Shown: one piece after another, positions 1 to 54,311 of the stretch | How positions within the stretch are numbered: the first letter of the stretch is position 1 | Layout of the letters: each line of letters starts with the position of its first letter | Assembly (NCBI RefSeq): GCF_000429945.1 | Contig: NZ_AUCV01000043.1 | Span: 1-54,311, forward strand | Length of the DNA stretch: 54,311 nucleotides | DNA from: Desulfogranum japonicum DSM 18378 | Lineage (GTDB): Bacteria; Desulfobacterota; Desulfobulbia; Desulfobulbales; Desulfobulbaceae | Direction of reading: 5' to 3' | Program-made: the position numbers and the translations under genes | Notes under the pieces: generated by a model | The model's input: the letters and a program-made list of their open reading frames with translations, nothing else | Database searches by the model: none | What the model was told of the DNA's origin: nothing

Positions 1-264
1 ACTCTTGTCCCTTATTTTCGGGACCTTTACTTTGACCGGGCCGATTCCCGTTTGGATTTCTCTTTCAGGCAAATAACCATTGCGTACCACTTGCCTATGC
101 CCCCGGTCATTTTTCACATCTGCATACTGCTGCAGAAGATCCTGAAGTTCAGCTTCGACAGCGTCAGCAATAAGTTGTCGAGCACCATGTCGCAACAACT
201 CGGTCAGTGGATCCTCGGAAAACTCTCCAGGCTTTTTCAGGCTAATAATTTTATTCTTGTTCAT
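1..264 (-). CDS. IS256-family transposase, N-terminal part (cut by window edge)
   Basis: Reading the minus strand from an ATG at 264 gives 88 codons without a stop to the window edge. The start MNKNKIISLKKPGEF is followed by the family hallmarks DPLTELLRHGARQLIADAVEAE and RQVVRNGYLPEREIQTGIGP, the conserved N-terminal region of IS256-family (DDE, mutator-like) transposases. The rest lies beyond base 1, so intactness cannot be judged. The end of the element should lie to the right of 264; its terminal repeat was not identified, although the AT-rich stretch at 325-380 is the likely place. Confidence 0.88.
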   Translation of the reverse strand, partial: MNKNKIISLKKPGEFSEDPLTELLRHGARQLIADAVEAELQDLLQQYADVKNDRGHRQVVRNGYLPEREIQTGIGPVKVKVPKIRDKS

Positions 265-324
265 GACGTATCCTTTTTGTGTTGGAATTGTTCTTGGCGG
301 ATTGATCCCAACAGGATACGTCAT
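263..324. repeat. 11-bp perfect inverted repeat spanning the transposase start
   Basis: The arm ATGACGTATCC (263-273) is perfectly complementary to GGATACGTCAT (314-324), with 40 bases between. The left arm includes the transposase start codon, so on the minus-strand transcript the hairpin would hide the start. This could limit translation of read-through transcripts, as known for several insertion sequences; that role is inference. The rest of the gene-free stretch (325-732) is AT-rich and shows no gene. Confidence 0.5.
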
Positions 325-732
325 TTATTTTTTATGTCTTCCTCAAACACCACTTTCGATCATAACTCCAGCTACCCGATCATTGGTCCTACAAAAGAAA
401 AACTATTTTTCCTAAACATACCCTGAAAGTTCCATATCTACGCATTTATCATGATTTTTTTTTGCCAAATGAGTTAGTGTCCGTTAAGAAATGAAATTTC
501 AATATCGAGGTCACCTAACCCATGACTTCCAAACATCATTTCTAAATTGACACACATCATCGTCGGTTGGAAACTTTATGATAGTGACAGATCTTTTTTT
601 ACAGATTCATGTCTTATGCTGAAGTAGTCTGCCTTCAAAATGAAAAGTCGGTAGGTTGGAAATGCAAAAAATATTAACCCTACAAGCAGTCTTGCAAAAC
701 CGGCACACTATCCTTTACCCAGACCGGCAGTC

Positions 733-2865
733 ATGGTAACCATTGGCCTGGCAGTGCTTCTGGCAGTGGGTCTGGTTGTAGCCAAAATCTCTCAGAGGTT
801 TCGCCTGCCCTCCGTAACCGGCTATATTCTTGCGGGTTTACTGCTGGGGCCAACCGGATTTGGAATCATCACTGAAAAGTCCATTGGCCATGGCCTGGAT
901 CATTTTACCCATATCGCTTTGATGCTTATAGCCTTCGGTATTGGCGAGCATATCGAAATCAAAAAAATCAAGGTCTACGCCGGCAGTGTTTTCTGGACTG
1001 GTCTCCTTGAAGCAATTGGCGCCTTCTCCATGGTCAGCTTCACTGTCTTTATTCTTTTTCAAATTACAGATGCCTTGCACTTGGGAGAATGGTTGTTCAG
1101 AGATCAACTGGTTTTATCCATGTTACTTGGCGCTGTAAGTGTTGCAACCGCACCAGCGGCCACCCTGATGATAGTAAGGGAATTAAAGGCAAGAGGTCCT
1201 CTCACGTCTTCCCTGATGGCTGTGGTTGCAATAGATAATGGCCTGGCAATTATGCTTTTTGGCCTGGTACTCTCACTAAGCCATCAGATCATCGGACAGG
1301 CAGACACGCCTCTATTCGTTGCCATCGGCAATGGATTCCTTGAAATCCTTATGTCGCTGATCCTGGGTGTTATAAGTGGCCTTTTGCTGGAAGTAGCGCT
1401 GAGAAAAATGGCAGATGAGGGTGAGATGATGACAGCAGGACTGGCCATCCTGCTGTTATGCAATGAACTGGCAGTATACATGCATCTTTCGCCGTTGCTG
1501 GCTGGAATGGCCGTTGGCTTCACCCTGGTAAACAAGGCTGAACGGGATGTACGCGTCTTTCGTGCCTTGAACAGTTTTGAGCCGCCTATTTATGTTCTGT
1601 TTTTCACTCTTGCTGGCTCCCACCTGGATATAAAAAATATAGGCAGTACCGGCCTCATAGGAATTGTCTATTTCCTGGCCAGAATATGCGGCAAGATGCT
1701 GGGAGCTCAACTTGGCACCAGGATCGGCAGGGCAGCGAAAATCGTCCGGAAATATATTGGAATAGCTCTTATCCCACAGGCGGGAATTGCCATCGGCCTT
1801 ATCTTTCTGATCAGCTCCGACAATGTGCTTTCTGTCTATTCTTCCATAATCACGCCAGTGGTCCTGACCGGTGTTTTTCTTTCTGAGCTTATCGGTCCTC
1901 TCACATCACGTTTTGCCATTATCAATGCCAAGGAAGCGATACAGACTGAAAAAACAACTGAAAAAAAGCAGTTATGTAACGGTATGACAGAAAAGGAATG
2001 CGATCAGTTCATGAGATCAGAGGCAGGGGTAGCTATTCTCCCATGGACCTGGGGAAAACTCACTCCGGTAAAAAATCCCAAGAATGTCGTTGTGTTTGGG
2101 GCTACGCGACGCCACACTGTTAATGGTATTGCCAGAATAGCCACCATATTCGCACATCACTACCAGGCCACTCCCATGGCTGTCTTTATTCAACCTCCAG
2201 GTACCCCACCACCTCCACACAACTTTGAGATTGAACGGAAAGAGGTCGAAACCATGGGGTACAAGCTGATGACGGAGATTGTTCCCGATTCCAGCATTTA
2301 TTCCGGCCTGGTTGTAGCTGTGGAATATAATAATGCCAAGGCAGTGGTGTTGAGCTATCCGCTGCACGACAAGACCTCAGCTTTTCCGGAGGTGCTTGAG
2401 ACCGTAGCCTCTCACGTGGGATGCCCTGTTATTGTGGTCCAGTTTTATGGTGTTCTGCATACAGAAAGGATACTTGTCCCTGTCATAGATATGACCGATC
2501 TGGAAGAAGTATACCCGGTAGTGCTTGCCTTGGGAAAAGTTGGAGAACATCAGATTACCCTGCTCTACATGATGACATCAGATGTCAACCAGGAGCTGGT
2601 CCACTCCAAAACCAAAGAAATCTCTTCCTGGCTTAATCGTCAGTCAGAACAGGTGCCAATTCTGGTCAAACCTGTTCCAACAGATGCCAGGGTAAAAACG
2701 ATTCAGGATGAAGCCGAAAACCATGACATTGTTGTAATGGGGGCGATCCGTACCAAGGGGGTCAGAAAATTCTTTTTCGGTTCACTGGCCGATTCACTGT
2801 CCAAGAACCTGCGCAAACCGCTTATTGTTGTATATGATGCCCAAAAAAATACCGATGTCACGTAA
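733..2865 (+). CDS. Cation:proton antiporter (CPA2/KefB-like) with C-terminal universal stress domains
   Basis: A 710-residue inner-membrane protein. Residues ~1-390 form a Na+/H+ exchanger domain with about 12 hydrophobic segments (early GYILAGLLLGPTGFG, then a TAPAATLMIV segment), the CPA2 fold that exchanges Na+ or K+ for protons. Residues ~430-705 are soluble and contain two universal-stress-protein-like modules (ends like GAIRTKGVRKFFFGSLADSLSKN), which in the family bind nucleotides and may regulate transport. It stands alone between the IS fragment and a convergent kinase. The ATG at 733 has only a weak ribosome site. Its last codon and stop lie inside a MITE copy (2862-3015); the pre-insertion frame would have run seven residues further. 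Transported ion unknown. Confidence 0.9.
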   Translation: MVTIGLAVLLAVGLVVAKISQRFRLPSVTGYILAGLLLGPTGFGIITEKSIGHGLDHFTHIALMLIAFGIGEHIEIKKIKVYAGSVFWTGLLEAIGAFSMVSFTVFILFQITDALHLGEWLFRDQLVLSMLLGAVSVATAPAATLMIVRELKARGPLTSSLMAVVAIDNGLAIMLFGLVLSLSHQIIGQADTPLFVAIGNGFLEILMSLILGVISGLLLEVALRKMADEGEMMTAGLAILLLCNELAVYMHLSPLLAGMAVGFTLVNKAERDVRVFRALNSFEPPIYVLFFTLAGSHLDIKNIGSTGLIGIVYFLARICGKMLGAQLGTRIGRAAKIVRKYIGIALIPQAGIAIGLIFLISSDNVLSVYSSIITPVVLTGVFLSELIGPLTSRFAIINAKEAIQTEKTTEKKQLCNGMTEKECDQFMRSEAGVAILPWTWGKLTPVKNPKNVVVFGATRRHTVNGIARIATIFAHHYQATPMAVFIQPPGTPPPPHNFEIERKEVETMGYKLMTEIVPDSSIYSGLVVAVEYNNAKAVVLSYPLHDKTSAFPEVLETVASHVGCPVIVVQFYGVLHTERILVPVIDMTDLEEVYPVVLALGKVGEHQITLLYMMTSDVNQELVHSKTKEISSWLNRQSEQVPILVKPVPTDARVKTIQDEAENHDIVVMGAIRTKGVRKFFFGSLADSLSKNLRKPLIVVYDAQKNTDVT

Positions 2866-3015
2866 TTGATCACAGATGCTCCACGAAGTCTCCTGCTGGT
2901 CGCTTATCTCTTTGCACGATCGCGGGTTCCCGCATAGATAGCCTACCGGAGTCTTCGCGTGCCTGCGAAAAACCACAATTGAAATAGTAGTGTTGTTAAC
3001 CCCGTGATCAGTTAC
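2862..3015 (+). mobile_element. MITE-like element, family 1, copy A (internally deleted)
   Basis: 154 bp bounded by GTAATTGATCAC and GTGATCAGTTAC (inverted). The interior matches the copies at 23666-23808, 24524-24725 and 30944-31142, with a block of about 45 bp missing compared with the last. Flanks GATGTCAC (2854-2861) and GCTGTCAC (3016-3023) look like an 8-bp target duplication with one mismatch. There is no coding capacity, so it would need a transposase in trans. It inserted in the 3' end of the antiporter gene and supplies its stop codon. Confidence 0.8.
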
Positions 3016-3128
3016 GCTGTCACAGCCACCAAAACACTTCAAACGTAAAACGTGAGGGAATTACAGACTTTACGATCAGCTATTCCTATCCGCGGCTTGT
3101 ATCTATCTATACTTTTACCTACTACAGT

Positions 3129-4748
3129 CTATTTGCCAGCTGGACTCAATATATTTTTTACTGTCTGAGCCAACGTATGCATGGTGATTGGTTTTCTTAG
3201 AATCGCATCGGCTTCAACACCAGTTTCTCCTTCCAAAATGAGTTCTTTACTAAAGCCTGTGCAAAGAACAATCGGTATGGATTCACGTACCTTTTTAAGC
3301 TCCTTGATAAGTCGCGCACCATTCATATTAGGCATTGTCCAGTCGGTAATGACCAGATCATACTTATCCGGGTCCCCATGAAACTCCCAGAGAGCGTCAA
3401 GTGGATCTGTTTTGACATCTACCCTATACCCAAGTCCGCTTAACATCTCTCTACCGATTTCTACGATGAATTTTTCATCATCAATGATCAAAATCTGTTC
3501 TGTTCCTGTGGCAAGGGGGACAAAAGTATCGTTAAAAGCTACAGGTCCACTGTCAATGGTTGGGAGGAAAACATGGAAGGTTGTGCCGATGCCCTGTTCG
3601 CTGTCGACTTTGATATCCCCACCATGATCTCTTACAATGCCTCTCACTGTGGCCAGTCCTATGCCTGTTCCATCCCCAACTTCTTTTGTGGTGAAGTAGG
3701 GCTCAAATATCTGGGGAAGGATATTTCGCGGAATACCGGAGCCTGTATCTGAAACCGTCAGTTTCAGGTACTTACCTGTGGGAAGCTTGAGACCGCCTCT
3801 TTCATCTTCAGACCCTACTGTAAATGGGACCAACTCAACGACCAACTCCCCGCCGCTATCTTGCATCGCATGGGCGGCGTTTGTACATAAATTTACAACT
3901 ATCTGATGAATTTGCGTTGCATTGGCATGTACCGTAGCTCCATCTGGCCCGAAAAATTGATGCATCTGAATATTGGCTGGGATGATTGCCTCCATTAATT
4001 TAAGGGCTTCCTTACATATTACCCCGATCTCCACGGGCCTTTTTTCCAATGACCGCTGCCGGCTGAAATCCAGTATCTGGTTGACCAGATCTTTTGCCCT
4101 GATGCTTGCTGTGGAAATATGGGTAGCATATTTTTGGATTTTTTCATCTTCAGGACAAGTCAATTGCGCAAGCTGGGCATATCCGAGGATAGCAGATAAA
4201 ATGTTGTTAAAATCATGGGCGATACCACCAGCCAATGTTCCGATTGCTTCCATTTTCTGAGACTGCAGAAGTGCTTTCTCTATGCGTTTACGCTCTGAGA
4301 TATCTATGACAACACCTTCAACCAATGAGACGTGTCCGTCATTATCTGTTTTACCGTTAAAAGTGGAACGATAGTATCCTATGCTGCCGTCTGCTCTCAA
4401 AAATCTTTGTTCATAACAGCCCTTTGTATTGCTGCCAACCATCGTATTAATGATCTCAACTCCGCGAGCAGCCTCTTCCGGCCATGGAGAGAGAGCTAAT
4501 ATTGAATCAATGGTCGGGGTAAAATCCGTGGGACTCAGACCAAAAATATCATACACTTCCGGAGACCACGTTACTTTGCCGGTAGAGACCTGCCAGGTCC
4601 AGAAGCCTAATCCGGCTAATCCACAGACTTCTTCAAGTTTTTTCTTACAGGCTTGTAATTCACGGATTATATTTTGAAGCTCAAATTCACGTTGCTCAAA
4701 TTCCTGGATTTTTTCCAGTAGTTCTTCGTATGCCGGTATATTTTTCAT
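3129..4748 (-). CDS. PAS-domain hybrid histidine kinase with C-terminal receiver
   Basis: A 539-residue soluble sensor kinase with no membrane segment. Order: N-terminal coiled coil (1-40); PAS/PAC domain (~42-152, ending GVVIDISERKR); HisKA with the phospho-accepting His178 in GIAHDFNN; HATPase_c (~275-395) with N box NLCTNAAHAM, G1 DTGSGIP and G2 GTGIGLATV; receiver domain (~418-535) with acidic pair DD (423-424), phospho-acceptor Asp469 (VITDWTMP) and the conserved Lys in LRKPI. The layout suggests an internal phosphorelay or an output through an unlinked histidine phosphotransferase. No response regulator gene is adjacent. The PAS ligand cannot be told from sequence. Convergent with the antiporter. 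Confidence 0.92.
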   Translation of the reverse strand: MKNIPAYEELLEKIQEFEQREFELQNIIRELQACKKKLEEVCGLAGLGFWTWQVSTGKVTWSPEVYDIFGLSPTDFTPTIDSILALSPWPEEAARGVEIINTMVGSNTKGCYEQRFLRADGSIGYYRSTFNGKTDNDGHVSLVEGVVIDISERKRIEKALLQSQKMEAIGTLAGGIAHDFNNILSAILGYAQLAQLTCPEDEKIQKYATHISTASIRAKDLVNQILDFSRQRSLEKRPVEIGVICKEALKLMEAIIPANIQMHQFFGPDGATVHANATQIHQIVVNLCTNAAHAMQDSGGELVVELVPFTVGSEDERGGLKLPTGKYLKLTVSDTGSGIPRNILPQIFEPYFTTKEVGDGTGIGLATVRGIVRDHGGDIKVDSEQGIGTTFHVFLPTIDSGPVAFNDTFVPLATGTEQILIIDDEKFIVEIGREMLSGLGYRVDVKTDPLDALWEFHGDPDKYDLVITDWTMPNMNGARLIKELKKVRESIPIVLCTGFSKELILEGETGVEADAILRKPITMHTLAQTVKNILSPAGK

Positions 4749-5724
4749 ACATATTTTGATATATGGGTAGACGGATTTCGATTTTGTATTTCGCGTTATT
4801 GTTAACCATCGTATATTTTGGCACAGCCAACATCAAGTTATAAATATACAAAAACGTCTTTCTCAAGGGATTGAGAACCATTATTCCTCCATTGATCAAC
4901 ACCATAAACTGCCTAGAACTATCTAATATGCACAAAACACCTGCTATATCTTTCCGCTACCCATGGCGTTACAAACACATTGTTATAATTAAAAATACAT
5001 AGACTAAAAAGCCTAAATAATCCATAGGTAAACCATATGTGTTTCGTCTATCATATAGGCAAAATATGCAAAAATCATTTTTCACAAGTAGATTTTTCAA
5101 TTGATACTAAACATAGCAGTGCAGTTATAGTGAAGTCGCTAGCCGTTACTATATTTACAAACGTTCGGTAGCCAAACCACAGAACGATCATCAAGAAAGG
5201 CAATATATTTCAGAGACGAATCGACGATTCGGAGATTATCGAAATAGTGGTAATGATCCACCAAAAAATTATACAATCCCTCATTGGGAGTTCGACGAGA
5301 CATCTTGAATATTAAGGATTACGGAAAAAATAAATTATCAATCTTGCTTGTCTCTCAACTCCGTAATGTCGTAGGGTCAATGGCTCAATACGGCCAGTGT
5401 GGAACTATTGACGCGACGATGTTACCAAACCGATATCCTACGATTTTTTTGGATATTTACTATTTTTCGCAACCCTAAGGACCTGTACCCGTTGCCTTGT
5501 ACCTTAAGCCTGCGTTGAAACTGTCTGTGGCCAGGGGATCTCATTCCCTAAATTCCAAATACTCAGCTGTTTTTTTGTTTTCAAAACCAGCTATCTTCAC
5601 TAATGTCGGCGACATCTCTGCTCCAATGTCTTGTAAAAAAAGGCAACTTAGGTTGATATTTTATTAGTCACAACTAGCCACAAAACACCCTTCTACATAA
5701 ACCGGTATTTAACAGGAGAGTTAC
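4749..5724. other. Long AT-rich intergenic stretch with one MITE relic
   Basis: About 976 bp without a convincing gene between divergent genes (kinase on minus, STM4015-like on plus). It holds the degraded family-2 repeat at 5314-5476. Short frames here are AT-rich and have no recognisable content. The promoter of the following operon must lie in 5480-5710, but no clear -35/-10 pair stands out. The start at 5725 is preceded by a good ribosome site (AGGAG in AACAGGAGAGTTAC). Confidence 0.5.
5314..5476 (+). mobile_element. MITE-like element, family 2, degraded copy
   Basis: About 163 bp, clearly similar along its whole length to 22477-22639: both share ATCAATCTTGC / ATTCAATCTTGC, then CTCAACTC, the block GGCTCAATACGGCCAGT, TTACCAAACCGATATC, and an end CGCAACCCTAA / GCGACCCTAA. 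The ends are imperfect inverted repeats (about 20 bp, A-rich). No protein is encoded. Two copies 17 kb apart in unrelated contexts indicate a dispersed mobile repeat. Confidence 0.7.
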
Positions 5725-6660
5725 ATGTCCATAGAAACATACATAGAAAATTTTCACGGACTGAAGGTTAAAGAATACAATCCCAAGGAAGAATTGGCAG
5801 ATGCAGAAGAATACGCATGGAGACTGTCGATCAGCTGGGAGGAAGCCGAAAAACAGAACTTGAAAATTTCCCAGAAATTTGCTCCCCTGTTTAATGATCC
5901 TGCTGTGCAACAGATACAGGCGCTGGTTATCGGTCCGTGGGGGGAAGAGTGGGAAGAAAACCCCCAGGAGGTCATCAATCTGCTGATTAAAAACAAAGAG
6001 GCCTTAAAGGCACTCAAGGCGCTCTTCGTAGGTGACATCACATATGAAGACTGTGAGATGTCTTGGATTCAACAGGGAGACTATAGCGAACTGCTTAAAG
6101 CCTATCCCGGCCTTGAGGAGTTGAGAATTCGCGGCGCAGCCATACGGCTTGGAAACGCTGGACATGCCGGCTTGAAGAAACTGATCGTTGAGTCTGGCGG
6201 ATTGAGCAGTACGGTACCTCATGATATATGTACCAGTACTTTTCCGGAACTCACCCACCTTGAACTGTGGCTTGGTGTTGAAGAGTACGGCTTTGACGGC
6301 AGTATGGAGACCATCAAAAAATGTGTTGCAGCTTTCTCATCTGGAAAATTAACCTATCTTGGCCTGAAAAATAGCGAAATTGTCGATGACATTGCAAAAT
6401 TTCTGGCAGATCATGACATCTTGAGCACGCTTGATGTTCTTGACCTCTCCCTTGGAACTCTGACAGACGAAGGTGCTCAGGCGTTGCTGGACTCAAAAAA
6501 AATACGGTCACTGAAACAGCTGATTTTAAGGCACCACTATATGAGCAAGGGAATGTGCAAAAAGTTAGCTTCCTTGCCCGTTGACTGCGACTGTTCAGCC
6601 CCACAGGAAGCAGAAGAGTATGATGGAGAAATTTACAGGACGGTTTTTGTCTCTGAATAA
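5725..6660 (+). CDS. STM4015-family leucine-rich-repeat protein
   Basis: A 311-residue soluble acidic protein. The middle and C-terminal parts carry leucine-rich repeat units (YPGLEELRI, FPELTHLELWLG, LTYLGLKNSEI, LDVLDLSLGTLTDEGAQALL, LKQLILRHHYMS). By length, repeat pattern and position before an STM4014-like gene it fits the STM4015 family, which has no assigned function; LRR folds usually mediate protein-protein contact. First gene of a six-gene operon; the next gene starts 2 nt after its stop. A role as scaffold or substrate-recognition subunit is only inferred from the fold. Confidence 0.82.
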   Translation: MSIETYIENFHGLKVKEYNPKEELADAEEYAWRLSISWEEAEKQNLKISQKFAPLFNDPAVQQIQALVIGPWGEEWEENPQEVINLLIKNKEALKALKALFVGDITYEDCEMSWIQQGDYSELLKAYPGLEELRIRGAAIRLGNAGHAGLKKLIVESGGLSSTVPHDICTSTFPELTHLELWLGVEEYGFDGSMETIKKCVAAFSSGKLTYLGLKNSEIVDDIAKFLADHDILSTLDVLDLSLGTLTDEGAQALLDSKKIRSLKQLILRHHYMSKGMCKKLASLPVDCDCSAPQEAEEYDGEIYRTVFVSE

Positions 6661-6662
6661 GC

Positions 6663-7835
6663 ATGAAATTTTTGATTATTGGAGATCCTTTTCATATCAG
6701 GGTCAAACGATTTATGCGGGCCCTGCAGGCTAAGGGCGTTGAGGGGAAGGTCATTTCACATATTGACCTTCTCACAGATACGGTTTACCTGCCAGACCAG
6801 CTTTCCCCGGATACAACCATCCGTATCGAAACCGCCGGTGAAAATTTCCCGGTTGAAAAAGAGCTGATCCGATTAGGTGCAAGGATTCTTCACCAAGGCG
6901 AACTGGTCACAGATATTGACCGAATGCGATTTGAGATGGGGAAAATAACCTATCCTAGCTTGTGGTATACCGGATGGTGCCGTTATTTGAACGGGATTGG
7001 GAAACAAGTGGCTCAAAGCCGAGCACGATATATGAATGATCCGAGCGATATCATGTTAATGTTTGATAAATGCTCGGTTCACAGGCTTTTCTCCAACGCC
7101 GGAATTCCCGTGGCCAAAGACCTGTCACCCAATGAACCGGTGAAAAGTTTTGACCATCTTGTTGCACTGATGACCCAGACACGTATTTTTCGCGTATTCA
7201 TCAAGCTAAGGTACGGTTCCGGTGCTATGGGAATCGTGGCGTTCAGCAAGCACCCTTCGTTGAATCTCTTTTCGGCCATGACAACTTTGGAACTTGTTAG
7301 AACCAAAGGAAAAGTGGAACTGTACAATACCAAAACGTTTTTCACCTATCGCCGACAAAGCGATATCCGCTCCATAGTTGACCTGCTGTGCCAAGAAGGC
7401 GTGCACGTGGAGCAGTGGATACCTAAAGCTTATGCCGACGGCGGCCCCTTTGACATCCGACAGGTTGTTATCGGCGGAAAAGCGACTCACAAAATAGCGC
7501 GTATCGGACGTGGACCATTTACAAATCTACACCTGCGAAACAGACGAAAACAGATTGATTCTTCCTGGATGAGCGATTCGCTTATCAAAAAGGTTGAACA
7601 TATCTCAGAAGCGACCTGCGCACTTTTTAAAGGCTCCTTTTATGCAGGAGTCGACATCCTCATTCCCCGTGGATCTGGAAATCCCCGTGTGCTTGAGATT
7701 AACGCCTTTGGCGATTTTGTGAACCAGGCGTTTTTCCAGGGCAAAGATCCATATGCTCTGGAAGTGGAACGCTGGCTTGCTACCTGCCGGACAGAGCAAC
7801 GCCCTTCATATCAGCATGAAACTGTTGCTCTTTGA
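6663..7835 (+). CDS. STM4014-family ATP-grasp protein
   Basis: A 390-residue soluble protein with ATP-grasp organisation: an N-terminal pre-ATP-grasp part (MKFLIIGDPFHIRVKRF), a central nucleotide-binding part (MLMFDKCSVHRLFSNAGIPVAK and FIKLRYGSGAMGIVAF) and a C-terminal metal-binding strand VLEINAFGDFVNQ. ATP-grasp enzymes activate a carboxylate as acyl-phosphate and couple it to an amine or thiol. The STM4014 family is uncharacterised. The start lies 2 nt after the previous stop and the 3' end overlaps the HAD gene by 20 bp, so these are translated from one message. Substrate unknown. Confidence 0.85.
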   Translation: MKFLIIGDPFHIRVKRFMRALQAKGVEGKVISHIDLLTDTVYLPDQLSPDTTIRIETAGENFPVEKELIRLGARILHQGELVTDIDRMRFEMGKITYPSLWYTGWCRYLNGIGKQVAQSRARYMNDPSDIMLMFDKCSVHRLFSNAGIPVAKDLSPNEPVKSFDHLVALMTQTRIFRVFIKLRYGSGAMGIVAFSKHPSLNLFSAMTTLELVRTKGKVELYNTKTFFTYRRQSDIRSIVDLLCQEGVHVEQWIPKAYADGGPFDIRQVVIGGKATHKIARIGRGPFTNLHLRNRRKQIDSSWMSDSLIKKVEHISEATCALFKGSFYAGVDILIPRGSGNPRVLEINAFGDFVNQAFFQGKDPYALEVERWLATCRTEQRPSYQHETVAL

Positions 7836-8460
7836 TCTGGACAACACCTTGATTGACCGGAATCATGCGTTCCTATGCAGGCTTCGTCAATGGGTTCTAA
7901 ACCATGCAGGTGAGCTGGATGATTACGAACAGACTCGCTTGATACAACAGCTTGTCGAACTCGATGACCGTGGCCAGACTGAACGTAGAGTTTTTTACAG
8001 GAAGGCCGCAGCCAATATTCCTCTGGACAGAGCCAAGATCTCCACATTAAACAAAGAAATTGGATGTTTGGCGGAAAATATCCAACCCGACAGAGAAATA
8101 CATGCCATGTTGAAACGGCTGTCCGGACACTTTAAACTGGGTATCATTTCCAATGGACCGGGAAAGGTACAGCGTAAAAAAATAGATCAAGCCCAATTAT
8201 GGGCCTATTTTACGCACTGCTTTATTTCAGGTGACCTGGGGTACGGCAAACCTTCCCCCCGTATTTTTAGAACAGCTTTAAAGGCATTTTCCTGTTCACC
8301 GGATCAGGCCATGATGATCGGAGATGACCCCATAAAGGATATCGATCCTGCACATCTTCTCGGTATGAAAACCGCTTTGGTATCACCCCTGTCAGAAACG
8401 CATTGTAATGCTGATATTTGTCTGCGATGTATTACTGATATTGAAAAAAACGTATTATGA
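7816..8460 (+). CDS. HAD-superfamily hydrolase (phosphatase-like)
   Basis: 214 residues. Motif I is FDLDNTLIDR with nucleophile Asp7 and Asp9. Motif II is the Ser in GIISNGPG, motif III the Lys near KVQRKKIDQ/GYGKPSP, and motif IV MIGDDPIKDIDPA. An alpha-helical C1 cap lies between motifs I and II, as in haloacid dehalogenase-like phosphatases. The ATG at 7816 places the motif right at the N-terminus; an upstream ATG at 7753 in the same frame would add residues with no family match. It overlaps the ATP-grasp gene by 20 bp and the next gene by ATGA. Likely removes phosphate from an intermediate of the pathway; substrate unknown. Confidence 0.85.
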   Translation: MKLLLFDLDNTLIDRNHAFLCRLRQWVLNHAGELDDYEQTRLIQQLVELDDRGQTERRVFYRKAAANIPLDRAKISTLNKEIGCLAENIQPDREIHAMLKRLSGHFKLGIISNGPGKVQRKKIDQAQLWAYFTHCFISGDLGYGKPSPRIFRTALKAFSCSPDQAMMIGDDPIKDIDPAHLLGMKTALVSPLSETHCNADICLRCITDIEKNVL

Positions 8461-9320
8461 CACAGCTTACAACAACGCTTGATGTAAACATGAACAGGAT
8501 TGTCGGAAAAGACGACATCCTGTTCATCACCTTTGATACCTTACGATACGATGTTGCAACGGAAGAGTGGTTATCTGGCGGCACCCCTAATCTAAGAAAA
8601 ATGATGCCTGAAAACTGGGAAAAACGGCATGCACCCGGAAATTTTACATGGGCGTCCCATCATGCTTTTTTTGGAGGTTTTCTACCGACACCTGTTGTTC
8701 CTGGACCTCATGAACGCTACTTTGCTGCTGCCTTTCCCGGCAGCGAAACCACCGGGACAAACACCTATTCCTTTGAGGCGGCAGATATCGTCACCGGATT
8801 AAAAAAACTGGGGTATCACACTGCCTGTATCGGAGGTGTAGGCTTTTTCAACAAAAAAACCCCGATGACCTCGGTATTTCCCGACCTGTTTACTGAAAGT
8901 CACTGGGAAGAATCCACAGGGGTCACTGATCCTGATTCGACTAAAAACCAAATAGATATCGCCGTTGAGATCATCCGTAACCAGAGTGAAAAACGCAAAG
9001 GTCAGCCTTTATTTCTCTTTCTTAACATAGCTGCCATTCACCAACCTAACTACATGTATGCTAAAGGGGAAACCAAAGATTCTAAAAAGACTCATGCCGC
9101 GGCACTTCGCTATGTAGACAGTCAGCTGCCAAAACTTTTCGACGCACTTTCCATGCGGGGAAATCCGTTCTGCATTTTATGTTCGGATCATGGCACAACC
9201 TATGGCGAAGATGGTTACAGAGGACATCGTTTGTGCCATGAACAGGTATGGACAGTACCCTTTGCAGCATTCTCTTTGAAAAATACGTTTCCAATCAACA
9301 AGCCAAACCATGAAAACTGA
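8457..9320 (+). CDS. STM4013/SEN3800-family sulfatase-like hydrolase
   Basis: 287 residues of the alkaline phosphatase/sulfatase fold. Metal ligands are seen as Asp27 (LFITFDTLRYD) and Asp244-His245 (CSDHGTTYGEDG) with His257. The nucleophile position falls in NFTWASHHAFF (Thr64/Ser67). The Cys/Ser-x-Pro-x-Arg sulfatase signature is absent, so a classic formylglycine sulfatase is unlikely; phosphodiesterase or phosphotransferase chemistry is possible. No signal peptide, hence cytoplasmic. The start codon overlaps the preceding stop (ATGA) and the 3' end overlaps the next gene by 11 bp, fixing it in the operon. Confidence 0.85.
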   Translation: MTQLTTTLDVNMNRIVGKDDILFITFDTLRYDVATEEWLSGGTPNLRKMMPENWEKRHAPGNFTWASHHAFFGGFLPTPVVPGPHERYFAAAFPGSETTGTNTYSFEAADIVTGLKKLGYHTACIGGVGFFNKKTPMTSVFPDLFTESHWEESTGVTDPDSTKNQIDIAVEIIRNQSEKRKGQPLFLFLNIAAIHQPNYMYAKGETKDSKKTHAAALRYVDSQLPKLFDALSMRGNPFCILCSDHGTTYGEDGYRGHRLCHEQVWTVPFAAFSLKNTFPINKPNHEN

Positions 9321-10641
9321 TCAGCAGCATCCTGTTTTCGGAAACCTGGATGTATCAACGCCCTACTCAGCGTATATGTACTCGTATCCGCATAAGACAT
9401 CATACCGCACATTTACCTCCCCTCTCAACCTGTCTGATTTATGGGCAAAAGAAGACAGGTCATCCCTTTTCTTCTATGCCCATATTCCTTTTTGTCAAAG
9501 TAAATGCGGATACTGCAATCTGTTTTCCATGGCAAAAGCAAGTGAAGAGCTGATGGAGCGCTATGTTGACACCCTGGAAAGACAGGCTTTAGCAGCACGC
9601 TATTTCTTAGGAAAATTTTGCGGAACACAATTTGCCATCGGCGGCGGAACTCCGAGCGTTATCTCTCTTGAGCAGCTGGATCGAATCATGGAGATCTTTT
9701 TCAATATTTTAGGTATTTCACAAGAGGCTCCGGGGTCACTGGAAATTTCCCCTGTGGCCATCAGCAAGGACAAATTGTCCCTTCTCAAACAGCGGGGCAT
9801 CAACCGAATCAGTGTAGGTATTCAGAGTTTTATTCAAAAAGAGTTGCAGGTCCTTAGCCGGGGAACACACGTAAAGGATGTGACAGACGGCCTTGATATC
9901 CTCACACAGCTTGAGTTTCCGGTGACCAATCTGGATTTGATTTACGGCATTCCAGGACAAACCCCGCAGACTCTAACCGAATCACTGAAAACCGCACTCG
10001 CATTTGATCCTGAAGAAATTTTTCTATATCCACTGTATATCAGAGAGCTAACCCCACTTGCAGGAAAACCCATCAACGAAAACACCATGATACTTTATCA
10101 GGTTGGCAGAGACCTGTTACTTGCCCATGGATATGTGCAGGATTCCATGCGCATGTTCAGAAAAGCAGAGAAAGGTAACAATAACACCAGTACCGATTAT
10201 TGCTGTCAGGAAGATGGTATGATCGGTCTTGGAACAGGTGCTCGCTCATACACCCGATCCGTCCATTATGCCACACCATATGCCGTAGAACCTAAGGAAG
10301 TCAAACGCCTTATCGAGTCATACACTAATCTTCCCGATGCTGCATTCAACCAGGCAGAACACGGCATTATACTGTCTTTGGAAGAGCAAAAACGCCGCTA
10401 TCTGATTAAATCCATTCTCAAGTGTCGGGGCTTGAAAAAACAGGTGTATTCTGATTATTTTGGCAGCGACTGCGAATCTGATTTTCCAGAAATAAGTATA
10501 CTTTCAGAACTCGGCATGCTCTGTTCTTCAGACAGCCATATCCGGCTAAGGGAAAAAGGGATTATGTATTCAGACGTCATCGGCCCTTTTTTTATTTCTC
10601 CAGCTATTCGTAAGCGCATGGAAACTTTTACTCTGGGATAA
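9310..10641 (+). CDS. STM4012-family radical SAM protein (HemW-like)
   Basis: 443 residues. The [4Fe-4S] motif CxxxCxxC is Cys62, Cys66, Cys69 in IPFCQSKCGYCNLF. Downstream are the HemN/HemW-like elements IGGGTPS, SLEISP and GINRISVGIQSF, and a C-terminal winged-helix-like region (EEQKRRYLIKSILKC). It belongs to the coproporphyrinogen-dehydrogenase-like radical SAM branch, but in the STM401x context it is not expected to make heme. Such enzymes use a 5'-deoxyadenosyl radical for oxidation, methylation or cyclisation. Next gene starts 6 nt downstream. Product unknown. Confidence 0.87.
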   Translation: MKTDQQHPVFGNLDVSTPYSAYMYSYPHKTSYRTFTSPLNLSDLWAKEDRSSLFFYAHIPFCQSKCGYCNLFSMAKASEELMERYVDTLERQALAARYFLGKFCGTQFAIGGGTPSVISLEQLDRIMEIFFNILGISQEAPGSLEISPVAISKDKLSLLKQRGINRISVGIQSFIQKELQVLSRGTHVKDVTDGLDILTQLEFPVTNLDLIYGIPGQTPQTLTESLKTALAFDPEEIFLYPLYIRELTPLAGKPINENTMILYQVGRDLLLAHGYVQDSMRMFRKAEKGNNNTSTDYCCQEDGMIGLGTGARSYTRSVHYATPYAVEPKEVKRLIESYTNLPDAAFNQAEHGIILSLEEQKRRYLIKSILKCRGLKKQVYSDYFGSDCESDFPEISILSELGMLCSSDSHIRLREKGIMYSDVIGPFFISPAIRKRMETFTLG

Positions 10642-10647
10642 GTCTTC

Positions 10648-11514
10648 ATGGAGTTTACAATATTGTACAGAGGATCACTTAAAAGCTGTAATTTCCACTG
10701 TGCGTACTGTCCTTTTGCCTGGAAAAAAATTGTCCATCAGGATCTTGAGACCGACAAGGCCGGAATAAGTCGATTTATTGAGTTTATAGAAAATTCGCAG
10801 CACCACTACCGCATACTGTTCACTCCCTATGGCGAGGCAATGATTCATGCATACTACAGAGAAGCAATGGTCAGGCTTTCCAAACTGCCAAATGTCATTA
10901 AAGTGGCGGTACAGACCAACGGATCATTTTCAGTAACTGCCGATGACTGGTTGGACAGAATTGCCGCAGACACGGCTGCATTCTGGTTGAGTTTTCATCC
11001 GGAGCAGATATCATTAGAGCAGTTTACCAATCAGTACCAGGCGCTTTTGGATAGAAATCTTCGATTCAGTTGCGGAGTTGTTGGAATCAAAACGAATATT
11101 CCAACCATCAGGCAATTGAGAGCAACCCTGCCCCAATTTGTCTACATGTGGATCAATGCCTATAAACGGTGGCACGGTTATTATACAGACAAGGAGATTG
11201 AAGAACTGGTTTTGCTTGACCCACTTTTTAACAATAACCTGCACTATTATCCGTCCCGTGGGCATATCTGCCGGACCGGCCAGGAGATATTTTCCGTAGA
11301 TGAAAAAGGAGATATACGGCGATGCCATTTTGTTGATACAATCATAGGCAATATCTCAGAAAACGATATGGCTAATCTGCACTGTTCACCGCACTGCCCG
11401 AACGACACCTGCCATTGCCATATCGGCTACATCTACCTTCCTGAACTGCATCAGCATTCCATCTACGGCGATGGAATGTTAGAACGGATTCCTTGTCAAT
11501 ATAAAATGGGGTGA
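10648..11514 (+). CDS. STM4011-family radical SAM protein
   Basis: 288 residues. The radical SAM cluster motif sits at the very N-terminus: Cys14, Cys18, Cys21 (SLKSCNFHCAYCPFAW). A second cysteine set near the C-terminus (GHICRTGQ, RRCHFV, CSPHCPNDTCHC) looks like an auxiliary cluster or SPASM-like region, typical of enzymes acting on peptides or large substrates. Last gene of the operon. No peptide precursor gene with conserved features was found next to it, so whether the substrate is a peptide is open. Confidence 0.86.
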   Translation: MEFTILYRGSLKSCNFHCAYCPFAWKKIVHQDLETDKAGISRFIEFIENSQHHYRILFTPYGEAMIHAYYREAMVRLSKLPNVIKVAVQTNGSFSVTADDWLDRIAADTAAFWLSFHPEQISLEQFTNQYQALLDRNLRFSCGVVGIKTNIPTIRQLRATLPQFVYMWINAYKRWHGYYTDKEIEELVLLDPLFNNNLHYYPSRGHICRTGQEIFSVDEKGDIRRCHFVDTIIGNISENDMANLHCSPHCPNDTCHCHIGYIYLPELHQHSIYGDGMLERIPCQYKMG

Positions 11515-11661
11515 ACTATCTCCTGATCAACAAGCCTTTTTCCAACCAGAAGTTTTCAGAAAAACACTTGTAATACTAGTAATTTCGAATCAATGGCGAG
11601 GCAACTGCCACAGTCTTTTAAACCAGAGAATTTTAAGTAACACGAACAGGGGAAAAGACAA

Positions 11662-12420
11662 TCATTTTTCCTTGAGCATCAGGGAATTCATCAACTCTAC
11701 ATTATCCAGGAGTTCCCTGCTTTTTTCGGCATCAGCAATGAATGGATTGTTGATGCCGAGTCGGCCTTTTACCCACTCATTATAAGCAAGCTCCCAGGCT
11801 GTCGGTGGATCGATCTTTGCCCAGTGCACCAGTGTTTCAATATGCTGGGTATAGAGTTCGTCAATGCTGTATATGAGCAGCATGTACAGGATGGCCCGGG
11901 CAATATCACCTTTGGTCCGTGAGGGAATGATCCATTCCTTCTTTTCTTCGTTCAAACCGGTTGTCATATAGGCGTCGGGGTTCAGGTTGATCCGAAACGG
12001 TCTGCTCACAGTGTTGTCTTCCATGTCAAACGGAAAGTTGGATCGACCAGCATTCAGACGGCGCTCTGCAGCAGCAAAATTGAATGGGTTGACCGTAGCC
12101 CCCCTGCGAATACTGTCAGGTACACCTTTTTTCTTGAGATATTCTTTGAGAAACGTTTTAGGAATGATGTGTTCTATAGAGTGCCGTTGCTTCTGGTACA
12201 ATTCGTCTATGGGTATGGAACCGTATACAGATTGGACCCAGCCGTGATTGGTATCGAAAAAGAAACTCCAGAAGTTACTCCATTTGTCTGCAGATTTCCA
12301 ATGATCATATCCTACACTGGATTGAAAAATTCCTCCTGCCTGGTCAATAAAATTCTGTCTTGCGACCGGGACATTGTGAGCTTTCCTGGCAAACGACGAA
12401 AGATCTTTTTTTGGCATCAC
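11662..12420 (-). CDS. Endonuclease I family (EndA-like) nuclease
   Basis: 252 residues. Family elements in order: the His-metal-finger motif RHSIEHIIPKTF, then NPFNFAAAERRLNAGRSNFPF, the helix KGDIARAILYMLLIY, and DPPTAWELAYNEWV with RLGINNPFIAD near the end, all diagnostic of Endonuclease_1 (PF04231), non-specific DNases that are secreted or periplasmic. Here no clear signal peptide precedes the domain (start MMPKKDLSSFARKA), so it may be cytoplasmic or exported otherwise. Convergent with the STM401x operon across 147 bp that shows nothing recognisable. Could be a nutritional nuclease or part of a defence or toxin system; context does not decide. Confidence 0.8.
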   Translation of the reverse strand: MMPKKDLSSFARKAHNVPVARQNFIDQAGGIFQSSVGYDHWKSADKWSNFWSFFFDTNHGWVQSVYGSIPIDELYQKQRHSIEHIIPKTFLKEYLKKKGVPDSIRRGATVNPFNFAAAERRLNAGRSNFPFDMEDNTVSRPFRINLNPDAYMTTGLNEEKKEWIIPSRTKGDIARAILYMLLIYSIDELYTQHIETLVHWAKIDPPTAWELAYNEWVKGRLGINNPFIADAEKSRELLDNVELMNSLMLKEK

Positions 12421-12919
12421 TATTAGTTCAAATGATTAAAACATCATCTACAAAATATTTGAGTGTATAGTTGTAGAACTTGACCCTTACTTACATTTAC
12501 TCATGGGGACTGTATTCCTTCACTTTTGAGAGCTTGTTTCCTCATAACGATGTTTATGACAAAAGTCCAAGTAATAACGAAGGTATTTCTGACATTTATA
12601 TTTCTGACATTTATTAATGTATTGCTGTGCAATACTTTTAGTGGCGAGAAACTCAGCGTACCTGCCTCTGGCCTCCATAAGTATGACCTGCATGAACGCC
12701 GCCTATTTTTTTGACGTACATGCCTATAATACTTTTTAGATGGTGTTACCCAGAAGCAGACTATTTACAGCTTGCGCTAAATAACATAATTGTTTTATCT
12801 AATATCAGATATTAATCAAACACTGAGTGAGTGGGGCACCTTAAAGGATTAACCAGCCCTTCTGGATGATTTTACTCACTCTTCTGTATAATTGCTTGTT
12901 ATCTTTCCCCCAGAGAGCC
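12421..12919. other. Intergenic stretch, nothing recognised
   Basis: About 500 bp between the divergent nuclease and lipoprotein genes. It is AT-rich. A 62-codon + frame at 12526-12714 has a hydrophobic stretch but no ribosome site or family look and is not called. It marks the left border of the accessory island. Confidence 0.4.
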
Positions 12920-13246
12920 ATGCTTTCAAAGAGCCTGATCGTTGCCTTTCTCCTATCCATGATTTTTCTGCCGGGCTGTGGAGGAACACGAATTAAGCAT
13001 GTGCCTGCGCCAGAATTCCTGGAAATCGCCAAGCAAATTGAGCAGATGAGCAGTGCAACATGGACCACGTATATTGGTTCTTCAAAGACTCGTGCTTATT
13101 TGGAGTACGGTGATGCTTTGGCGAGCAGCGGGACTTCGCGTACCATAGTCTATTGGACCGAGTTGGAAAAATTGCCCCAAGATGTTGCGAAGAACCTGAA
13201 GGCGGCCAAATCACCATGGGTTCCAGGGTGCAAAACCAAAAGATGA
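12920..13246 (+). CDS. Small putative lipoprotein, function unknown
   Basis: 108 residues. The N-terminus MLSKSLIVAFLLSMIFLPGCGG is a lipoprotein signal with a lipobox ending in Cys20, so the mature protein should be membrane-anchored. The start at 12920 is chosen because it opens the signal peptide and follows CAGAGAG; the in-frame ATG at 12866 would bury it. The rest matches no family I recognise. The last residues (SPWVPGCKTKR) lie directly before the group II intron remnant, so the natural C-terminus may be lost. Confidence 0.6.
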   Translation: MLSKSLIVAFLLSMIFLPGCGGTRIKHVPAPEFLEIAKQIEQMSSATWTTYIGSSKTRAYLEYGDALASSGTSRTIVYWTELEKLPQDVAKNLKAAKSPWVPGCKTKR

Positions 13247-13604
13247 CAAGCCAGTGCACTCGGACGGGTGAGACAGGTGCGGTTCTCGTTTGGGTTTCTA
13301 CGAGGCCGTCCCGTCACCGCCGGTGACCAGCACATTAGTCGACAGGCGAAGCTTGGCGCTTCCTTGCAGGGTGACCTGTTGTATAAAGCAGGAAGTCCCT
13401 GTCAGGCAAAGCCTAACCAGCAGCCCGCACCGAGTGTTGCGCGACTCGCGAAGCCATTTTTGGCGAACAAAAGTCATGAAGCGTACACAGAAAAACCGTA
13501 GGCCGCAGGGGAGACATACCTCCCTCAAGCAATTCAGCCTCATCAGGGTAAAATGCAGTTGGCGACGATTTTAGCGTATCGGAAGCCAGAACAAAGGAAT
13601 AGAA
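13247..13604 (+). mobile_element. Probable 5' part of a decayed group II intron
   Basis: No coherent reading frame. The stretch is rich in short stems (for example GTCACCGCCGGTGAC near 13313-13327, and AGGCGAAGCTTGGCGCTT near 13343) and GC-richer than its neighbours. It directly precedes a maturase fragment and a domain V, so it probably derives from intron domains I-III and the deleted 5' part of the reverse transcriptase. Exact 5' boundary not determined. Confidence 0.45.
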
Positions 13605-13880
13605 ATGGCAAGATTCCGGAGGGACTGCCTGGGTCATAGAGCGCGGCACGCAGTGAAAGAAGTGCCAGGAACCCGTCATGGAGCGATTTGCGGCAAAACT
13701 CCAAGGGCACTCTACAATTATTATGGTGTCAGTGGAAACTTTGAGAAGATCAGTTCTTTCTACAATTACAGTTGCAAAACTGTATTTACGTGGCTGAACA
13801 GGAAAAGACAGCAGAAAAGCTGTAATTGGCGAGGGTTTGAGGGGCTTTTACAGACTTTCTCAATTCCTCGTCCCGGATAA
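13605..13880 (+). pseudogene. Group II intron reverse transcriptase/maturase, C-terminal remnant
   Basis: 91 codons whose second half reads LYNYYGVSGN, FYNYSCKTVFTWLNRKRQQKS, then NWRGFEGLLQTFSIPRP. This is the group II intron maturase (GIIM) signature, normally the last ~80 residues of a ~420-residue protein. All reverse transcriptase motifs (YADD etc.) are missing, so it is an inactive internal-deletion relic. A domain V follows 49 bp downstream at the position expected in an intact intron. Same strand as the surrounding cassette-like genes. Confidence 0.82.
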
Positions 13881-13928
13881 CAGGCTACTGGAGCTTAAAT
13901 GTTTTTGTACGAAGCGAATACTAATGAG

Positions 13929-14000
13929 GAGCCCTGTGCGAGAAAATTGCACTCAGGGATCTGTGAGTGAACGGTCTGGTAACTGGCCAGCCCACCTCGA
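13929..14000 (+). mobile_element. Group II intron domain V-VI (3' end), relic 1
   Basis: 13929-13962 folds as domain V: GAGCCCTGTGCGAG, loop AAAAT, then TGCACTCAGGGATCT, with the catalytic AGC triad at 13930-13932. It is followed by a domain VI-like stem (GTCTGGTAACTGGCCAGCC). The preceding maturase remnant confirms the assignment. The 3' end falls about 14 nt before the start codon of the methyltransferase gene. Confidence 0.75.
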
Positions 14001-14013
14001 TAGCAAGAGAAAC

Positions 14014-14778
14014 ATGAAGCCACTATCAATGACATTTGACAAGAATGCGGGAGAGTATCGACGATATCGGCCGGGATATCCGACTGCGATAGCTGAAAAG
14101 GTCGTCAGCATACTTGGATTGCATAAGAGCTGCAGAATACTGGAAATCGGCTGTGGAGCTGGACAGGCAACGAATATCTTTTCTGACCTTAGTCCCACTC
14201 AAGTGTGTATCGATCCCGGAGAAAAGTTACTGGACGAATGCCGAGCATGCCATGATAATATGCAGAGATATTCGTTCGAGTGCAGCTCATTTGAGGGATA
14301 TGAAGATAATCCTGCGTCATTTGATCTAGTCTATGCAGCCACTTGTTTTCACTGGTTAAAACCTGGATTCAGATTCAGGAAAGCCGCATGGCTGCTTAAA
14401 GAAAACGGTGGATTGGCCGTTTTCACCAATCGACATACAAAGAAGAAAGAAGGATTTTTCTCAGAGGTTCAATCTGTTTACCAAACGATTGCCCCCGAAT
14501 TAGTACCCTCAACTCCGAGCATGCCCATGGATGAAGCCGCGGTTGAAGACAATCCTCTGGGACTGTTTCATCAAGCTGCATATGACCGTGAGATTAAGTA
14601 TACAAGCGAAGAATACGTTGGGTTGCTCAGGACATTTTCGGATCACATCGCACTCGGAGAAAGAAGACTCAACGAACTTTGTAACGGAGTTCACATACTC
14701 ATTGAAAAGAGGTATGGCGGAAGCATCAGTAAGACATTGACAACAAGTCTTGCAATATATGGTAATGCCCAACGATAA
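14014..14778 (+). CDS. Class I SAM-dependent methyltransferase
   Basis: 254 residues. Motif I is RILEIGCGAGQATNIF (SAM-binding glycine loop). An acidic residue ends the next strand (VCIDPGEKLLDEC), and FDLVYAATCFHWLKP is the post-I/motif II region of Methyltransf_11/25 proteins. The start at 14014 (MKPLSMTFDKNAGEYRRYRPGYP) matches how small-molecule methyltransferases of this group begin; the frame upstream runs into the intron remnant. Its stop codon lies inside an attC-like palindrome, as is usual for gene cassettes. Substrate unknown. Confidence 0.82.
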   Translation: MKPLSMTFDKNAGEYRRYRPGYPTAIAEKVVSILGLHKSCRILEIGCGAGQATNIFSDLSPTQVCIDPGEKLLDECRACHDNMQRYSFECSSFEGYEDNPASFDLVYAATCFHWLKPGFRFRKAAWLLKENGGLAVFTNRHTKKKEGFFSEVQSVYQTIAPELVPSTPSMPMDEAAVEDNPLGLFHQAAYDREIKYTSEEYVGLLRTFSDHIALGERRLNELCNGVHILIEKRYGGSISKTLTTSLAIYGNAQR

Positions 14779-14826
14779 ACTTCACAGGACGCCAACCTGT
14801 CGGTGTCTGTGAGCTCCCAGTTCATG
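14767..14826 (+). repeat. attC-like imperfect palindrome (a)
   Basis: Begins with GCCCAAC (14767-14773), which fits the integron R'' box RYYYAAC, and ends with GTTCATG (14820-14826), keeping only the GTT of the R' box GTTRRRY. Between them TCACAGGAC (14782-14790) and TGTCTGTGA (14804-14812) can pair. It contains the stop of the methyltransferase gene and overlaps the start of the next gene, the placement expected of a cassette recombination site. The R' box is non-canonical. Confidence 0.5.
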
Positions 14827-15114
14827 GCGATTAGATTTAAAAATGACAAAAAAGTTGTCGTTGCAGTTATATCCATATCCCTAGCCATCGGTGGTTGGAC
14901 AATTTTAAATCCTAGTTCTAGTTTCGGTTTATCTATCTATGCATTCACTACGTTTAACAAAATTCCATATATTTACTGCGATCTGGAAATTGATACTAAG
15001 GGGAAAGTCAAGGTAATCAAAAAGTCTCATCTGATAACAGAAAAAGAAATTGAAACGTTAGTAAAGCAAGAACCAGAAATCTTGATCCTCTCTACTGGTT
15101 GGGCGGTTCAATGA
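14824..15114 (+). CDS. MTH938/DUF498-like protein, 5' part (split by a frameshift?)
   Basis: 96 residues: an N-terminal hydrophobic segment (VVVAVISISLAIGGWTIL) and then YCDLEIDTKGKVKVIKKSHLITEKEIETLVKQEPEILILSTGW, which resembles the first half of the MTH938 (DUF498) fold. That fold normally continues with a helix and a strand ending before a conserved YN element. Here the frame stops with TGA overlapping an ATG (ATGATGG at 15111), and the missing half continues in the next frame (15114-15221). Function of the family is not settled. Confidence 0.5.
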   Translation: MAIRFKNDKKVVVAVISISLAIGGWTILNPSSSFGLSIYAFTTFNKIPYIYCDLEIDTKGKVKVIKKSHLITEKEIETLVKQEPEILILSTGWAVQ

Positions 15115-15221
15115 TGGAAATCAAAAATATTTACAGCACTGATAACCTTGAAATCATCAAAGCAAAAAACGGAGAAGCCAAAAAAGCGTACAACAAGTTG
15201 AAAAAAAAGGTAAAAAAGTAG
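15114..15221 (+). CDS. Short continuation of the MTH938-like gene in the next frame
   Basis: 35 residues, MEIKNIYSTDNLEIIKAKNGEAKKAYNKLKKKVKK. The pattern (strand LEIIKA, then EAKKAYNKLKKK) matches the C-terminal part of MTH938-type domains, where a helix with YNxL follows. Its ATG overlaps the stop of 14824-15114, so it is either a coupled second polypeptide or the product of a -1 frameshift that split one gene. The canonical last strand (VAALLHLTC-like) is absent. Confidence 0.45.
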   Translation: MEIKNIYSTDNLEIIKAKNGEAKKAYNKLKKKVKK

Positions 15222-15270
15222 CTATCAGGTACCATTCAACCTGTTAATATATAAAGAACAACAAAATTAT

Positions 15271-15407
15271 ACCTAACCAGGCATTAAAGCTGACAAATAC
15301 CACTGGTGGCTATCCTTACCATTGAACGTTTACCGGACTCCTCAAAGGGTACTTTGCCGGGGAGCTTTCATCGTGGTATTTGCCGCTCAACTTAACGTTC
15401 GTCGCTT
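15271..15407 (+). repeat. attC-like imperfect palindrome (b), ~137 bp
   Basis: Starts with ACCTAAC (15271-15277), a perfect RYYYAAC box, and ends with AACGTTCGTC (15395-15407 region). The perfect 10-bp inverted repeat CAAATACCAC (15294-15303) / GTGGTATTTG (15373-15382) lies 16 nt inside the left box and 14 nt inside the right one. Outside it, TTAAAGCTGA and CTCAACTTAA can also pair with a bulge. Size and architecture match long integron attC sites. It separates the MTH938-like gene from the peptidase gene. Confidence 0.6.
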
Positions 15408-15538
15408 CTTACTTCCTATCATTCCTGACAAAAAAGTTGAGATCAATGTAGAGATGGCATCTACACGTATCATATGGTGTAATGTCTTTTACTTTTGTGA
15501 TCGTTCACATGCTCATTACGGAAAGGAGTTGCCTCTTC

Positions 15539-16774
15539 ATGAAACGTTCTTGTATCATATGGGTAATCAGCTTTTTAGGACTCTGCTTGATGGTGTCGTC
15601 TGTCAACTCGGCATCACCAGCGGGCTCATATCTTGCAGTGTTTGATGAAATTCTCGCAACGGTTGACGAGCATTTCTATAATGGGAAACCGATTCCTCAG
15701 GAGTTTGCATCGAAACGCGATAGAGCTCGAATGCAGGTCAAGGAGCTACGTTTCCATCAGGAACAAGCGGCATTTTCAGCGACCGTAAATGACCTGCTTG
15801 GAACCCTGAACACCTCGCATACGTATTATCTTTCTCCAAAGGACGTTGAATATTATCAGTTAGCCTCAGTTTTTTCATTTCTGCCGGCGATTCAAGCCCT
15901 CTTTGACGGACAAGATATCCAGTATCCGACGGTTGGGCTGCTCACAGAACGTCTCGAGGGGCAGGACTTTGTGGTGTCGGTGTTGCCTGGTAGTGTGGCT
16001 GACAACGCGGGGATACTCGCGGGAGATGAAATTGTCGCCGTTGATGGCCAACCGTACCATCCTATTGATTCGTTGGCATCCTCCATTGGACGCGAGGTAT
16101 CATTCACCATTAAACGTCAGCGGCATGGTTCCCGACAGACCGTGGCCATGATGCCAGTGCTTCTGAATCCCAAGCTGGAAATGCTGGAGGCTGAACGGGC
16201 CAGTATCCGGTCTATTCCGACTCAAGGCAAACAGATTGGCTATATTCATATCTACTCGTATGCTGCTGAAGAGTATCATCAAGAATTGGTCTCGGCCCTC
16301 TCGTGGGGTGCTCTGAAGACGTGCGATGCCGTGATTATTGATTTGCGGTACGGATTGGGAGGAGCCGATCCGAGTTATCTTAATCTGTTTAACCAACAGG
16401 TTCCTGTGATCATCTCAAAAGATCGATCAGGGAAGACATATCACTATGATCCCCAATTGAGGAAACCAACTGTATACCTGGTCAATCACCGGACCAGAAG
16501 CGGCAAAGAGATTCTTGCGTTTGGCGCACAACAATACCATCTAGCCACCGTTATCGGAGAACGCACAGCAGGAGCCGTCTTGGGCGGGCGGTTGTATCCC
16601 CTCTCTAATGGCGATCTCTTGTATCTTGCAGGACGAACATCACTCGTTGATGGTGTTAATCTTGAAGGTGTTGGGGTGACTCCTGACATTGAGGTTCCAT
16701 GGGACATTCGCTATTGCGAGGGGAGTGATGCACAGATCGACCGTGCGGTAGAATTTTTACTCCATGAATTGTAA
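15539..16774 (+). CDS. Secreted S41-family peptidase-like protein with PDZ domain
   Basis: 411 residues. Signal peptide at the N-terminus (MKRSCIIWVISFLGLCLMVSSVNSA), so exported. A PDZ domain occupies ~residues 125-200 (VVSVLPGSVADNAGILAGDEIVAVDG), and an S41 protease domain follows (IGYIHIYSY, AVIIDLRYGLGG, nucleophile Ser in TRSGKEILAFG). In CtpA/Prc-type enzymes a catalytic Lys lies 25 residues after the Ser (GEPTFGK); here that position is Ala (GERTAGA). It may therefore use another triad or be inactive. The start at 15539 follows a strong AAAGGAG and opens the signal peptide. Confidence 0.8.
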   Translation: MKRSCIIWVISFLGLCLMVSSVNSASPAGSYLAVFDEILATVDEHFYNGKPIPQEFASKRDRARMQVKELRFHQEQAAFSATVNDLLGTLNTSHTYYLSPKDVEYYQLASVFSFLPAIQALFDGQDIQYPTVGLLTERLEGQDFVVSVLPGSVADNAGILAGDEIVAVDGQPYHPIDSLASSIGREVSFTIKRQRHGSRQTVAMMPVLLNPKLEMLEAERASIRSIPTQGKQIGYIHIYSYAAEEYHQELVSALSWGALKTCDAVIIDLRYGLGGADPSYLNLFNQQVPVIISKDRSGKTYHYDPQLRKPTVYLVNHRTRSGKEILAFGAQQYHLATVIGERTAGAVLGGRLYPLSNGDLLYLAGRTSLVDGVNLEGVGVTPDIEVPWDIRYCEGSDAQIDRAVEFLLHEL

Positions 16775-17239
16775 TCATAACCGTGTTGATCTGATGTCGA
16801 AGCCTGTTCACATTCCATGGAGGTGAGGAAGCCGAGCAAAGCAATGCATGTGACTTCGGCCCGCTGTCGCCAATTTTGGCATATTCCTCTCGCCTATCGT
16901 TTGACGGGCAGTGTCAAGTGTGTTGCACGTCGTCAGGAGGGGTGCAGCCGGTCTATATTAAAAAACCACTTTTCTATCTGACTATAATTGCGAAATTTTG
17001 AAAAAAGGCATTTTCAACAATTTGTCAAAAATGGCGATTTTTGGCATTAAAACACAATTATTGACAAATCATGGAAAAATGATGTTGTGTATCATGCTAA
17101 TTTTCCTTATTTTCTTTTCTCCCTGTTTTTTTAGGAAGACCGGCTACACCCCGTCAGGAGCGGACCAAAGCCACGTGATTGCAGGCGTTGTGCTATAAAA
17201 ACAATACATAACAATATTAGATAAAAAAAATCGATTATC
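16775..17239. other. Intergenic stretch in the cassette-like island
   Basis: 465 bp without a supported gene. A 66-codon frame (16998-17198) is hydrophobic but lacks a ribosome site and family features. The segment AGGCGTTGTGC near 17183-17193 resembles the right end of attC sites (cf. AGGCGTTAGAT at 20422-20432), but no partner palindrome is obvious. Confidence 0.35.
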
Positions 17240-18262
17240 ATGAAACAATGCGCAAGGACAGTGGTAATATTGATTCTGACTTCTCTTTTTTGTTTTTTCA
17301 TTTTGCCGGCGTATGCCAAAGAAGCAAGATGTCTCATTGAAGTTACACCAGCAGTTAAGAAATATGCGTTCAATGTAGTAAAACCTATTCTTGATTCATA
17401 TGATAAGAAAGATGAATTGTCTCAGTTGTTGAAAGTATCAGAAATACTAACAGATCCTAAAACTGGTGTTCAAACAAACGCCATCGAACCGAGTCAATTT
17501 ATCATTTACGATAAATTAGAGACATTAAAACTTGGGATACTTTACACGCTGAATCTTACCTCTGAGCAAAAACAGCTCCTAAAAAACTGGCGTTCAAGAT
17601 TTATGCAATCGAATCCAGCGGATGTCTTTTTTGCCCCCTCTGCAGATGACATTATTAAAACAAAAGCGGCTTTTGGTTGTTCACATTATGCCAGATCGTT
17701 TATGGCAGTAGTAAAAGCGCTTGGATTGGTAACTAATCCTAAAGATCTCCGTTATGCGATTAGCACTAAATCAGATACTTATAATCAGGCCCTGATTAAA
17801 CAGGATAAAGAAATGACGATCAATGGTCATCAATTCGTAATCGTAAAGATTTCTGATAGATGGATTGCGTTGAATACTTCCAAAGCCGAATGGGTGCAAC
17901 TACCTGATGACTTTATGCCAGAATCAGTTACACCTCCCAGAAATATCTCTATTCGCTTTCCCTCCTATCCAGAAGTTACGTTCCTGTTCAGGAAGATTGG
18001 GGTTGATATCAATGATGACTGTAGTGATAATTCATTAATTGCTTTAATGAACATCTATCGGTCAGGAGATAAAAAAAATCCAGATTTCAAATGGGATAAA
18101 TATACTGATTCAGAAGGAACCTTATCAAAGGGAATAGCAAATGACGCTTCGGCCGGTTCATCCTCTACTGCGGTACGACAAAGGCATTTCATGTGTATTG
18201 CGAAGGTGGAGACTATAAGTGATTTGATAATATCCTACCCGGACTTCACCAATCAGTGGTAG
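17240..18262 (+). CDS. Exported protein of unknown function
   Basis: 340 residues with a signal peptide MKQCARTVVILILTSLFCFFILPAYA, cleavage probably after AYA, so periplasmic or secreted. The mature part is alpha/beta, moderately basic, with cysteines at FGCSHYARSFMAVVKALG and DDCSDNSL. The segment around CSHYARSF followed by a conserved-looking H (NGHQFVIV) and D/W (ISDRWIALN) recalls papain-like/transglutaminase-type Cys-His-Asp order, but this is weak. AT-rich compared with the neighbouring operons. A group II intron relic starts 16 nt after its stop. Confidence 0.55.
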   Translation: MKQCARTVVILILTSLFCFFILPAYAKEARCLIEVTPAVKKYAFNVVKPILDSYDKKDELSQLLKVSEILTDPKTGVQTNAIEPSQFIIYDKLETLKLGILYTLNLTSEQKQLLKNWRSRFMQSNPADVFFAPSADDIIKTKAAFGCSHYARSFMAVVKALGLVTNPKDLRYAISTKSDTYNQALIKQDKEMTINGHQFVIVKISDRWIALNTSKAEWVQLPDDFMPESVTPPRNISIRFPSYPEVTFLFRKIGVDINDDCSDNSLIALMNIYRSGDKKNPDFKWDKYTDSEGTLSKGIANDASAGSSSTAVRQRHFMCIAKVETISDLIISYPDFTNQW

Positions 18263-18277
18263 TCTTAATGAATACTT

Positions 18278-18349
18278 GAGCCGTATGCTGGGAAACTCGC
18301 AAGTACGGTTTTGAAGGGGGAAGGAGATCGTACGGCCTCCGACCTACCC
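18278..18349 (+). mobile_element. Group II intron domain V-VI (3' end), relic 2
   Basis: GAGCCGTATGCTGG, loop GAAA-like, CTCGCAAGTACGGTTTT is an almost canonical domain V hairpin (AGC triad at 18279-18281). It is followed by GGGGGAAGGAG...GCCTCCGACCTACCC, a domain VI stem with the typical intron 3' end. No intron protein is nearby. It is nearly identical in plan to 27505-27575. It ends ~40 nt before the start codon of the next gene. Confidence 0.78.
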
Positions 18350-18390
18350 GGTAGCTTTGAAAGAAAAAATTACTCATTGACGAAAGCAAA

Positions 18391-18807
18391 ATGGAAATAA
18401 CAAAAATACCTTTTAACAAATATATCGAGATATTCGAGTCTACTGACAAAAGAGATGTTCTTGAGTTAGAATTTAGTGATAATATGAAAAACCATCTTGG
18501 TACTTTTCATGCGAGCGCACAGTTTGCTCTAGCTGAAGCTTGCAGTGGCTTAGCATTACAAAATCATTATTCTGACTTAGCCAATTCTGTAGTTCCAGTA
18601 CTACGAAAATCCGAAACCAAATTTAAAAGACCTGCTTCGTCAAACATTAAAGCTGAAGCAACGATATGCGATGAAACTAAAACCAAATTCAAAATTCAGT
18701 TCGACAAAAAAGGCAGAGCAAGTATTTCAGTCCCGGTGAAAATAACTGATGAAAATAATATTGTCACAATGGAAGGTACATATGAGTGGTTTGTGCAGAA
18801 AATGTAA
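18391..18807 (+). CDS. Hotdog-fold thioesterase-like protein (DUF4442/YiiD-C type)
   Basis: 138 residues. The pattern MKNHLGTFHASAQFALAEACSGLAL, then SETKFKRPASSNIKAEATI and a final beta strand EGTYEWFVQKM, fits the hotdog fold of DUF4442/YiiD_C proteins (NHxGTxHAxAxFxLAE is their signature). Such proteins are predicted acyl-CoA thioesterases. Stand-alone gene with an intron relic just upstream and an attC-like site just downstream, consistent with a mobile cassette. Confidence 0.75.
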   Translation: MEITKIPFNKYIEIFESTDKRDVLELEFSDNMKNHLGTFHASAQFALAEACSGLALQNHYSDLANSVVPVLRKSETKFKRPASSNIKAEATICDETKTKFKIQFDKKGRASISVPVKITDENNIVTMEGTYEWFVQKM

Positions 18808-18818
18808 TATATACAGGC

Positions 18819-18895
18819 TATAACAAGTCGTTCGAGAACGCTTCGTTTCACTACGCTCGGACGCGCTGATGCGTGCCGCTCAACTGAACGTTCAT
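18819..18895 (+). repeat. attC-like imperfect palindrome (c)
   Basis: Starts CTATAACAAGTCGTTCGAG and ends GCTCAACTGAACGTTCATG. This strongly resembles the TAACAAnTCGTTCnAG ... AACTnnnACGTT layout of well-known attC sites. The right end is nearly identical to palindrome (b) (GCCGCTCAACTTAACGTTCG at 15382-15401). It begins 12 nt after the stop of the thioesterase gene. Confidence 0.6.
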
Positions 18896-18915
18896 GGCGA
18901 CTTCGTCGCCATGAA
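18891..18915 (+). repeat. Perfect 11-bp hairpin
   Basis: TTCATGGCGAC (18891-18901), loop TTC, GTCGCCATGAA (18905-18915). It sits at the right edge of attC-like site (c). There is no T-run, so it is not a classical terminator; it may be part of the recombination site or protect the 3' end of the upstream message. Confidence 0.5.
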
Positions 18916-18950
18916 TCGCGGTGCTAACGACGTCAAGCCCCTCGTCCTGT

Positions 18951-19053
18951 CGCTTCGCGCCAGGACAAGGTACTTGACCAGACACCGTGAGAACACCACC
19001 ACCAAACTACGCTTGCTTGCGCTGCCCATGGCGCTGGTCAGCACCGAGATTAG
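18951..19053 (+). repeat. ~100-bp dispersed repeat, copy X
   Basis: Shares CGCTTCGCGCCAG, then AGGTA-C/T-TTGACC-like text, CAAACT-CG and an end CAGCACCGAGATTAGG with copies at 22410-22471 (Z) and 23821-23921 (Y). It contains the inner inverted repeat GACCAG...CTGGTC. It ends 8 nt before the start codon of the next gene, the place expected for the right end of a cassette recombination site. Confidence 0.5.
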
Positions 19054-19061
19054 GAATACAC

Positions 19062-19466
19062 ATGGCATCTATCTTTGTTGCAATTAAAAACGATAGTGAA
19101 GCGTTAACGCTGCCCAATGACGGAGTGACGATATTCCTCCATTTTGACTTTCTTTCATCTATTGGTGAAGACGAGAATTGCGGCCGTTTAGATGACTTTC
19201 TTCACACGCCAACTGATCAAATAGCCGATTTTCTCAGAAAAGCAGGCGCAACAGACGAGCAAATTGAGAAGGCTAATCCAGTGGTGTGGTATCCAGCAAG
19301 TGTCGGGACTACCCTTGTAACAAAGTACATTTCAGTTCTAGAGCGGTATCATACCATTGGAGAGGAAACCAGGACGGAAGCCCTAAAGGAACTGAAAATG
19401 TTTAGGGCCATTTTCGAAGTTCTGGAGCAAGAAAATAATGAGTGGCATCTTGAAATGGATATTTAG
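19062..19466 (+). CDS. Hypothetical protein, 134 residues
   Basis: MASIFVAIKNDSEALTLPNDGVTIFLHFDFL... is a soluble acidic protein with mixed alpha/beta pattern. No family recognised. The ATG at 19062 follows the repeat-X end and is the first in a region free of palindromic DNA; the longer frame from 18987 would translate the repeat. The stop TAG is followed within 4 nt by the 3' end of a minus-strand group II intron relic. The plan (short gene between palindromes) is that of a gene cassette. Confidence 0.55.
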   Translation: MASIFVAIKNDSEALTLPNDGVTIFLHFDFLSSIGEDENCGRLDDFLHTPTDQIADFLRKAGATDEQIEKANPVVWYPASVGTTLVTKYISVLERYHTIGEETRTEALKELKMFRAIFEVLEQENNEWHLEMDI

Positions 19467-19469
19467 CCT

Positions 19470-19960
19470 AATCGGGTAGCCAGGGGAATCACTCCCCTAG
19501 CCCCGATACAACCTAGTATGCGGGTGGACCCGCACTTGGCGGTCCCAAAGGAAATCGGACCGTAGTCGGATGAAAAATATCAGCAGCTTTTTGACAGCGA
19601 GAAGACAGCAACTGCAAAATATACCTGAAAGCGCGCTGGTTCTTACCTCACGACTTCCTACGCTTAACATGACCTCTGCTGACTCCTGCCCGATACCCCT
19701 GCATGTTGCCTGCACGGCGCTGCCAAAGCAGCCACAGCTTGTCGGGCAGTTCTCCCCGGATAAGAACGTGATCTATCACGATGCGACCGCTGCATTTATG
19801 TATCTCCCAAACCCAAGGCGTTGTCATGTTGCGCTGACTCACATGGAGATTCGACCTTGTATGCCGTTTCTGTTCGTTGTCCATAATTTTGGAATCTCGT
19901 ACCTCGCTTCCATGTAATGTGCCGAGCCAATCTATAATCACCGAAGATATGGAATCCCCG
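19470..19960 (-). mobile_element. Group II intron relic 3 (minus strand, internally deleted)
   Basis: On the minus strand, GGGACCGCCAAGTGCGGGTC / CCCGCATACTAGGTTGTA (about 19508-19548) is a domain V of the AACCGCC...GGTGGTG type. A stem GGGGCTAGGGGAG/CTCCCCTGGCTACCCGATT (19471-19505) follows as domain VI and the 3' end. Upstream (minus) text such as GCAGGAGTCAGCAGAGGTCATG resembles intron sequence near the 5' region. The reverse transcriptase is missing, and short frames here (19497-19941) look like shadows of RNA sequence. Confidence 0.65.
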
Positions 19961-20339
19961 ATGTAGCAAACCGCAATTGCCTATCTGCTTCTCCAGACTA
20001 GTCTCGGCGAGGTGTAAGACCTATATTTCTTAACAACTCTGTTTCGGGATTGATTTCTTGGTTCATCTGCTCGATATTTTTTTCAAAATCATTTATTTGT
20101 GAGGTTGTCTGCAACAACGGCTGAAGACTATTTTTTTACCCCACAGGGAAATATTCACTGCATTTTTTATGGAAGCACTCCAGACTGCAAGATGGTAGTC
20201 GCTCTCCATACGATTTGACACTACTCACCTGCACTTCTGCTTCCTCCAAACAAGCCCTCGCGAGATCGCTCTTGCTTTCGGCAAGTTTATATGTTCCTGT
20301 CATCTCTACGGTAACAGGGGTTACATACAGGGAACATGC

Positions 20340-20432
20340 ACTCATTAGATTACACCCATGCCGGGCGTACATAAAGGCTTCCACGGAACAACTAACCGCG
20401 CTTTCGCGCAGTCAGTCGCCCAGGCGTTAGAT
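20340..20432 (+). repeat. attC-like right end (d) before the reductase gene
   Basis: AGGCGTTAGAT (20422-20432) is a canonical integron R' box (GTTRRRY) in the usual GCGTTAGAT context. It is preceded by a stem CCGCGC-TTTC-GCGC (20398-20410 area). The left R'' partner is not obvious, so the site may be degenerate. The following gene starts 15 nt downstream. The 19961-20339 segment holds only a doubtful minus-strand frame. Confidence 0.5.
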
Positions 20433-20447
20433 TGATTGAAGGAAATG

Positions 20448-21389
20448 ATGAAAGAACGAATATCGATTGTTGGCGGGGGTGCTATTGGTTTCACTTTGGC
20501 GGCTTCATTACAGTCTGAGGGGAGACAAGTAGTAGTCTATCGAGTTACTGCTCAGAATTCTTCTTCAAAAAGATCGCGGATCATTGTGAAATTGCAGGAT
20601 GGAACGAAGCTCGTCGAAGAAATTGCTACTGAACGACTTGCACCGACCACAACTTTGAACGGTTCTGTGATTGTCACGGCCAAGGCGTTTGGCAATAGCA
20701 AAATTGCTGAGATGATGAGTAGCTACAAAGAGAAATTAGACTTAGTGCTTCTGCAAAACGGAATTGGTGTTGAAGCACCCTTTCTGGGGAAAAATTTCAA
20801 AAGTATCTCCAGGTGTGTCGTATACATAACGGCAGAGCGGTTGGAATCCGGTGAATTCACGGCAAGAATGGTCAAGCCTTCTCCAATAGGGATTCTTGAG
20901 CAAAACGGTAGCACCGAACCCGGTCTCGCTAAGTCGATCAGTACCGGTCAGTTCAAGTTTTATGAGGAAAAAGATATTCTCAAAGAAGTCTGGATGAAAG
21001 GAATAATCAATACTGTTTTCAACTCGATCTGTCCACTTCTAGACATTGATAATGGAATATTCATTAGAGATTCTGGAGTGTTGGCATTAGCCAAAGACAT
21101 TGTCCACGAATGCGTTCCCGTTGCGGAAACGTTAGGTATTTCCTTAACAGCAGATGAAATTATTGAGCAAATCAAAGCCATTAGTCTTCGATCAAACGGA
21201 CAGCTCATCTCAACTCTTCAAGACCTGAGGGCAAGAAGAGAAACAGAAATCCAATACTTCAATATGGCAATTTGTAGAATTGCTTCAAGTGTGAAGCCAC
21301 CTCAAAAACTTGCGAAAACGGAATTACTCGGATTTCTCATTGAAAAGAAATCGAAATTGGAATCGGAAAAAATCAACCGTCTAGATTAA
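20448..21389 (+). CDS. Ketopantoate reductase-family (ApbA/PanE-like) oxidoreductase
   Basis: 313 residues. The N-terminal Rossmann motif ISIVGGGAIGFTLAASL binds NADPH. VIVTAKAFGNSKIAEMM, LLQNGIG and the C-terminal helical domain with WMKGIINTVFNSICPLLD (catalytic Lys and Asn of the family) and STLQDLRARRETEIQYFNMAI match ketopantoate reductases. Whether it acts in pantothenate synthesis or on another 2-oxo acid cannot be told; no pan genes are near. ATG 20448 is chosen over ATG 20445 and TTG 20436 because GAAGGAA gives it the best spacing. Directly follows an attC-like end, so probably a cassette gene. Confidence 0.78.
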   Translation: MKERISIVGGGAIGFTLAASLQSEGRQVVVYRVTAQNSSSKRSRIIVKLQDGTKLVEEIATERLAPTTTLNGSVIVTAKAFGNSKIAEMMSSYKEKLDLVLLQNGIGVEAPFLGKNFKSISRCVVYITAERLESGEFTARMVKPSPIGILEQNGSTEPGLAKSISTGQFKFYEEKDILKEVWMKGIINTVFNSICPLLDIDNGIFIRDSGVLALAKDIVHECVPVAETLGISLTADEIIEQIKAISLRSNGQLISTLQDLRARRETEIQYFNMAICRIASSVKPPQKLAKTELLGFLIEKKSKLESEKINRLD

Positions 21390-21409
21390 CCTGTTTACCA
21401 GCATAATGT

Positions 21410-22291
21410 ATGCGGAAATATATACTAAAATTTACTGCGTTTTTATTAATTATCACAATAGCATTCGGTATATTATGCCTTCTAACAGGAAGCAGGTTGG
21501 TGGCACCGGTACATAAAAAGATTGGTCCGCCTCCGCCCGAATTGAAAGCTGAAAACATCACAATCAGCTCTGGTGAAAAGCGGATTAAAGGATGGCTACT
21601 TCGTTCTGAGCGAAAAGACGGCATCATAATACTTATGCACGGTGTGAGAGCCAACCGGACTGCAATGACAGAACGGGCAAAATTTTTATATAAAAACGGT
21701 TATTCGGTATTGCTGTTTGATTTTCAGGCACACGGTGAAAGCAGCGGTGAATATATCACGTTCGGATATCTTGAATCAGAAGATGCCCGTGCGGCCGTCA
21801 GCTTTGCAAAAAGACAGTTTCCGCTCCAACCCGTTGCAGTGATCGGGCAGTCATTAGGTGGCGCGTCGTGTCTCATCGGAGATTATCCGATTGAAGTGGA
21901 TGCGCTGATATTGGAATCTGTATATCCGACAATAGAGGAAGCCGTTGCCAACCGTCTGGAACTCTATACCGGTAAGATCAGCCGTTTTTTTACACCTATG
22001 CTTACAATTCAATTGCGGTTACGATTCGGTATTAGCCCTGGTAAACTCAGGCCTGTAAACGGAATAAAAAGAGTCAGCTGTCCGGTTTTTGTTATCGGCG
22101 GCAGTGCGGATCGTCATACAACATTACCAGAAACCGAGCGGCTTTATCATGCGGCATCCGAACCGAAGGAGCTTTGGATAATACAAAATGCACGCCATGA
22201 AGATTTATATCAGTTTGAAAAAAGCAGATATGAAAAACGTATTTCCGATTTTCTCAAAAAGAATTTAAATGCACATATTAACAGACTGTAA
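21410..22291 (+). CDS. Membrane-anchored alpha/beta hydrolase
   Basis: 293 residues. The N-terminal membrane segment (ILKFTAFLLIITIAFGILCLL) probably anchors the enzyme with the hydrolase domain in the periplasm. Hydrolase motifs: oxyanion-hole HGV (ILMHGVRANRT), nucleophile elbow GQSLGG (VAVIGQSLGGASCL), acid Asp in GGSADRHT and catalytic His in NARHEDLY. Related to YqkD/FrsA-like or BEM46-type serine hydrolases of unknown substrate. The start is 20 nt after the reductase stop, so the two could share a transcript. Confidence 0.8.
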   Translation: MRKYILKFTAFLLIITIAFGILCLLTGSRLVAPVHKKIGPPPPELKAENITISSGEKRIKGWLLRSERKDGIIILMHGVRANRTAMTERAKFLYKNGYSVLLFDFQAHGESSGEYITFGYLESEDARAAVSFAKRQFPLQPVAVIGQSLGGASCLIGDYPIEVDALILESVYPTIEEAVANRLELYTGKISRFFTPMLTIQLRLRFGISPGKLRPVNGIKRVSCPVFVIGGSADRHTTLPETERLYHAASEPKELWIIQNARHEDLYQFEKSRYEKRISDFLKKNLNAHINRL

Positions 22292-22345
22292 TTACACTAT
22301 AAAATATAATTCGCTTGTTTGTTTGGTACTGTAAAAACGCAGGCT

Positions 22346-22398
22346 CCCCCCCCCCGGCGCTGCACTCGTACACAAAGGACTTTTCTCTATCCTTTGTG
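22346..22398 (+). repeat. C10 homopolymer followed by a 9-bp hairpin
   Basis: Ten C residues at 22346-22355. CACAAAGGA (22371-22379) then pairs perfectly with TCCTTTGTG (22390-22398) across a 10-nt loop. No T-run follows on either side, so a classical terminator is doubtful. It lies between the hydrolase gene and repeat Z. Confidence 0.45.
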
Positions 22399-22409
22399 CC
22401 GGTGAGCTT

Positions 22410-22472
22410 GTCGATCATTCAAACTTCGTATGCCTGATCGACGTATAGCACCAGTCAGCACCGTAATTATGT
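22410..22472 (+). repeat. ~100-bp dispersed repeat, copy Z (partial)
   Basis: GATCATTCAAACTTCGTATGCCTGATC and the end CAGCACCGTAATTATG are shared with copy Y (23862-23921). GTCGATCA (22410-22417) pairs with TGATCGAC (22435-22442). In copy Y the c:g pair next to GATCA is a:t, so the stem is kept by a compensating change. Confidence 0.5.
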
Positions 22473-22476
22473 GCTA

Positions 22477-22639
22477 AGGGTCACGAAAAAAATGAATTAT
22501 TCAATCTTGCCTGCCTCTCAACTCGGCAACGTCGTAGCATCAAGGGCTCAATACGGCCAGTATGGAAACATTAACGCTACGACGTTACCAAACCGATATC
22601 TTACGCAATTCTTGGATATGTATTATTTTTTGCGACCCT
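22477..22639 (+). mobile_element. MITE-like element, family 2, better-preserved copy
   Basis: 163 bp. The left end AGGGTCACGAAAAAAAT and the right end (inverted) AGGGTCGCAAAAAATAA form imperfect terminal inverted repeats, and the interior is partly palindromic (GCAACGTCGTAGCAT / GCTACGACGTTACC). Same family as 5314-5476. No protein coded. It ends 9 nt before the next start codon and so may supply that gene's promoter. Confidence 0.7.
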
Positions 22640-22648
22640 AAACAAAAT

Positions 22649-22990
22649 ATGGCAGATTTAGTATCGAGAAATAAGGCCAGAAAAATTTCTAATCAAAGAA
22701 ATCTTGTAGCCTTGGCAAATGATACGAAATGGAAAGAGTTCTTTTCTGAAACCAAACAACAAGGCATCTGGCTGGAATTCAAGTTTATAGATGTAGCCGA
22801 ACCTACAAAGTCTACTCAATCCTGGGTTCCGACGGGATATTACATTGAAAGTATGGAGTTTGCTCCAGAACTATTTGTTTTCATTGAGTGGGTACGTTCT
22901 GACGATAAAACGCTTTTAGAAATAGCAGAAAGGATTGGACTTGTATTTCTTTCTTCGGATAAGAAAGTCACCGTTTATGGTTATAAATAA
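22649..22990 (+). CDS. Hypothetical protein (possibly DUF6678-like)
   Basis: 113 residues, MADLVSRNKARKISNQRNLVALANDTKWKEFF... The opening NxxKwxEfF pattern and later W/E-rich strands (FVFIEWVRSD) recall small DUF6678-type proteins, but I am not certain. The start at 22649 excludes MITE sequence that a longer frame from 22562 would translate. No signal peptide. Cassette-like context. Confidence 0.5.
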   Translation: MADLVSRNKARKISNQRNLVALANDTKWKEFFSETKQQGIWLEFKFIDVAEPTKSTQSWVPTGYYIESMEFAPELFVFIEWVRSDDKTLLEIAERIGLVFLSSDKKVTVYGYK

Positions 22991-23168
22991 AGAAAAAGAA
23001 AAGTTAGAAAAAAATGGACCAAAATATCCAACAAATGACTCCGCTGTAAAGTCCCTTTGGTAAGTGCTTATTGAGTAGCAAAAATTCAATACAAATTTGA
23101 CCTTATGGGAGACTGAAATCAGCCCTCAACATGCCATTTTTCAACACCCTTTATGAAGCCTTTTTACA

Positions 23169-23639
23169 ATGAAACATAGAATAAGAGCCGCTGGAGTGAT
23201 TTTAAGTAAAAACAAAGAAATACTCTTAGTTCGACATGTGGATCATACAGGAGAATGGTGGGTCCCCCCAGGGGGTGGATTTAATGATCAGGATTACTCA
23301 ACCATTGATACTGTGAAAAGAGAAGTATTCGAAGAGACTGGTTTAACAGTTCAAGTGGGCCCATTACTCTATATTAGGGAGTATTCAGAGACGAGTACTG
23401 ACATTCATCACATGGAAGTTTTCTATTTAATTACAGAGTATTTTGGAAAAGAAACAATTGATAATCTTAAAGGCTTGGGGGGAGATGAATTTTTGATTAA
23501 AGAATTAAAATGGTTTGCTCAAGGAGACTTTGACAATGTCACTGTGTGGCCCGAGGAACTTAAGGATAAGTTTTGGCTAAATCTCTCAACGCGAAATCCT
23601 CCTGTACAATACCTTGGAGTTCATGCAGAACCTTTATAA
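23169..23639 (+). CDS. NUDIX hydrolase
   Basis: 156 residues. The Nudix box is GGGFNDQDYSTIDTVKREVFEETGL: REVFEETG is intact (Mg2+ binding), while the upstream Glu is replaced by Asp with one extra residue. Nudix enzymes hydrolyse nucleoside diphosphate derivatives; WWVPPGGG before the box is usual. The target is unknown. Stand-alone gene followed by a family-1 MITE. Confidence 0.85.
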   Translation: MKHRIRAAGVILSKNKEILLVRHVDHTGEWWVPPGGGFNDQDYSTIDTVKREVFEETGLTVQVGPLLYIREYSETSTDIHHMEVFYLITEYFGKETIDNLKGLGGDEFLIKELKWFAQGDFDNVTVWPEELKDKFWLNLSTRNPPVQYLGVHAEPL

Positions 23640-23665
23640 TATTTGCATAAACTCGGACCTTAAAC

Positions 23666-23808
23666 GTAACTGATCACGGAGGTTAACAACACAGATTTTT
23701 CAATTAGTTATGACTTGTAACTGGTCACAGGTACTTCAGTTTTGGGCAAGCGTAGTTTTTGCAGGTAAGCGACCAGCGGGAGACTCCGTGGAGTCTATAA
23801 TCAGTTAC
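23666..23808 (-). mobile_element. MITE-like element, family 1, copy B (shortened, inverted)
   Basis: Ends GTAACTGATCAC and ATAATCAGTTAC. The interior is the reverse complement of copy D with a deletion in the middle (GTTAACAACAC..., GTAACTGGTCACAGGTACTTC, then AGCGACCAGCGGGAGACTCCG). Flanks CCTTAAAC and TCTTAATC agree at 6 of 8 bases, possibly a decayed target duplication. Confidence 0.72.
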
Positions 23809-23820
23809 TCTTAATCGCTT

Positions 23821-23921
23821 CGCTTCGCGCCAGAATGAGGTATCTGACCGGCAACGGAGCATAGATCATTCAAACTGCGTTTGCCTGATCTGCGCGAGTA
23901 CCGTTCAACACCGCGATTATG
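23821..23921 (+). repeat. ~100-bp dispersed repeat, copy Y
   Basis: Shares its start (CGCTTCGCGCCAGRA) with copy X and its centre and end (GATCATTCAAACT, CACCG-GATTATG) with X and Z. The ends form a short inverted repeat TTAATCGC (23812-23819) / GCGATTAT (23913-23920), and the centre a stem AGATCA/TGATCT (23863-23891). It lies between MITE B and the acetyltransferase gene. Confidence 0.5.
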
Positions 23922-23986
23922 TTTAAAATAACACGCGGGATGAAGGATTGATTACAATGTACTGCTTGTAAAACAGGAATACAATC

Positions 23987-24481
23987 TTGAAAGATATTAA
24001 AATTATAACAGGTTACATGCCGGGCATAATAGGCCGAATAACTGAATTGCATGCTTCATACTATTCAAAGGAATGGAATTTTGGTCAGTATTTTGAGGCT
24101 AAGGTAGCAACCGAATTATCAGAATTCATAAACAGATATAATGAATCACAGGATTGCATTTGGTCATTATCAATAAATGGCTCTATTGAAGCTTCAATTG
24201 CTATTGATAGTTCCTCAGAAAAATTAAAAACAGCTCATCTTCGCTGGTTTATTGTTTCTGAAAAAGCTATAGGAAATGGAGTCGGCAATCGACTAATGAA
24301 TCGTGCCATTACTTTTTGCAATCAAATGTCATTTGAAAAAGTTTATTTATGGACATTTAAAGGACTAGAGCCTGCAAGACATCTTTACAAGAAATTTGGT
24401 TTCGAATTAGTTGAAGAACTTCAGGATTCTCAATGGGGAACGGTTGTAACAGGACAACGCTATGAATTGTCAATCTCCTAA
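23987..24481 (+). CDS. GNAT-family N-acetyltransferase
   Basis: 164 residues. The acetyl-CoA loop is seen in EKAIGNGVGNRLMNRAITFC, and the following WTFKGLEPARHLYKKFGFELVEE is the conserved end of the GNAT fold. The N-terminus GYMPGIIGRITELHASYYSKEW matches GNATs often fused to MarR regulators (GRxxELHxxYY); here it stands alone. A TTG start at 23987 is preferred because the IITGYMPG part is conserved and AGGA precedes it; ATG 24014 would lose it. Substrate unknown. Confidence 0.78.
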   Translation: MKDIKIITGYMPGIIGRITELHASYYSKEWNFGQYFEAKVATELSEFINRYNESQDCIWSLSINGSIEASIAIDSSSEKLKTAHLRWFIVSEKAIGNGVGNRLMNRAITFCNQMSFEKVYLWTFKGLEPARHLYKKFGFELVEELQDSQWGTVVTGQRYELSIS

Positions 24482-24523
24482 CATAATTAACATAACGAAT
24501 ATGGATAGGTTGTATGAGAGAGG

Positions 24524-24725
24524 GTAACTGATAACGGGGTTAACAACACTAATATTTCAATTAGTTCTGAGTCGTAACTGGTCACAAGTACTTCAAATTT
24601 GGGCAAGCGCGGTTTTTCGCAGGCTAGCGAAGACTCCGGTGGGCTATCTATGCGGGAAACATCGATCGTGCAAAGAGATAAGCGACCAGCGAAAGACTCC
24701 GTGTGAAATACCTGTGATCAGTTAC
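24524..24725 (-). mobile_element. MITE-like element, family 1, copy C (full length, inverted)
   Basis: 202 bp from GTAACTGATAAC to GTGATCAGTTAC. The reverse complement matches copy D over the full length, including the inner GTAACTGGTCAC half-palindrome and GCGATCGTGCAAAGAG-like text. Flanks GAGAGAGG / GGATGAGG agree at 5 of 8. The stretch 24726-25006 beyond it shows no gene. Confidence 0.78.
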
Positions 24726-25006
24726 GGATGAGGAACGAACCACAATCTTATCCCCGGTTGGACAAGCAGGACAATTGCATGGGTAATTTCAGGCAAACAA
24801 CACCTTAGCAAGATTGTTATTGTCCCATCCAGCTTTCTAATGTTGTATTTGAGCGCCGATTTTTCCTGCTTGAGTAAATTCAATGCTATCTTAACAGAGC
24901 TAGATTTTCAGCACTATGGCCATCTCGACCACTGAATTCGTCCTCACAAAAAGCGGCATCAAGCACCCTATGCAGCTTGTTATCATTGCCCCAAAGGAGA
25001 TTCTAA

Positions 25007-25843
25007 ATGACCGAATGGAAGTTACCTGATTCCTATATTTTTAATGGCCGCACTGTTAGATATGGGGTTACTGGTGATGGACCTCCGGTGGTCCTGGTTC
25101 ACGGTACACCATGGTCTTCATTCAATTTCCGTCATCTTATTGACGCCATATCAAAAGACTTCACCGTATATTATTATGACCTTATTGGCTACGGTCAGTC
25201 GGATAAATCGCCTGGGGATGTTTCGCTAGGCATTCAGAATCAGGTGTTGGATCGGCTTTTGAATTACTGGGGACTTGAGAAGCCAGCCATCATCGGTCAC
25301 GACTTTGGGGGTGCGACGGTTCTGCGGACGCACCTTATTAATAAATGGGAGTTCGACAAAATCGTACTTATTGACCCCGTGGCAGTTTCTCCGTGGGGTT
25401 CACCTTTTTTTATGCACGTCAGAACCCATGAAGCCGCTTTTGCAGGTGTGCCAGACTACATCCATGAAGCAATTGTTCGTGCATACGTCAAAACAGCGGC
25501 CTTCAAACCCATTGATGATGCGATGTTAGATATGATTGTCCGTCCATGGACGGAGCCTAACGGCAAGACGGCATTTTACAGGCAAATTGCGCAGGCAAAT
25601 TCAAGTTACACTGACGAGGTGCAGCCCTTATATGCTCAGATTTCCAGACCTGTTTTGATTCTTTGGGGTCGAGAGGATTCATGGATACCATTGGAACGGG
25701 GTAAAGTTTTGCACCATTTGATACAAGACTCATTATTACACGTAATTCAAGATGCCGGACATTTAGTGATAGAAGAACAACCAGAACAGCTTACAGATAA
25801 GATCTTGCATTTTCTGCGGAAAACAGCCCATGGGCTGACCTGA
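25007..25843 (+). CDS. Alpha/beta hydrolase of the haloalkane dehalogenase/epoxide hydrolase type
   Basis: 278 residues. Oxyanion region VVLVHGTPWSSFNFRHL. The nucleophile elbow is IIGHDFGGATVL, with Asp instead of Ser, as in haloalkane dehalogenases and epoxide hydrolases. The acid lies near WGREDSWIP and the catalytic His in DAGHLVIEEQP. The Trp that usually follows the nucleophile in dehalogenases is Phe here, which weakens that specific call. No signal peptide. Good ribosome site (AAAGGAG) 8 nt before the ATG. Cassette-like stand-alone gene. Confidence 0.82.
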   Translation: MTEWKLPDSYIFNGRTVRYGVTGDGPPVVLVHGTPWSSFNFRHLIDAISKDFTVYYYDLIGYGQSDKSPGDVSLGIQNQVLDRLLNYWGLEKPAIIGHDFGGATVLRTHLINKWEFDKIVLIDPVAVSPWGSPFFMHVRTHEAAFAGVPDYIHEAIVRAYVKTAAFKPIDDAMLDMIVRPWTEPNGKTAFYRQIAQANSSYTDEVQPLYAQISRPVLILWGREDSWIPLERGKVLHHLIQDSLLHVIQDAGHLVIEEQPEQLTDKILHFLRKTAHGLT

Positions 25844-25928
25844 CATATCAACGGCCAATCTCTCTCCAGAACAAAGCATGAAAGCATCTTAACAGTTTAA
25901 TGTGACTTCCTAATAAAAAGCATCACAT

Positions 25929-26110
25929 AATAGGGTAGCCGAGGGAGTCTCTCCCCCAGCATCCACACCACCATGCAAGCTGGTCCGCACTAGGCGCTTC
26001 CAATGAGCTACCATGCCGTAGCCGAATAGACTCCGACGGAGTATAGCTGTCTACAAGGATGAATGTGCGAATCTCAAGCCAATGTTCCCAAACACAGGCC
26101 ATACAATCGT
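25929..26110 (-). mobile_element. Group II intron relic 4 (minus strand, 3' end)
   Basis: Minus strand: GGAAGCGCCTAGTGCGGACC, AGCTTGCATGGTGGTGTGG (about 25962-26002) is domain V of the AACCGCC...GGTGGTG class. It is followed by GATGCTGGGGGAG/CTCCCTCGGCTACCC as domain VI and the 3' end near 25930. It is homologous to relic 3 (19470 onwards). No reverse transcriptase remains; 26003-26110 is probably further intron debris. Confidence 0.68.
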
Positions 26111-26195
26111 CAAGGGGCATGTTATCCACACATGGCGCTCCACTGTTGGCCTGGAAAAAGACATACCTATTGCATTTTGCAAGATAACGTTAGAC
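26094..26195 (+). repeat. Weak attC-like segment (e)
   Basis: GATAACGTTAGAC (26183-26195) contains a canonical R' box GTTAGAC. A possible left part CATACAATCGTCAAGG (26099-26115) recalls TAACAATCGTTCAAG. Pairing between the arms is poor, so this may be a decayed site or chance. Confidence 0.3.
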
Positions 26196-26210
26196 AATTA
26201 TATGAGAAGA

Positions 26211-26320
26211 GTAACTGTTCACAGTGCACCTGATCTTTCGCGATCAGCCTGACATACGTATGATTCAATACACTGTGCCAGCCCGATTACGAAAATCTCT
26301 GGTGCACCGTAACCAGTTAC
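26211..26320 (+). repeat. 110-bp palindromic element related to MITE family 1 ends
   Basis: The first 20 bases (GTAACTGTTCACAGTGCACC) and the inverted last 20 (GTAACTGGTTACGGTGCACC) agree at 16 positions. An inner pair CACAGTG / CACTGTG is also present. The ends resemble the GTAACTGATCAC termini of family 1, but the interior is unrelated. No target duplication seen. The 99-codon frame over it (26224-26520) is not supported as a gene. Confidence 0.5.
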
Positions 26321-26516
26321 AAATACAGGAAGGTTGCCAGGTTAAGTCACTTACCCCATGTGTAATTACAAGAGAAGTTGCTCTTTGTATCGGCGCACCA
26401 GGATCGGAAAACGGTTCAACTGGTAAGGTATGCGGGGTGGTAACGTCTATGGATTCATTGCTGAGACAAACCTGCTATTTCGCGATCGTACATGAGGAAA
26501 TAAGGAAGGGCGATCT

Positions 26517-27245
26517 ATGAAAACGGATTACAGTATCTGGTGCTTGGTGATCTTCATGTTATTCTCCACGCTTCCCTGTAAGGCTCAGGAGCATCTAGTG
26601 TTTTCACGACCGAGCAACCGGTCTGGAGTAGCGATATTATCAGGAGAGCGTATCCTAAAGGAAGCTTATTCGAGACTGGGCATCAGCTTTCAGTTTTTAG
26701 AACTACCTAGCGAACGTGCACTGATGATGGCCAATAAGGGAGATACAGATGGAGAATTTCAGCGACTTGCCGGACTTGAGCAAACGTATCCAAATCTCAT
26801 GATGATTTCTGTTCCAATAGGCTCTGTGGATATTGTAGTCTATACCAAAGAGACAGAATTCGTGGTCGAGGATTGGCAAAGTCTCATGCCATACACTATC
26901 GGAGCCGTCAGAGGATTTAAACTGGTTAAAACCAAGACTGAGGGCATGAGCGTTGAGGAGGTCAGTAATATCAAGCAGGCCTTTTTAATGCTTAAACTCG
27001 GTCGCGTTGATATCGTTGTGGATAGTATAAGTGTTCAGTGCGATCTTAAAGATTTTGACCCGTCAGGTATTAGGATCTTACAGCCCCCACTTGAACGCCA
27101 TGTCCTGTATCATTATCTTCATACACGTCATTCGGCCTTGGCAGCAAAATTGGAGGCCGTATTGACACGAATGAAGCAGGACGGAGAAATACAGACTCTG
27201 CAAGAGCAAGCCATGCGGGATTATCTGGAGATGTGCAGGCAGTAA
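26517..27245 (+). CDS. Periplasmic solute-binding protein-like (SBP_bac_3 type)
   Basis: 242 residues. Signal peptide (YSIWCLVIFMLFSTLPCKAQE), then a bilobed periplasmic binding fold: RILKEAYSRLGISFQFLELPSERALMMANKGDTDGEF, IGAVRGFKLVKT and LGRVDIVVDS. It resembles amino-acid-type solute-binding domains (PF00497), but no ABC permease or ATPase is adjacent, so it may be an orphan sensor-like receptor. Cassette-like context with an intron relic 260 bp downstream. Confidence 0.72.
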   Translation: MKTDYSIWCLVIFMLFSTLPCKAQEHLVFSRPSNRSGVAILSGERILKEAYSRLGISFQFLELPSERALMMANKGDTDGEFQRLAGLEQTYPNLMMISVPIGSVDIVVYTKETEFVVEDWQSLMPYTIGAVRGFKLVKTKTEGMSVEEVSNIKQAFLMLKLGRVDIVVDSISVQCDLKDFDPSGIRILQPPLERHVLYHYLHTRHSALAAKLEAVLTRMKQDGEIQTLQEQAMRDYLEMCRQ

Positions 27246-27575
27246 CCGATTTTCAAGTTCCTGGAATCGACAACGAGGCAAATCGAGCAGTTGTGAACTT
27301 GCCGCGGGCTTGTTCACCTCGCTTCTCAGAGTGGTTATTTGCACCGCGAAGTCACTTTGCCGATAAGTTACCTGTTTTCGTGGAAACCCGGTATTCCGCC
27401 ACTGGCAACCCACGGAGGCATGCTGCCGTTACGCTGATGACTGGGTGTGAACCCCTCCTGGCAGTGTATGGAGGATCGGGACATGAAGCGTGAGTTGAAT
27501 GTTTGAGCAGTATGCTGGGATACTCGCAAATACGCTTTTAAGGGGAAGGAAGCTGTAAGGCCTCCGACCTATCTC
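27246..27575 (+). mobile_element. Group II intron relic 5 (3' end, domain V-VI at 27505-27575)
   Basis: GAGCAGTATGCTGGGATACTCGCAAATACGCTTTT at 27505 is a mutated domain V (a base change disrupts one pair compared with relic 2). It is followed by GGGGAAGGAAG...GGCCTCCGACCTATC as domain VI. The preceding 27246-27504 has no coherent gene and is probably intron debris. The relic ends ~25 nt before the start codon at 27601. Confidence 0.65.
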
Positions 27576-27600
27576 CGGTGCAAATAAAGAGAGAGATGTA

Positions 27601-28203
27601 ATGGAAATAGAATCCACAATTGATTTTTTAAAGGAAATCGAAAAATTTAAAACCTGTGAAAGAGTATGTCAGACGTCAAGTAACGGTAGGGCTGAAAGTG
27701 ATGCTGAACATTCTTGGCATCTATCTGTCTTCTTAATTTTGCTTGAAAATGAATTTGACAATATCGATTTCTCCAAACTTTTAAAGATGGCTTTAATTCA
27801 TGATTTGCCAGAAATCTATGCAGGTGACACCAATCCATATCGGGATGATATAAAGAATAAGGAAGAGAATGAAAAACTTGCAGCTGGAAAATTATTCTCA
27901 ATGCTACCTGAATCCGCAGCAAAAAGCCTCTCATCTTTGTTTGATGAGTACATAAACCAAGAATCACTTGAGTCGAAAATTGTCAAATCAGCTGACAAAT
28001 TAATGCCTCTCATTCAGAATCTATGTACGAATGAACGTCATTCCTCATACAGAAAATTGAATGTTGAGTACAGTGAAGTCCTGGAATACATGAACAAGTA
28101 TTTCTCTGGCGGGGTGCTTGAAAAATTTTATCAGAAGCTGATATCGGAGGCTCATAATAATGGTGTTTTTTCAGAGCCTACAGCAAAGGTAAACAATGCA
28201 TAA
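27601..28203 (+). CDS. HD-domain phosphohydrolase (YfbR/HD_3-like)
   Basis: 200 residues. Metal ligands of the HD domain: His37 (ESDAEHSWHL), His67-Asp68 (MALIHDLPEIYAGD) and a later Asp (KSADKLMPLIQNL). This arrangement matches YfbR-like 5'-deoxyribonucleotidases and related HD_3 proteins, which remove phosphate from nucleotides. Substrate inferred only from family. Last gene of the + strand cassette-like series; preceded by intron relic 5 and a purine-rich ribosome site (AGAGAGAG). Confidence 0.8.
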   Translation: MEIESTIDFLKEIEKFKTCERVCQTSSNGRAESDAEHSWHLSVFLILLENEFDNIDFSKLLKMALIHDLPEIYAGDTNPYRDDIKNKEENEKLAAGKLFSMLPESAAKSLSSLFDEYINQESLESKIVKSADKLMPLIQNLCTNERHSSYRKLNVEYSEVLEYMNKYFSGGVLEKFYQKLISEAHNNGVFSEPTAKVNNA

Positions 28204-28404
28204 TAGGCTGTGAAGCGGTTCCTCGATTGCCATTTACCCTGGTTATTGGTCGCGCAGTCGCTATGCCTTAACAAGTTTAGCGTCTGCCTAGCACCAGTTG
28301 GGGAATCGCAAAGTGAAGATCACCAGTTAGCAATATTAACAATCCTCTAATGAACCCCAATTGTATATTACTATCACTCTCAAAAATCGATCTGACGGAG
28401 ACAG

Positions 28405-28956
28405 TCAATCCTTCTTTTTCATCTCCAACGCTGATGAGCTGGTATTCTCCTGTTTCCAGGGTAGCAAGGTTTTTCCCTTTTCCTGCCGGATACGCAAAGT
28501 ATAGCCTCCCAGTGCCCCGCCTGCCGCGGTCAGCAATAGCAGTCCCAACGTCATAAACTGTGTCAGTAACAGTAAAGCCCCTACCCCTGCGGCCCCTATA
28601 AAGGTTGCTCCTACTTTTATTTTTGCTTCAGTTGAAGTGCGTCGCACTTCCTGCAAGGTTTCTTGATGTGCCTGTTTGACGATCTTTGCTTTGGCACGCT
28701 CAGCATTGGTTATGATACCTTCGCGTTCCTTTGCATGGTTTTCCCGTAAACGCAGAATTTCATCTTTGCGCATATGTGCCGCTGTTGATCCCAGCCAAAA
28801 AGCAGTGAGTAACCCCACAACCAGTAACGGAATGGCCAGGCGCAACCATTCAATACTGGTTATCCCTTCCAGATGAGCAAAATCAACAGGAAAAATTTCT
28901 ACAAAAGCCACAGTGATAATTTGCAGCAGAAAGATTCCTGGTAAAAATTTCAACAT
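28405..28956 (-). CDS. Small inner-membrane protein with cytoplasmic coiled coil, function unknown
   Basis: 183 residues. Two N-terminal membrane segments (FLPGIFLLQIITVAFV; WLRLAIPLLVVGLLTAFWL), a charged helical stretch (MRKDEILRLRENHAKEREGIITNAERAKAKIVKQAHQE...) likely to form a coiled coil, and two C-terminal hydrophobic segments (GVGALLLLTQFMTLGLLLLTAAGGALGG). No family recognised. A clear ribosome site (AAAGGAT) precedes the start. It marks the end of the all-plus cassette-like island. Confidence 0.65.
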   Translation of the reverse strand: MLKFLPGIFLLQIITVAFVEIFPVDFAHLEGITSIEWLRLAIPLLVVGLLTAFWLGSTAAHMRKDEILRLRENHAKEREGIITNAERAKAKIVKQAHQETLQEVRRTSTEAKIKVGATFIGAAGVGALLLLTQFMTLGLLLLTAAGGALGGYTLRIRQEKGKTLLPWKQENTSSSALEMKKKD

Positions 28957-29181
28957 AGTAATCCTTTCATTCTCTCAGTTGTTCACCGATATCATTATTT
29001 ACATTTCAAAACGTTATTATCGACAAAATTCAGTCCTGATGGTGTGTGTGGCGCAGCCTGCAGTCCGGGACCATGCGAAAGGTATTGTCCTACGCACCGT
29101 GTAAAAAATAGTAGTGAATTTCGTTACTAATTACAATTCAACAAGTTGGCTTTTTTGACAAAATTTCAGATTATAAGGTGG

Positions 29182-30897
29182 TCAGCTGGCAAAAACGTAT
29201 GTCTGCTTCCCCTTTCTTTTTGCTTCATACATAGCATCATCTGCTTTTTTTATAAGACTTTTCAAGTTTTCCCCCTGTGAAGGAAACAGGGCGATACCAA
29301 CACTTGCCCCGATCTGTATACGTATTTTCCCCTGCTCAAAGGGAGCCGCAAGCTGCCCAAGTATTTTTTCCACAACCCTGCCAATAATATCCTGGTCATG
29401 CACCTCGGAAAGAATAATTAAAAATTCATCACCACCAAGACGCGCAACCGTGTCGACTTTTCTAACAATACGCAGCAGGCGTTGTGCAACCATCTTAAGA
29501 ACCATATCGCCAGTCCTGTGTCCATAGGTATCATTGACAGCTTTAAACCCATCAAGATCCAGAAACAGGATAGCAGCATTCCATTTTTTACGTTTGGCAA
29601 TTGATGAAGTTAAATAAAAACGTTCCTGGAGTAAACGGATATTTGGTAGACCGGTTAAAGCGTCGTGACGGGCCAGGTCATTGACTTCTTCCAGGGTTTT
29701 AGCGAGCTGCGCCTGGGTTTCTTTATGTTCAGTTATGTCAAAATATGTGAGCATCCTGCCCCCATCGGGCAGTACAACGCACTGGTATTGCAAGACCTTG
29801 CCGTCTCTACAATATAATTCCTTTGGCTCACTGATTCCTGCTTTCACCAATGCTTCCCGCTGTGCGGCAAAATCCTCAAAAGACTCCGCCGCCATGTCGT
29901 AGATACCGCTGTGACGATTGTAATGTATGAGCTCTCGAAAGGTTCGTCTTGTGTTTAAAATCTCATCTGGCAATCCCCACATATCACGCAAAGCACGATT
30001 TGCAATACGGGCCCGTAAATCTGAATCCATGAAGAGAACCCCATATTCTATGGCGTCCATAACAGCATTAAATTCCTGTACGGTTTGCACCAGTTGTTCT
30101 TCTGTTTGTTTTTGAGGGGTGATATCCTGTAAGATAGCAATGATAAAACCGGTGTCCCTGTCAATGGTACGAACAAGATGCAACAGAATTTTGTGTGAAC
30201 CTGATTCAAGAGGATTGTCGTAGCCGGAATGGAAAGGTGCGATATCTTCGGTACCAGCCCGCAGAAACCATTGTTTGACCTCACGTAATCCGGGGCCGGC
30301 AATAAACTCGGTTAATCGCCTGGAGACAATGCTCGTAAAATCCCGGGCCAATAATCTTTGCGCTGCTTTGTTTGCTTCAACGATCTGGCCGCTGATATCC
30401 ATCTCAATAACTGCTTCGGCCAGATTTTCCATAATTGCGAGATAATGCCGACGTGATAAAAGCAACTCTCTTGTTATGCTTCTTTTCTTTATTTTTTCCG
30501 TCCCCTGCACGATACCAAAACGCTTTTTTCCGCTACGGTAATGCTCAATTACCGTCTGAATATGGTGCTGAATTCTTCCCTCACCCCCCTTGGCAATGTA
30601 TAGATCGGCATCGAGTTGATAAAGAAAGTCTTCGTTTTCATAAGCCACAGCAGAATAAATAACCACAAAAATATCTCGTAATCGCTGGGAATCCCTAACT
30701 ATTCTACACAGCACCTCACCGCTTACCTTTGGCATTATAAGGTCGGTAAAAAGTATATCCGGCACATAAGATTCCATTATATTGATGGCTTCCAATCCAT
30801 CTTGGGCCTGCTGAATTTCACACCCCTGCGCCTGGAAGAAATGAGAGAGAAGTTTGATAATCACTGGAATATTTTCAACAATAAGTACTTTATACAT
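29182..30897 (-). CDS. Response regulator with two PAS domains and GGDEF (diguanylate cyclase)
   Basis: 571 residues. Receiver domain 1-120 with phospho-acceptor Asp52 (PDILFTDLIMP) and conserved Lys in IAKGGEG; two PAS modules (~150-270, ending ILQDITPQKQ, and ~280-395, ending YFDITEHKE); then a GGDEF domain with intact ARLGGDEF and an upstream inhibitory I-site RKVD, so an active, feedback-controlled diguanylate cyclase is expected. The start at 30897 (MYKVLIVEN) is chosen because GAGGAG lies 6 nt upstream; ATG 30909 would translate that site. No cognate kinase adjacent. Confidence 0.9.
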   Translation of the reverse strand: MYKVLIVENIPVIIKLLSHFFQAQGCEIQQAQDGLEAINIMESYVPDILFTDLIMPKVSGEVLCRIVRDSQRLRDIFVVIYSAVAYENEDFLYQLDADLYIAKGGEGRIQHHIQTVIEHYRSGKKRFGIVQGTEKIKKRSITRELLLSRRHYLAIMENLAEAVIEMDISGQIVEANKAAQRLLARDFTSIVSRRLTEFIAGPGLREVKQWFLRAGTEDIAPFHSGYDNPLESGSHKILLHLVRTIDRDTGFIIAILQDITPQKQTEEQLVQTVQEFNAVMDAIEYGVLFMDSDLRARIANRALRDMWGLPDEILNTRRTFRELIHYNRHSGIYDMAAESFEDFAAQREALVKAGISEPKELYCRDGKVLQYQCVVLPDGGRMLTYFDITEHKETQAQLAKTLEEVNDLARHDALTGLPNIRLLQERFYLTSSIAKRKKWNAAILFLDLDGFKAVNDTYGHRTGDMVLKMVAQRLLRIVRKVDTVARLGGDEFLIILSEVHDQDIIGRVVEKILGQLAAPFEQGKIRIQIGASVGIALFPSQGENLKSLIKKADDAMYEAKRKGKQTYVFAS

Positions 30898-30943
30898 GCT
30901 TCTCCTCATCGCAGTGGATACACATCCCGTCCCCAGGTCAACC

Positions 30944-31142
30944 GTAACTGATCACAGACTCCACGAAGTCTCCCGCTGGTCGCTTATCTCTTTGCACGAT
31001 CGCGGTTTCCCGCATAGATAGCCTACCGGAGTCTTTGCTAACCTGCGAAAAAACCGCGCTTGTCCAAATCTGAAGCACCTGTAACCAGTTACAACTCAGA
31101 ACTAATTGAAATACCAGTGTTGTTAACCCCGTAATCAGTTAC
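30944..31142 (+). mobile_element. MITE-like element, family 1, copy D (reference copy with perfect target duplication)
   Basis: 199 bp from GTAACTGATCAC to GTAATCAGTTAC, flanked by a perfect 8-bp direct repeat GGTCAACC (30936-30943 and 31143-31150). This proves insertion and sets the boundaries of the family. The interior has a second GTAACCAGTTAC palindrome (31081-31092) and short stems (CTCCACGAAGTCTCC). Non-coding. Confidence 0.88.
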
Positions 31143-31440
31143 GGTCAACCTGGTTCATCAACATCTATGTCTCCTCTCTCATGGTTGTTTTGTTCACTTA
31201 GGGGCGGGGAAAAATTACAAGTATCTGAAATAAAGTGACAACCCATACCAGCTTCCACCCGATGTATGGTTACCCTTTCGTTGTGTTTTACCCGTTCATA
31301 TAGGCGACTATAGTTGACTGGTAATATTTGTCAAAGTTGCTGAAATAAAAAAATGAATTTCAAAACCGTAAATTCTGTTTTCGCCGCTTTGCACACCCCC
31401 TCACCGTGATCATTAATTCATGTTTTACGTTTAAAAATTA

Positions 31441-31469
31441 TTGACAAACGATAACTATCAGACAATAAT
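31441..31469 (+). promoter_or_regulatory. Candidate sigma-70 promoter
   Basis: TTGACA (31441-31446), a 17-bp spacer and AATAAT (31464-31469). It is the best -35/-10 pair in the 860-bp gap 30898-31759, oriented toward the DUF2975 gene 290 nt downstream. The rest of the gap holds MITE D and no supported gene. Confidence 0.4.
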
Positions 31470-31759
31470 CGTCCGTGTCTTTGATACAGATCAAGCCAGA
31501 TTTCATTTGCATTGTAGAGATATCTGTTTCATACAACCGAGCTTATCGCCAGTACATTTATCGTAATTATTCCCAGTTGAGACGGATACACTTTAACATC
31601 TCTCGTATTTGTAATGGTTGCAGTGCTCCTGAGACCTTCGTAAGCAGGCTGGGCAACGTATTTGATCATTCCTAAGTCAAACCGATCGTGGAAAATCAGG
31701 TGCACCATGAGTAGTTGCCGATAATTATAAAGACCTAACTATCTGTGGAGACTGACATT

Positions 31760-32311
31760 ATGCAAAAAGACAAACCTAATACGCTGAAACTCAAAAGGGT
31801 CAGTCGGAGGTTTCGGCTGTTCATGCAGATCTTGATGGCTGTGGTACCCCTGTCAAATGGATTATTCTGGTTATTCCTGAATCATCTTCCCGAATTAGTT
31901 CAAAAAGAGGTTTTACCCTATTATTTGCATTTCCCTCTGCCATGGCCAACATTGCTGATGGGTTTCATCGTAACTACCCTGTTGCCCATTGGAGTAGGTG
32001 TGTATGGGCTCTACTGCCTGCAACGCCTGTTTCAGCTCTACGAGCAGGGACAGATTTTTCTGGCTGCCAATGTTTTCTGGTACAAAAGACTTTCCCAGGT
32101 GCTTCTGCTGTCATTTGCTGCCGGGCTCTGCTGCAGAAGTCTCCTGAGCGTTGTTCTTACCCTACATCATCCTCCTGGCCAGAGGATGCTGACATTGAGC
32201 CTCGGTTCTGATGACATAAATATATTGGTGCTGGGCGGTATTCTTGCCGTAATATCCTGGGTAATGGAAGCAGGACGGCAATTACAAGAAGATATCGATT
32301 TGACAGTATAA
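31760..32311 (+). CDS. DUF2975 membrane protein
   Basis: 183 residues with four predicted membrane segments (FRLFMQILMAVVPLSNGLFWLFL; WPTLLMGFIVTTLLPIGVGVYGLY; LSQVLLLSFAAGLCCRSLLSVV; INILVLGGILAVISWVM). The motif LFQLYEQGQIF followed by the third helix, and the ending MEAGRQLQEDIDLTV, are typical of DUF2975. The family is nearly always paired with a small YozG-type Xre regulator, as here (3 nt gap). ATG 31760 is preferred over GTG 31745 because GGAG lies 9 nt upstream. Confidence 0.82.
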   Translation: MQKDKPNTLKLKRVSRRFRLFMQILMAVVPLSNGLFWLFLNHLPELVQKEVLPYYLHFPLPWPTLLMGFIVTTLLPIGVGVYGLYCLQRLFQLYEQGQIFLAANVFWYKRLSQVLLLSFAAGLCCRSLLSVVLTLHHPPGQRMLTLSLGSDDINILVLGGILAVISWVMEAGRQLQEDIDLTV

Positions 32312-32314
32312 ACG

Positions 32315-32542
32315 ATGCCCATACGTGTTAATCTCGATGTGATGCTTGCACGCAGAAAAATGCGTTCCAATGAACTGGCATCTGCCGTGGGCATTACTCC
32401 GCAGAATCTTTCCATTCTCAAAACAGGTAAAGCACGCGCCATCCGTTTTGAAACTCTGGACGCCATTTGCAAAGCACTTGATTGTCAACCAGGAGATATC
32501 CTTGAATATATTAGCCAAGAAGGAGAAAACCATGAGGAATAG
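32315..32542 (+). CDS. Small Xre/YozG-type helix-turn-helix regulator
   Basis: 75 residues: IRVNLDVMLARRKMRSNELASAVGITPQNLSILKTGKARAIRFETLDAICKALDCQPGDILEYI, a single Xre-family HTH of the YozG type. The recognition helix lies in TPQNLSILKTGK. Probably represses its own operon, judged from the family. Sits between the DUF2975 gene and a lipoprotein gene that overlaps its 3' end by 11 bp. Confidence 0.88.
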   Translation: MPIRVNLDVMLARRKMRSNELASAVGITPQNLSILKTGKARAIRFETLDAICKALDCQPGDILEYISQEGENHEE

Positions 32543-33104
32543 AATGAAGTTCTATTGTATTGCAGCTCTCTGTGTTCTGTTTTCAGTGCTGACCGGCTGC
32601 GCTGGTCATGATGTAATTACCAGGACTTTCCCGCAGGAAAAGATTCTTTCTCTGGAAGAGGTTCAGGCTCTTCCAAAAAGAAGTGATCCAAACCAGTATG
32701 TCATTGCACTACAAAAAGGCGATGTGATCCCCATACTTTTGCATATAGACAGTGATCTGGTACATTTCGGTCAGGATCATATAGATCTGGTACTGAAAGA
32801 GCCGCTCTATTTCCGGGTTCAGGTTCCGCAGAACATGACGGAAGCAGAATGGAAACGCCTGGAGGAATTAGAATCAAGTGATTTTGCTAAAATGGATAAA
32901 CAGGAAATGGAAGCATTCCTGGAACATTACATGCTCTATGTCAGTAGAGATGCTCTCCATTGGGCTCCTCTCAATTCCATTGATGCCTGCAAGGAAGTGC
33001 TTCATATCAAAGGAGGTGAATTTAGTGTGGGGCTTACAACTTCATCAGCCTCGGGAGTCAAAGCGAGCATTTTCCTGAAAATACACCCAACTGAAACCCA
33101 ATAA
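32532..33104 (+). CDS. Putative lipoprotein, function unknown
   Basis: 190 residues. MRNRMKFYCIAALCVLFSVLTGCAG is a lipoprotein signal with lipobox LTGC. The start overlaps the HTH gene and follows AGGAGAAAACC, so translation is coupled. The mature part is acidic and predicted alpha/beta, with no family I recognise. Third gene of the DUF2975-HTH operon; co-occurrence suggests an envelope-related role. Confidence 0.7.
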   Translation: MRNRMKFYCIAALCVLFSVLTGCAGHDVITRTFPQEKILSLEEVQALPKRSDPNQYVIALQKGDVIPILLHIDSDLVHFGQDHIDLVLKEPLYFRVQVPQNMTEAEWKRLEELESSDFAKMDKQEMEAFLEHYMLYVSRDALHWAPLNSIDACKEVLHIKGGEFSVGLTTSSASGVKASIFLKIHPTETQ

Positions 33105-33111
33105 TGTCAAG

Positions 33112-33193
33112 GCACGTTGCAGCCGATCTTGCAAAGCTCACAGGATAGGCTCTAACACGTTTTTTCCCTTGCCAGCCAGAAGCTGCAACGTGC
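33112..33193. terminator. 12-bp inverted repeat between convergent genes
   Basis: GCACGTTGCAGC (33112-33123) is perfectly complementary to GCTGCAACGTGC (33182-33193), and TTATTTTTT follows the right arm on the + strand. The loop of 58 nt is long for an intrinsic terminator, but the place (7 nt after one stop, 0 nt before the other) suggests a shared bidirectional 3' structure. Confidence 0.45.
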
Positions 33194-34600
33194 TTATTTT
33201 TTGAATTCCTCTTTTCGTAAACCGTATTTCTTCATCAACTTATGAAACTGTCTCGTTGTAACCCCTGCTGCCTCAGCACTTTTATTGATAACGCCTCTAT
33301 GCATTTCAAGCACTCCCTTTAGATAACAACGCTCGATTTCCTCAAGCCCCCTTCTTCGGACCTCTGAAAGAGTCAGCATGGTATCCATCTGAACCCTGCT
33401 AAGGTTTTCCTCCACTGCAAAAAGTTCGGCAGGAAAACTTTCAGGCAATAGTACGGAAGAACGTTCAAGAATGCAGGCCCGTTCAATAATATTCTCTAAT
33501 TCACGAATATTTCCCGGCCATGAATATCGCAGAAAGGCTTCTATTACCTGGGGATGAATATCCCGGATATCCTTTACATGGTACCTGTTAAACTGTTGAA
33601 TAAACGTTTGAGCAAGACCTGATATATCCTCCTTTCGCTCCCTCAGCGGGGGTAAATTAATGGGAAACACATTGAGCCTGTAATACAGATCTTTACGAAA
33701 TTTTTTTTCTTCACATAGTCGGTCCAGGCTTTCATTGGTGGCAGCGATCACTCGAACATCCACCCTGGTATCCTGCTCGCTCCCCACCCTTTGCAGGACA
33801 CCATCCTGTAGCACCTGCAAGAGCTTGATCTGTGCAGCAGGTGTTATCGTCCCGATTTCATCAAGAAAAATAGTCCCGCCATGGGCTATTTCAAACTTGC
33901 CCATTCTTCTTTTGACAGCACCGGTAAAAGCACCTTTTTCATGACCGAAGAGTTCACTTTCAAGCAGCGTGTCAGGAATGGCACCACAATGGACATGAAT
34001 AAATTGTTCATTGCGCCTGTTACTATGGCGGTGTATCAGCTTGGCCAGCACACCCTTCCCAGTGCCGGTTTCTCCGGTGAGCAATACAGTACTTTTTGTT
34101 GGAGCGACAGAACGAACATCTTCAAAGACTTTGCTCATTCTCTGGCATTGAGTTTTAACAAAAGGAGCAGCATCCTGGTCCCAGAACTGATCACGTAAAT
34201 AGTTACGTTCTGACTGTACTATTTGCGAATCCCTGAGCGTACTGAAAACCAACCGAAGCTCTTCAGCAATTATGGGAAACATGATATACGCACTTGCACC
34301 CTGCCTTACTGCAGTAACGGCCTCACGCAATAACTCCTGGGAGGTGATGACTACAATGTCAACATTTGGTGATTGTGCCCTGAATGGCTGCAGCGCAGCA
34401 CCATAGTCACTGGAACTGGCTTGAGAAAAATATTGAAGGATTCGTAATTCAATAAATATGACATCACAACGATACTGACGGAACAAATCAAGCCCTTCCA
34501 TAACTGAAGAGGCTGTAAGTATTTGAAAACCTGTTGGATATATTGTCCTCAAACTTGCCAGCAATTCTGGATTTTTGCTCACCACGAGAATTTGCTTCAT
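33194..34600 (-). CDS. Sigma-54-dependent activator (NtrC-like) with degenerate receiver
   Basis: 468 residues. The N-terminal receiver-like domain (1-120) lacks the phosphorylation residues: the acidic pair is Ser8-Lys9 (ILVVSKNPE) and the acceptor Asp is Glu51 (VIFIELRIL). AAA+ domain: Walker A GETGTGKG, sigma-54 contact loop GAFTGAVKRR, Walker B GTIFLDEIG, R-finger YRLNVFPINLPPLRERKED. The C-terminal Fis-type HTH is INKSAEAAGVTTRQFHKLMKKYGL. The start at 34600 (MKQILVV) matches family N-termini; longer in-frame starts up to 34669 would run over the palindromes. Divergent from the carrier/ligase cluster that has a -24/-12 promoter, so it is probably its activator, perhaps not controlled by phosphorylation. 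Confidence 0.92.
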   Translation of the reverse strand: MKQILVVSKNPELLASLRTIYPTGFQILTASSVMEGLDLFRQYRCDVIFIELRILQYFSQASSSDYGAALQPFRAQSPNVDIVVITSQELLREAVTAVRQGASAYIMFPIIAEELRLVFSTLRDSQIVQSERNYLRDQFWDQDAAPFVKTQCQRMSKVFEDVRSVAPTKSTVLLTGETGTGKGVLAKLIHRHSNRRNEQFIHVHCGAIPDTLLESELFGHEKGAFTGAVKRRMGKFEIAHGGTIFLDEIGTITPAAQIKLLQVLQDGVLQRVGSEQDTRVDVRVIAATNESLDRLCEEKKFRKDLYYRLNVFPINLPPLRERKEDISGLAQTFIQQFNRYHVKDIRDIHPQVIEAFLRYSWPGNIRELENIIERACILERSSVLLPESFPAELFAVEENLSRVQMDTMLTLSEVRRRGLEEIERCYLKGVLEMHRGVINKSAEAAGVTTRQFHKLMKKYGLRKEEFKK

Positions 34601-34648
34601 ACCATTTCCCGAAAAAGAAGAAATCCAGGTTCCCATCATAAAAAAACA

Positions 34649-34767
34649 GGAACCAAAAGTTCTCATCACCTTCTATCTTTATAAAATCATGCAAAAGCTG
34701 TCTTTTGCGTAAAATATAGACTCACAGCATAGTCACTGGAGAACAAAAAGAGAACAAAAAGTTCTCT
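34649..34767 (+). promoter_or_regulatory. Candidate enhancer sites (upstream activating palindromes)
   Basis: The perfect palindrome AGAGAACAAAAAGTTCTCT spans 34749-34767 (half-sites AGAGAAC, 5-nt spacer). A direct half-site GAGAAC precedes it at 34739, and an imperfect copy GGAACCAAAAGTTCTC lies at 34649-34664. They are 50-170 bp upstream of the sigma-54 core promoter, the normal range for bacterial enhancer-binding protein sites. Confidence 0.6.
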
Positions 34768-34817
34768 TTTCCCACCCACATCAACTAAAAAAACCGCTAA
34801 AACAAATAGTTAAAAAC

Positions 34818-34832
34818 AGGCACACTGTTTGC
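34818..34832 (+). promoter_or_regulatory. Sigma-54 promoter (-24/-12)
   Basis: AGGCAC-ACTGT-TTGC: GG and GC elements with the exact 5-nt spacer between the TGGCAC-like and TTGC blocks. Transcription would start near 34844, about 30 nt before the first gene of the cluster (34873). Taken with the divergent activator gene, this is well supported. Confidence 0.78.
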
Positions 34833-34872
34833 CAACAAGTCTATAAGCTATTAACTTTGACTTGGAGTTATC

Positions 34873-35055
34873 ATGAAAACGAAAAAGTGCCCGATGTGTG
34901 GCGGTAGAATCAAAATCTATTACGACCATGAAGCTGGTGATGAGGTTTACTGCGAAGAATGTGAAAGAGAATTCCAACTCATTTCACTCACCCCTATCAG
35001 GCTCGACCTAGTTGAACGTTATGAAGATCACAATTACAGGGTAAACGAATATTAA
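34873..35055 (+). CDS. LysW-like zinc-ribbon amino-group carrier protein with atypical C-terminus
   Basis: 60 residues. A four-cysteine zinc ribbon (Cys6, Cys9, Cys27, Cys30: KCPMCGG and VYCEECERE), then FQLISLTPIRLDLVE, aligns with LysW/ArgW carrier proteins (AELEVVGLDPLRLE). In the known carriers the chain ends EDWGE and the terminal Glu gamma-carboxyl holds the amino-acid substrate attached by a RimK-like ligase. Here the tail is EDHNYRVNEY: the ED remains, the WGE is gone, and Glu59 is penultimate to a Tyr. Strong ribosome site TTGGAG. First gene after the sigma-54 promoter. No lysine or arginine genes nearby, so it is not standard amino-acid biosynthesis. Confidence 0.8.
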   Translation: MKTKKCPMCGGRIKIYYDHEAGDEVYCEECEREFQLISLTPIRLDLVERYEDHNYRVNEY

Positions 35056-35105
35056 AAGATAATGTATGTAAAAAATATGGTCTAAGCAATGGATTAGGAG
35101 AGACT

Positions 35106-35351
35106 GTGTCGAGACGTTCCACCCTCACAGGTCTTCTTGTTGCCGATCAGTGGGAGACAAATGGTACTGTGACCGGGTGCGCTCTTCTGACCGATGATGA
35201 AGAAAAATATATTGTCAGGTTTGATGATCGACTCAATGATATATTGTTGTTGCTGCGTCAGCAGATAACCATTAATGGAACTCTGCACAATGAAAACAAG
35301 GACAAGATACTCCATGTCATTACCTATGTGCCGGCAGGGCCTGGTGCATAG
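35106..35351 (+). CDS. Small beta-rich protein of unknown function
   Basis: 81 residues, GTG start with a strong TAGGAG 5 nt upstream. The pattern TLTGLLVADQWETNGTVTGCALLTDDEEKYIVRFDDRLNDILLLLRQQITINGTL is a row of short beta strands with one helix, reminiscent of small OB-fold or SH3-like proteins. No family named. It lies 50 bp after the carrier gene in the sigma-54-driven cluster and could bind the carrier or its cargo; that is a guess. Confidence 0.6.
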   Translation: MSRRSTLTGLLVADQWETNGTVTGCALLTDDEEKYIVRFDDRLNDILLLLRQQITINGTLHNENKDKILHVITYVPAGPGA

Positions 35352-35365
35352 GTCAGAGAGGAGAA

Positions 35366-35559
35366 ATGTATCTGCCTTATTTCAGAAAGCAATGTATTCA
35401 ACAAGATACATTACTGGCAAAGCATACATTCCTGTGTCACAATCCGTTGCGTGGAAGGATAGCCTCCAGACCATGCCCGATGCCCACAACACCATAAAAC
35501 CAGGAAAAGTCGGAGGATGCTGCACCTGCAATTATCCCCCGACCTTTCTCCGTCAGTGA
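35366..35559 (+). other. Gap with two overlapping candidate small peptides
   Basis: Frame 1: 35366-35497, 43 residues, start after GAGAGGAGAA (excellent ribosome site), sequence beginning MYLPYFRKQCIQQDTLL. Frame 2: 35392-35559, 55 residues, ending KPGKVGG followed by CCTCNYPPTFLRQ, i.e. a double-glycine followed by a Cys-rich tail, but with a weaker ribosome site. Neither has a recognised family; the rest of the 331-bp gap 35352-35682 holds a GTGATCAGTTAC MITE-end remnant (35574-35585) and a 6-bp hairpin (35639-35656) before the ligase gene. Confidence 0.25.
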
Positions 35560-35682
35560 CAGGCCGGCATACCCGTGATCAGTTACCTCTATCCGTATGT
35601 AGCCTTTGTGTTCAGTTCACTTCTTTCTCAATATATTCGGAGTATTATTCTACTCCAAATCAAATAAAGGCAAACCGTACCC

Positions 35683-37206
35683 ATGCAATCAGCTACCAGA
35701 GGGGAAACAGCAATCCCAGACTGTCCACCTACCCTTAAAAATGTTTTTCTTGTTATTGATTCTCTGGATCTCTGGGCGCCCTATTATTCCTCTGATAGAG
35801 TAACCACTGCAACCACGTACCTGCAAAATGAAAAATTAAGCGCAGAACCCCACCTGGTCATTAATCTCTGTTCAGATCTGCACTACCTGTCCGAAGGTTA
35901 CTATTGCTCTTTGCTCGCCCAGGCCAGGAAACATAAAATACTGCCCAGCATTGAAACCCTTAACAAGCTGGACCGAAAAAGCCCGGTAAGACTTGATACA
36001 CCAGTCCCCGTTATGACCAACGGACAAAACTCTTTACCGGAAAGCGACACATCTGAAGAATATGTTCTTGATCTCTATTTTGGCAAACCTGAAAATCCCG
36101 CTTTCAGCAAAATCGCCAGGGCTATCTTTGAACAATACCCCGCACCATTACTCAGGGTATGCTTCAATCTTAAACGTCCACACCATATTACAGATATCCG
36201 GCCACTTACCCTCAAAGAGCTTGATGACCACCAACAAGACCTTTTTGCCGACAATCTTGACCGCTTTAATAAGAAAGTATGGAGAAAACCCAAAGAAAAA
36301 AAACCTGCGCGTTACGACATTGCCATCTTTCATGATCCAGGGGAATCAATGCCTCCAAGTAACAGGAGAGCCCTGAATCTTTTTATTTCTGAGGCGCGTA
36401 AAATGGGTCTCAACGCAGAACTATTGACAGAAGAAGACGCGAGCAGATTGCTTGAATTTGATGCGCTGTTTATTCGTCAGACCACTGCTGTTGACAATAT
36501 TACGTACAAGCTCGCTGTAGAGGCAGAGCAGGCGGATATGGTTGTAATCGACGACCCTTCATCCATCATTCGCTGCACAAATAAAGTATATCTAAAAGAA
36601 CTCCTTGATAATAAGAGCATCCCAACACCTCGTTCCAAATTGCTTTTTTGCAAGAATCCACCTTCATTTGACGAGGTTGCCTCATTTCTTGGCGAAAAAA
36701 TGGTTCTGAAGATTCCCGATGGTTCCTTTTCCATAGGAATACACAAAGTAGAAACCGAGCAACAGTTTAATGCTAAGATTAAAGAACTTGCTCAACATTC
36801 ATCAGTGCTCCTTGCCCAGGAATTTCTCCCCACAGAGTATGACTGGCGGATAGGTGTGCTCAATGGCGAGTCTATTTTTGCCTGCAAATACTTCATGGCA
36901 CGTGGACACTGGCAGATTTACAGACACTCCTCCAACGGAAACGTACAATCAGGTAAATGCGAAACTATACCTGTACACCTCGTTCCCCGATGTATCACAA
37001 AACTTGCGGAGAAATCCTCTGGCACTATAGGAAAGGGGTTTTATGGCGTGGATCTGAAAGAAACTCGGCAAGGTCTGAAAGTGATCGAAATTAACGATAA
37101 TCCATCAGTGGACCATGGCGTTGAAGACAGAATACTCGGAGCAGAGCTGTACAAGATTATATTACGAGAAATCACCCAGCGCCTTGATACCAAAAGAAGC
37201 TTTTGA
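35683..37206 (+). CDS. RimK-like ATP-grasp ligase with N-terminal RLAN domain
   Basis: 507 residues. Residues ~18-170 form the RLAN (RimK-like ATP-grasp N-terminal) domain (KNVFLVIDSLDLWAP, AEPHLVINLCSDLHYLSEGYYCSLLA). Residues ~210-285 are the pre-ATP-grasp part (YDIAIFHDPGE, ALFIRQTT), and ~295-500 the ATP-grasp core: TNKVYLKELLDNKSIPTPRS, MVLKIPDGSFSIGIHKV, LLAQEFLPTEYDWRIGVLNG and the Mg2+-binding VIEINDNPS (467-475). Relatives (RimK, LysX) add amino acids to the C-terminus of a protein or carrier. Ends overlapping the SET gene. Proposed to act on the LysW-like carrier. Confidence 0.88.
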   Translation: MQSATRGETAIPDCPPTLKNVFLVIDSLDLWAPYYSSDRVTTATTYLQNEKLSAEPHLVINLCSDLHYLSEGYYCSLLAQARKHKILPSIETLNKLDRKSPVRLDTPVPVMTNGQNSLPESDTSEEYVLDLYFGKPENPAFSKIARAIFEQYPAPLLRVCFNLKRPHHITDIRPLTLKELDDHQQDLFADNLDRFNKKVWRKPKEKKPARYDIAIFHDPGESMPPSNRRALNLFISEARKMGLNAELLTEEDASRLLEFDALFIRQTTAVDNITYKLAVEAEQADMVVIDDPSSIIRCTNKVYLKELLDNKSIPTPRSKLLFCKNPPSFDEVASFLGEKMVLKIPDGSFSIGIHKVETEQQFNAKIKELAQHSSVLLAQEFLPTEYDWRIGVLNGESIFACKYFMARGHWQIYRHSSNGNVQSGKCETIPVHLVPRCITKLAEKSSGTIGKGFYGVDLKETRQGLKVIEINDNPSVDHGVEDRILGAELYKIILREITQRLDTKRSF

Positions 37207-37217
37207 CCAAAATCGCC

Positions 37218-37820
37218 ATGATACATCCATCCACTGAAGTCAGATATATTAATGAGAACATTGGTTACGGCCTCTTTGCCACAGCCTATATTCCAACAGG
37301 GACCATCACCTGGGTCAAGGACCAACTCGACCGGGAGATAACGCCTGCTCAACTCCGGCAATACAGCACAGAATTACAGGAAACCATTCTGCATTACAGC
37401 TATCGTAACAATAGGGGCAACTTTATTTTCTGCTGGGACAATACTCGATACATGAACCATAACAACAATCCCAATACATGCATTACAGCCTATCAAGTTG
37501 AAATCGCAGTACGAGACATCCACACAGATGAAGAGCTAACAAATCATTACGGCACGTTAAACATCCTGGAACCCTTTGAACTTCCAGGCCCGGATAAACA
37601 TATTGTACGTCCAGACGACCTGTTACGCTACAGTCACACCTGGGACATGCGTTTACAAAAAGCTTTTCAATTCTTGAGCTCGGTTCATCAACCTTTACGT
37701 GGGTATCTCCAGAATGGGAATTGGGATGAATTATGTAAAGTGAGCAAGGGTGAGTGCCCCATGCAATCCATATCCACATGCTATGCAACACCTATTGAAG
37801 AAGGGTCGATGTTTTTATAA
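37218..37820 (+). CDS. SET-domain protein (lysine methyltransferase-like)
   Basis: 200 residues. SET elements in order: IGYGLFATAYIPTGTITW (SET-N), FCWDNTRYMNHNNNPNTCIT (canonical RxxNHxxxPN, SAM and lysine channel) and DEELTNHYG (canonical GEELTxDYG with catalytic Tyr). No pre- or post-SET cysteine clusters. SET enzymes methylate lysine side chains of proteins. ATG 37218 is preferred; a TTG at 37203 that overlaps the ligase stop (TTGA) is possible and would give 205 residues. Coupling with the ligase suggests they share a substrate, possibly the carrier. Confidence 0.83.
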   Translation: MIHPSTEVRYINENIGYGLFATAYIPTGTITWVKDQLDREITPAQLRQYSTELQETILHYSYRNNRGNFIFCWDNTRYMNHNNNPNTCITAYQVEIAVRDIHTDEELTNHYGTLNILEPFELPGPDKHIVRPDDLLRYSHTWDMRLQKAFQFLSSVHQPLRGYLQNGNWDELCKVSKGECPMQSISTCYATPIEEGSMFL

Positions 37821-37958
37821 TATTTCCAAAAGATTGTACCCTTCTATTAGCTTTGACAATTCAAGACTCAATTATCATTAAAAATTCCTATTTGCTCAAT
37901 AGTAACAACCTATGGTAGATGTTAAGGGATCCTTAAAATATGATATCTACCAGGAACT

Positions 37959-38843
37959 ATGTATTCTTCACCCTATGAATTAATCCGTGAGTCCATATCT
38001 CCCCCTTTATCTGCACATTGTAATGATCGAAAGGTCGATTACATCCGCGAACGAGGAACCGGTGTAATCGACGAAGATGTCCTTCTCATGCAGGATAACA
38101 TCTTCGGAGTTTTTGATGGAGCCTCCAGTATAAATGGCCAACTTTTCAGCGATGGCACGAGTGGAGGCTTCCTTGCTGCACAGCAGGCTGCCGAGGTATT
38201 CAAACTTAACCAGGGCTCGCTGCTGGAACTGACAGACAAAGCCAACCGACTTATCCGTAATCATATGGCTACTTTTGCCGTTGATCTCCAAAAAAAATGG
38301 AATCGCTGGTCCACAAGTATGGCAGTGGTACGAATTGAAGAGAATTACTTTGATTGGTGCCAAATCGGCGATTGTCTTATCCTCACAATCAAGCGCGACG
38401 GCTCTTTTCACATGCTGGTTCAAGATCCAGGTCAGGATGAAGAAACCTTTGCTGAGTGGAAAAAACTGAATCCTTCTCCAGATGACAACATTCTTGACTT
38501 GCTTCAAGAAAAGATCATTGAGGTAAGAGAAAAAATGAATGTGGAGTATGGCTCATTGAATGGTGAAAAACAGGCCCTTGATTTTGCCAACTCTGGCCGG
38601 GAACCTCTTGAAGGCATAGCGGATATTATTTTATACACCGATGGTTTGTCCCTGCCATGCTCAGGTAATGAGAAATCAGAAAATAGCACTATGGAACAGT
38701 TTGTCAGCCTTTACCACCAGAGAGGTGTCGGAGGCATTTTAGAGCATGTGAGGAGCCTGCAGAAAAAGGATACATCCTGTCATCTGTATCCTCGCTTTAA
38801 AATGCATGATGATGCTACCGCAATAGCCATTACTTTTCCGTAA
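37959..38843 (+). CDS. PP2C-like protein phosphatase
   Basis: 294 residues. Core PP2C/SpoIIE-type motifs: FGVFDGASSING (metal-ligand Asp53, usual VFDGxGG), STSMAVVRI, the GDCLILTI strand (usual GDSRAYL), ILYTDGLS (usual LxSDGLwe) and the final DDATAIAI (usual DNxTxIxV). Most metal-binding acids appear present, so an active Ser/Thr phosphatase is plausible. Soluble. It sits 138 bp after the SET gene in the same orientation. Target unknown; no kinase gene is in the cluster. Confidence 0.78.
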   Translation: MYSSPYELIRESISPPLSAHCNDRKVDYIRERGTGVIDEDVLLMQDNIFGVFDGASSINGQLFSDGTSGGFLAAQQAAEVFKLNQGSLLELTDKANRLIRNHMATFAVDLQKKWNRWSTSMAVVRIEENYFDWCQIGDCLILTIKRDGSFHMLVQDPGQDEETFAEWKKLNPSPDDNILDLLQEKIIEVREKMNVEYGSLNGEKQALDFANSGREPLEGIADIILYTDGLSLPCSGNEKSENSTMEQFVSLYHQRGVGGILEHVRSLQKKDTSCHLYPRFKMHDDATAIAITFP

Positions 38844-38942
38844 TCGTTCGTCAACACCAGACGGAGTTCTCCTGAGGTTGCCTACCACTGTGCAAAACCG
38901 TTTTTATCTTGTATGGCCAGGGCCGACATGGTAGCGTAAATC

Positions 38943-40001
38943 ATGTGGAAACCCTATCTCTGCCATGACACACGTGCCTGGGACGCGTATGTCTCTTCCC
39001 ATCCGGAGCTTAGTCCCTTTCTCCGCTACAGTTGGTCGTCCATAATTAAAAACAGTTACGACCATCAGCCATATTTTCTCGCTCTCCCCTCTACCGGAAG
39101 TTCTTCTGTCGAAAAATTTTCTTCAATTCTGCCCCTTATATATTTTCATCCCCCTGATGGCATAAACCGCTTGATTTCCCTTCCCTATCTTGATTGTGCT
39201 GGGATTTTTGCCAATGATTACCAATCTTTCAGTGAATTACTAAATAGCGCCTTTGCCCTGGCAAGAGATCTCGAAGTTGCCCATGTCGAGTTACGTCAGG
39301 ATGCATTGTATCCTCTTGCTATCCACGATATAAAAATTCAAGGCTGGGAACACCGTAGCTTTGATTTCAAAGTCGGGCTGCGACGTTTTTTACCGCAATG
39401 TTCTACAGTTCTTTGGCAGCAACTTGGCTCCAAAGTGAGAAATCAGGTTCGTAAGGCAGAAAAAAATAGCTGTACTTCCCAGGTGGGAGGCAAAGAACTC
39501 CTTGACTCTTTTTATCAAATCTTCGGAACCAACATGCGTGATTTGGGTTCACCGGTCCATTCGTATGATTTTTTCATTGAGATCTTCAAAGCGTTTGGAG
39601 AATCTGTCAGGATTATTCTGGTAGAAAGACAAGGAGTGCCATTGGCATCTTCCATTGTTCTTACAAAAGGAAATACACTCTATAACCCTTGGGCTTCTTC
39701 GCTGCGAGCCTATCGCCCACTCTGCCCGAATATGTTGCTTTACTGGACCATGCTCTCCTGGGCATGTGATCAAGGACTTTCCTGCTTTGATTTTGGCAGA
39801 TCCAGCCCCGGAGCTTCAACCTACACGTTTAAAAAGCAATGGGGTGCCGAGAGTCGTCCGCTGAGCTGGGAAGTGTTTTCTTTGCCCGGGCAGGAATGGT
39901 ATCCGGAAAAAGAAAGTCTGAACCTCAAGGGCTGGAACACCTTAACGCTTGCAGAATCAAATACCATCGGCCCAAAAATAAGACGCTGGATCAGCTTGTA
40001 A
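38943..40001 (+). CDS. FemAB-like GNAT acyl/aminoacyltransferase
   Basis: 352 residues with the FemABX double-GNAT pattern: LPYLDCAGIFAND, LGSKVRNQVRKAEK, FYQIFGTNMRDLGSPVHS and near the C-terminus LSCFDFGRSSPGASTYTFKKQWGAE. The last element closely matches FemAB-related proteins linked to exopolysaccharide or PEP-CTERM clusters (FDFGRS...YxFKxxWG). FemAB enzymes transfer aminoacyl groups, often from tRNA. The next gene starts 2 nt after its stop. Confidence 0.82.
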   Translation: MWKPYLCHDTRAWDAYVSSHPELSPFLRYSWSSIIKNSYDHQPYFLALPSTGSSSVEKFSSILPLIYFHPPDGINRLISLPYLDCAGIFANDYQSFSELLNSAFALARDLEVAHVELRQDALYPLAIHDIKIQGWEHRSFDFKVGLRRFLPQCSTVLWQQLGSKVRNQVRKAEKNSCTSQVGGKELLDSFYQIFGTNMRDLGSPVHSYDFFIEIFKAFGESVRIILVERQGVPLASSIVLTKGNTLYNPWASSLRAYRPLCPNMLLYWTMLSWACDQGLSCFDFGRSSPGASTYTFKKQWGAESRPLSWEVFSLPGQEWYPEKESLNLKGWNTLTLAESNTIGPKIRRWISL

Positions 40002-40003
40002 CC

Positions 40004-41155
40004 ATGAACACACTGATTCATAACGGTTTTGAGATCATCATTCCCAAACCGCTTTTTCTTGTTGTCGAAGATGTGGGCTGGTGGCAAGGCCAAGACGGCT
40101 CCTCCCGACAGGAGCCATTTAGAACTGGAATGCCCAGAAAACATTGCCTGGCTGACTATGAAGCGTTGTCGTATCTGGCAAAACAACTCTCCATGCGCAT
40201 CTTACTGGCCATGGTTCTCTGCGAATGGGACTCGAACGATTTTTTACAAAAAGTTGGCGGTGCCACCTGGATGGAAGAATCATGGAACAATCACCTCAAC
40301 CGGGGGCCCTGGCTTGAGGAAACTGCACACTATCTGAGAAAGCACCAAGATGACCTTGAGATAGCCCTTCATGGTGTTGGTCACGAATTCTGGCAGGATG
40401 GCAGGATGTATCGCACAGAGTTCCATGACAATGACTGTTGGATGCGCTCCCCTGAGATCATCAAAACACATCTGGACGCTTTTGGAGAACTCCTGGACCA
40501 ACATAACCTGGGTGCGTTTCCCCGTTCTTTCATCCCTCCTGCACTTAAGCACAGTTTTGGCAATGGTCCTGATTCGTTCCAGTCAATTCTCCACCAGTAT
40601 GGTATTCACTTTGTAACCACCAGATTTTCCAGAACCAGAAGATTTTCACCTCCACTTGCCAAGCATATCACCTGGGAGGAGAATGTCCTGGTTCTGGAAC
40701 GCGGCATGTCGCCAACGCCATGGAATGTTGTTGCAGCCAGTCCTGAACGTCCACTGAACGGGCCTATAGTAGCTCTCCACTGGAGCAATCTGCTTCATCC
40801 AGATCCAGGGCGAAATTATGAGGTGGTCAGCAGATGGATAACCGCTATTCGAAAAAGTGCAGACGATGCTGCAACAATCCTGGTTCCTGATATTCAGACA
40901 TGCTGGAGCCAGTATTGTCATCAGCAGTTGGGACAACTTGTTCCCATGAATTCAGGAATATTGGTGAATCGAAAAAACCTGCCACCATCCTCGTATAAGG
41001 TTGACAGGCTTTTTCTCCGGGTAAAACACCCTGTCAATTGTAACTGGAAAGTTCATTCAGAACATATTATACGCAAAACACCAGAAGATAGGACCTTGCT
41101 TCTTGAACTGGAGGCTTCAGGAAAGGAACTCTACCTGCAACTGGTTGCCGACTGA
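40004..41155 (+). CDS. NodB/DUF2334-like polysaccharide deacetylase-fold protein
   Basis: 383 residues. The opening strand PLFLVVEDVGWWQG has the acidic pair of the deacetylase fold, followed by LADYEALSYLAKQLSMRILLAMVLCEWD, the zinc-site candidate LEIALHGVGHEFW and PRSFIPPALKHSFG. This order fits the NodB/DUF2334 carbohydrate deacetylase fold, though the exact HxxxH is altered (HGVGH). Cytoplasmic. Translationally coupled to the FemAB gene. Its 3' end overlaps the convergent glycosyltransferase gene by 25 bp. Confidence 0.68.
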   Translation: MNTLIHNGFEIIIPKPLFLVVEDVGWWQGQDGSSRQEPFRTGMPRKHCLADYEALSYLAKQLSMRILLAMVLCEWDSNDFLQKVGGATWMEESWNNHLNRGPWLEETAHYLRKHQDDLEIALHGVGHEFWQDGRMYRTEFHDNDCWMRSPEIIKTHLDAFGELLDQHNLGAFPRSFIPPALKHSFGNGPDSFQSILHQYGIHFVTTRFSRTRRFSPPLAKHITWEENVLVLERGMSPTPWNVVAASPERPLNGPIVALHWSNLLHPDPGRNYEVVSRWITAIRKSADDAATILVPDIQTCWSQYCHQQLGQLVPMNSGILVNRKNLPPSSYKVDRLFLRVKHPVNCNWKVHSEHIIRKTPEDRTLLLELEASGKELYLQLVAD

Positions 41156-42372
41156 ACCTCGTGGTACACCTGTTCTATTTTTGCAAATATTGCCGGCCAT
41201 GTATAGTTGGCGGTTATGGTGCTGGTCATCTCACTTTTCACATCAGGAGCGACTAAACTTTCGTTGATCTTTCTCTCCAGAATTTCTGCAAGATTCGCAG
41301 TCAACTTTTCCATATCTTCGGGAAATGGATTATCCACATCCTGCAATGGTGGGAGTTCAAGTAATTGCGCCAAGTTGCTGTCCACACCCTGGAGCAACTC
41401 ACAACAACCTGGAAGATCAGTGGTTACCACACGACAACCACTGGCCAGTGCTTCCAAAAGCACAAGAGGCAACCCTTCAAAAAAAGACGGTAACACAAAA
41501 AGGTGGCTCTTGCCCATGAGATGTGCCAGAACATCCTGACTTACCCGACCATATAGCGTTACGCCACATTTGAGTTTGTCTGCCAGCATTCGGCATTCGG
41601 CGTCTTCTTTTCCCGTTCCCTGGCCCACCAGATGCAAATGGACAGGCAAGTGGGCTATCCTTTCCAAGGCCCTCAACAACCAGGGAACACCCTTGGCTCT
41701 GCTCAGCTTACCGGCATAAATAATCTGAACAGGTGGTGAAGCAGGCTTTTTGCCGGGAGAAAACAAATCTGCTGTAAATCCCCCTCCAGTAACGGTGATT
41801 TGTCCAGAAGGAATGTCATAGAGCTCGGTTATGTCAGCAGATTGCTGTCTGCTTAGCGCCATGATCCTATCAATTTGACGGCAAGGTTGCCCTACTCTAT
41901 CCCGCAGATGCGGGCAGTTGATAAATTGTCTCAAATCAGTGGAGTGACAGGTTGTAACCAAAGGGAGATGAGGCGCAATATTTCTTGCTATGGCACTCAT
42001 CAACCAGAGGTGATGGCTATGAATAATGTCCGGATGCCATTTTTCCAGTGCCTCTTTAATCCGACCTGAAAACGCGTTTTCATATTCCTCAATTTCTGCA
42101 GGAGTAAGATCACGAAAACGACTGCTTTGATACGGCATAACGTCACTCATGCCAGGTACTGGATAGGACAGATCTCCTCCTGAAAAGGTAACAAATCTAC
42201 AGGCATCTGTACTAACGTCCAGCGGGACAACCTGGCTATCAAAAGGGACTCCTGCAATCAGGTAATTCCTGTGCCCTTTTTTCTCGGCCATGCGTATAAT
42301 ATTTTGTAAATAAATACCGCTGCCGGTGAAATCAGGACGCTGACTGAGAAGATGAAGTATTTTCATAATCAT
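41131..42372 (-). CDS. Glycosyltransferase family 4 protein
   Basis: 413 residues, GT-B fold. N-terminal LHLLSQRPDFTGSGIYLQNIIRMAEKKGH, DIIHSHHLWLMSAIAR, then the C-terminal nucleotide-sugar part VQIIYAGKLSRAKGVPWLLRAL, LFVLPSFFEGLPLVLLEALASGCRVVTTDLPG (the E-x7-E of GT4). Retaining transferase; sugar unknown. Encoded opposite to the ligase cluster and overlapping the deacetylase gene tail-to-tail, so it is probably transcribed separately, but deacetylase plus transferase suggests a glycan step in the same pathway. Confidence 0.88.
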   Translation of the reverse strand: MIMKILHLLSQRPDFTGSGIYLQNIIRMAEKKGHRNYLIAGVPFDSQVVPLDVSTDACRFVTFSGGDLSYPVPGMSDVMPYQSSRFRDLTPAEIEEYENAFSGRIKEALEKWHPDIIHSHHLWLMSAIARNIAPHLPLVTTCHSTDLRQFINCPHLRDRVGQPCRQIDRIMALSRQQSADITELYDIPSGQITVTGGGFTADLFSPGKKPASPPVQIIYAGKLSRAKGVPWLLRALERIAHLPVHLHLVGQGTGKEDAECRMLADKLKCGVTLYGRVSQDVLAHLMGKSHLFVLPSFFEGLPLVLLEALASGCRVVTTDLPGCCELLQGVDSNLAQLLELPPLQDVDNPFPEDMEKLTANLAEILERKINESLVAPDVKSEMTSTITANYTWPAIFAKIEQVYHEVQSATSCR

Positions 42373-42545
42373 TTATTATCAGGCAGAGAAAACAGGAAGT
42401 CAAGCTGAGAACCATTCTTAAACAGACAAAGTACAGTGCAATTGAAAGAGAGATAAAAAGACGTTAAAGTGTGCAAAATGCATATTGAGAAAAAACAGAG
42501 GGATACATTCCACTTCTTACAACCTTCACGTAAATTACCTCAACC

Positions 42546-43427
42546 ATGAAAAGCAGTTTACCCCCCTGGTTTCTTGCCATCCGTCCCAAAACCCTGCCAG
42601 CAGCCATGGGACCGGTACTGGTCGGTAGCGCATTGGCACACCAGGCTGACCACTTCCTTTTTGTGCCAGCTTTACTTTGTCTGTGTTTCGCTCTGTTAAT
42701 TCAGATCGGCACCAATTTCGCTAACGACTATTATGATTTTATCAAAGGAGCTGACACCGAAGAACGCCAGGGTCCAAAGCGTGTAACTGCTTCAGGCTTG
42801 ATCTCCCTGAAATGGATGAAGCGGATGACCGCCGGGATCTTCTTTCTGGCTCTCATTTTCGCATGTGGACTCATCCCCTTTGGAGGGTGGTGGTTGCTGG
42901 CAGTCGGCATCCTTTCCATCCTGCTGGGCTACGGCTACACTGCAGGCCCCTTCCCCTTGGCGTACCTGGGATTAGGAGAACTTTTCGTGATGATCTTTTT
43001 CGGCTGGGTAGCCGTTGGTTGCACCTATTATGTACAGGCAGGAGAACTTACTATACTGGTCTTCCTTGCAGGCACTGCGGTCGGTGCATTGAGCACCAAC
43101 CTGCTGGTGGTGAATAATCATCGGGATGTGGAAACTGACATCAAGGCAAACAAACGTACCCTGGCTGTTCGCTTTGGACGAGAATTTTCCGCTTTTGAAT
43201 ATCGCCTCTGGTTTGCAATCGCGTTGGCATGCACCCTGGCCATAGCCTACATCTTACAATCTGCCTTGCCATTGCTGCCCCTGGTGGTATTTCCACTGGG
43301 TATGAAACTCTGGCTGATGATTGGCCAGCCACAAGATGGCAAAGTCTATATCCGTATGTTAGGCCAAACTGCTGCTGTATTAATTCTCTACTCACTGTTG
43401 ATAAGCGTTGGCCTGTTTCTGGCCTGA
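42546..43427 (+). CDS. menA: 1,4-dihydroxy-2-naphthoate polyprenyltransferase (menaquinone synthesis)
   Basis: 293 residues, UbiA family with eight or nine membrane helices. First Asp motif NFANDYYDFIKGAD followed by EERQGPKRVTASGL and second motif NNHRDVETDIKANKRTLAVRFGR, both as in MenA rather than UbiA. It prenylates DHNA to demethylmenaquinone in the inner membrane and points to menaquinone-based respiration. Stand-alone here; other men genes are not in the window. Confidence 0.9.
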   Translation: MKSSLPPWFLAIRPKTLPAAMGPVLVGSALAHQADHFLFVPALLCLCFALLIQIGTNFANDYYDFIKGADTEERQGPKRVTASGLISLKWMKRMTAGIFFLALIFACGLIPFGGWWLLAVGILSILLGYGYTAGPFPLAYLGLGELFVMIFFGWVAVGCTYYVQAGELTILVFLAGTAVGALSTNLLVVNNHRDVETDIKANKRTLAVRFGREFSAFEYRLWFAIALACTLAIAYILQSALPLLPLVVFPLGMKLWLMIGQPQDGKVYIRMLGQTAAVLILYSLLISVGLFLA

Positions 43428-43996
43428 TATTGCCTCAGGCGACTCAAAGTGCATTGACCGGAAAACAACATTGCAATACATAGACATATTCAACATTTTA
43501 GACTGCCATCTTGATAGTATCAAAATATTAGCTCACGTTCATTCAGAACAAAATCCATCGAGTATCCCTCCCGTATCCTGATTCCTAACCACACAGTAGA
43601 TTTGCAACATACTCTAACTGCAAGTACTACTCCCAAGGTCTCTGCGCAAACAGTTGCCTGCTGATGGTAATGTGACCTGACTCATTCGATAAAAAGACAC
43701 AGAGATTACAGGAGTTCATGAGCTTCATAATACAACTGACATAGACGTCAGTAGAATACCCTTGGACCTTGTATTATGCTTAATAATTACTAAATTGTAA
43801 GTATATCTTTAAAGGGATTTTGAACAATTGCTTGTTCTGCCGGTCCTGGGCGTTATGCTGAAAATGTTGCCTTCGGAGGCAAGAGTAGGCTCAGTTATCA
43901 AAGATATGACTCCGGTCAAATTTCTTACATAGCTGATCTCCATTATAAACAACTCATTATACAAGATCCCCTTAATTGAACGGAGTTGAATCCTCC
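43428..43996. other. Intergenic stretch with one short hairpin
   Basis: 570 bp without a gene. TTGCCT-TCGG-AGGCAA at 43867-43882 is a perfect 6-bp stem with a tetraloop and no T-run. AT-rich sequence around 43750-43820 could hold the promoter of the acyltransferase gene, but no pair is convincing. Confidence 0.4.
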
Positions 43997-46150
43997 ATGA
44001 ATCGTTCGGCATATCTTACCACTGGAATAGCTATTCAAGCGCTTTCCCGGTTATCCAAAGCGAATATCTCTGTTCATGGGAAGGAAAACATTCCCGATGC
44101 GCCCTGTATCTTTGTTGTTAATCATTTTACCCGCATCGAAACCTTTATTCTACCCCATCAGATTTTCAGCCTGACAGGAATTCCAGTCTGGTCTCTGGCC
44201 AATGCCCAGCTGTTTCAGGGAGGATTTGGCCGTTATATTGAAATGGTCGGAGCTGTATCAACCAATCACCCGCAACGCGACGAGTTGATAACCCGGACGT
44301 TACTGACCGGAGAAGCACATTGGATCATTTTCCCTGAGGGATCTATGGTAAAGACGAAAAAGATCGTTCATGGGGGAAAATATATGGCCACTAATCCAAA
44401 AGGCTTGAGAGAGCCACATACAGGCGCTGCTATATTGGCCATGCGTGCAGAACTCTTTAAGCGTTATCTGGATTTTCATGCAGATGATCCTTCATTATGC
44501 CAACAGGTATATCAACATTTAGGACTGTCTGAGTTAAAAAATGCCAAGCTCAAGAGTCCCAGCGTCGTTCCTGTTAATCTCACCTACTATCCTTTACGGG
44601 CCAGGGAGAATGTAGCGGCAACTCTTGCTGCGAAGATGATTAAAGATCTGCCGGACCGGATTTTGGAGGAGATCATGATCGAAGGCACTATGCTTCTTTC
44701 CGGGGTTGATCTTGACATACGCTTTGGTAAACCTATGACTATTGCTCCCATATTGGAGAGAAAAATCGTCACAAAAGCCCTTAAAAGAAAAAATTTTCAG
44801 CAGTTTCTCGAGACGCCGGAGTTACATAGCCTCTTAAAGAAACAAGGGAAGATCGTAATGCAGCAGTATATGCATGCCATATACTCAATGACCACGATAA
44901 ACCATGACCACCTGTTCGCAACCTTCCTCCGCCTGTACCCTTACCAAAGAGTACAAAAGAGAAACCTTCTTCGTCGGGTATACCTGGCGGCCATGACGCT
45001 GCAAAAAACACCTCCTTCAAACTGTAGGCTACATAGTTCCCTGCAGCATGAACAACATCATCTCCTTATTGATGACAGATTTAAAAAATTCAGTAATTTT
45101 CTGCAACTGGCCAAGGAAAAGGGAATTGTGCAGGAAGAAGGTAAAACTCTTCTGCGGGATCGATCTAAGCTGTCCGCTCCAGTCAGCTTTCACCATGGGC
45201 GAATTGATAATCCGGTAGAAATCATTGCCAATGAAGTTGAGCCACTGGAGCGACTGCAGAAGGTTCTTTTTTCGCTGGCATGGCAGCCAGATACCTTGTT
45301 GCGAGCGGTTCTGGCACGATATTTACTGAAAAAATCAAAACAACAATATGCCGAGGACAAACAGACCTGGCAATGCCAAAGCGTGAGCCTGCTCCACAAG
45401 GGCGCTCCGATTTTATATCCACGCATGAGCAGAAAGACAGGTATTGTTCTGGTCCATAGTTACCTGTCTTCCCCACAGGAACTTAAAACCTTTGCGCGAT
45501 GGTTAAACAGCCAGGGGTATTGGGTGTACGTACCCAGACTTCCGGGGCATGGTACATGCGCAGAAGATCTTGCAGGACGAACCTATGAGGAATGGATTGA
45601 TGCTGTCGAAGAAGCTTGTATATTACTGGATACGGTGTGTAGACAGGTCATTATCGGCGGGGTAGGACTGGGAGGAAATCTTTCTTTGCATATTGCCGCC
45701 CGAACACCTTGGATCAAAGGGGTTTTTTCAGTCTCAGCTCCTTTTCGTTTAAAAGATTATTCAACCAGATTTATGCCATCCACAGATGTTTGGAATACCA
45801 TGGTCCAGAAAATATCCGGGGGAGAAAAAATTAATCAATCACTTGATTTTATAGCTGAAAACCCAAATATAAATTACCGACAAAATCCTGTTTCCGGAAT
45901 CAGGGAAGTTGGGAAGCTGCTTACAGAGCTTGCTAAACTGCTTAAGCAAATTCAATGCCCGACATTACTTCTGCACGGCGATAATGACCCGCTTGTACAC
46001 GCAAAAGGCGGCAGACTACTTTTTAAAAAAATCGGAAGTGAGCAGAAAGAGTTAAATCTGCTGCACTGTCCATGTCATGTAATGGTTCAGGGGCCGGACG
46101 CAGAATTGGTACAAGATAGAATAGCTTCCTTTATTCGATCAATATCCTGA
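43997..46150 (+). CDS. Fusion: PlsC-like acyltransferase + alpha/beta hydrolase lacking the nucleophile Ser
   Basis: 717 residues. N-terminal ~1-300: glycerol-phosphate-type acyltransferase, with NHFTRIE (His43 x4 Glu48, where HX4D is usual) and HWIIFPEGSMVK. Residues ~300-470: helical linker. C-terminal ~475-717: esterase/lipase-like alpha/beta hydrolase (TGIVLVHSYLSSPQELKTFARWL, PRLPGHGTC), with acid GDNDPLV and CPCHVM histidine, but the nucleophile elbow reads GVGLGG (Gly557, codon 45665-45667) in place of GxSxG. Active esterase is therefore unlikely. ATG 43997 follows CGGAG; a TTG at 43976 is less likely. Converges on the beta-oxidation operon with 21 bp between, fitting lipid metabolism. 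Confidence 0.8.
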   Translation: MNRSAYLTTGIAIQALSRLSKANISVHGKENIPDAPCIFVVNHFTRIETFILPHQIFSLTGIPVWSLANAQLFQGGFGRYIEMVGAVSTNHPQRDELITRTLLTGEAHWIIFPEGSMVKTKKIVHGGKYMATNPKGLREPHTGAAILAMRAELFKRYLDFHADDPSLCQQVYQHLGLSELKNAKLKSPSVVPVNLTYYPLRARENVAATLAAKMIKDLPDRILEEIMIEGTMLLSGVDLDIRFGKPMTIAPILERKIVTKALKRKNFQQFLETPELHSLLKKQGKIVMQQYMHAIYSMTTINHDHLFATFLRLYPYQRVQKRNLLRRVYLAAMTLQKTPPSNCRLHSSLQHEQHHLLIDDRFKKFSNFLQLAKEKGIVQEEGKTLLRDRSKLSAPVSFHHGRIDNPVEIIANEVEPLERLQKVLFSLAWQPDTLLRAVLARYLLKKSKQQYAEDKQTWQCQSVSLLHKGAPILYPRMSRKTGIVLVHSYLSSPQELKTFARWLNSQGYWVYVPRLPGHGTCAEDLAGRTYEEWIDAVEEACILLDTVCRQVIIGGVGLGGNLSLHIAARTPWIKGVFSVSAPFRLKDYSTRFMPSTDVWNTMVQKISGGEKINQSLDFIAENPNINYRQNPVSGIREVGKLLTELAKLLKQIQCPTLLLHGDNDPLVHAKGGRLLFKKIGSEQKELNLLHCPCHVMVQGPDAELVQDRIASFIRSIS

Positions 46151-46171
46151 AGGGTGCCCTGTATATTGTAT

Positions 46172-47968
46172 TCACTGATACATTTCATCTATCAAGTCGT
46201 GATAGTGTTCGGCTATGGCTTCTCGTTTCATCTTCAAGGTTGGGGTAAGCAACCCGTTTTCCACGGTCCATGGTTCGGTAATCAGGCGAAGCTGTTTGAG
46301 CTTCATAAACCCAGGAAACGGTTTAAGCCGTTGCTCAACCCTGGCCAGGGCTATCTCCACAAGTTTTTCATGAGCCAAAAGATTTGCTTCAGCAGAGAGA
46401 CCATGTTCTGCACATAATTCTTGCCAGCGCTCGGGTTGGACAACTCCAAGCATGGTCAGATATGGTCTGTTTTCGCCAATTATCATCACCTGATCAAAAA
46501 GCGGGTCAAGGCTTATTGCCAGCTCAAGATCAGCGGGCGGAACTTTTTCGCTGTTAGTTAACACCAAAATTTCCTTAAGCCTTCCAGTGATATATATGTA
46601 TCCATCTTTCAGCACAGCCTTATCACCTGTATGCAGCCAGCCTTGTTCGTCAATCACTGCCTGTGTTGCGTTTTCGTTTTGCCAATAGCCGAGCATAACG
46701 CAGCTTCCTCTAACCAGAAGTTCACCTGTATCTTTTACAGATACTTCGATACCTGGCAGAGGAGGACCGACACTCTCCGGATCATTTGTATCCAGCCGGT
46801 TTACACTGACCACAGGGCTGGTCTCCGTTAATCCATAGCCCTGGACTAAAGGAAGATCAAGGCCCAGAAAAAGTCGTGCAATCTCATGTGCCAACGGAGC
46901 ACCACCACTGATGATGACTCTGAGACGGCCTCCTAATTTCTGCTGGATTTTTCGCGCAACAGTCCGATGAATAAGTGGCTTGATTAGCAGGAGTGGATGG
47001 AAAAACATTCTTTTCTGACGAACGCAAAATGCCTTCCACCCACAGGCAACTGCCAGATTGAAAAGTATTCTCGATACCCAGGAACTTTTTGCCAATTTGA
47101 TGTGTATTCCCGAATAAATCCGCTCAAATATTCTTGGTACGGAGATCAAGACCGTAGGTTTTATGATAGTCAGATCTTCAGCAATGGTGGATATGGAACG
47201 TGCATAGGCAACCATGGCCCCTGCCATCATGGGTAGATAATATCCGACAGTTCGCTCCAACATGTGAGAGAGGGGAAGAAAAGAAAGAAAGATATCATTG
47301 TTACGTACCGGCACGGCAAGATGCCCGGCAAGGCAGTTTTCCAGGATGTTACGGTGGCTGAGCATAACCCCCTTTGGCGGCCCTGTTGTCCCGGATGTAA
47401 ATACAATGGTGGCCAAAAGGTCGCTGTCGGTCGGGTATTGCTTTGGCATTGCAGAAGATCTGTTATCAAGCCAGGAATCACAGCAGACAATCCTGGATTC
47501 CTGCTCTTGTGGTTTACAGTAATCCAGAGTAATAATTTTCTGTATGTGAGTGAGCCTGTCAAGCACAGGTTCCAGATCGTTCCAATAGGCAAGACCTGGG
47601 CAGAGAAGTACCTTTGATTGGGTTTCCTCGAGAATATAGGCAATATTCTCTGGTCGATCATTGGCGAAAAGCGGAACTGTGACCAGGCCTAAAGTTTGTG
47701 CGGCAAGATCAAAACAGGTCCAGTTCGGTCCATTGGGAAGCATAAGGGCAACTCTTTCACCAGGTTTCAGGTGCTCCTCCGCTAAGGCTCCAACCCATAA
47801 AGATACCTTATCTGCCATGGCTTTCCAGGTTATATCCTGCCACTGTTCGGTAATGGTATCAAAAAAGCGGTAGGCAATTCTATCAGGAGTCCTGGCAACT
47901 CTTTTCCAGAACAGACCGGGCAGCGTTTGTACCTCATCAGGGAGAAGATAGTCTGCATTGTGTTCCAT
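46172..47968 (-). CDS. Long-chain acyl-CoA synthetase (AMP-forming)
   Basis: 598 residues. ANL-superfamily motifs: P-loop TIVFTSGTTGPPKGVMLSHRN, VQGYGLTETSPVVS (A5), LLVRGSCVMLGYWQN, GWLHTGDKAVLKDGYIYITGRLKE (A7/A8), and a C-terminal domain with FTEPWTVENGLLTPTLKMKR-like end (TLKMKR Lys region). Activates fatty acids to acyl-CoA at the membrane surface. Last gene of the minus-strand operon, 90 bp after the fadB-like gene. Clear ribosome site GGAGAG. Confidence 0.9.
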   Translation of the reverse strand: MEHNADYLLPDEVQTLPGLFWKRVARTPDRIAYRFFDTITEQWQDITWKAMADKVSLWVGALAEEHLKPGERVALMLPNGPNWTCFDLAAQTLGLVTVPLFANDRPENIAYILEETQSKVLLCPGLAYWNDLEPVLDRLTHIQKIITLDYCKPQEQESRIVCCDSWLDNRSSAMPKQYPTDSDLLATIVFTSGTTGPPKGVMLSHRNILENCLAGHLAVPVRNNDIFLSFLPLSHMLERTVGYYLPMMAGAMVAYARSISTIAEDLTIIKPTVLISVPRIFERIYSGIHIKLAKSSWVSRILFNLAVACGWKAFCVRQKRMFFHPLLLIKPLIHRTVARKIQQKLGGRLRVIISGGAPLAHEIARLFLGLDLPLVQGYGLTETSPVVSVNRLDTNDPESVGPPLPGIEVSVKDTGELLVRGSCVMLGYWQNENATQAVIDEQGWLHTGDKAVLKDGYIYITGRLKEILVLTNSEKVPPADLELAISLDPLFDQVMIIGENRPYLTMLGVVQPERWQELCAEHGLSAEANLLAHEKLVEIALARVEQRLKPFPGFMKLKQLRLITEPWTVENGLLTPTLKMKREAIAEHYHDLIDEMYQ

Positions 47969-48057
47969 ATTATGCTCTCCAAGGTAAAGTTCTGAGTACT
48001 ACGAGATAGCGTGAACACTCTGGAACATTTGATGAATCAACAATTCTTCAAGGTGGT

Positions 48058-50097
48058 CTAAAGATAGTTCTGCCATCCGGCATCCGGTTTGAACCGTTCA
48101 CCATAGGATCTTTCAAGCTCAAGAAGTCGATCATAGAGCTTGGCTGCTGTCTGCCGGTGCATGTGCTGGATAACACCACCTCTAAAGGGCGCAAATCCTG
48201 TCCCAAAAATCATGCCTGCATCAAGCAGGTCACTATCTGATACCACTTTTTCTCTGAGACAGGATATGCTTTCATTAACCATCCTGAGTATCATCCGGTC
48301 AATAATATCGCCAGGAAGTACAAAGTGCTTTTGGGGCCTTTTCTTTTGGGGTTTATTTCCTTTATAGATGTAATATCCTGCGCCACTCTTTTTCCCTACT
48401 CTTCCCTGATTCAAAAGTGATTGAAAGGATTTTGGCATCAGGTCATTTTCGTTTTTACCCATAAAAGCAACCACTGATTGACAGATATCGAGTCCCACCA
48501 TATCCATGAGTTCAATGGGGCCGACCGGCATACCGAATTCTTCTGCAACTTGATCAATAGCTTCAGGAGGAACACCGTCATTTTCCAATATGGCGGCCTC
48601 GTGGAGGTAAGGCATAAGAATACGGTTAATCAGAAATCCTGGTGCGGAACGTACCGGTAAAGGCAGTTTGCCGATACTTTTTGTAAACTGAACAGCCTTT
48701 TGTAGACTGTCCTGGGAGGAATACTCCGTTCCAACGACCTCGACCAACTGCATCTTGGGCACAGGATTGAAAAAGTGCAAGCCTACAAGGCGATCAGGGT
48801 ACTGCAGATTCTGAGCCAGCGTCTCTAGGGGGATGGATGAAGTGTTGGTTGCAAAAAGAGCTTCTGGTTTGAGCTGAGGTTCGATGATGCTAAATACATT
48901 CTTTTTAGCAGTAACATCTTCAAATATGGCTTCAATTACCACATCTGCTTTGGCTACATGAACCCCGTTCAGATCAGGAATAAACCTATCCATTGCTGCT
49001 GATATCAGGTGCCTTCTTTTCAATTTCTTTTGAAACAGTCGGCTTGCCCGTTGAACAACACGGGCAAGGATTTCATGACTGTTGTCCTGGATTGATACCT
49101 TATATCCTTTGAGTGCGCACCAAGCCGCTATATCGCCTCCCATGACTCCAGCGCCCACAATATGGATGTTTTGTGGGTAGAATGCAGATGCACCTGGCTG
49201 AGATTTCAGTTGTTGCTGCAAAAAATAACAACGGATGAGGTTTTGCGCAGTTTCACCTCGAATAAGTCGGGCAACAGAATGAGCTTCCTGTTCCATCATG
49301 GTGGTAAACGATCCGCCAAACTTCTTATACAGATCAAGGACTGCATAGGGCGCTGGATAGTGTATCTCTCTTACTCTCTTTTGCAGTTTTCGTTTGGCAA
49401 TTCTTGCAACCAGCGACCTGCCGAGAGATGATGCCACCAATTTGTTCCCCAATGTATCCTTTTTGGGTGCAGGAGGAGATAAAGCAATTTGAATTGCGGC
49501 ATTTTTCAAATTTCGCCGAGGCACCGCATAGGTGAGAATACCAATGCGGGCCCCTTGAGCTGCAGTGAGAATTTTGCCAGACAGGATCAGAGGTAAAGCG
49601 GCCGGGCCACCTATCTGCCGGATTAACCTGACAGTACCGCCAAATCCAGGGTGGATGCCAAGTTTTACTTCAGGTAATCCTATTTTGGTTTCTGGCTCAT
49701 CTGCAGCTATTCGATAGGTGCAGGCCAGGGCCAACTCCAGGCCCCCTCCTAGACAGAAACCGTGAATTATAGCAATGGTGGGAAACGGCAGGTCTTCAAG
49801 CTCTGTGAAAACACCCTGCCCTTGTTGTATCAATTCCAACGCTTCCTGCCCTGTACCCAGTTCAGTAAATGCATTGATATCAGCACCGGCGATAAAGCCA
49901 TTGTTCTTAGCTGATAAGATAATCAGAGCTTGCAGTTCCACCGTCCGTATCTCTTTGAGAACACGCTGCAACTCTGATATAACCTCCTGACTGAGCACAT
50001 TGGTTGATGTATCGGCAACGTCAATGGTAAGCCAGCCAATTTGCTGTTCATCAAGGAAAAAATGAAAATGATTGTATACTGTTTGTGTGATATCCAT
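48058..50097 (-). CDS. fadB: Bifunctional enoyl-CoA hydratase/3-hydroxyacyl-CoA dehydrogenase
   Basis: 679 residues. N-terminal crotonase domain: FIAGADINAFTE, HGFCLGGGLELALACTYRIA and GLPEVKLGIHPGFGGTVRL (catalytic Glu residues). Middle NAD-binding domain: IHIVGAGVMGGDIAAWCALKGY; then FFNPVPKMQLVEVV and the C-terminal repeat (EEFGMPVGPIELMDMVGLDI). Two steps of fatty-acid beta-oxidation. Start 50097 (MDITQTV) has AAAAGGA 8 nt upstream; ATG 50118 overlapping the thiolase gene is an alternative. The symbol follows domain order, not proven orthology (fadJ possible). Confidence 0.88.
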   Translation of the reverse strand: MDITQTVYNHFHFFLDEQQIGWLTIDVADTSTNVLSQEVISELQRVLKEIRTVELQALIILSAKNNGFIAGADINAFTELGTGQEALELIQQGQGVFTELEDLPFPTIAIIHGFCLGGGLELALACTYRIAADEPETKIGLPEVKLGIHPGFGGTVRLIRQIGGPAALPLILSGKILTAAQGARIGILTYAVPRRNLKNAAIQIALSPPAPKKDTLGNKLVASSLGRSLVARIAKRKLQKRVREIHYPAPYAVLDLYKKFGGSFTTMMEQEAHSVARLIRGETAQNLIRCYFLQQQLKSQPGASAFYPQNIHIVGAGVMGGDIAAWCALKGYKVSIQDNSHEILARVVQRASRLFQKKLKRRHLISAAMDRFIPDLNGVHVAKADVVIEAIFEDVTAKKNVFSIIEPQLKPEALFATNTSSIPLETLAQNLQYPDRLVGLHFFNPVPKMQLVEVVGTEYSSQDSLQKAVQFTKSIGKLPLPVRSAPGFLINRILMPYLHEAAILENDGVPPEAIDQVAEEFGMPVGPIELMDMVGLDICQSVVAFMGKNENDLMPKSFQSLLNQGRVGKKSGAGYYIYKGNKPQKKRPQKHFVLPGDIIDRMILRMVNESISCLREKVVSDSDLLDAGMIFGTGFAPFRGGVIQHMHRQTAAKLYDRLLELERSYGERFKPDAGWQNYL

Positions 50098-50101
50098 GCG
50101 G

Positions 50102-51418
50102 TCAATCCTTTTCATCATGCTTGGTTATGGAGTCTATACGAGAAATCAACATGGCCCCGCCCTGGCCACCTCCTATGCATAGTGTCGCTATACCTCGCCT
50201 GGCATTATGCTGGCTCAGGACATGTAACAGGTGTAAAACAATCCGGGCACCACTTGCTCCCACGGGATGGCCAAGGCTTATGGCACCTCCGTCAACATTA
50301 AGACGCTCTTGATCTATTACACCCAATGGCTCACTGCGCTCAAATTGGGTAGCGCAATACTCTGGATCCGCCATGGCTTGAATACATGCAAGCACTTGAC
50401 CTGCAAAGGCTTCGTTAAGCTCCCAATAGTCTATATCAGAAATTGTAAGGTCATGGAGTCGGAACAGAGTTTCCACTGCATGTACCGGACCCAACCCCAT
50501 ATGCTCCGGGGGTACCCCTGCCCAGCTTGTGGCTTCGATACACCCCATGACCGGCAAATTGTAACGCGCTACCGCCTGTTCGTCTGCGAGCAAAAGCATG
50601 GCTGCCCCATCTGTTATCTGCGCACCATTGCCAGCAGTAATACGACCAAATTTCCGGTCAAAAACAGGTTTCAGCCGCGACAATTGCTCCATGCTCGAAT
50701 CTCTACGAAGCCCATCATCTTCAAGATAATACGTCCCTTCTGAGCTATAGAGAGGGGAGATTTCACCCATTCGACTTTCGTCAAAGGCCTTGGCAAGACG
50801 TAGATGGCTGCGCAGAGCATATGCATCCATCTCTGCCCGTGTAATAGAAAACATCTCTGCCAGAATTTCTGCTGTCTGCCCCATATTCAGATTAACTACA
50901 GGATCGGTAAGCCCACGAAGAATGCCTATAATAACGGAAAAATGGTGAGGTCGAAGTCGACAGAGGAGCTGGAGCTTTCTTCTGATATTTTTAGCTTTGT
51001 TCCATTCTCCAAGCCAACTGACCATCTGCTGATTCAGCAGTACTGGAGCTCGGCTCATAGCTTCAACGCCTCCAGCGAGTACAAGGCTTGAATGGCCGTC
51101 TCGTATGCGATCTGCAGCGGTTTCCAAAGCCTGCATGCCTGACCCGCAGTTACGTTGAACAGTCCAGGCAGGCACCTTGACCCCACATCCTAGTCTCTGG
51201 GAAACAACCCTGGCAATATTCACCTCATCCGGGCTTGGGATAACACACCCAAGGATTACTTCGCTGAGATCTTGGGGTGAAATAGGCTGTCGATCCAGCA
51301 GGATCCTTCCAGCGTTCACTGCCAGATCAGCTGCACTGAATAGTCCAGGTCGTCCTGCAGCCTTGATAAAAGGAGTGCGATTGCCATCAACAATATAGAC
51401 AGGTCGTAAACGGCTCAT
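50102..51418 (-). CDS. fadA: Acetyl-CoA C-acyltransferase (3-ketoacyl-CoA thiolase)
   Basis: 438 residues. The acyl-accepting Cys91 is in VQRNCGSGMQAL, the His in GHPVGASGARI, and the second Cys in ATLCIGGGQGGAM, the three standard thiolase motifs; NEAF in ELNEAFAGQVL is also present. Cleaves 3-ketoacyl-CoA. Second gene of the operon, 14 bp after fadE, with a GGAGA ribosome site. At 438 residues it is longer than E. coli FadA and closer to FadI-type thiolases, so the symbol is tentative. Confidence 0.9.
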   Translation of the reverse strand: MSRLRPVYIVDGNRTPFIKAAGRPGLFSAADLAVNAGRILLDRQPISPQDLSEVILGCVIPSPDEVNIARVVSQRLGCGVKVPAWTVQRNCGSGMQALETAADRIRDGHSSLVLAGGVEAMSRAPVLLNQQMVSWLGEWNKAKNIRRKLQLLCRLRPHHFSVIIGILRGLTDPVVNLNMGQTAEILAEMFSITRAEMDAYALRSHLRLAKAFDESRMGEISPLYSSEGTYYLEDDGLRRDSSMEQLSRLKPVFDRKFGRITAGNGAQITDGAAMLLLADEQAVARYNLPVMGCIEATSWAGVPPEHMGLGPVHAVETLFRLHDLTISDIDYWELNEAFAGQVLACIQAMADPEYCATQFERSEPLGVIDQERLNVDGGAISLGHPVGASGARIVLHLLHVLSQHNARRGIATLCIGGGQGGAMLISRIDSITKHDEKD

Positions 51419-51432
51419 ACAGCATTCTCCGG

Positions 51433-53856
51433 TTAAAGATTTGCAAAATCATCCACAGTAATAATCTGTTGGTGTAACTGTTCAAGCTCACGAAGTTTGT
51501 CTGCGTCCTCAACACTGATCATTTTTTTTTGTATTGCTTCTTCAATACGATCATACCGGTCGTGGTGTGTCAGCATCCCCTGCTTGAAAGCTTTATGCAA
51601 CGTATCCTGTGCATGATGAGTTTGAAGATTGAGGATAAGAAAACGATCCAGCAAGGACAAAGTTTCTCGTGGGTGAAGCTTTTCTGTATACTGTGATACA
51701 AAAACTCCGCGGGTAAGCCGATCCCGCGCTCCAGAAGGTGTGGTTATGAGTCCGGCAACCTTTTTCCCCAGCCGGTCATCCGGATACTTCAACCTGCGTC
51801 CTACAGGGAAGATGGTCAGTTGAAGTACTCGCGCAAGGTTGCGGGCAGGGAAATTCTGAAGAAATGACCAGATACTTTCCTGCGCCAGGTAGAGATTCTT
51901 TTGACAGGCCCAGTCCAGCAACGGTCTGTCCTCTTCAGGCGCTTTTTGATCTGCAAAATGTTTAATTACCGACATGGTCAATACCAGGTAGCCAAGGGTG
52001 TCGCTGAGTCGGGCTGTAAGTTTCTCTTGTCGTTTAAGACCACCGCCAAGAACCAACAATGCAATATCACCCAGCAGAGCAAAGCGAGTTGCCATTTGAG
52101 TTACCTGACGCTGATAATCTCTGGTTTCAGACAGGTATTCAGCAGGTTGAATACATGCAATGCCGGTCAGTCCATAAACCAATGCCCGGGAATAATTGCT
52201 GAGCAGAAAGCCGATATGATGGAACAGAGCGTTATCAAATCTGATGAGATTTTGCTCGGCCACCCCGGTAATTTCTTCTTTTAGCCAGGGATGGCAGCGA
52301 AGCAGGCTCTGATTGAAAATAATAAAACTTCGGGTCAGGATGTTAGCGCCTTCAACAGTAATGCCAATGGGAGCTGCCTGGTACATCCGCCCAAGTATAT
52401 TTCTGGGGCCAAGGCAAATACCTGCACCGCCATGAATATCCATGGCGTCGTTTGCTATGGCCCGCATCAGCTCGGTCAAATGATATTTTGCAATGGCGGT
52501 TATAACTGCAGGCCGTTCACCGTTATCGATACCATACACGGTCAATAAACGGACGCTGTCCATGGTGTAGGTGTTTCCTGCAATCCTGGTCAAGGCTTCC
52601 TCAATGCCCTCAAACTTTGCAATCGGCAGATTGAATTGACGACGTGCCATGGCATATGCTCCCATAGCCCTGGCAGCAAGTTTACCTCCTCCCGTAGAAA
52701 GAGCGGGCAGGGAAATGCCACGTCCGGCGGCAAGTGCCTCCATCAGCATAGACCAACCCTTACCAAGCCCTTCTGGGCCACCGATAACCATATCTAGAGG
52801 AATAAATACATTCGTCCCCTGATTGGGACCATTTTGAAAGGGGCAGTTAAGGGGAAAATGCCTGCTGCCAATGGTTATATGTGGAGTATCTCTTGGTACA
52901 AGAGCAAAGGTAATACCAAGATCCGTCTCCTGGCCTAAGATCTTGTCAGGATCGTACAGTTTGAAGGCAAGGCCGATGAGTGTGGCAATGGGACCAAGAG
53001 TAATATAGCGTTTATGCCAGTTCAGACGAATGCCGATGGTCTGCTTCCCTTTGTACTCCTCTCTGCAAACAATACCTGTATCAGGGATCGAACTGGCATC
53101 GCTGCCAGCCTCAGGACCGGTCAGGCCGAAACAGGGAATCTCTTCACCGTTGGAGAGCCGTGGAAGGTAATAATCCTGCTGCTCCCTGGTGCCGTAATGC
53201 ATGAGAAGTTCTGCCGGGCCAAGTGAGTTGGGAACCATGACAGTAACTGCTGCTGGAATACTTCTTGAGGCTATTTTGACTATGATTTCTGAATGCGCGG
53301 TGGCAGAGAAACCAAGGCCTCCATACTGCTTGGGAATGATAATGCCGAAAAAATGCTTTTGCTTAAGAAAATCCCATACCTGTGGAGGGAGATCGAGCTC
53401 TTCATGGGTAATTTTCCAATCATCCAGCATGGTGCATAGTGTCTCAACCGGACCATCTAAAAAAGCTTGTTCCTCTCCGGTTAATTCACGTACAGGATAC
53501 TCCAGCAACTGGTTCCAGTCAGGATTCCCGTTCCAGATTTCCCTGTCCCACCAAAGTGTTCCTGCATCAAGGGCTTGCTGTTCTGTGGTACTGACCTTTG
53601 GCACAACAGACTGTACCTTTCGAAAAAGATACCGTGTAAACAAATTTCTTCGCACGACAGGCACTGTGAATATAACTGCAAGAAGTAAATACGAGGTAAT
53701 TATTATCAGTGTTGCAGAAGCTGGAAGCCTGGCAGCCCATAGGCCACCCAAAAGGAAGATAAAAAACGCCGTGACTGCAAACAAAAGGGAGGAGCGATGA
53801 TAGGCCAGAAAAAAAAATAGGACGAGAGCCAGAAAAGCAAATATTCCAAACCCCAT
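51433..53856 (-). CDS. fadE: Membrane-bound acyl-CoA dehydrogenase, FadE type
   Basis: 807 residues (E. coli FadE is about 814). Two or three N-terminal membrane helices (FAFLALVLFFFLAYHR; LLFAVTAFFIFLLGGLWAA; ATLIIITSYLLLAVIFTV), then an acyl-CoA dehydrogenase core: FFGIIIPKQYGGLGFSATAHSEI, CFGLTGPEAGSDASSIPDTG, GKGWSMLMEALAAGRGISLPAL, DIHGGAGICLGPRNILGRMYQ, and the long FadE-specific C-terminal extension. First step of beta-oxidation. First gene of the operon; GGAGG ribosome site. Confidence 0.92.
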   Translation of the reverse strand: MGFGIFAFLALVLFFFLAYHRSSLLFAVTAFFIFLLGGLWAARLPASATLIIITSYLLLAVIFTVPVVRRNLFTRYLFRKVQSVVPKVSTTEQQALDAGTLWWDREIWNGNPDWNQLLEYPVRELTGEEQAFLDGPVETLCTMLDDWKITHEELDLPPQVWDFLKQKHFFGIIIPKQYGGLGFSATAHSEIIVKIASRSIPAAVTVMVPNSLGPAELLMHYGTREQQDYYLPRLSNGEEIPCFGLTGPEAGSDASSIPDTGIVCREEYKGKQTIGIRLNWHKRYITLGPIATLIGLAFKLYDPDKILGQETDLGITFALVPRDTPHITIGSRHFPLNCPFQNGPNQGTNVFIPLDMVIGGPEGLGKGWSMLMEALAAGRGISLPALSTGGGKLAARAMGAYAMARRQFNLPIAKFEGIEEALTRIAGNTYTMDSVRLLTVYGIDNGERPAVITAIAKYHLTELMRAIANDAMDIHGGAGICLGPRNILGRMYQAAPIGITVEGANILTRSFIIFNQSLLRCHPWLKEEITGVAEQNLIRFDNALFHHIGFLLSNYSRALVYGLTGIACIQPAEYLSETRDYQRQVTQMATRFALLGDIALLVLGGGLKRQEKLTARLSDTLGYLVLTMSVIKHFADQKAPEEDRPLLDWACQKNLYLAQESIWSFLQNFPARNLARVLQLTIFPVGRRLKYPDDRLGKKVAGLITTPSGARDRLTRGVFVSQYTEKLHPRETLSLLDRFLILNLQTHHAQDTLHKAFKQGMLTHHDRYDRIEEAIQKKMISVEDADKLRELEQLHQQIITVDDFANL

Positions 53857-54311
53857 ACATTACCTCCACAGCTGAAAGGTACAGCATAAAGCCGGGGCAC
53901 ACCTTCTGCGGCCCTGGCCACAGATAAAAACCAATACAAGAATTTTGCCTTATGAATACCTGTAAGCAGTTTTTTATATTTTGCATTACAGGCGGTTCTA
54001 TTTCTTAACCCAAGTTCGTGACGCTGGATCACAATTTATCGTAAATACAGATATTTACCGGTTCAGCATGTGCCGTTATGGCACTACTTTTTTTCTTATT
54101 CTGTGAGCAGTTACTTTTTATTCATATTGTTGTCTTCACCTGCTTACCTGGTAGATTTTGCACTCCAAGAGCTGACAAAATTTCCTGTTGGGATGCATCC
54201 GGGCGGCTACTTTTTCTCACGTGCACTGTACTGCCGTTCTTACACTTCATTGAAATTGTCATTCTGCACTGGGTAGAAAGAATCTGACGTATGCTTGCCC
54301 AGTTACTCACA
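53857..54311. other. Upstream region of the beta-oxidation operon
   Basis: 455 bp to the window edge without a supported gene. It should carry the minus-strand promoter of the fadE operon; no clear operator palindrome or -35/-10 pair was recognised. TGTGAGCAGTTAC (54100-54112) resembles a MITE family-1 end but has no partner. Confidence 0.4.

Follow-up and report, generated by a model that had tools for sequence, protein, structure and literature searches.

Two ATP-grasp systems that act on the C-terminus of a partner protein are the nearest described counterparts of the ligase considered here. In the LysW carrier system, LysX links its substrate to the gamma-carboxyl of the C-terminal glutamate of LysW, a small zinc-binding protein ending in EDWGE, and the E54A substitution in ArgW leads to arginine auxotrophy, as stated in excerpts of PMC10433800. 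RimK appends glutamate at the C-terminus of ribosomal protein S6 (RpsF), according to an excerpt of PMC10092738. Among radical SAM enzymes, SkfB and the SPASM/twitch peptide maturases combine the radical SAM cysteine triad with an auxiliary-cluster-like cysteine pattern, as does one of the proteins described below.

We analyzed a window of 54,311 nucleotides (positions 1 to 54,311 of contig NZ_AUCV01000043.1) from Desulfogranum japonicum DSM 18378, which contains an operon of the STM4011–STM4015 type. As in the LysW system, an ATP-grasp ligase (STM4014) stands beside a partner that ends in glutamate. The partner, STM4015, is however a leucine-rich-repeat (LRR) protein of 311 amino acids ending in RTVFVSE, and radical SAM enzymes occupy the place of the other lysine and arginine enzymes of the LysW system. 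Unlike RimK, STM4014 has an LRR protein and additional modifying enzymes as neighbours; unlike in SkfB-type systems, no short precursor peptide was found around STM4011–STM4015 operons. The literature searched yielded no paper on the function or product of the set, in agreement with the initial annotation, which had described it as lacking a known product. Our main reading, to which we assign a probability of about one half, is that the operon chemically modifies the LRR protein that it encodes, at the C-terminus.

Layout and distribution of the operon

All six genes of the D. japonicum operon lie in a single run on the forward strand (5725–11514), joined from 5' to 3' by a 2-base gap, overlaps of 20, 4 and 11 bases, and a 6-base gap. 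Five families exceed their NCBIfam cut-offs: STM4015 (5725–6660; NF038076, 316.7 bits against 275), STM4014 (6663–7835; NF038074, 341.3 against 175), STM4013 (8457–9320; NF038075, 397.2 against 250), STM4012 (9310–10641; NF006067, 529.6 against 380) and STM4011 (10648–11514; NF038073, 340.5 against 200). They follow the order 4015-4014-4013-4012-4011, touching one another on one strand, with a HAD-IA hydrolase (7816–8460) between STM4014 and STM4013; the same order of the five families is found in the annotated Salmonella STM4011–STM4015 record. This bears out the initial description of overlapping or nearly touching LRR, ATP-grasp, HAD and radical SAM genes. The mechanical reading frame of the HAD begins at 7753, and the methionine at 7816 opens the HAD domain. 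For STM4013 a start at 8490 is possible, because the NCBIfam match begins at residue 12. No Rfam RNA family was recovered inside or just upstream of the operon, and promoter-like sites are about as frequent as chance predicts (12 against 12.7). Terminator-like sites are in excess (14 against 6.2 expected), but most of them fall inside genes.

The STM4011–STM4015 set is real, tightly packed and present in distant phyla; the claim that it is conserved in distant bacteria therefore holds. One scan recovered at least 576 STM4013 relatives among at least 591 matched stretches. The 80 genome loci used below are the best-matching 80 of these relatives, and the STM4013 tree was built by a quick method, with 19 of its 84 inner branches starred and 31 open. 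In the phylum of D. japonicum, STM4013 passes the cut-off in one of 395 genomes, that of D. japonicum itself. Per-phylum draws contain a centre genome picked because it bears the operon; with the centre excluded, the STM4015 search matched 0 of 397 Pseudomonadota, 1 of 295 Bacteroidota and 2 of 148 Actinomycetota genomes, and the STM4013 search 4 of 198 Planctomycetota genomes, one of the four having the HAD. The set is rare in these four draws. STM4015-like proteins with E-values up to 1e-40 occur in 50 of 146 Myxococcota genomes (centre included), none above the curated cut-off. In 70 Myxococcota genomes, STM4014 and STM4013 accompany an STM4015 match in 49 of 50 cases and are present in none of the 20 genomes without one. 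The operon stretch is also found in 154 of 5,426 complete E. coli genomes. One scan with a single STM4011 protein, reaching close relatives only, found no viral copies. A defence system was considered and rejected: PADLOC returned only weak matches (viperin, PDC-M51A, LmuA and a generic hydrolase model).

The C-terminal tail of STM4015

The near-invariant terminal glutamate of STM4015 is a new observation of this work, alongside the fold matches of STM4014 and its adjacency to STM4015 described below. In D. japonicum the last seven codons (6637–6657) encode the tail RTVFVSE, ending in Glu311. Of 172 distinct STM4015 proteins pooled from two partly overlapping sets, 165 have Glu as the exact last residue and seven end otherwise; the separate counts are 124 of the 130 STM4015 reading frames of 88 loci, and 67 of 72 in the second set. 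An STM4015 reading frame was found in 79 of the 88 loci, all 79 of which have at least one Glu-ended copy. The other four proteins of the operon have no fixed last residue. At one locus (L051) an LRR-like reading frame scoring 48 bits beside STM4014 ends in Gly and was excluded from the count.

The tail follows an R-Y-x-A-V-x-E-like pattern behind a hypervariable linker. In 744 pairs compared between loci, identity is 50% over tail positions -7 to -2, 46% over the well-conserved LRR body, and 16% over the 20 residues that separate them. When only Glu-ended proteins are taken and the Glu is counted, tail identity rises to 58% between loci and 70% within them, a biased figure; without this selection the conservation of the tail hardly exceeds that of the body.

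The AlphaFold2 model of STM4015 is a compact LRR fold (mean pLDDT 94.5). Low confidence is limited to Glu311 (57), residues 301–310 averaging 89, so that the tail is not clearly free in the model. The nearest solved structure is 2ra8, an STM4015 relative (B. fragilis Q64V53; 34% identity, E 2.8e-82). Its aligned part closes with ITE at residue 354 of 362, and the residues beyond 354 are presumably a purification tag. Q64V53 bears the name 'uncharacterized protein', and no paper on it was found in the literature searched.

The ligase and its companion enzymes

STM4014, the ligase proposed to act at the C-terminus of STM4015, is closely coupled to it. In 74 of 78 loci STM4015 is the gene immediately ahead of STM4014, and the adjacency is kept in 5 of the 6 loci where STM4014 is on the strand opposite to STM4013. 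The STM4014 model (mean pLDDT 93.7) has as its top match, in both Foldseek and VIA-align 2, ArgX in complex with LysW (3vpb; Z 24.7, 272 aligned residues, 2.6 A), followed by RimK (Z 24.2) and LysX/ArgX with LysW-gamma-AAA (23.9). The sequence profile also places RimK and LysX first, and in that profile Asn-Leu-His and Glu-Val-Asn-Ala stretches align with RimK. The fold is not enough to assign the reaction, because the RimK/ArgX/LysX rows (Z 22.9–24.7) barely lead glutathione synthetase (22.6) and DcsG (22.3). STM4014 itself scores far below the NCBIfam cut-offs for RimK (28.9 against 143.4 bits), LysX (16.5 against 275.6) and MptN (29.9 against 350).

The initial annotation had called STM4013 sulfatase-like. 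The nucleophile motif of formylglycine-type sulfatases is Cys/Ser-x-Pro-x-Arg. STM4013 instead carries GNFTWASH at residues 61–68, with Thr64 invariant in all 42 aligned rows, so the assignment to the alkaline phosphatase superfamily stands while the identity as a formylglycine-type sulfatase is rejected. The protein aligns weakly with the nucleotide pyrophosphatase 2gsn and looks, from its sequence, like a phosphoryl-transfer enzyme with a Thr nucleophile.

The HAD-IA protein is a probable phosphatase, judging by its match to Pfam HAD_2 (3.5e-23) and by the superfamily motif I FDxDxT, present as FDLDNT. It exceeds generic HAD-IA NCBIfam cut-offs and no equivalog cut-off among the 25 of 36 matches listed. 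The initial annotation had described it as an extra gene; the survey shows that it is no oddity: a homologue precedes STM4013 in 19 of the 80 loci, across seven phyla, a count that leans towards the kin of D. japonicum because these loci are the top-scoring ones among at least 576 relatives. In a second set, all 30 Myxococcota loci have the HAD, these being related to one another and the 30 with the highest scores among 49; in the first set 3 of 7 Myxococcota loci have it. No HAD was found nearby in 35 Actinomycetota, 8 Cyanobacteriota and 7 Chloroflexota loci, and two loci (L064 and L115) end too near the upstream side of STM4013 to reveal one. A Bacteroides locus (L038) has a fused HAD in an incomplete operon, since STM4012 is absent and STM4013 is a fragment. 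While D. japonicum and some other loci place a HAD-IA ahead of STM4013, Salmonella and E. coli have a different HAD, of type HAD-IIB, after STM4011. Each of the 154 E. coli genomes bearing the stretch retains 80% or more of a query that closes with this HAD-IIB, and all ten of the E. coli matches listed cover 100% of the query and name the HAD, which weakens the view of the Salmonella HAD-IIB as a mere bystander. Megablast with Salmonella DNA gave 94 E. coli genomes, and the eight matches listed cover just 3% of the query, in the HAD.

STM4012 is a HemN-like radical SAM protein with CxxxCxxC at residues 62–69 (Cys62, Cys66 and Cys69 invariant in 6 rows); its nearest solved structures are HemN (1olt) and NocN. 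Radical SAM proteins of the SPASM/twitch type carry CxxxCxxC and an auxiliary C-X9-15-G-X4-C motif. STM4011 has a comparable cysteine-rich C-terminal region: it carries the triad Cys14, Cys18 and Cys21 and the arrangement Cys208-X12-Gly221-X4-Cys226, all invariant in 7 of 7 rows together with Cys250, Cys255 and Cys257. Among solved structures its only relative is SkfB, a peptide maturase (E 1.5e-4). The Pfam SPASM model gave no match for the D. japonicum protein at 0.01; a sub-threshold match was seen in L038 (18.3 against 21.5 bits).

Candidate reactions and competing explanations

The terminal glutamate, the contrast between tail and linker, and the ligase fold point to modification of STM4015. 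From the observed genes, their coupling, the near-invariant Glu, the predicted ligase fold and the recurrence of the HAD we infer the following reactions. STM4014 would activate the C-terminal Glu of STM4015 and join an amine-bearing substrate to it; STM4011 and STM4012 would then alter the attached group or the tail; and STM4013, with its putative Thr nucleophile, and the HAD phosphatase may take a phosphoryl group off an intermediate or shift it. The initial annotation missed that the LRR protein itself is likely to serve, by way of its C-terminal Glu, as the substrate or carrier. The phosphorylated intermediate proposed there gains from the HAD in seven phyla, the HAD-IIB of Salmonella and E. 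coli and the phosphoryl-transfer-like STM4013, and loses from the many operons without a HAD. These HAD-less operons, the seven STM4015 proteins without terminal Glu, the non-specific ligase fold, the low scores of STM4014 for RimK, LysX and MptN, the graspetide ligase PsnB among its first Foldseek rows, the tail that is not clearly free, and the finding, by eye, of no recurrent releasing peptidase also count against modification of STM4015.

The neighbourhood of the operon bears on readings in which a peptide is the product. The version that follows the initial annotation treats the set as an orphan natural-product operon in which a phosphorylated intermediate arises and a separate precursor peptide has gone unrecognised. 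The enzyme set does resemble peptide-modifying clusters, and HADs recur in these operons. No such precursor was found among 574 short reading frames (18–110 codons) in 151 flanks: the clusters listed unite close relatives only, although shorter or very divergent peptides would be missed. Within the operon, no family beyond the five genes and the HAD recurs across phyla (88 loci, by eye). We hold this reading to be very unlikely. The other larger neighbour clusters were discounted by eye as shadow frames or reflect Actinomycetota synteny. Near the operon, an NlpA/NIL-type ABC importer occurs in 10 Actinomycetota loci and ABC ATPases in 15 loci, some in other phyla; of the seven plasmid loci inspected, three have DUF6745 and a protein of about 100 amino acids next to the operon, an arrangement that is not general. 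Alternatively, in a RiPP-like pathway, the STM4015 tail might be a core peptide, closed by the ATP-grasp enzyme into a lactone or lactam or crosslinked at Tyr by the radical SAM enzymes, and released as a peptide or cofactor. Graspetides, PQQ and mycofactocin are examples of such pathways. The SkfB match and SPASM-like motif of STM4011, the graspetide ligase PsnB among the first Foldseek rows for STM4014, and Tyr at -6 in 142 of 172 proteins speak for this, but Gly precedes the terminal Glu in 62 of 172, which leaves that position without a fixed hydroxyl or amine acceptor, the LRR body is itself conserved, and no releasing peptidase, protease or exporter recurs across phyla (88 loci, by eye). 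We consider this pathway improbable, if slightly less so than a separate precursor.

It is also possible, though we lean against it, that the tail is a docking or recognition element, with STM4015 as a scaffold gathering enzymes that convert free intermediates into a small molecule. Proteins are the usual ligands of LRR folds, STM4015 is modelled as a compact LRR, a docking peptide would likewise show a conserved C-terminus, and two phosphatase-type enzymes would suit a small phosphorylated metabolite. Docking alone, however, does not predict a C-terminal Glu, the residue used by the nearest structural relatives of the ligase, and the 2 to 6 STM4015 copies in 30 of the 88 loci, nearly all of them tailed, suit several substrates better than a scaffold. 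Under modification of the STM4015 C-terminus, the product probably stays attached to the LRR protein or within the cytosol, since no exporter, peptidase or short precursor was seen recurring in different phyla.

A more specific and doubtful proposal is that LRR families, in up to six copies per operon, share one prosthetic group built by the radical SAM enzymes and attached through the C-terminal Glu. If true, this would be a new post-translational modification, with target choice falling to the LRR surface and the chemistry to the tail. If the STM4015 C-terminus is indeed modified, LRR proteins would join the proteins that are built upon at a C-terminal Glu, and C-terminal Glu chemistry would be linked to two radical SAM enzymes. 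With the terminal Glu and an ArgX/RimK-like ligase in view, the unguided problem of these widely annotated genes becomes a defined question.

The operon, its HAD gene and its relatives

The six-gene set proposed in the initial annotation is present on the + strand of the window at 5725-11514, with neighboring genes overlapping by at most 20 bases or separated by at most 6. Five genes exceed the curated NCBIfam cut-offs, each of its own family: STM4015 (LRR), STM4014 (ATP-grasp), STM4013 (alkaline phosphatase superfamily), and STM4012 and STM4011 (radical SAM). The sixth, a HAD-IA hydrolase, exceeds the generic HAD-IA cut-offs TIGR01549 and TIGR01509. Rfam models for parts of group II introns match at four sites (13392-13643, 18276-18352 and 27387-27522, +; 19773-19891, -), which points to group II introns or fragments downstream of the operon. 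Among 395 genomes of the phylum, STM4013 exceeds its cut-off only in the 5.8 Mb genome carrying the window; the closest relative among the tree sequences (63% identity) is in a Desulfobacterales MAG (L039). A scan of genome contigs returned at least 576 STM4013 relatives, of which the best 80 were retained; adding the window itself and seven loci from plasmids gives a set of 88 loci (L-numbers).

The HAD gene, an extra in the initial annotation, is a regular operon member in many lineages: as in the window, a homologue immediately precedes STM4013 in 19 of the 80 genome loci. Among these best 80 of at least 576, the arrangement occurs in Thermodesulfobacteriota (1/1), Pseudomonadota (5/6), Verrucomicrobiota (2/2), Bacteroidota (3/4), Lentisphaerota (1/1), Planctomycetota (4/7) and Myxococcota (3/7), and is absent from Actinomycetota (0/35), Cyanobacteriota (0/8), Chloroflexota (0/7), Acidobacteriota (0/1) and Melainabacteria (0/1), as it is from the plasmid loci (0/7). 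Of the 20 loci with the HAD, only L078 separates it from STM4013, by ∼350 bases; in the remaining 19 its frame and the longest STM4013 frame overlap. In a second set, the HAD was found at 30/30 STM4013 loci of Myxococcota, which are the best-scoring 30 of 49 and related to one another. Salmonella carries another type, a Cof-type HAD-IIB overlapping the end of STM4011; E. coli MCJCHV-1 has a HAD-IIB in the same arrangement, and an operon stretch of this type was found in 154 of 5,426 E. coli genomes. In Bacteroides finegoldii, STM4011 carries a HAD-IIB as a C-terminal fusion; this locus is without STM4012 and most of STM4013. The tie of two HAD subfamilies to the same enzymes argues for a phosphatase step in the pathway and so favors the phosphorylated intermediate suggested earlier; the missing HAD in other lineages speaks against it, and argues that the operon can dispense with this gene in some of them.

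STM4015 lies immediately upstream of STM4014 in 74 of the 78 loci having both STM4014 and STM4013 (genome loci from the best 80 of at least 576; the count omits ten of the 88 loci, each without one of these two genes). The other four are L044, L051, L094 and L096, the last being truncated by the locus end. Where STM4014 is on the opposite strand (six loci), STM4015 is still immediately upstream of it in five, and the HAD stays with STM4013 in five (L053, L086, L096, L116, L117), L074 being without HAD. We also sampled 70 Myxococcota genomes, taking the 50 that match STM4015 and 20 of the 96 that do not. STM4014 and STM4013 exceed their cut-offs in 49/50 of the former versus 0/20 of the latter, and in some genomes these genes are on separate contigs. 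The operon thus seems to consist of two units, STM4015-STM4014 and (HAD-)STM4013-STM4012-STM4011, which may part, yet are kept together.

Neighboring genes and the search for a precursor

We clustered ORFs of at least 40 aa in the 88 loci (genome loci from the best 80 of at least 576) and 574 short ORFs in 151 flanks, discarding shadow frames by eye. Apart from the HAD, no extra gene common across phyla was found in or beside the operon, and the precursor-peptide survey suggested by the initial annotation yielded no separate precursor among these short ORFs. Beside the operon, plasmids of Streptomyces (L032, 3174-4638), Methylobacterium (L033, 4522-5847) and Deinococcus (L035, 11040-12361) encode a DUF6745 protein together with a conserved 98-108-aa protein. 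In Nostoc (L056, 621-4510; L059; L060) proteins encoded between LRR genes carry a PREFDAVLGGE-type N-terminal stretch, the one in L056 being a WD40-repeat protein; an STM4015-family protein among these loci has a weak HEAT-like match at its N-terminus. An NlpA-type binding protein and permease occur near the operon in ten Actinomycetota loci (L058, L076, L082, L087, L094, L099, L100, L104, L106, L111), of which at least L100 also has a NIL-domain ABC ATPase. These genes probably represent a methionine importer adjacent to enzymes that use SAM, or alternatively mere synteny.

STM4013 and the radical SAM enzymes

Thr64, Asp27, His195, Asp244 and His245 are invariant among 42 aligned STM4013 proteins. 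A profile search aligns the Thr64 region with SLTFPNH of the nucleotide pyrophosphatase 2gsn, the Thr of which is the nucleophile; the match has a whole-sequence E of 1.5e-5, with no single stretch significant. The leading matches of the same search are sulfatases, aligned in other parts of the chain. By its residues STM4013 looks like a phosphoryl-transfer enzyme rather than a typical sulfatase. In the window's phylum, two distantly STM4013-like proteins (L179, 7732-8610; L180, 8208-9032) carry FTYPSH or YTLPAH where STM4013 has its Thr; they lie among genes whose translations read as glycosyltransferase and other surface-polysaccharide genes. A Streptomyces albidoflavus plasmid (L037, 5878-9327) consecutively encodes a radical SAM protein, a thymidylate-kinase-like protein, an unknown protein, an STM4013-family hydrolase and a NUDIX hydrolase, with no LRR or ATP-grasp gene listed in the stretch. 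In a Myxococcales MAG (L072, 3-3829), an ATP sulfurylase/APS kinase fusion lies between STM4011 and STM4013, and STM4012 was not found in the locus.

STM4011 contains CxxxCxxC, C-X12-G-X4-C and then three further invariant Cys; at E 0.01 its only solved relative is SkfB, matched via its C-terminal part. STM4012 is nearest to HemN and the methyltransferase NocN.

STM4014 and the C-terminal glutamate of STM4015

The predicted structure of STM4014 is confident (mean pLDDT 93.7). Among 999 realigned PDB chains, ArgX, LysX and RimK account for the top nine entries, the best being ArgX with bound LysW (Z 24.7); glutathione synthetase comes next (Z 22.6). RimK (E 7.6e-4) and LysX (E 1.6e-3) also head the sequence profiles, but STM4014 scores far under their NCBIfam cut-offs; we therefore suggest that it works like these ligases, not that it is a member of their families. 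PMC10433800 states that LysX joins its substrate to the gamma-carboxyl of the C-terminal Glu of LysW, and that the E54A change in ArgW makes a strain auxotrophic for arginine; PMC10092738 describes RimK adding Glu residues to the RpsF C-terminus. Like LysW, STM4015 has a C-terminal Glu.

The last residue is Glu in 124 of 130 STM4015 ORFs of the 88 loci (genome loci from the best 80 of at least 576), the exceptions being L048, L051 (a 48-bit LRR-like ORF), L054, L088, L092 and L117; no other operon protein in these loci has a fixed last residue. Further genome searches, partly overlapping this set, gave 67/72. Pooled and distinct by their last 120 residues, 165 of 172 proteins, many from related species, end in Glu, with Val at -3 in 150, Tyr/Phe at -6 in 158 and Arg at -7 in 139; the E. 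coli protein ends in NPMFTE. Loci carry up to six copies: in Actinomadura rifamycini (L087, 1092-6884) six stand in tandem upstream of STM4014, all with terminal Glu. Counting every copy and excluding the last residue, identity at -7 to -2 is 50% between loci and 59% between same-locus copies, compared with 46% and 57% for the body and 16% and 14% for the 20 residues between. The tail is thus conserved like the folded body, behind a nearly random linker.

We found no paper on the function of the STM4011-STM4015 set in the literature searched, which leaves out bioRxiv and most subscription journals. The sole paper found naming STM4013 lists a sigma-54 site at this gene (PMC3844500). Neither PMC4431377 nor the available part of PMC8939145, both of which concern other ATP-grasp systems, uses the words leucine, LRR, phosphatase or sulfatase.

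The conserved tail of STM4015 could possibly serve docking, or be a RiPP-like tail. One model draws together the fold of STM4014, the pairing of its gene with that of STM4015, and the almost invariant Glu at the end of STM4015. In this model STM4014 is predicted to charge that Glu or to extend it, a well-motivated step. As a guess from their families, STM4011 and STM4012 would then tailor the group at the STM4015 tail, and STM4013 and the HAD might, by a similar guess, handle a phosphoryl group.
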